Source: Anaerolineales bacterium (GTDB lineage: Bacteria > Chloroflexota > Anaerolineae > 4572-78 > J111). Taken from it: a stretch of DNA of 12,624 nucleotides. The stretch lies in the NCBI GenBank assembly GCA_012032575.1, contig JAAUSP010000180.1, positions 1 through 12,624 on the forward strand. The letters are read 5' to 3'. The stretch's first letter is position 1. Each line of letters opens with the position of its first letter. The notes under the pieces are model-generated. The model did not search any database and had not been told where the DNA came from. It was given only the letters and a program-made list of their open reading frames with translations. Below, piece by piece: positions 1 through 12,624 of the stretch. The position numbers were made by a program, and so were the translations under genes.

Positions 1-574
1 CTGCGGCAAAACCCGGAGGCTACGCCGGTGCTCCTGGCCCTAAATAAGGTGGATTTGCTTCCCCTCTGATTTCGGCGCTGACCTGGCCCAGCCTTTTTTG
101 GACCTCTACCCCGCCACCGATTGGCTGACCCTCTCCGCCATCCGCGGCGACAATCAAACCGAACTGCTGCGCCGGATCATCGAACATCTGCCGTTTGGCC
201 CGCGCTACTTCCCCGAAGACCAGATCACCGACCAGCAAACCCGCTTTATCGCCGCCGAGTTTATCCGCGAGGCCGCGCTGAAGGTGCTGCATCAAGAAGT
301 GCCGCACGCCCTGGCGGTACAGATACGCGAGTTCAAGCCGCGCAGCGAAACCATGACCTACATCAGCGCCGATTTGATTATCGAACGGGACTCGCAAAAA
401 GGCATCGTCATCGGTGAAAGGGGCAAATCGCTCAAAAAAATCGGGCAATTTGCCCGCCCTCCCATCGAAGAGTTGGTCGGCAGCCAGGTTTATCTGGAGC
501 TGTGGGTCAAAGTGCGGCCCAAGTGGCGGCAAAAAGAGGATGAGCTGCGCTGGTTAGGGTACAGCGCGGAGTAA
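1..574 (+). CDS. era: GTPase Era, C-terminal part (5' end outside window, one frameshift)
   Basis: This is the ribosome-associated GTPase that helps 16S rRNA maturation and 30S assembly. The first bases read in frame 1 as ...LLALNKVDLL, the G4 guanine-specificity motif NKxD (near 43-54). A TGA at 67-69 interrupts that frame. Removing one base from the C-run at 61-64 joins it to the frame that continues through LSAIRGDN (the G5 region) to the stop at 572-574. The C-terminal half is a typical Era KH domain: VIGERGKSLKKIG is the GxxG-type RNA-binding loop, followed by VYLELWVKVRPKWR and a terminal LRWLGY, both standard for the family. The upstream G1-G3 motifs lie outside the window. Family assignment is certain. 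The frameshift is probably a homopolymer sequencing error, because both sides are highly conserved. Confidence 0.93.
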
Positions 575-577
575 GGG

Positions 578-692
578 AGTTCCGAAATTTAAATCATCCC
601 AAAAACTTACAGGCGTGATACGTGATGCGTGAGGACTTTACGCCAAAAGTCCTCACGCATCACGGGTTTGGGACAATTATTTTTTCGGAACT
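578..692. repeat. Nested palindromic element (MITE/REP-like)
   Basis: Three nested inverted repeats share one centre. The outer arms are AGTTCCGAAA (578-587) and TTTCGGAACT (683-692). The middle arms are TCCCAAA (597-603) and TTTGGGA (667-673). The inner pair is a perfect 19-bp stem (621-639 with 646-664) around a 6-nt loop (640-645). It starts four bases after the era stop, so it could also stop era transcription, although the T-rich tail (679-685) lies inside the outer arm. No coding content is seen. Confidence 0.8.
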
Positions 693-714
693 GCCTAAAG
701 AGCCTGAATAGATT

Positions 715-743
715 TTGACGTTAAGATTGGTTAGCTTTATAAT
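715..743 (+). promoter_or_regulatory. Sigma70-type promoter for the Tat-protein/kinase gene set
   Basis: TTGACG (715-720) and TATAAT (738-743) are separated by exactly 17 bp. The predicted start near 750 gives a leader of about 107 nt before the ATG at 857. No other good promoter is seen before 3709, so this one probably drives the whole four-gene group. Confidence 0.75.
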
Positions 744-747
744 AGAA

Positions 748-815
748 ACGCTTTGCCACCGCGACGCTTTGCCACGGTAATCACCCGGCCCCAGTGCCGG
801 AGGATCAGTTTATCC
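748..815 (+). promoter_or_regulatory. Structured 5' leader with a 12-nt tandem repeat and two hairpins
   Basis: ACGCTTTGCCAC occurs twice (748-759 and 764-775) with a 16-nt period. It is followed by a CCGGC/GCCGG hairpin (785-789 with 796-800) and a GGAT/ATCC hairpin (802-805 with 812-815). The block lies between the promoter and the Shine-Dalgarno sequence GGAGG at 843-847. It could be a cis-regulatory RNA or a protein-binding site. I do not recognise a known riboswitch family. Confidence 0.4.
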
Positions 816-856
816 CAATAACCTAACTCAACCTAATCACACGGAGGACTTCAACG

Positions 857-1318
857 ATGACCGAATCCAAATCAACCCTCACTCGCCGCGATGCGCTCAA
901 AACGCTGGCGGCTATCACCGGAGCCGTGACTCTATCCAGCCTGCCCAATCAATGGGAAAAACCGCTGGTAGAAGTAGGCGCGCTGCCGGCCCATGCCCAA
1001 ACTTCCGTTACTGGAGCGGTTCAAGTAATCAACAACACCGGTAATGCTATCCAGGTCAACATGTCAGGGCCGACCATTGACAATACCCAAACGATTGCCA
1101 ACGGAAGATCTTTCACCTGGAGTAATCTGCCGCCTGTCGTCGGGGTTGCGTCCGCCGTAGACGTAGAAAAAGTAAGTGAAGGGTATCACCTTGATTTTGG
1201 CGATTCTTTTAAAGTTAATCTGGATGGGCACGACGTTCCTTTTTGTACACCTGGCACGAGTTTTCCTCTGGAAGCCGGTGAACTCAGGACATATACGTTG
1301 ACTGAGTGCCCCAATTAA
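857..1318 (+). CDS. Tat-exported small protein with LPAHA-type leader, unknown function
   Basis: A 153-residue protein. Residues 8-15 (LTRRDALK) form a twin-arginine signal, followed by a hydrophobic stretch (about 16-29). A second segment at about 33-48 has the pattern W..PLVEVGALPAHAQ, with a likely signal-peptidase site at AHA/Q. The mature part (about 105 residues) is rich in N, T, V and G, looks like a beta-strand domain, and has two Cys near the C terminus (PFC and TECPN). The start ATG has a clean GGAGG nine bases upstream. It is the first gene after a strong promoter and overlaps or abuts the nucleotidyltransferase gene, with PqqD-like and HprK-like genes following. From this context it is a candidate substrate of those enzymes. 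That is inference; the sequence itself shows no known catalytic domain. Confidence 0.8.
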   Translation: MTESKSTLTRRDALKTLAAITGAVTLSSLPNQWEKPLVEVGALPAHAQTSVTGAVQVINNTGNAIQVNMSGPTIDNTQTIANGRSFTWSNLPPVVGVASAVDVEKVSEGYHLDFGDSFKVNLDGHDVPFCTPGTSFPLEAGELRTYTLTECPN

Positions 1319-1344
1319 TCCCTCTGCCAGGTGAGCCAACCGGG

Positions 1345-2499
1345 GTGATTAATCTACTGACGCGCTGCGCCGGGGTCGAGTTGACTCCGGCGCAGTTAAA
1401 TCAACTGGCGGCTCAGGCCGGTCAGCTCACTGACTGGGCGGCCCTGCCCGCCGCCGCCGAAGCCCAAAGCCTGGGACCGCTGGTGTATTATCACTTAAAA
1501 GCGGCCGGGGCAGCCTGGCCCACGCCGGTTAAACGGGACTTGCAAGGGCTGTATCTGCGGCATCGTCACGCCAACACGGTTAAACTGGTAGTTTTGGCAG
1601 AAATACTGGCCGCGTTTGAGGCGGCTGGAATTGAGGCGCTGGCACTCAAAGGGGCGGCGCTGGCGGCGCTCATCTACCCGGAACCGGGGCTGCGCCCCAT
1701 GCGCGATCTCGATGTGCTGGTGCGTCCGGCGCAGGTGCGACAAGCGCAAGGCGTGTTGGGTGAATTGGGGTTTAACGCGCCGCTGCCGCCTCCCGGCAGC
1801 CCGCTGCCCGATAAACATCTGGCGGTGGCGTCGCGCCAGCAAGAGGGCCTGACGGTCAGCGTGGAGGTCCACTATAATTTATTTGATGCCTTCCAGTCCG
1901 CTTCACTCACGCTGGATACCCTGACCGGGCCACCCCATCCCTTCAAGTTGAATGAATTCACCGCACACACGCTGGGTCACGAGGATATGCTCTGGCATTT
2001 GTGCCGGCATATCGCCTACCACGCCAGCATTTGGGAACCGATCCGGCTCATTTGGGTTGTTGACCTGGTGGGGTTTGCCGAGCGCTTTGTGGAGGAGATT
2101 GACTGGCCGCGCCTAGCCCGGCTTTATCCCCCGGTATTGAAGATGTTGTCATTGTTCCACTTTATCACCCCGGTTTCGGATCGGCTGCGCCAGCAGGCCG
2201 GGTTGAAGCTGGGCCGCGCTCCCCAGGGGGTTGGGTTGGAATTTGACGGCTGGCCGCGGCGGCGGGGAGCGCAATTGCAGGCGCAAAGCTGGTCGGAAAT
2301 CGCCCGCGCTACATTTTTTCCCTCAGAATGGTGGCTGCGGCTGCATTACGGGCTAGATTGCGTGCAGCCGCTGTTCTGGTACCGCTGGGTTCGCCATCCG
2401 CTGTATATTTTGGGGCCATTTTATTTGCTGGAAAAACTCAGGTTGTGGTGGTATTTGCGTGTGCGCCCACGTCTGAAAACAATCTCATCGGGAGTATAA
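1345..2499 (+). CDS. NTP_transf_5-type nucleotidyltransferase family protein
   Basis: About 384 residues from the GTG at 1345, which is preceded by AGGTGAG (1329-1335). An in-frame GTG at 1306 would overlap the previous gene by 13 bases and is possible but has poorer support. The diagnostic core is LKGAAL..LIYPEPGLRPMRDLDVLV, matching the uncharacterised nucleotidyltransferase family (Pfam NTP_transf_5): a KG motif, a conserved Arg and the acidic DLD that would bind metal. The rest is mostly helical with conserved Trp/His patches (e.g. HLCRHIAYH). Members of this family often sit beside PqqD-like and HprK-like genes, as here. The transferred group and the target are unknown. The C-terminal end is rich in aromatic and basic residues (WYRWVRHPLYILGPF) and could associate with membrane. 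The gene stops 7 bases before the PqqD-like start, so co-translation is likely. Confidence 0.82.
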   Translation: MINLLTRCAGVELTPAQLNQLAAQAGQLTDWAALPAAAEAQSLGPLVYYHLKAAGAAWPTPVKRDLQGLYLRHRHANTVKLVVLAEILAAFEAAGIEALALKGAALAALIYPEPGLRPMRDLDVLVRPAQVRQAQGVLGELGFNAPLPPPGSPLPDKHLAVASRQQEGLTVSVEVHYNLFDAFQSASLTLDTLTGPPHPFKLNEFTAHTLGHEDMLWHLCRHIAYHASIWEPIRLIWVVDLVGFAERFVEEIDWPRLARLYPPVLKMLSLFHFITPVSDRLRQQAGLKLGRAPQGVGLEFDGWPRRRGAQLQAQSWSEIARATFFPSEWWLRLHYGLDCVQPLFWYRWVRHPLYILGPFYLLEKLRLWWYLRVRPRLKTISSGV

Positions 2500-2506
2500 T
2501 CACTCC

Positions 2507-2806
2507 ATGGAACTATCGGCCAAACCCCGCCAAAAACCGGATTACCGGCTGGAAAAACTTGACGATGAATTACTTTTGTACCACCCCGGCCGCACCGCGA
2601 TTATGTACTGCAACACTACCGCTTCGCTCATTTGGCAGTTGTGCGATGGCCTGCGCACCGGACAAGAGATAGCCAATCTGCTCAGCACGGCCTACGAACA
2701 ACCCACCGCCGAAATGGCCGCGGCAGTGGCCGCTACCTTGGAGCAATTTTGCCGGCACGGCGCGATTGAACTGGACAGCCAATCCGCTCGCCAAAAATCC
2801 GGCTGA
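2507..2806 (+). CDS. PqqD family protein (RRE-like peptide-binding domain)
   Basis: 99 residues. The order of motifs is that of PqqD/RiPP recognition elements: an N-terminal strand region (YRLEKLDDELLLYHP), then N-T-T-A-S-L-IWQLCDG (about 35-47), then RTGQEIANLL (helix), and a final helix ending in the FCRHGAIEL pattern. PqqD-type domains bind leader peptides and deliver them to modifying enzymes. Stand-alone copies also occur in uncharacterised kinase/nucleotidyltransferase sets. It lies between the nucleotidyltransferase and the HprK-like kinase with tight spacing, so the three probably act together. No PqqE-like radical SAM enzyme is present, so a role in PQQ synthesis is not supported. 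Confidence 0.85.
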   Translation: MELSAKPRQKPDYRLEKLDDELLLYHPGRTAIMYCNTTASLIWQLCDGLRTGQEIANLLSTAYEQPTAEMAAAVAATLEQFCRHGAIELDSQSARQKSG

Positions 2807-2847
2807 AGCTGATTTCCCCTACGGCGTGTCCGTTTCACCATCCCCTT

Positions 2848-3709
2848 GTGAGGTATCACTTGCCAATCCGTTGGTTAACTTTTGGCGGCAGTACCCTGAC
2901 GATTGAATATGAAGGCGCAGAACCGGCCCGGTTGATAGATTTTTTATATGGGGAGATTCCCCCTGAGCCGGATGGGACGCCGCAACACACCTACCGTTTA
3001 ACCGAAACTGCCGGTCAGTTCGACCTGTACCGCGATGATAAACTCATCTGCAGCGACAAACAGGGGGCGTTGGTGGCCGACAGGCTGCAAGCCGAAACCT
3101 GTTACCGCCTGGCGGATCGCAGCCTGGGGGGATTGTTATTCCACGCCGGGGGAGTGGCGCGATTGGGGCAGGGCGTGCTGCTGCCCGGCACAATGGGCGC
3201 GGGCAAAACCACCCTGACCGCCTGGCTATTGAGCCAGGAATATGATTATCTAACCGATGAATTGGTGTTCATAGCGGATGGGCAAAGAACAATGCAGGGC
3301 TTTGCCCGCCCGCTCAATCTCAAGCCGCCCTATCAAACGGCCTTAGCCGGGCTGGTTGATTTTGAATCCGCTGAGGCGCAAATTCTGCCCGCCCACTCCA
3401 CCGACCTGGTTCCGCCGGTGCTGTTCAACCCCGTCAGCCGGTTGAGCCAGCCGCCGCTGCGGTTGATTATTTTTCCGCACTACCAGGCCGGGGGTCGAAT
3501 TTAGCCTGGCTCGCCTTTCCAAAGCCCAGGCCGGGCTGGCTTTGATGCAGTGTTTGATTAACGCCCGCAACCTGCCCGAACACGGTTTCCCGGAGATTGT
3601 CCGGCTGGCAGCACTGGCTCCCGCCTACAAAATCAGTTATGCCCACTTTGACCAAATCGGCGGGCAAATTGAGATGCTGCTGAACTCTAATCCGAGTTTA
3701 ATAACTTGA
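2848..3709 (+). CDS. HprK-related P-loop kinase (one frameshift)
   Basis: Starts with GTG at 2848; no clear Shine-Dalgarno is seen, so the start is uncertain. Residues 97-121 carry LLFHAGGV followed by GTMGAGKT, a Walker A loop. LTDELVF (about 135-141) matches the acidic metal/catalytic region of HprK-like kinases. The frame stops at 3504, but removing one G from the run at 3490-3494 restores a reading frame that continues (VEFSLARLSKAQAG...) to TGA at 3707-3709, giving about 286 residues. That is a normal length for HprK-related kinases. True HprK phosphorylates HPr in sugar regulation, but no HPr or PTS gene is here. The neighbours (NTP_transf_5, PqqD-like) point to the 'HprK-related kinase A' type, whose substrate is unknown. 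Its last 12 bases overlap the convergent amidohydrolase gene. Confidence 0.82.
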
Positions 3710-5683
3710 GCCTAAATCAATATAATCTACCTTCGATTGGTCTTCGCGTTGCACCCCCAATTTCTCCAACAACTCGCCAATTAATTCGGCTTTGCGCATG
3801 GCATCTTTGGCCGACCATGTCCGGCTTTTGATTTCCAGGTAAAAACTGTTTGCTTCCGGGGCGGAAAGTTGATCCAGGTTAATCGCCAGATCCGTTTCCT
3901 GGTAGATGATGTGCCAGCGCTGGCGGTGCTTCGATACCTCTCGCTCGGCGGCGGGTTTGAAATACTCCCGGTAAAAACGCAGGCTGTGGCTGGCCGAGGC
4001 GGTGTAGCGGGCGCGGGTCAGCACAATCGAGTTTTCAAACTCTTTTTCGCTGCTGGGTCCCATCAGGGTCACGGTATAAAAAGTTTCCTTTAACTCTCCG
4101 CGCTCGTCGCGCACTTCATCTTCGCGGAAGCGCAAACGCCCGGCCTCTTTGTCTTCAAAGAAAAAGTAGGTGTCGTATTGGTCGCGCACAGAACTGCGCT
4201 GGATTTCAATGCCTGCATCTTTTAGAATCGCGCCCACCTCGATCAATTCGGGCAGACGCGCCTTGACCTGGATTTCAAAGGTTTCCTGGGGCACAAAATC
4301 GGCGCTGATGGCCAGCAGCTTGGATAACAGGCTGCCTTCGCGGGCAATCAGGAAAGCGTCAATGCGGCGGGCAATCCGTTTGGCTTCGTCAATAATCTCG
4401 GCTTCGTCCAGGGTCAGCAGTTGGCGCTCGCGCATCAAAATTTTGCCCTCTACCAGCACATCGCGCACATCGGTAGATTTGGCCGCATAGACAAGCTGGG
4501 CGTAGATGGCCTCCGGGTCGCGGGCAAAATAGGGCAGTTGATGGGTGGCCCTGGCCGAAATAACGGCAATATCGGCCCGCTTGCCCGGCTCCAGCGAGCC
4601 GGTCAGGTGGCCGATGTGCAGAGCCTTGGCCCCCTCGCTGGTCGCCAAAGCCCAGGCGGTTTTGGCCGGCAGCAGGGTTGGGTCGCCAAAGACGCCTTTT
4701 GCAAAAGGCAGCCAGGCGAGTCTCCTCGAACATATCCAAATCGTTGTTGGAGGCCGGTCCGTCTGTCCCCAGGCCGACATGCAGGCCCAAATTGACCATT
4801 TTTGCACCGGCGCGACACCGCTGGCCAGCTTCAAATTGCTGCTGGGGCAGTGAGCCACTCCGGCCCCATAGTGGTGCAGCGTGCGCATCTCACCTTCGTC
4901 CACGTGGACGCAGTGGGCGGCGATCACTTTGGCCCTGAACAGGTCACACTGTTCCACCCAGGGGATCACCGGAACGCCATACTGCTGGCGGCTGCTATCC
5001 TGTTCCAGGGTTGTTTCGGCCAGATGGATGTGCAGCGGCACATCGTATTCGGTCGCCAGGGCGACGCTGTTGCGCAGCATATCGGGGGTGGCAGTGTAGG
5101 GAGCATGGGGTCCCACCGCCGGAATAATCAGCGGATGGCCGAGCCACTGCTCGATGAAGCGGCGGCAGTAATCCAGGCTTTCGTCGTAATTGGTCGCATC
5201 GGGGGAGGGGAATTTGAGAATAGTTTGGGCCAAAATAGCCCGCATGCCGGCTTCGGTAGTGGCGCGGGCCACTTCACTTTCGTGGTAATACATGTCGCAG
5301 AAGGTGGTCACGCCGGAGCGGATCATTTCGGCGCAGGCCAAAAGCGCCCCGGTGTAGCTGAAGTTGTGGTCCACAAACTCGCGTTCCACCGGCATCATGT
5401 AGCCGTACAGCCACACGTCCAGCCGCAAATCGTCGGCCAGCCCGCGCAGCAAGGTCATCGAGGCGTGGGTGTGGGCATTAATCAGGCCGGGGCTGATGAT
5501 GCAGTTATGGCAGTCAATAACGGCGGCGGCCTCAATAGCAGCTTCAAGTTCGACTGCCGGCCCGACGGCGCTGATGAGATTATCTTTGATGGCAACGGCG
5601 CCATCGGGGTAGAGGTGCATGGAATCATCCATGGTTACTACGTAACCATGGGTCAGTAAAATATCGGCTTGTTGTTGGGTCAT
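3698..5683 (-). CDS. Amidohydrolase/deaminase fused to a CYTH domain (two compensating frameshifts)
   Basis: 661 residues as read. Residues 1-445 form a metal-dependent amidohydrolase of the MtaD/TrzN/SsnA type: HTHASMTLLRG (the HxH motif, H71/H73), HIHLAET near 218, AHCVHVDE near 255 and LEPGKRADIAVI near 375. Such enzymes deaminate or dechlorinate purine- or triazine-like substrates; S-adenosylhomocysteine/methylthioadenosine deamination is the usual annotation. Residues about 469-640 form a CYTH (class IV cyclase/thiamine-triphosphatase) fold: FEIQVKAR, GRLRFRED, LTRARY, KHRQRW and FYLEIKSR. The catalytic GTDG segment is not in the main frame. Between about 4707 and 4798 the correct protein (GLGTDGPASNNDLDMFEE) is in another frame, implying one base lost in the T-run 4799-4803 and a further indel near 4703-4706. 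The domain fusion is independent of this error because both junctions return to the same frame. Confidence 0.85.
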   Translation of the reverse strand: MTQQQADILLTHGYVVTMDDSMHLYPDGAVAIKDNLISAVGPAVELEAAIEAAAVIDCHNCIISPGLINAHTHASMTLLRGLADDLRLDVWLYGYMMPVEREFVDHNFSYTGALLACAEMIRSGVTTFCDMYYHESEVARATTEAGMRAILAQTILKFPSPDATNYDESLDYCRRFIEQWLGHPLIIPAVGPHAPYTATPDMLRNSVALATEYDVPLHIHLAETTLEQDSSRQQYGVPVIPWVEQCDLFRAKVIAAHCVHVDEGEMRTLHHYGAGVAHCPSSNLKLASGVAPVQKWSIWACMSAWGQTDRPPTTIWICSRRLAWLPFAKGVFGDPTLLPAKTAWALATSEGAKALHIGHLTGSLEPGKRADIAVISARATHQLPYFARDPEAIYAQLVYAAKSTDVRDVLVEGKILMRERQLLTLDEAEIIDEAKRIARRIDAFLIAREGSLLSKLLAISADFVPQETFEIQVKARLPELIEVGAILKDAGIEIQRSSVRDQYDTYFFFEDKEAGRLRFREDEVRDERGELKETFYTVTLMGPSSEKEFENSIVLTRARYTASASHSLRFYREYFKPAAEREVSKHRQRWHIIYQETDLAINLDQLSAPEANSFYLEIKSRTWSAKDAMRKAELIGELLEKLGVQREDQSKVDYIDLGSSY

Positions 5684-5705
5684 TTAAGTTTCCCGTTTCA
5701 TAAAG

Positions 5706-5886
5706 ACCTTACAGGTTTTTGCGCAGCATACTTCACCATCTTTGCAGTGTTTTAATGGGACGCGGATTTTCGCGGATCGCACAGATTTTCGCTTATTTTT
5801 TAAAGCTTTATCCGTTCGATCCGTTCGATCCGCGTCCTATTTCTCTGGTTTTGTCAAAAGTGCAAACATAGTGATACCTGTAAGGT
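5706..5886. repeat. 181-bp palindromic element with 11-bp terminal inverted repeats
   Basis: The ends are ACCTTACAGGT (5706-5716) and ACCTGTAAGGT (5876-5886). Nested inside are GGACGCGGAT (5758-5767) and ATCCGCGTCC (5828-5837). The interior also has direct repeats: CGCGGAT twice on the left, and tandem ATCCGTTCG on the right (about 5810-5827). It fills most of the gap between two genes transcribed in the same direction and has no coding potential. It looks like a non-autonomous mobile or REP-type element. Confidence 0.75.
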
Positions 5887-5900
5887 TTGGATTAGCTGCT

Positions 5901-5936
5901 AAAAAACGAGCCAGGGCAAGAAGGGCCGCTGGCTCG
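5901..5936 (-). terminator. Rho-independent terminator of the DsbA-VKOR operon
   Basis: On the minus strand an 8-bp GC-rich stem, CGAGCCAG (5929-5936) with CTGGCTCG (5907-5914), closes a 14-nt loop and is followed at once by TTTTTT (complement of 5901-5906). It lies 48 bases past the stop of the acidic Cys-rich protein, the last gene of the operon. Confidence 0.85.
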
Positions 5937-5983
5937 GATAAACCGTTTTAGGTTAGGCTGGGGTAACTAAGCTAAAAATCGGC

Positions 5984-6268
5984 TTAGAGTCTCCAATCCC
6001 GGTCATCTTCTTCAGCTTCGATGTCGTCGTCGAGAAAGAGGTCCTCTTCGTCGTCCTCATCCCAGGCCAGTTCTTCATCTTCTTCGTCGTCGTCAATCAG
6101 TTCGTCGTCATCCCATTCCTCTTCGTCTTCACTCAGGTCCACCAAATCGTCCAATACCTCATAGGTCAGACAGCCCTCCTCTGGATCGTAGATAATCTCT
6201 TCGGAAGTGCAAATTTTGTCTTCCCAGAAGATACAATCGCTTGCCCGGCAAATAATTTTTGTAGCCAT
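5984..6268 (-). CDS. Small DUF1540-like Cys-rich protein with long acidic tail
   Basis: 94 residues. The first 37 contain four Cys in the pattern C-x4-C-x7-C-x12-C (CRASDC, KICTSEEI, EEGCLTYE). This matches DUF1540-like domains and suggests a small metal- or redox-active Cys site. The remaining ~55 residues are almost all D and E with a few hydrophobics (e.g. DDDELIDDDEEDEELAW), an unusually acidic, probably disordered tail. The ATG lies 2 bases after the VKOR stop, and the Shine-Dalgarno GAGGTAA is built from the last codons of VKOR, so the two are translationally coupled. The gene is followed by a strong terminator. It is presumably linked to the thiol-redox operon. No function is known to me. 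Confidence 0.8.
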   Translation of the reverse strand: MATKIICRASDCIFWEDKICTSEEIIYDPEEGCLTYEVLDDLVDLSEDEEEWDDDELIDDDEEDEELAWDEDDEEDLFLDDDIEAEEDDRDWRL

Positions 6269-6270
6269 GA

Positions 6271-6759
6271 TTACCTCGCGGTATAGTAAGATTGATTATT
6301 GCGTAAATTAATAATTGATAAAATAAAAATGGCGACCATTATAATTGCCGAGGCGACGCACCAACGGCAGATCGCAAAAATAACAAATAACTCGATGTAG
6401 GTTAAGTAGGCCGAATATATCACCCCGGCCAGCGAAACCCCGAATATGGACAGGGCTACATACGGAACCCAACCTCGATCACTGACAATCGGCTGCCCTT
6501 GTGAGACCAGCAAAACCAGCAGGACAGCATACGAAACCAGCCCCCAAACCGGCAGCGGAATCCCGGCCAAATTGGCATAGGCACTGTTTTTGACCGTTTC
6601 ACAGCCACTCGAAGCGCCACATGATAAAGTAGCGCCGGGTACGGTGTAGCCCCACATCAGGTAGCCTGAAACACCTAACCCGGCAACGGTCAGGATAAAC
6701 ATGCAAAAAGCCAACCAATTAAAGCTGCTTAATTTCAAACGAGCTACCAGCGTACTCAT
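6271..6759 (-). CDS. Vitamin K epoxide reductase (VKOR) family membrane oxidoreductase
   Basis: 162 residues with four hydrophobic helices (about 14-35, 72-87, 99-120 and 124-150). Bacterial VKOR homologues reoxidise DsbA-like partners and pass electrons to quinone, replacing DsbB. The four conserved Cys are present: the loop pair C47 and C53 (SCGASSGCETV) and the active-site CRWC (C131-C134) in the last helix. KNSAYANLAGIPLPVWG after the loop pair is the conserved Ser/Pro segment of the family. The start ATG overlaps the stop of the DsbA-like gene (ATGA), and the partner gene directly upstream makes the enzyme/partner pairing convincing. There is no fused thioredoxin domain; here the partner is encoded separately. 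Confidence 0.92.
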   Translation of the reverse strand: MSTLVARLKLSSFNWLAFCMFILTVAGLGVSGYLMWGYTVPGATLSCGASSGCETVKNSAYANLAGIPLPVWGLVSYAVLLVLLVSQGQPIVSDRGWVPYVALSIFGVSLAGVIYSAYLTYIELFVIFAICRWCVASAIIMVAIFILSIINLRNNQSYYTAR

Positions 6760-7433
6760 TGGGCTTTAGTCAACTCCTGATCAATTACCTGTTTGAACTC
6801 TTCATACGACACATTGCCCTGGATGCGCTGTGCGTTAACAAAGAACGTCGGCGTTGACGTGACCCCCCGATTAAAAGCAGCCTGGCGGGCATTCTCCACA
6901 TCCGCCCGATGGGTTCCATTGGACAAACATTGGCTCAGAGCGCTTTGATCCAGGCCGGTGCGGCCCGCCAGGTCGGCCAGATTGGTTGCGTTCCAGCCTG
7001 TGCCTTGATTTTCATACAGGGCATGTTGATACTCAAAGAACTTGTTTTGATCCGCCGCGCACCAGGCTGCTTCAGCGGCCAAAGCAATTTCCGGGCTGCC
7101 CAGATTGAAAGAATGAACGACAAATTTTATTTTTCCAGTTTCGATGTACTCTGCTTCCAGCAGAGGAAATTTCTCGAGCACAAAGTCTCGACAATGCGGT
7201 CAGCCATAATCCGAGTATTCCACCATTGTTACCGAGGCATCGGGGCTGCCTTTGGTGGGAAACATACTAAGATCAACATTGCCGCTAGGCTGATTGTTCA
7301 TATTTCCCAGGGCAATCAGTCCGCCAACGATCAAGACGGCGGCAGCCACCACAATCCCGATCATTAAAGGGGAGATGGTTGCTGATCCAACCGGCTTCTT
7401 TGAACTGCTTGTACGACTTCTGGTTTTGGTCAA
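6756..7433 (-). CDS. Membrane-anchored DsbA-like thioredoxin, candidate selenoprotein (UPHC; in-frame TGA at 7200-7202)
   Basis: 225 residues if TGA is read as selenocysteine. Start is TTG at 7433: an in-frame TAA lies just upstream and GAGGG is 8 bases before it. Residues 21-44 are a single membrane anchor, and the catalytic domain would face outside. VEYSDYG is followed by U78-P-H-C81, exactly where DsbA/BdbD proteins have CxxC. The reading frame continues without any shift through RDFVLEKFPLLE, and the cis-Pro loop TSTPTFFVN is at about 192-200. A second Cys pair (C125, C169) matches BdbD-like relatives. Translation stopped at TGA would give only the anchor. The gene overlaps VKOR by ATGA. 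Alternatives are a nonsense mutation or a base-call error. The exact placement at the nucleophilic Cys, and a frame intact on both sides, favour recoding. Sec machinery (selA, selB, selC) is not in this window. Confidence 0.82.
7149..7191 (-). promoter_or_regulatory. Candidate bacterial SECIS region downstream of the TGA
   Basis: Read on the minus strand, three alternative folds are possible. The first is UCGAG/CUCGA (7187-7191 with 7174-7178, 8-nt loop). The second is a perfect 6-bp CUCUGC/GCAGAG stem (7160-7165 with 7149-7154) with loop UGGAA, whose loop begins 40 nt after the UGA. The third is an imperfect stem whose GAG/CUC and UUU/AAA pairs leave a loop starting with G about 18 nt after the UGA, which best fits the spacing I recall for bacterial SECIS elements. 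I cannot fold it here. Confidence 0.4.
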
Positions 7434-7581
7434 TTAATTATCCCTCACTCAAGTGACAGAGCGGCAGGGTACACCCCGTAGCAGTTGTTGCAGAAGCACC
7501 TTCAACTTACAACATTGCAACTTTGCGACCCTGTTCCCTTGCCTCTGAAATTTTCATGCAAAGTTTAGTCAATTTGGATGG

Positions 7582-8859
7582 TCAGTCAAGTATCCAAACT
7601 TCAACTGTGGCTCCGGTGGGTAGCTGCGTGATATGTTCTGGCACTACCACCAGGCCATTCGCCCAGACCATCGAAGTTAAAATGCCCGAACCTTGAACCT
7701 GCACCCCGCTGCCGCGAGTGGTCACATGGTAGCCGTCCGGCTCCAGGTGGACCAGACCACGCATGTAGTGCCGCCGTCCACTGTTTTCAATGGCTTCGTC
7801 CAGACAAGCCCGAACGCTGGTTTTAGCGTAAGAGTGCTGCCCACCCAGCTTCAAAATAGCCGGGCGAGCAAAAACCTCAAATGCTACCATCGCTGCCACC
7901 GGATTCCCCGGCAACCCAATCAACGGCACACCCTGACCCGCTGGGCGATGCAGCACCCCAAAAGCCAGGGGTTTACCCGGCTTAATAGCGACCTGCCAGA
8001 ACTGCATCTCACCTTCAGCCGCCAGGACCTTTTTAACCATATCAAAATCGCCCACCGACACCCCGGCGGAGGTCAAAAACAGGTCTACATTTTGGGCCAG
8101 ACCCGTCTGGATTTTAGCAGTCAAATCTTCAACCGTGTCGCGGGCAATGCCCAGCCTCACCGCTTCGCCGCCATATTTTTCCACCATCGCCGCCTGGGTA
8201 TAGCCATTGGAGTTGCGAATTTGACCCGGCTTGATGGGATCAGCCACATCTACCAACTCGTCACCGGTAGCCAGAACCGCCACCCGTGGCCGCCGGTACA
8301 CCTGAACTTCGGCCTGACCGATAGCAGCCAGCACGCCCACATCCTGAGGCCGCAGACGATGCCCCGGCTCCAGAATGGTCTGGCCAACCTTGATGTCTTC
8401 CCCGGCAGGTCGCACATTATCCCCGGCGGCGGCGGCTTGATAAATGAGTACCTCGTCTTCGGCCACAGGGGAAGCATTGGGAAAATGTTCGCTGGTTTCC
8501 TCAAAGCGAATGACCGCATCGGCCCCCTCCGGCAGCGGTGCGCCGGTCATAATCCGAATCGCTGTCTGGGGAGCCAACTTTTTGATCGGCGTTGCGCCCG
8601 CCGGAACGTTGTCAATCACAGTCAACTGAACCGGATTTTCTCGGCTGGCATCGGCGCAGTCAGCCGCCATAACGGCATAGCCATCCATGGCCGAATTGGC
8701 AAAGGGCGGCACACTTACCGGGGCCATCACGGTTTGGGCCAAAACACGATTGAAACTTTGGTTTAAGGGCACAACTTCCGCTTCAACAGGGGCAATCTTT
8801 GCTAAAATGAGGCCGAGCGCCTCCTCAACTGCAATAAGTGAGTTGTTTTGAACTCTCAT
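7582..8859 (-). CDS. moeA: Molybdopterin molybdenumtransferase MoeA
   Basis: 425 residues from the ATG at 8857-8859. The frame is open 34 codons further upstream, but that part (ILRFNLFTILTSW...) is not MoeA-like and contains the promoter. MoeA inserts molybdate into adenylylated molybdopterin, the last step of molybdenum cofactor synthesis. Family motifs in order: PPFANSAMDGYAV (51-63), RIMTGAPLPEGADAVIRFE (about 105-123), RPAGEDI, LATGDELV (about 197), TSAGVSVGDFDMVKKVL, KPGKPLAFG and GLPGNPVAA, then the short C-terminal domain ending VEVWILD. Length is normal and no frameshift is seen. It lies 148 bases upstream of the DsbA-like gene on the same strand, so co-transcription is possible. No other moa/mob genes are in the window. 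Confidence 0.95.
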   Translation of the reverse strand: MRVQNNSLIAVEEALGLILAKIAPVEAEVVPLNQSFNRVLAQTVMAPVSVPPFANSAMDGYAVMAADCADASRENPVQLTVIDNVPAGATPIKKLAPQTAIRIMTGAPLPEGADAVIRFEETSEHFPNASPVAEDEVLIYQAAAAGDNVRPAGEDIKVGQTILEPGHRLRPQDVGVLAAIGQAEVQVYRRPRVAVLATGDELVDVADPIKPGQIRNSNGYTQAAMVEKYGGEAVRLGIARDTVEDLTAKIQTGLAQNVDLFLTSAGVSVGDFDMVKKVLAAEGEMQFWQVAIKPGKPLAFGVLHRPAGQGVPLIGLPGNPVAAMVAFEVFARPAILKLGGQHSYAKTSVRACLDEAIENSGRRHYMRGLVHLEPDGYHVTTRGSGVQVQGSGILTSMVWANGLVVVPEHITQLPTGATVEVWILD

Positions 8860-8868
8860 AGCTCTAGT

Positions 8869-8877
8869 ATTATACCA
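8869..8877 (-). promoter_or_regulatory. Extended -10 promoter (TGGTATAAT) of moeA
   Basis: Minus-strand TG-G-TATAAT ends 9 bases before the moeA ATG. The transcript would start about 3 bases before the ATG, so the mRNA is predicted to be almost leaderless. No Shine-Dalgarno and no good -35 box are present, as is common with extended -10 promoters. Confidence 0.6.
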
Positions 8878-8973
8878 AGAGGTTAAAATTGTAAATAGGT
8901 TGAACCTTAAAATTTTTTCTGCCGTATTTTCAGGCCGAAAAAGCCAAGAATTTTTCATCAACCTGGCGTAAAT

Positions 8974-9002
8974 TTGACGAAAACCGCCTTCATTATTAAA
9001 AT
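8974..9002 (+). promoter_or_regulatory. Sigma70-type promoter for bL25/Ctc
   Basis: TTGACG (8974-8979) and TAAAAT (8997-9002) with a 17-bp spacer. The predicted start near 9009 leaves a leader of about 130 nt before the ATG at 9142, with the 9018-9048 hairpin at its beginning. Confidence 0.7.
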
Positions 9003-9017
9003 AGCACAGTTGTTTGG

Positions 9018-9048
9018 ATAAAATCGTCCATATCCGGGGCGATTTTAT
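9018..9048 (+). promoter_or_regulatory. Hairpin at the start of the bL25 leader (possible attenuator)
   Basis: A perfect 9-bp stem, ATAAAATCG (9018-9026) with CGATTTTAT (9040-9048), with a 13-nt loop and a short T-run directly after (9048-9050). It lies about 10 nt after the predicted transcription start. It could be an attenuator, an autoregulatory site for the ribosomal protein, or a 5' stabiliser. Confidence 0.45.
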
Positions 9049-9141
9049 TTTGTGCGGAGATTTTAATCAAATTTGCAAATTACGCTAACTGGTCCCGGTT
9101 TTCTCGGCCTACCGTCCCAGCGTTGAAGGAGTAAAAATTTT

Positions 9142-9783
9142 ATGGATGCCCTTGAATTAAAAGCAGAAGTTCGCAATACCACCGGCAAAGGCCTGGGGCC
9201 GTTGCGCCGGCAAGGTTATGTGCCTGCCGTGGTTTACGGCAAAGGGGTTGAAGCCGACCCCATTCAAATCGAAGCCAAAGTGCTGCGCAAAGTGCTGGCC
9301 CAGGCTGGCACCCACCAGCTTATTGCCCTGCAGATTGGCGGCAAAAAGCCGCGGATGACCCTGGCCCGTGATATTCAGATTGACGCGGTCAAACGTAGTG
9401 TGTTGCACGTGGACTTTTATACCGTTAATATGCGCGAGAAAGTGACCGCCGAAGTGCCGCTGGTATTTGTCGGTGTTTCGCCCGCGGTGAAAGATTTGAA
9501 CGGTATTTTGGTGCAGGGCCTGTCGGAAATAGAAATTGAATGTTTGCCGGGAGATTTGATTTCGTCTATCGAGGTCAATATCGAAGGGTTGACCGAATTG
9601 GACAGCATGCTAAGTGTCGCCGATTTGGTTGTTTCCAGTACCATTACCCTTCTGTCTGATCCGGAATCAATGGTAGCCAAGGTCGAACCGCCGCGCCTGG
9701 AAGAAGCTCTGGAAACGGAAGCCTCTGTCAGCGCCGAGCCGGAAGTTCTCACCGGAGCCAAAGAAAAGAAAGAAGGGGATTAA
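9142..9783 (+). CDS. rplY: Ribosomal protein bL25 (Ctc/TL5 type)
   Basis: 213 residues, the long two-domain form. The N-terminal domain (about 1-90) is the 5S rRNA-binding L25 fold: ELKAEVRNTTGKG, LRRQGYVPAVVYGKG, and the RDIQIDAVKRSVLHVDFYTV segment that ends it. The C-terminal TL5/Ctc domain follows (EKVTAEVPLVFVG, GILVQGLSEIEIECLP, LPGDLISSIEVNIEGL). The tail beyond about 185 is acidic and low-complexity (ALETEASVSAEPEVL..KEKKEGD). The ATG has AAGGAG about 12 bases upstream. In many bacteria this gene is linked to pth; here no pth follows and the gene is ended by its own terminator. Confidence 0.95.
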   Translation: MDALELKAEVRNTTGKGLGPLRRQGYVPAVVYGKGVEADPIQIEAKVLRKVLAQAGTHQLIALQIGGKKPRMTLARDIQIDAVKRSVLHVDFYTVNMREKVTAEVPLVFVGVSPAVKDLNGILVQGLSEIEIECLPGDLISSIEVNIEGLTELDSMLSVADLVVSSTITLLSDPESMVAKVEPPRLEEALETEASVSAEPEVLTGAKEKKEGD

Positions 9784-9795
9784 TCCTTGTTACGC

Positions 9796-9825
9796 AAAAA
9801 CCGGGACATCTGTCCCGGTTTTTTT
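9796..9825. terminator. Bidirectional terminator between bL25 and the small hypothetical gene
   Basis: The stem CCGGGAC (9801-9807) with GTCCCGG (9812-9818) has a 4-nt loop, with an A-run on the left (9796-9800) and a T-run on the right (9819-9825), so it works on both strands. The stop codon of the minus-strand gene (9824-9826) lies inside its tail. Confidence 0.92.
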
Positions 9826-10042
9826 ATTTTGGCCCGATTAGTTTTACTTCGTAGCCCTGCCCTTCGAGAATTTCCTTCAACTCCTCCACATCGCCGCGTC
9901 CGGCCCAGCGGTTGCTGCGGCGGTCCCACCAGATGCGGTCTTTCAGGATGTCGCGTAACTTGTCCCGCTCATTCACCGGAAAAACCATGGTCCGGTCTTT
10001 ACGTTTAATGGTCACAACAATTTTTTCATCTTCTTCACTCAT
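9824..10042 (-). CDS. Small hypothetical protein, charged and Trp-containing
   Basis: 72 residues. The start is the ATG at 10040-10042, 6 bases after a perfect GGAGGAG (10049-10055). A TTG further upstream would overlap that site and is rejected. The sequence begins acidic (MSEEDEK) and has a beta-type segment (IVVTIKRKDRTMVFPV). The centre is WW/Arg-rich (DRIWWDRRSNRWAGRGD), and it ends with a helix and strand (VEELKEILEGQGYEVKLIGPK). I do not recognise the family. It could be a small nucleic-acid- or protein-binding domain. Good ribosome binding site, terminator and codon structure support a real gene. It is convergent with bL25. Confidence 0.7.
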   Translation of the reverse strand: MSEEDEKIVVTIKRKDRTMVFPVNERDKLRDILKDRIWWDRRSNRWAGRGDVEELKEILEGQGYEVKLIGPK

Positions 10043-10058
10043 GGTGAACTCCTCCAAA

Positions 10059-10087
10059 ATAGTAATCAGTAGTCAGTGGCCAGTCAA
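10059..10087 (-). promoter_or_regulatory. Possible sigma70-type promoter of the small hypothetical gene
   Basis: On the minus strand TTGACT (10082-10087) and TACTAT (10059-10064) are 17 bp apart. The predicted start falls at about 10052, inside the Shine-Dalgarno, which weakens the call. The region also resembles a common CAGTAGTCAGTGG-type dispersed repeat. Confidence 0.35.
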
Positions 10088-10096
10088 TATCATCGA

Positions 10097-10256
10097 GTTA
10101 AGCAGCACCCTGAGTAGGTGAGCGAAGCGAACCGTATCGAAGGATGCCGCCTTGTTGGGAAGTCTTTGTTAACTCGCACCCTTCGATACGCGCTCCACTG
10201 CGTTCCGCGCTACTCAGGCTGCGTCCTGAGCTTGTCGAAGGGATGCTCAACTTAAC
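10097..10256. repeat. REP-like nested palindromic intergenic repeat
   Basis: Nested inverted repeats: GTTAAG/CTTAAC (10097-10102 with 10251-10256), CCTGAGTAG/CTACTCAGG (10109-10117 with 10210-10218) and CGTATCGAAGG/CCTTCGATACG (10133-10143 with 10180-10190). The words GAGCGAAGCGAACCGTATCG and CTGAGCTTGTCGAAGG are typical of a widespread class of bacterial intergenic palindromes. It occupies the gap between the small hypothetical gene and the end of the CoA-transferase gene and holds no gene. Confidence 0.75.
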
Positions 10257-10282
10257 AACATTGATTGTTCACTGATAACTCT

Positions 10283-11472
10283 CTAAACGATGCCCTGCTC
10301 ACGAAACTGAGTAATAGTGGCTTTATTGTAGCCTAACTCAACCAGCACTTCGTTGGTATGCTGGCCCAAAGTGGGCGGAGCCAGGCGGTAGCTCACCGGC
10401 GTAGCCGAGAGATTGACCGGATTGCCCATAGATTTGACCACGCCCACCAGCGGATGCTCCAACTCGACAATAAAATGGCGCGCCCGGTGCTGGGGATGGC
10501 CAGCGTATCGGCAATGGTATTGATTGGGCCATTCGGAATGCCGGTATCTTTGAGCTTCTCCAGCCAATAGTCAGCCGTTTGGGTCGAGAACACTTCATCC
10601 AGAATAGGGATCAACTCGGCCCGGTTTTTGGCCCGGTCTCGATTGGTGGCAAAGCGCGGGTCGGCTTTCAAGTGCTCCAAGCCCAGCGCCCCACAAAAAG
10701 CCTGCCACAGTTTTTCGGTCCCAACCGTCAAAATAATATATTTATCCTTCGCCCGAAAAACCTGGTAGGGTACAATATTGGGATGCAAATTACCCAGCCG
10801 CTGCGGCTCATGCCCCCCGTTGAGCAGCGCCGAAGCCAGCATCGTCAGCCAGGCCGATTGGCTTTCCATCAGGGTCATATCCAGGGCCTGTCCCTGGCCC
10901 GTGCGCTCACGATTGAACAGCGCCGCCAGAATACCGATGGTCGAATACAGGCCGGTGGTAATATCAGCAATGGGGATGGGATAGCGCATGGGTTCGCCGT
11001 CAGGTTCGCCGGTCACGCTCATCAGGCCGGCTTCGCCCTGGGCAATCAGATCATAACCGGGGCGCTCGGCATAGGGGCCGGTGCTGCCGTAACCGCTGAT
11101 CAGGCAGTAAATCAAACGCGGGTTCAACGCTTGCAAGGTGGCGACATCCACCCCGGCCCGCTGGCGTGACGACTCCTTGGGAATATTGCAGACAAATACA
11201 TCGGCGCTGGTGACGAGTTGATGCAGTACTTGCCGTCCCTCCGGTGATTTGATATCCAGGGTCAAGCTGCGTTTGTTGCGATTGATACTCAAATAGTAGG
11301 TGCTCTCACCCTCGATAAAAGGCGGCCCCCAGCCCCGGCTCTGGTCGCCCACCCCCGGCGTCTCGACTTTAATGACATCCGCGCCCATATCCCCCAACAA
11401 CATGGTGCAGTAAGGACCGGCCAGCGCCTGGGTGACATCAATCACCCGAATATTGTCTAAAAGAGTTGTCAT
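10283..11472 (-). CDS. CaiB/BaiF (class III) CoA-transferase family protein (one frameshift)
   Basis: About 396 residues when joined across a frameshift. Class III CoA-transferases move CoA between carboxylic acids through an aspartyl-CoA thioester. Motifs: LLDNIRVIDVTQALAGPYCTMLLGDMGADVIKVE (N-terminal family signature), NRNKRSLTLDIKSPEGR, SGYGSTGPYAERPGYDLIAQ (D141 in GYDLIAQ is the likely catalytic Asp), and GLYSTIGILAALFNRERTGQGQ. The frame read from the start ends at 10393 in a nonsense tail. Adding one base in the G-run 10492-10495 joins it to the correct C terminus (PQHRARHFIVELEHPL...REQGIV) ending at 10283. GAGG lies 6 bases before the ATG. The acyl group cannot be predicted from sequence. 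No acyl-CoA dehydrogenase or racemase neighbour is present. Confidence 0.9.
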
Positions 11473-11498
11473 AATCGGCCTCGAGTTGGTTTGAAACT

Positions 11499-11527
11499 AT
11501 GATAATGCAGGCGCAGAGGCTTGTCAA
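11499..11527 (-). promoter_or_regulatory. Sigma70-type promoter for the CoA-transferase gene
   Basis: On the minus strand TTGACA (11522-11527) and TATCAT (11499-11504) are separated by 17 bp. The predicted start near 11492 gives a 20-nt leader with GAGG (11479-11482) before the ATG at 11472. Confidence 0.75.
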
Positions 11528-11535
11528 AGCAACCC

Positions 11536-12152
11536 TCAAAGGTTCACTGTTTCAGTCAGCGCTTGCCCATGGGTCATCTCAGCCAGAGCCGCCTGAAAAA
11601 GGGGCAAATCGTCGCCAATGAAGGTCAGCTTCAGGGTGATGTCGGCGGCAAAATCCTCGGCCTCAACTTGACCTGATAAGTCGCAACCAGCCGTTTGATC
11701 TGCTCGTAAAAAGGGTAGTCAACCCTTACCTTGATCGAACATCGTTCGACCTTTTCAGTCACCGGCAGTTCGGCCAGCACCGCCCGAGCAGTTTCAGTAT
11801 AAGCTTTGACCAGCCCACCTGTGCCCAACTTGGTCCCGCCGAAATAGCGCACAATAACCACCGTCACATCCCCCAGGCCGCTGCCTTTGACCACCGCCAG
11901 AGCCGGACGCCCGGCAGTGCCGCTCGGTTCACCGGCGTCGCTCATGCCGTGGGTCACTGCCGCGCCATGCCCTGCGGCAAAAGCATAAACGGCGTGGGTG
12001 CAGCCTGGCTCTTCAGCCTTGACCTTTTCGATAAAGGCTTTGGCCTCAGCCACGCTGGGGGTGTAGCCGGCCCGGCCAATAAAGCGCGAATTCTTGATCT
12101 GTAGTTCAATCCGCGCTTCTCCAGCGGGAATGGGGTAGCGTTTGCTGCTCAT
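11536..12152 (-). CDS. yigZ: YigZ/IMPACT (UPF0029) family protein (one frameshift)
   Basis: About 205 residues, the usual YigZ length, once a frameshift is repaired. The N-terminal IMPACT domain is clear: IKNSRFIGRAGYTPSVAEAKAFI, CTHAVYAFA, SDAGEPSGTAGRP, VVIVRYFGGTKLGTGGLVKAYTETA. The frame runs off at 11631. One base missing in the AA at 11668-11669 restores the C-terminal ferredoxin-like part (VEAEDFAADITLKLTFIGDDLPL...TETVNL) to a TGA at 11536-11538. The start chosen is the ATG at 12152, since the likely promoter (12160-12187) would exclude the ATG at 12164. The family's biochemical role is poorly defined; the eukaryotic relative IMPACT regulates Gcn2. The next gene downstream has its own promoter. 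Confidence 0.9.
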
Positions 12153-12159
12153 AGCCACA

Positions 12160-12187
12160 AGCATACCACAGGCGAAACAAGTTGCAA
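12160..12187 (-). promoter_or_regulatory. Possible promoter of yigZ giving a leaderless mRNA
   Basis: On the minus strand TTGCAA (12182-12187), a 16-bp spacer, and the extended -10 TG-G-TATGCT (12160-12168). The transcript would begin at or next to the ATG at 12152, where no Shine-Dalgarno is present. Confidence 0.4.
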
Positions 12188-12208
12188 ATGGCGGGTTTAA
12201 AAGAAGTG

Positions 12209-12235
12209 CCCCCGGCTGATATTATCAACCGGGGG
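12209..12235. repeat. GC-rich hairpin in the yigZ/LysE divergent region
   Basis: CCCCCGG (12209-12215) pairs with CCGGGGG (12229-12235), with an inner TGAT/ATCA pairing. There is no T-run on the plus strand and only a broken one on the minus strand, so it is not a clear terminator. An extended -10-like TGATATTAT lies in its loop (12217-12225). Confidence 0.55.
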
Positions 12236-12339
12236 TGAGGTTAAGGAGAAGACCGATGAGAAGGAGGGAGGAAACTATTTGTGCTCTAAGCATAGCACAG
12301 TTTTTCAATTCTGTAACCCCCAATTTTTGGGGGTTTTTT
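12232..12339 (+). other. Possible short terminated transcript or leader peptide region upstream of the LysE gene
   Basis: After the extended -10-like TGATATTAT (12217-12225) comes AAGGAG (12243-12248) and an ATG at 12256, and then the strong terminator at 12315-12339. An ORF from this ATG (MRRREETICALSIAQ...) happens to be in frame with the LysE-family gene, but its first ~44 residues do not resemble a LysE N terminus and the terminator intervenes. It could encode a small RNA or leader peptide, or be a coincidence. Confidence 0.3.
12315..12339 (+). terminator. Rho-independent terminator upstream of the LysE-family gene
   Basis: The 9-bp stem AACCCCCAA (12315-12323) with TTGGGGGTT (12327-12335) is followed by a T-run through 12339. 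No protein gene on this strand ends before it, so it must end a short transcript or act as an attenuator. Confidence 0.75.
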
Positions 12340-12345
12340 GGACTG

Positions 12346-12354
12346 TGTTATAAT
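12346..12354 (+). promoter_or_regulatory. Extended -10 promoter (TGTTATAAT) of the LysE-family gene
   Basis: TG-T-TATAAT lies directly after the terminator; no convincing -35 box is seen. The predicted start near 12361 leaves AAAGAAGG within the leader before the TTG at 12388. Confidence 0.5.
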
Positions 12355-12387
12355 TGGTCAAGTGATTTTGATAAAGAAGGCTGGCTT

Positions 12388-12624
12388 TTGATACTTTACT
12401 TTTTGCAAGGTTTAACTCTGGGCCTATCGGCCACGGCTGCGCCGGGTCCGTTTCAGGCGTTCTTGCTGGGACAGGCGCTAAAGCACGGCTGGAAACAGAC
12501 CTTACCGGCCACGCTGGCGCCCTGGTCAGTGATGGCCCGATAATCTTCCTGGTTTTGCTGGTCCTAACTCAGACGCCTCTCTGGTTTTTGAATGGGCTGC
12601 AAATCGTCGGAGGACTATTTGTAC
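12388..12624 (+). CDS. LysE family translocator, N-terminal part (3' end outside window, one frameshift)
   Basis: The start chosen is TTG at 12388, seven bases after AAGAAGG. The sequence ILYFLQGLTLGLSATAAPGPFQAFLLGQALKHGWKQ is the first helix and conserved loop of LysE/RhtB-type amino-acid exporters (the G..LG....PGP pattern). The frame ends at TAA 12541-12543, but one extra C in the run 12520-12522 restores LAPLVSDGPIIFLVLLVL...NGLQIVGGLFV, the second helix and beyond, which remains open to the end of the window. The substrate cannot be told. Transcribed divergently from yigZ. Confidence 0.85.

Follow-up and report, generated by a model that had tools for sequence, protein, structure and literature searches.

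The gene at 6756..7433 on the minus strand of the window (the whole 12,624-nucleotide stretch of DNA from an Anaerolineales bacterium analyzed here) very probably encodes a DsbA-like protein with selenocysteine (Sec) at its catalytic residue 78; judging from sequence, we put the probability of this reading at about 0.94. The gene comprises 225 codons and a TGA stop, and its predicted product is a membrane-anchored selenoprotein. One further in-frame TGA (7200..7202, minus strand; codon 7202-7200), the proposed Sec codon, occupies the nucleophile position of the C-x-x-C motif in the context ...EYSDYG-U-PHC-RDF... and is the sole internal stop. The original prediction had pointed to a frame open on both sides of this lone TGA and to its placement exactly at the first residue of the CxxC motif. 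That observation is confirmed, with Cys homologues aligning at residue 78, and its interpretation as a selenoprotein gene is supported.

We propose that SelB and Sec-tRNA would read this TGA as Sec, guided by a GG-loop hairpin that lies 40-41 nt further on in the coding sequence, and that the TGA ending the same gene would act as an ordinary stop. Sec insertion at residue 78 would give an exported, N-terminally anchored thiol oxidoreductase in which U78 and C81 would form a selenylsulfide outside the membrane, to be passed to substrates as a disulfide. From what is known of the family, the VKOR protein encoded by the overlapping next gene would reoxidize the Sec DsbA. The oxidase and VKOR steps are less sure than the Sec reading. 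Gene finders read a Sec codon as a stop and so shorten the protein, and related bacteria have either a selenium or a sulfur version of it.

The gene and its TGA codon across relatives

Translation of the plus strand over 6756-7433 gives a different protein; the DsbA-like frame lies on the minus strand, which the original prediction left unstated. It opens with TTG (7433-7431, minus) behind a GAGGGA-like ribosome binding site at 7446-7441, a start type shared with two related TGA genes, L001 (TTG and GAGGGA) and L004 (TTG and GAGGAG). The protein begins with a basic tail, followed by a hydrophobic helix (residues 22-45); a short linker then leads to the DsbA-like thioredoxin domain, in which the UPHC redox motif (residues 78-81; 7191..7202, minus) sits at the N-terminal end of the first long helix, predicted at residues 79-97. 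The terminator TGA (6756..6758, minus) overlaps, as ATGA, the start of a gene for a 162-residue VKOR-family membrane protein (6271..6759, minus). Upstream lies a MoeA/Glp-like molybdotransferase gene, identified by profile match (7582..8961, minus), which also adjoins the gene in many relatives. Across the window, Rfam gave six matches to unrelated families, none reaching the gathering score.

A protein search returned 294 relatives; the best 120 were examined, and one of these is the window's own fragment, leaving 119. All 53 full-length proteins among these best 119 of 294 have Cys at both residues 78 and 81. The other 66 lack residue 78, and 58 of them start at residue 85 or 89. These late starts look like gene callers restarting past a stop, and we assign the Sec state to the fragments from their start positions, not from DNA codons. 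This clade of selenoproteins is apparently stored in protein databases largely as N-terminally truncated fragments without the active site.

At the DNA level, codon 78 is TGC or TGT at 78 of the best 80 loci of a scan of named genomes and TGA at two (L001 and L004). The first of these, in Anaerolineales bacterium H5_CFX7 (G001), is the closest copy among named genomes, with 75% protein identity to the window gene. A search through 396 genomes of the class of G001 found a relative in 31 (E up to 1e-35), with a Cys codon at 24 of 30 loci and TGA in seven genes from six genomes, every one at codon 78. These seven (L001, L103, L104, L004, L107, L142 and L108) form a clade with the window gene. All six TGA genomes fall in one order, of which 25 genomes were searched; five others of the order have the Cys form, and 14 gave no match at E up to 1e-45. 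L107 and L142 are two TGA copies in one genome (G165:C117), on a single contig but on opposite strands, with about 21 kb between them.

Sampling was extended to 400 genomes of the phylum, 66 of which have a relative at E up to 1e-28, with codon 78 read in part of these. Sixteen of 25 loci carry a Cys codon and nine carry TGA, the nine being six new genes (one counted twice) and two repeats of the clade. Seven genomes of this sample have TGA, always at codon 78: G001 together with G496, G587, G573, G699, G468 and G552. The weaker cases are G468, in which a simple scan found no bSECIS-like hairpin, G587, in which the hairpin lies only 6-8 nt from the TGA, and G552; the genes of G468 and G552 contain a second stop (TAG). 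Two more distant DsbA-like genes with TGA, L196 and L198 (in G496 and G573), have an ordinary-looking bSECIS hairpin, CGCCCTG-GGTC-CAGGGCG, 24 nt downstream. A plasmid search gave no match, and the single relative found on viral contigs is partial, with residue 78 outside the matched part.

In total, TGA stands at the same codon in 13 other genes from 12 genomes. Both kinds of relative that the original prediction had named as potential support, Cys homologues aligned at U78 (53 of 53 full-length proteins) and further homologues with TGA at that codon, are present, and its argument that a chance stop here is unlikely is borne out by seven genes in six genomes of one order and by six more genomes of the phylum.

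Candidate SECIS hairpin and Sec machinery

The proposed SECIS core is the hairpin CTCTGC-TGGAA-GCAGAG at 7149..7165 (minus), with GG in its apical loop and the loop 40-41 nt after the TGA. A 6-bp stem with a TGGNN loop at this distance occurs in all eight TGA genes of the clade (the window gene and the seven others), and all 48 cells of the core stem pair. The outermost pair, which varies among C-G, G-C and A-U, is the only covarying pair of the hairpin. At least one covarying pair was reached by 371 of 500 shuffled controls; the observed share of paired cells and the covariation score were reached by only 2 of 500. The 58 nt past the TGA fold moderately better than shuffled sequence (z -1.75, with 11 of 200 shuffles as good). 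A possible first hairpin, TCGAG...CTCGA, lies between the TGA and the core (7173..7192, minus); its five-pair core is found in five of the eight TGA genes, the other three fold differently, and 77.1% of its cells are paired. We considered this hairpin nearest the TGA as the SECIS and rejected it in favor of the second (7149-7165), because the first two positions of its loop lack G and three of the eight TGA genes do not keep it.

The bSECIS model, as given in the sections of a 2026 review used here, has a stem of 4-16 bp, a loop of 3-9 nt, G in the first two loop positions, a spacing of 16-37 nt from UGA to apical loop, and an MFE of -7.5 kcal/mol or less (PMC13188914). The window hairpin falls within this model in stem, loop and loop G, and folded alone its 17 nt reach -8.3 kcal/mol, within the energy limit; four of five hairpins folded alone reach -7.5 kcal/mol, and that of L104 misses it at -6.8. 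The likeness to the consensus in those sections extends to the window's stem of 6-7 bp and to a loop of 3-5 nt with an N-G-G-N-N pattern (PMC13188914). The spacing, however, is 40-41 nt in all eight TGA genes of the clade as against 16-37 nt, and an extra hairpin of one kind intervenes in five of the eight. Such a long distance between UGA and hairpin tests how far the bSECIS model on which gene finders rely can be stretched. G001 also has an ordinary bSECIS, since its selD itself contains one TGA, followed at 32 nt by a hairpin whose loop reads GGTTC.

Because the hairpin sits in coding DNA, the peptide that it encodes would be fixed. The motif LLxA[D/E] (residues 91-95) is present in all 59 fragments that cover it, a count that leaves out seven of the 66 fragments because they start later, as against 3 of the 53 Cys proteins among the best 119 of 294 relatives (Fisher 1e-28, relatedness ignored). 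Where the window gene and L001 share a residue, they also use the same codon at 17 of 18 positions within residues 78-96, versus 82 of 151 elsewhere. The hairpin is absent from four of five close Cys homologues and present in the fifth, L100 (in G003), which has TGC at codon 78. A model of the hairpin region scores L100 at 67.1 bits versus 18-23 bits for three other Cys genes. Run over 25 genomes with at most 150 candidates scored in each, it returned the seven TGA genes, a recovery that follows by construction from its having been built on them, and the apparent Cys relic L100; nothing further appeared at E up to 0.01.

The genome of the closest named copy, G001, contains selA (585 bits), selB (328 bits, with neighbors in frame), selD (365 bits) and a tRNA-SeC with anticodon tca. 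Among the six TGA genomes of the order, whose completeness is unstated, selA was found in all six (the G109 match is a fragment that scores under the cut-off) and selB above the cut-off in four; selB did not pass it in G165 or in G194, where a short partial match covers the C-terminal part. A tRNA-Sec was found in two of the six and not in G194, G109, G004 or G165, which, with completeness unstated, does not imply absence. A weak tRNA-Sec match in G004 was discarded, as it falls on a tRNA-Ser. Of five genomes searched for selD, G001, G002 and G003 pass the cut-off and G004 (a TGA genome) and G005 do not.

Fold, possible redox partner and competing explanations

With Cys put at position 78, the protein matches the Pfam profiles Thioredoxin_4 (129.6 bits, residues 61-218) and DSBA (51.7 bits, residues 70-217) above their gathering scores, and both matches span the TGA. 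Its AlphaFold model (pLDDT 89.7) has a DsbA fold, with BdbD of Bacillus subtilis as the best-ranked solved structure (3eu4, TM 0.84 by target length) and DsbA/TsdA of Corynebacterium diphtheriae also among the best-ranked; both are oxidases. By the model, the window protein shares the fold of these two CxxC thiol-disulfide oxidoreductases and differs from them in its motif, which has a proposed Sec where theirs has Cys. In the model, U78 immediately precedes helix 79-97, and T194-P195 immediately precedes strand 196-199.

The original prediction had also named a membrane anchor and a cis-Pro. A helix is predicted at residues 22-45 (7299..7370, minus) and is taken as the anchor, with moderate pLDDT in the model. 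Thr194-Pro195 (6849..6854, minus) sits at the position of the cis-Pro loop of DsbA and thioredoxin folds and is invariant in two alignments; the cis geometry itself is known from DsbA structures. C125 and C169 are likewise invariant in two alignments and may form a second, structural disulfide, as a double-cysteine mutant of Wolbachia DsbA1 suggests.

The protein of the overlapping gene matches the Pfam VKOR profile with 91.2 bits, has its loop and active-site cysteine pairs (CGASSGC and CRWC) and is a possible redox partner. VKOR proteins oxidize DsbA-like partners, and the locus resembles known bacterial DsbA-VKOR pairs in that the DsbA-like gene overlaps a VKOR gene having both cysteine pairs; unlike in those pairs, the DsbA partner here would bear Sec. 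A VKOR match adjoins the gene in the window and at L001, L103 and L004, and is also seen in loci of Cys relatives that are more distant. No VKOR match came from the loci of L104, L107, L108 or L142, and the frame lists beside L104, L107 and L108 show no obvious VKOR frame. With VKOR adjoining three of seven other TGA genes and two of five close Cys homologues, DsbA-VKOR pairing is common but not tied to Sec. The original prediction of a VKOR-coupled Sec DsbA is qualified to that extent. Behind the VKOR gene, a small acidic protein (5984-6268, minus) has no Pfam match, and its relatives lie behind dsbA(-VKOR) genes in other genomes.

The TGA could instead be a true stop by chance or a product of mis-sequencing, the outcome of nonsense mutation, gene decay or assembly error. 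The window sequence is perhaps not error-free, since the neighboring amidohydrolase (by eye) and CoA-transferase genes show apparent frameshifts. Yet 13 other genes from 12 genomes have TGA at this codon, the window gene has no other internal stop, the region past the TGA is constrained both as protein and as RNA, and the window and L001 share an uninterrupted 59-nt identity running from codon 74 through the TGA to codon 93. As L001 comes from a separate assembly and has 75% protein identity, that identity makes a local base error very unlikely, and we give chance or error very little credence. We give as little to a split gene, in which translation ends at the TGA and a second start, close to residue 85 or 89, yields the C-terminal part on its own. 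The databases predict 66 of the 119 best relatives in this way, and the window gene has a GTG at residue 85; but a fragment without residues 1-84 would have neither the anchor nor the opening strands (60-62, 68-74) nor any of the redox motif, each of the 53 full-length Cys homologues is a single chain, and His80-Cys81, between the TGA and the internal start, is kept in all eight TGA genes of the clade, needlessly if the gene were split. Genome-wide reassignment of TGA to an ordinary codon, such as Trp or Gly, is more improbable still: we found no point in its support, the same gene terminates with TGA, TGA pairs with Cys at one site only in the loci read, and G001 has a tRNA-SeC (tca).

Compatible with Sec at residue 78 is a different role, in which the enzyme would be mainly a reductase, an isomerase or a peroxide-defense thiol enzyme and VKOR a mere neighbor. 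Such a role would fit the incomplete association with VKOR among TGA genes and close Cys homologues, and the nearest named family, NF041057, is named just thioredoxin-like. Against it stand the overlap of the VKOR gene with the stop codon of the DsbA-like gene, the known oxidation of DsbA-like partners by VKOR proteins and the known oxidase activity of the best-ranked structures from Bacillus and Corynebacterium. We regard a non-oxidase role as unlikely, at a level that still deserves attention, and retain the anchored Sec oxidase as our preferred reading.

Known families and Sec/Cys exchange

UxxC selenoproteins of this general kind are already on record. The sections of the 2026 review used here list both DsbA-like and DsbG-like UxxC families; its Table 1 enters NF041057 as 'DsbG-like protein' with UxxC, and a DsbA-like protein form 1 with PF01323, UxxC and the representative NIP15863.1 (PMC13188914). 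In the parts of earlier work drawn on here, a DsbA-like UxxC family was reported as new in the Sargasso Sea metagenome (PMC1088965), a table of a 2016 survey has a row for DsbA-like selenoproteins with the values 41 and 45 (PMC5029168), and a 2006 survey gives three selenoprotein families in Chloroflexi (PMC1794560). The window protein resembles DsbA-like form 1 in having a DSBA domain (PF01323) and UxxC, a likeness by domain and motif. Its best NCBIfam match is NF041057 (Rcas_1661 family thioredoxin-like (seleno)lipoprotein), at 147.0 bits versus a cut-off of 190, which all seven relatives tested (six TGA, one Cys) also miss, at 126.6-151.9 bits. The name Rcas_1661 presumably refers to a locus tag of Roseiflexus castenholzii, a member of the Chloroflexota. 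Common to this family and the window protein is a thioredoxin-like domain with Sec or Cys; unlike a lipoprotein, as the family name has it, the window protein has a predicted membrane helix and no Cys before residue 78, and with it no lipobox Cys.

The main text of the review makes no mention of VKOR, Chloroflexota or Anaerolineae (PMC13188914). In the open-licence literature, searched by title or abstract opening, we found no description of this Chloroflexota clade of DsbA-like selenoproteins, and no paper on VKOR with a selenocysteine DsbA or on VKOR with DsbA in Chloroflexi. The protein had been called new or little described, which is right only in part: the sections of the review used here already contain UxxC DsbA-like selenoproteins (PMC13188914), and NCBIfam the related NF041057. 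What appears new is the clade itself, its SECIS spacing outside the range of 16-37 nt, the locus moeA-dsbA-VKOR and the switching between Sec and Cys, parts on which we found nothing in the literature searched; the chemistry is already known.

A tree of residues 97-224 (132 rows, quick method) is poorly resolved; the Sec/Cys states need 14 changes on it, of which well supported branches force three. An independent-pairs test gave mostly two for, none against and one tie (p 0.5), with too few pairs and little power. L100 belongs to a supported six-row group, whose other members are its own database copy and four fragment (Sec) proteins, a placement that fits a recent Sec-to-Cys change. This TGC homologue (1882-1947, minus, in G003; record JAFGNV010000097.1, L003) keeps the complete hairpin region, apparently a relic SECIS left after such a change, and its protein is one of the three Cys proteins with LLxA[D/E]. 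Two Cys proteins with LLDAE, P0036 and P0046, may, by protein sequence alone, be further relic cases.

A second mode of exchange is suggested by L101 (G280:C4), compared with the window over 5100-8961. The neighbors of G280 are nearer to the window than those of L001, in MoeA (89% vs 78% identity), in VKOR (83% vs 78%) and in the DNA behind MoeA/VKOR (90.2% over 601 bases vs 82.9% over 1971), whereas the DsbA between them is a distant Cys form (56% vs 75%). This pattern suggests whole-gene replacement of dsbA at a fixed locus, and Sec and Cys versions of the gene probably replaced one another more than once in this lineage. TGA genes, Cys genes and one or more Cys genes that still have the hairpin form a natural series, which makes the direction and frequency of Sec/Cys exchange testable.

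Joined together, these elements would describe a Chloroflexota order with a disulfide pathway in which an anchored Sec DsbA is reoxidized by VKOR, a distinct SECIS class whose GG-loop hairpin, 40-41 nt from the UGA, is drawn nearer by the first hairpin, and a locus that toggles between Sec and Cys by point change, leaving a relic SECIS, and by whole-gene replacement. We offer this combined picture tentatively, at somewhat below even odds.

Other parts of the window merit brief description. The amidohydrolase-CYTH frame (3698-5683, minus) has an apparent frameshift pair near 4690-4800, judged by eye, and an overlapping frame at 4389-4799 seems, also by eye, to hold sequence like that of its family. 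The gene for a family III CoA-transferase (10283-11472, minus) has an apparent frameshift near 10485-10500, and its two pieces match consecutive parts of the PF02515 profile. On the plus strand, 857-3504 encodes an NTP_transf_5 nucleotidyltransferase, a PqqD protein, a small protein with a twin-arginine-like start (by eye) and a frame with no Pfam match that contains a GAGKT motif (by eye), a gene set that resembles a peptide-modification cluster.
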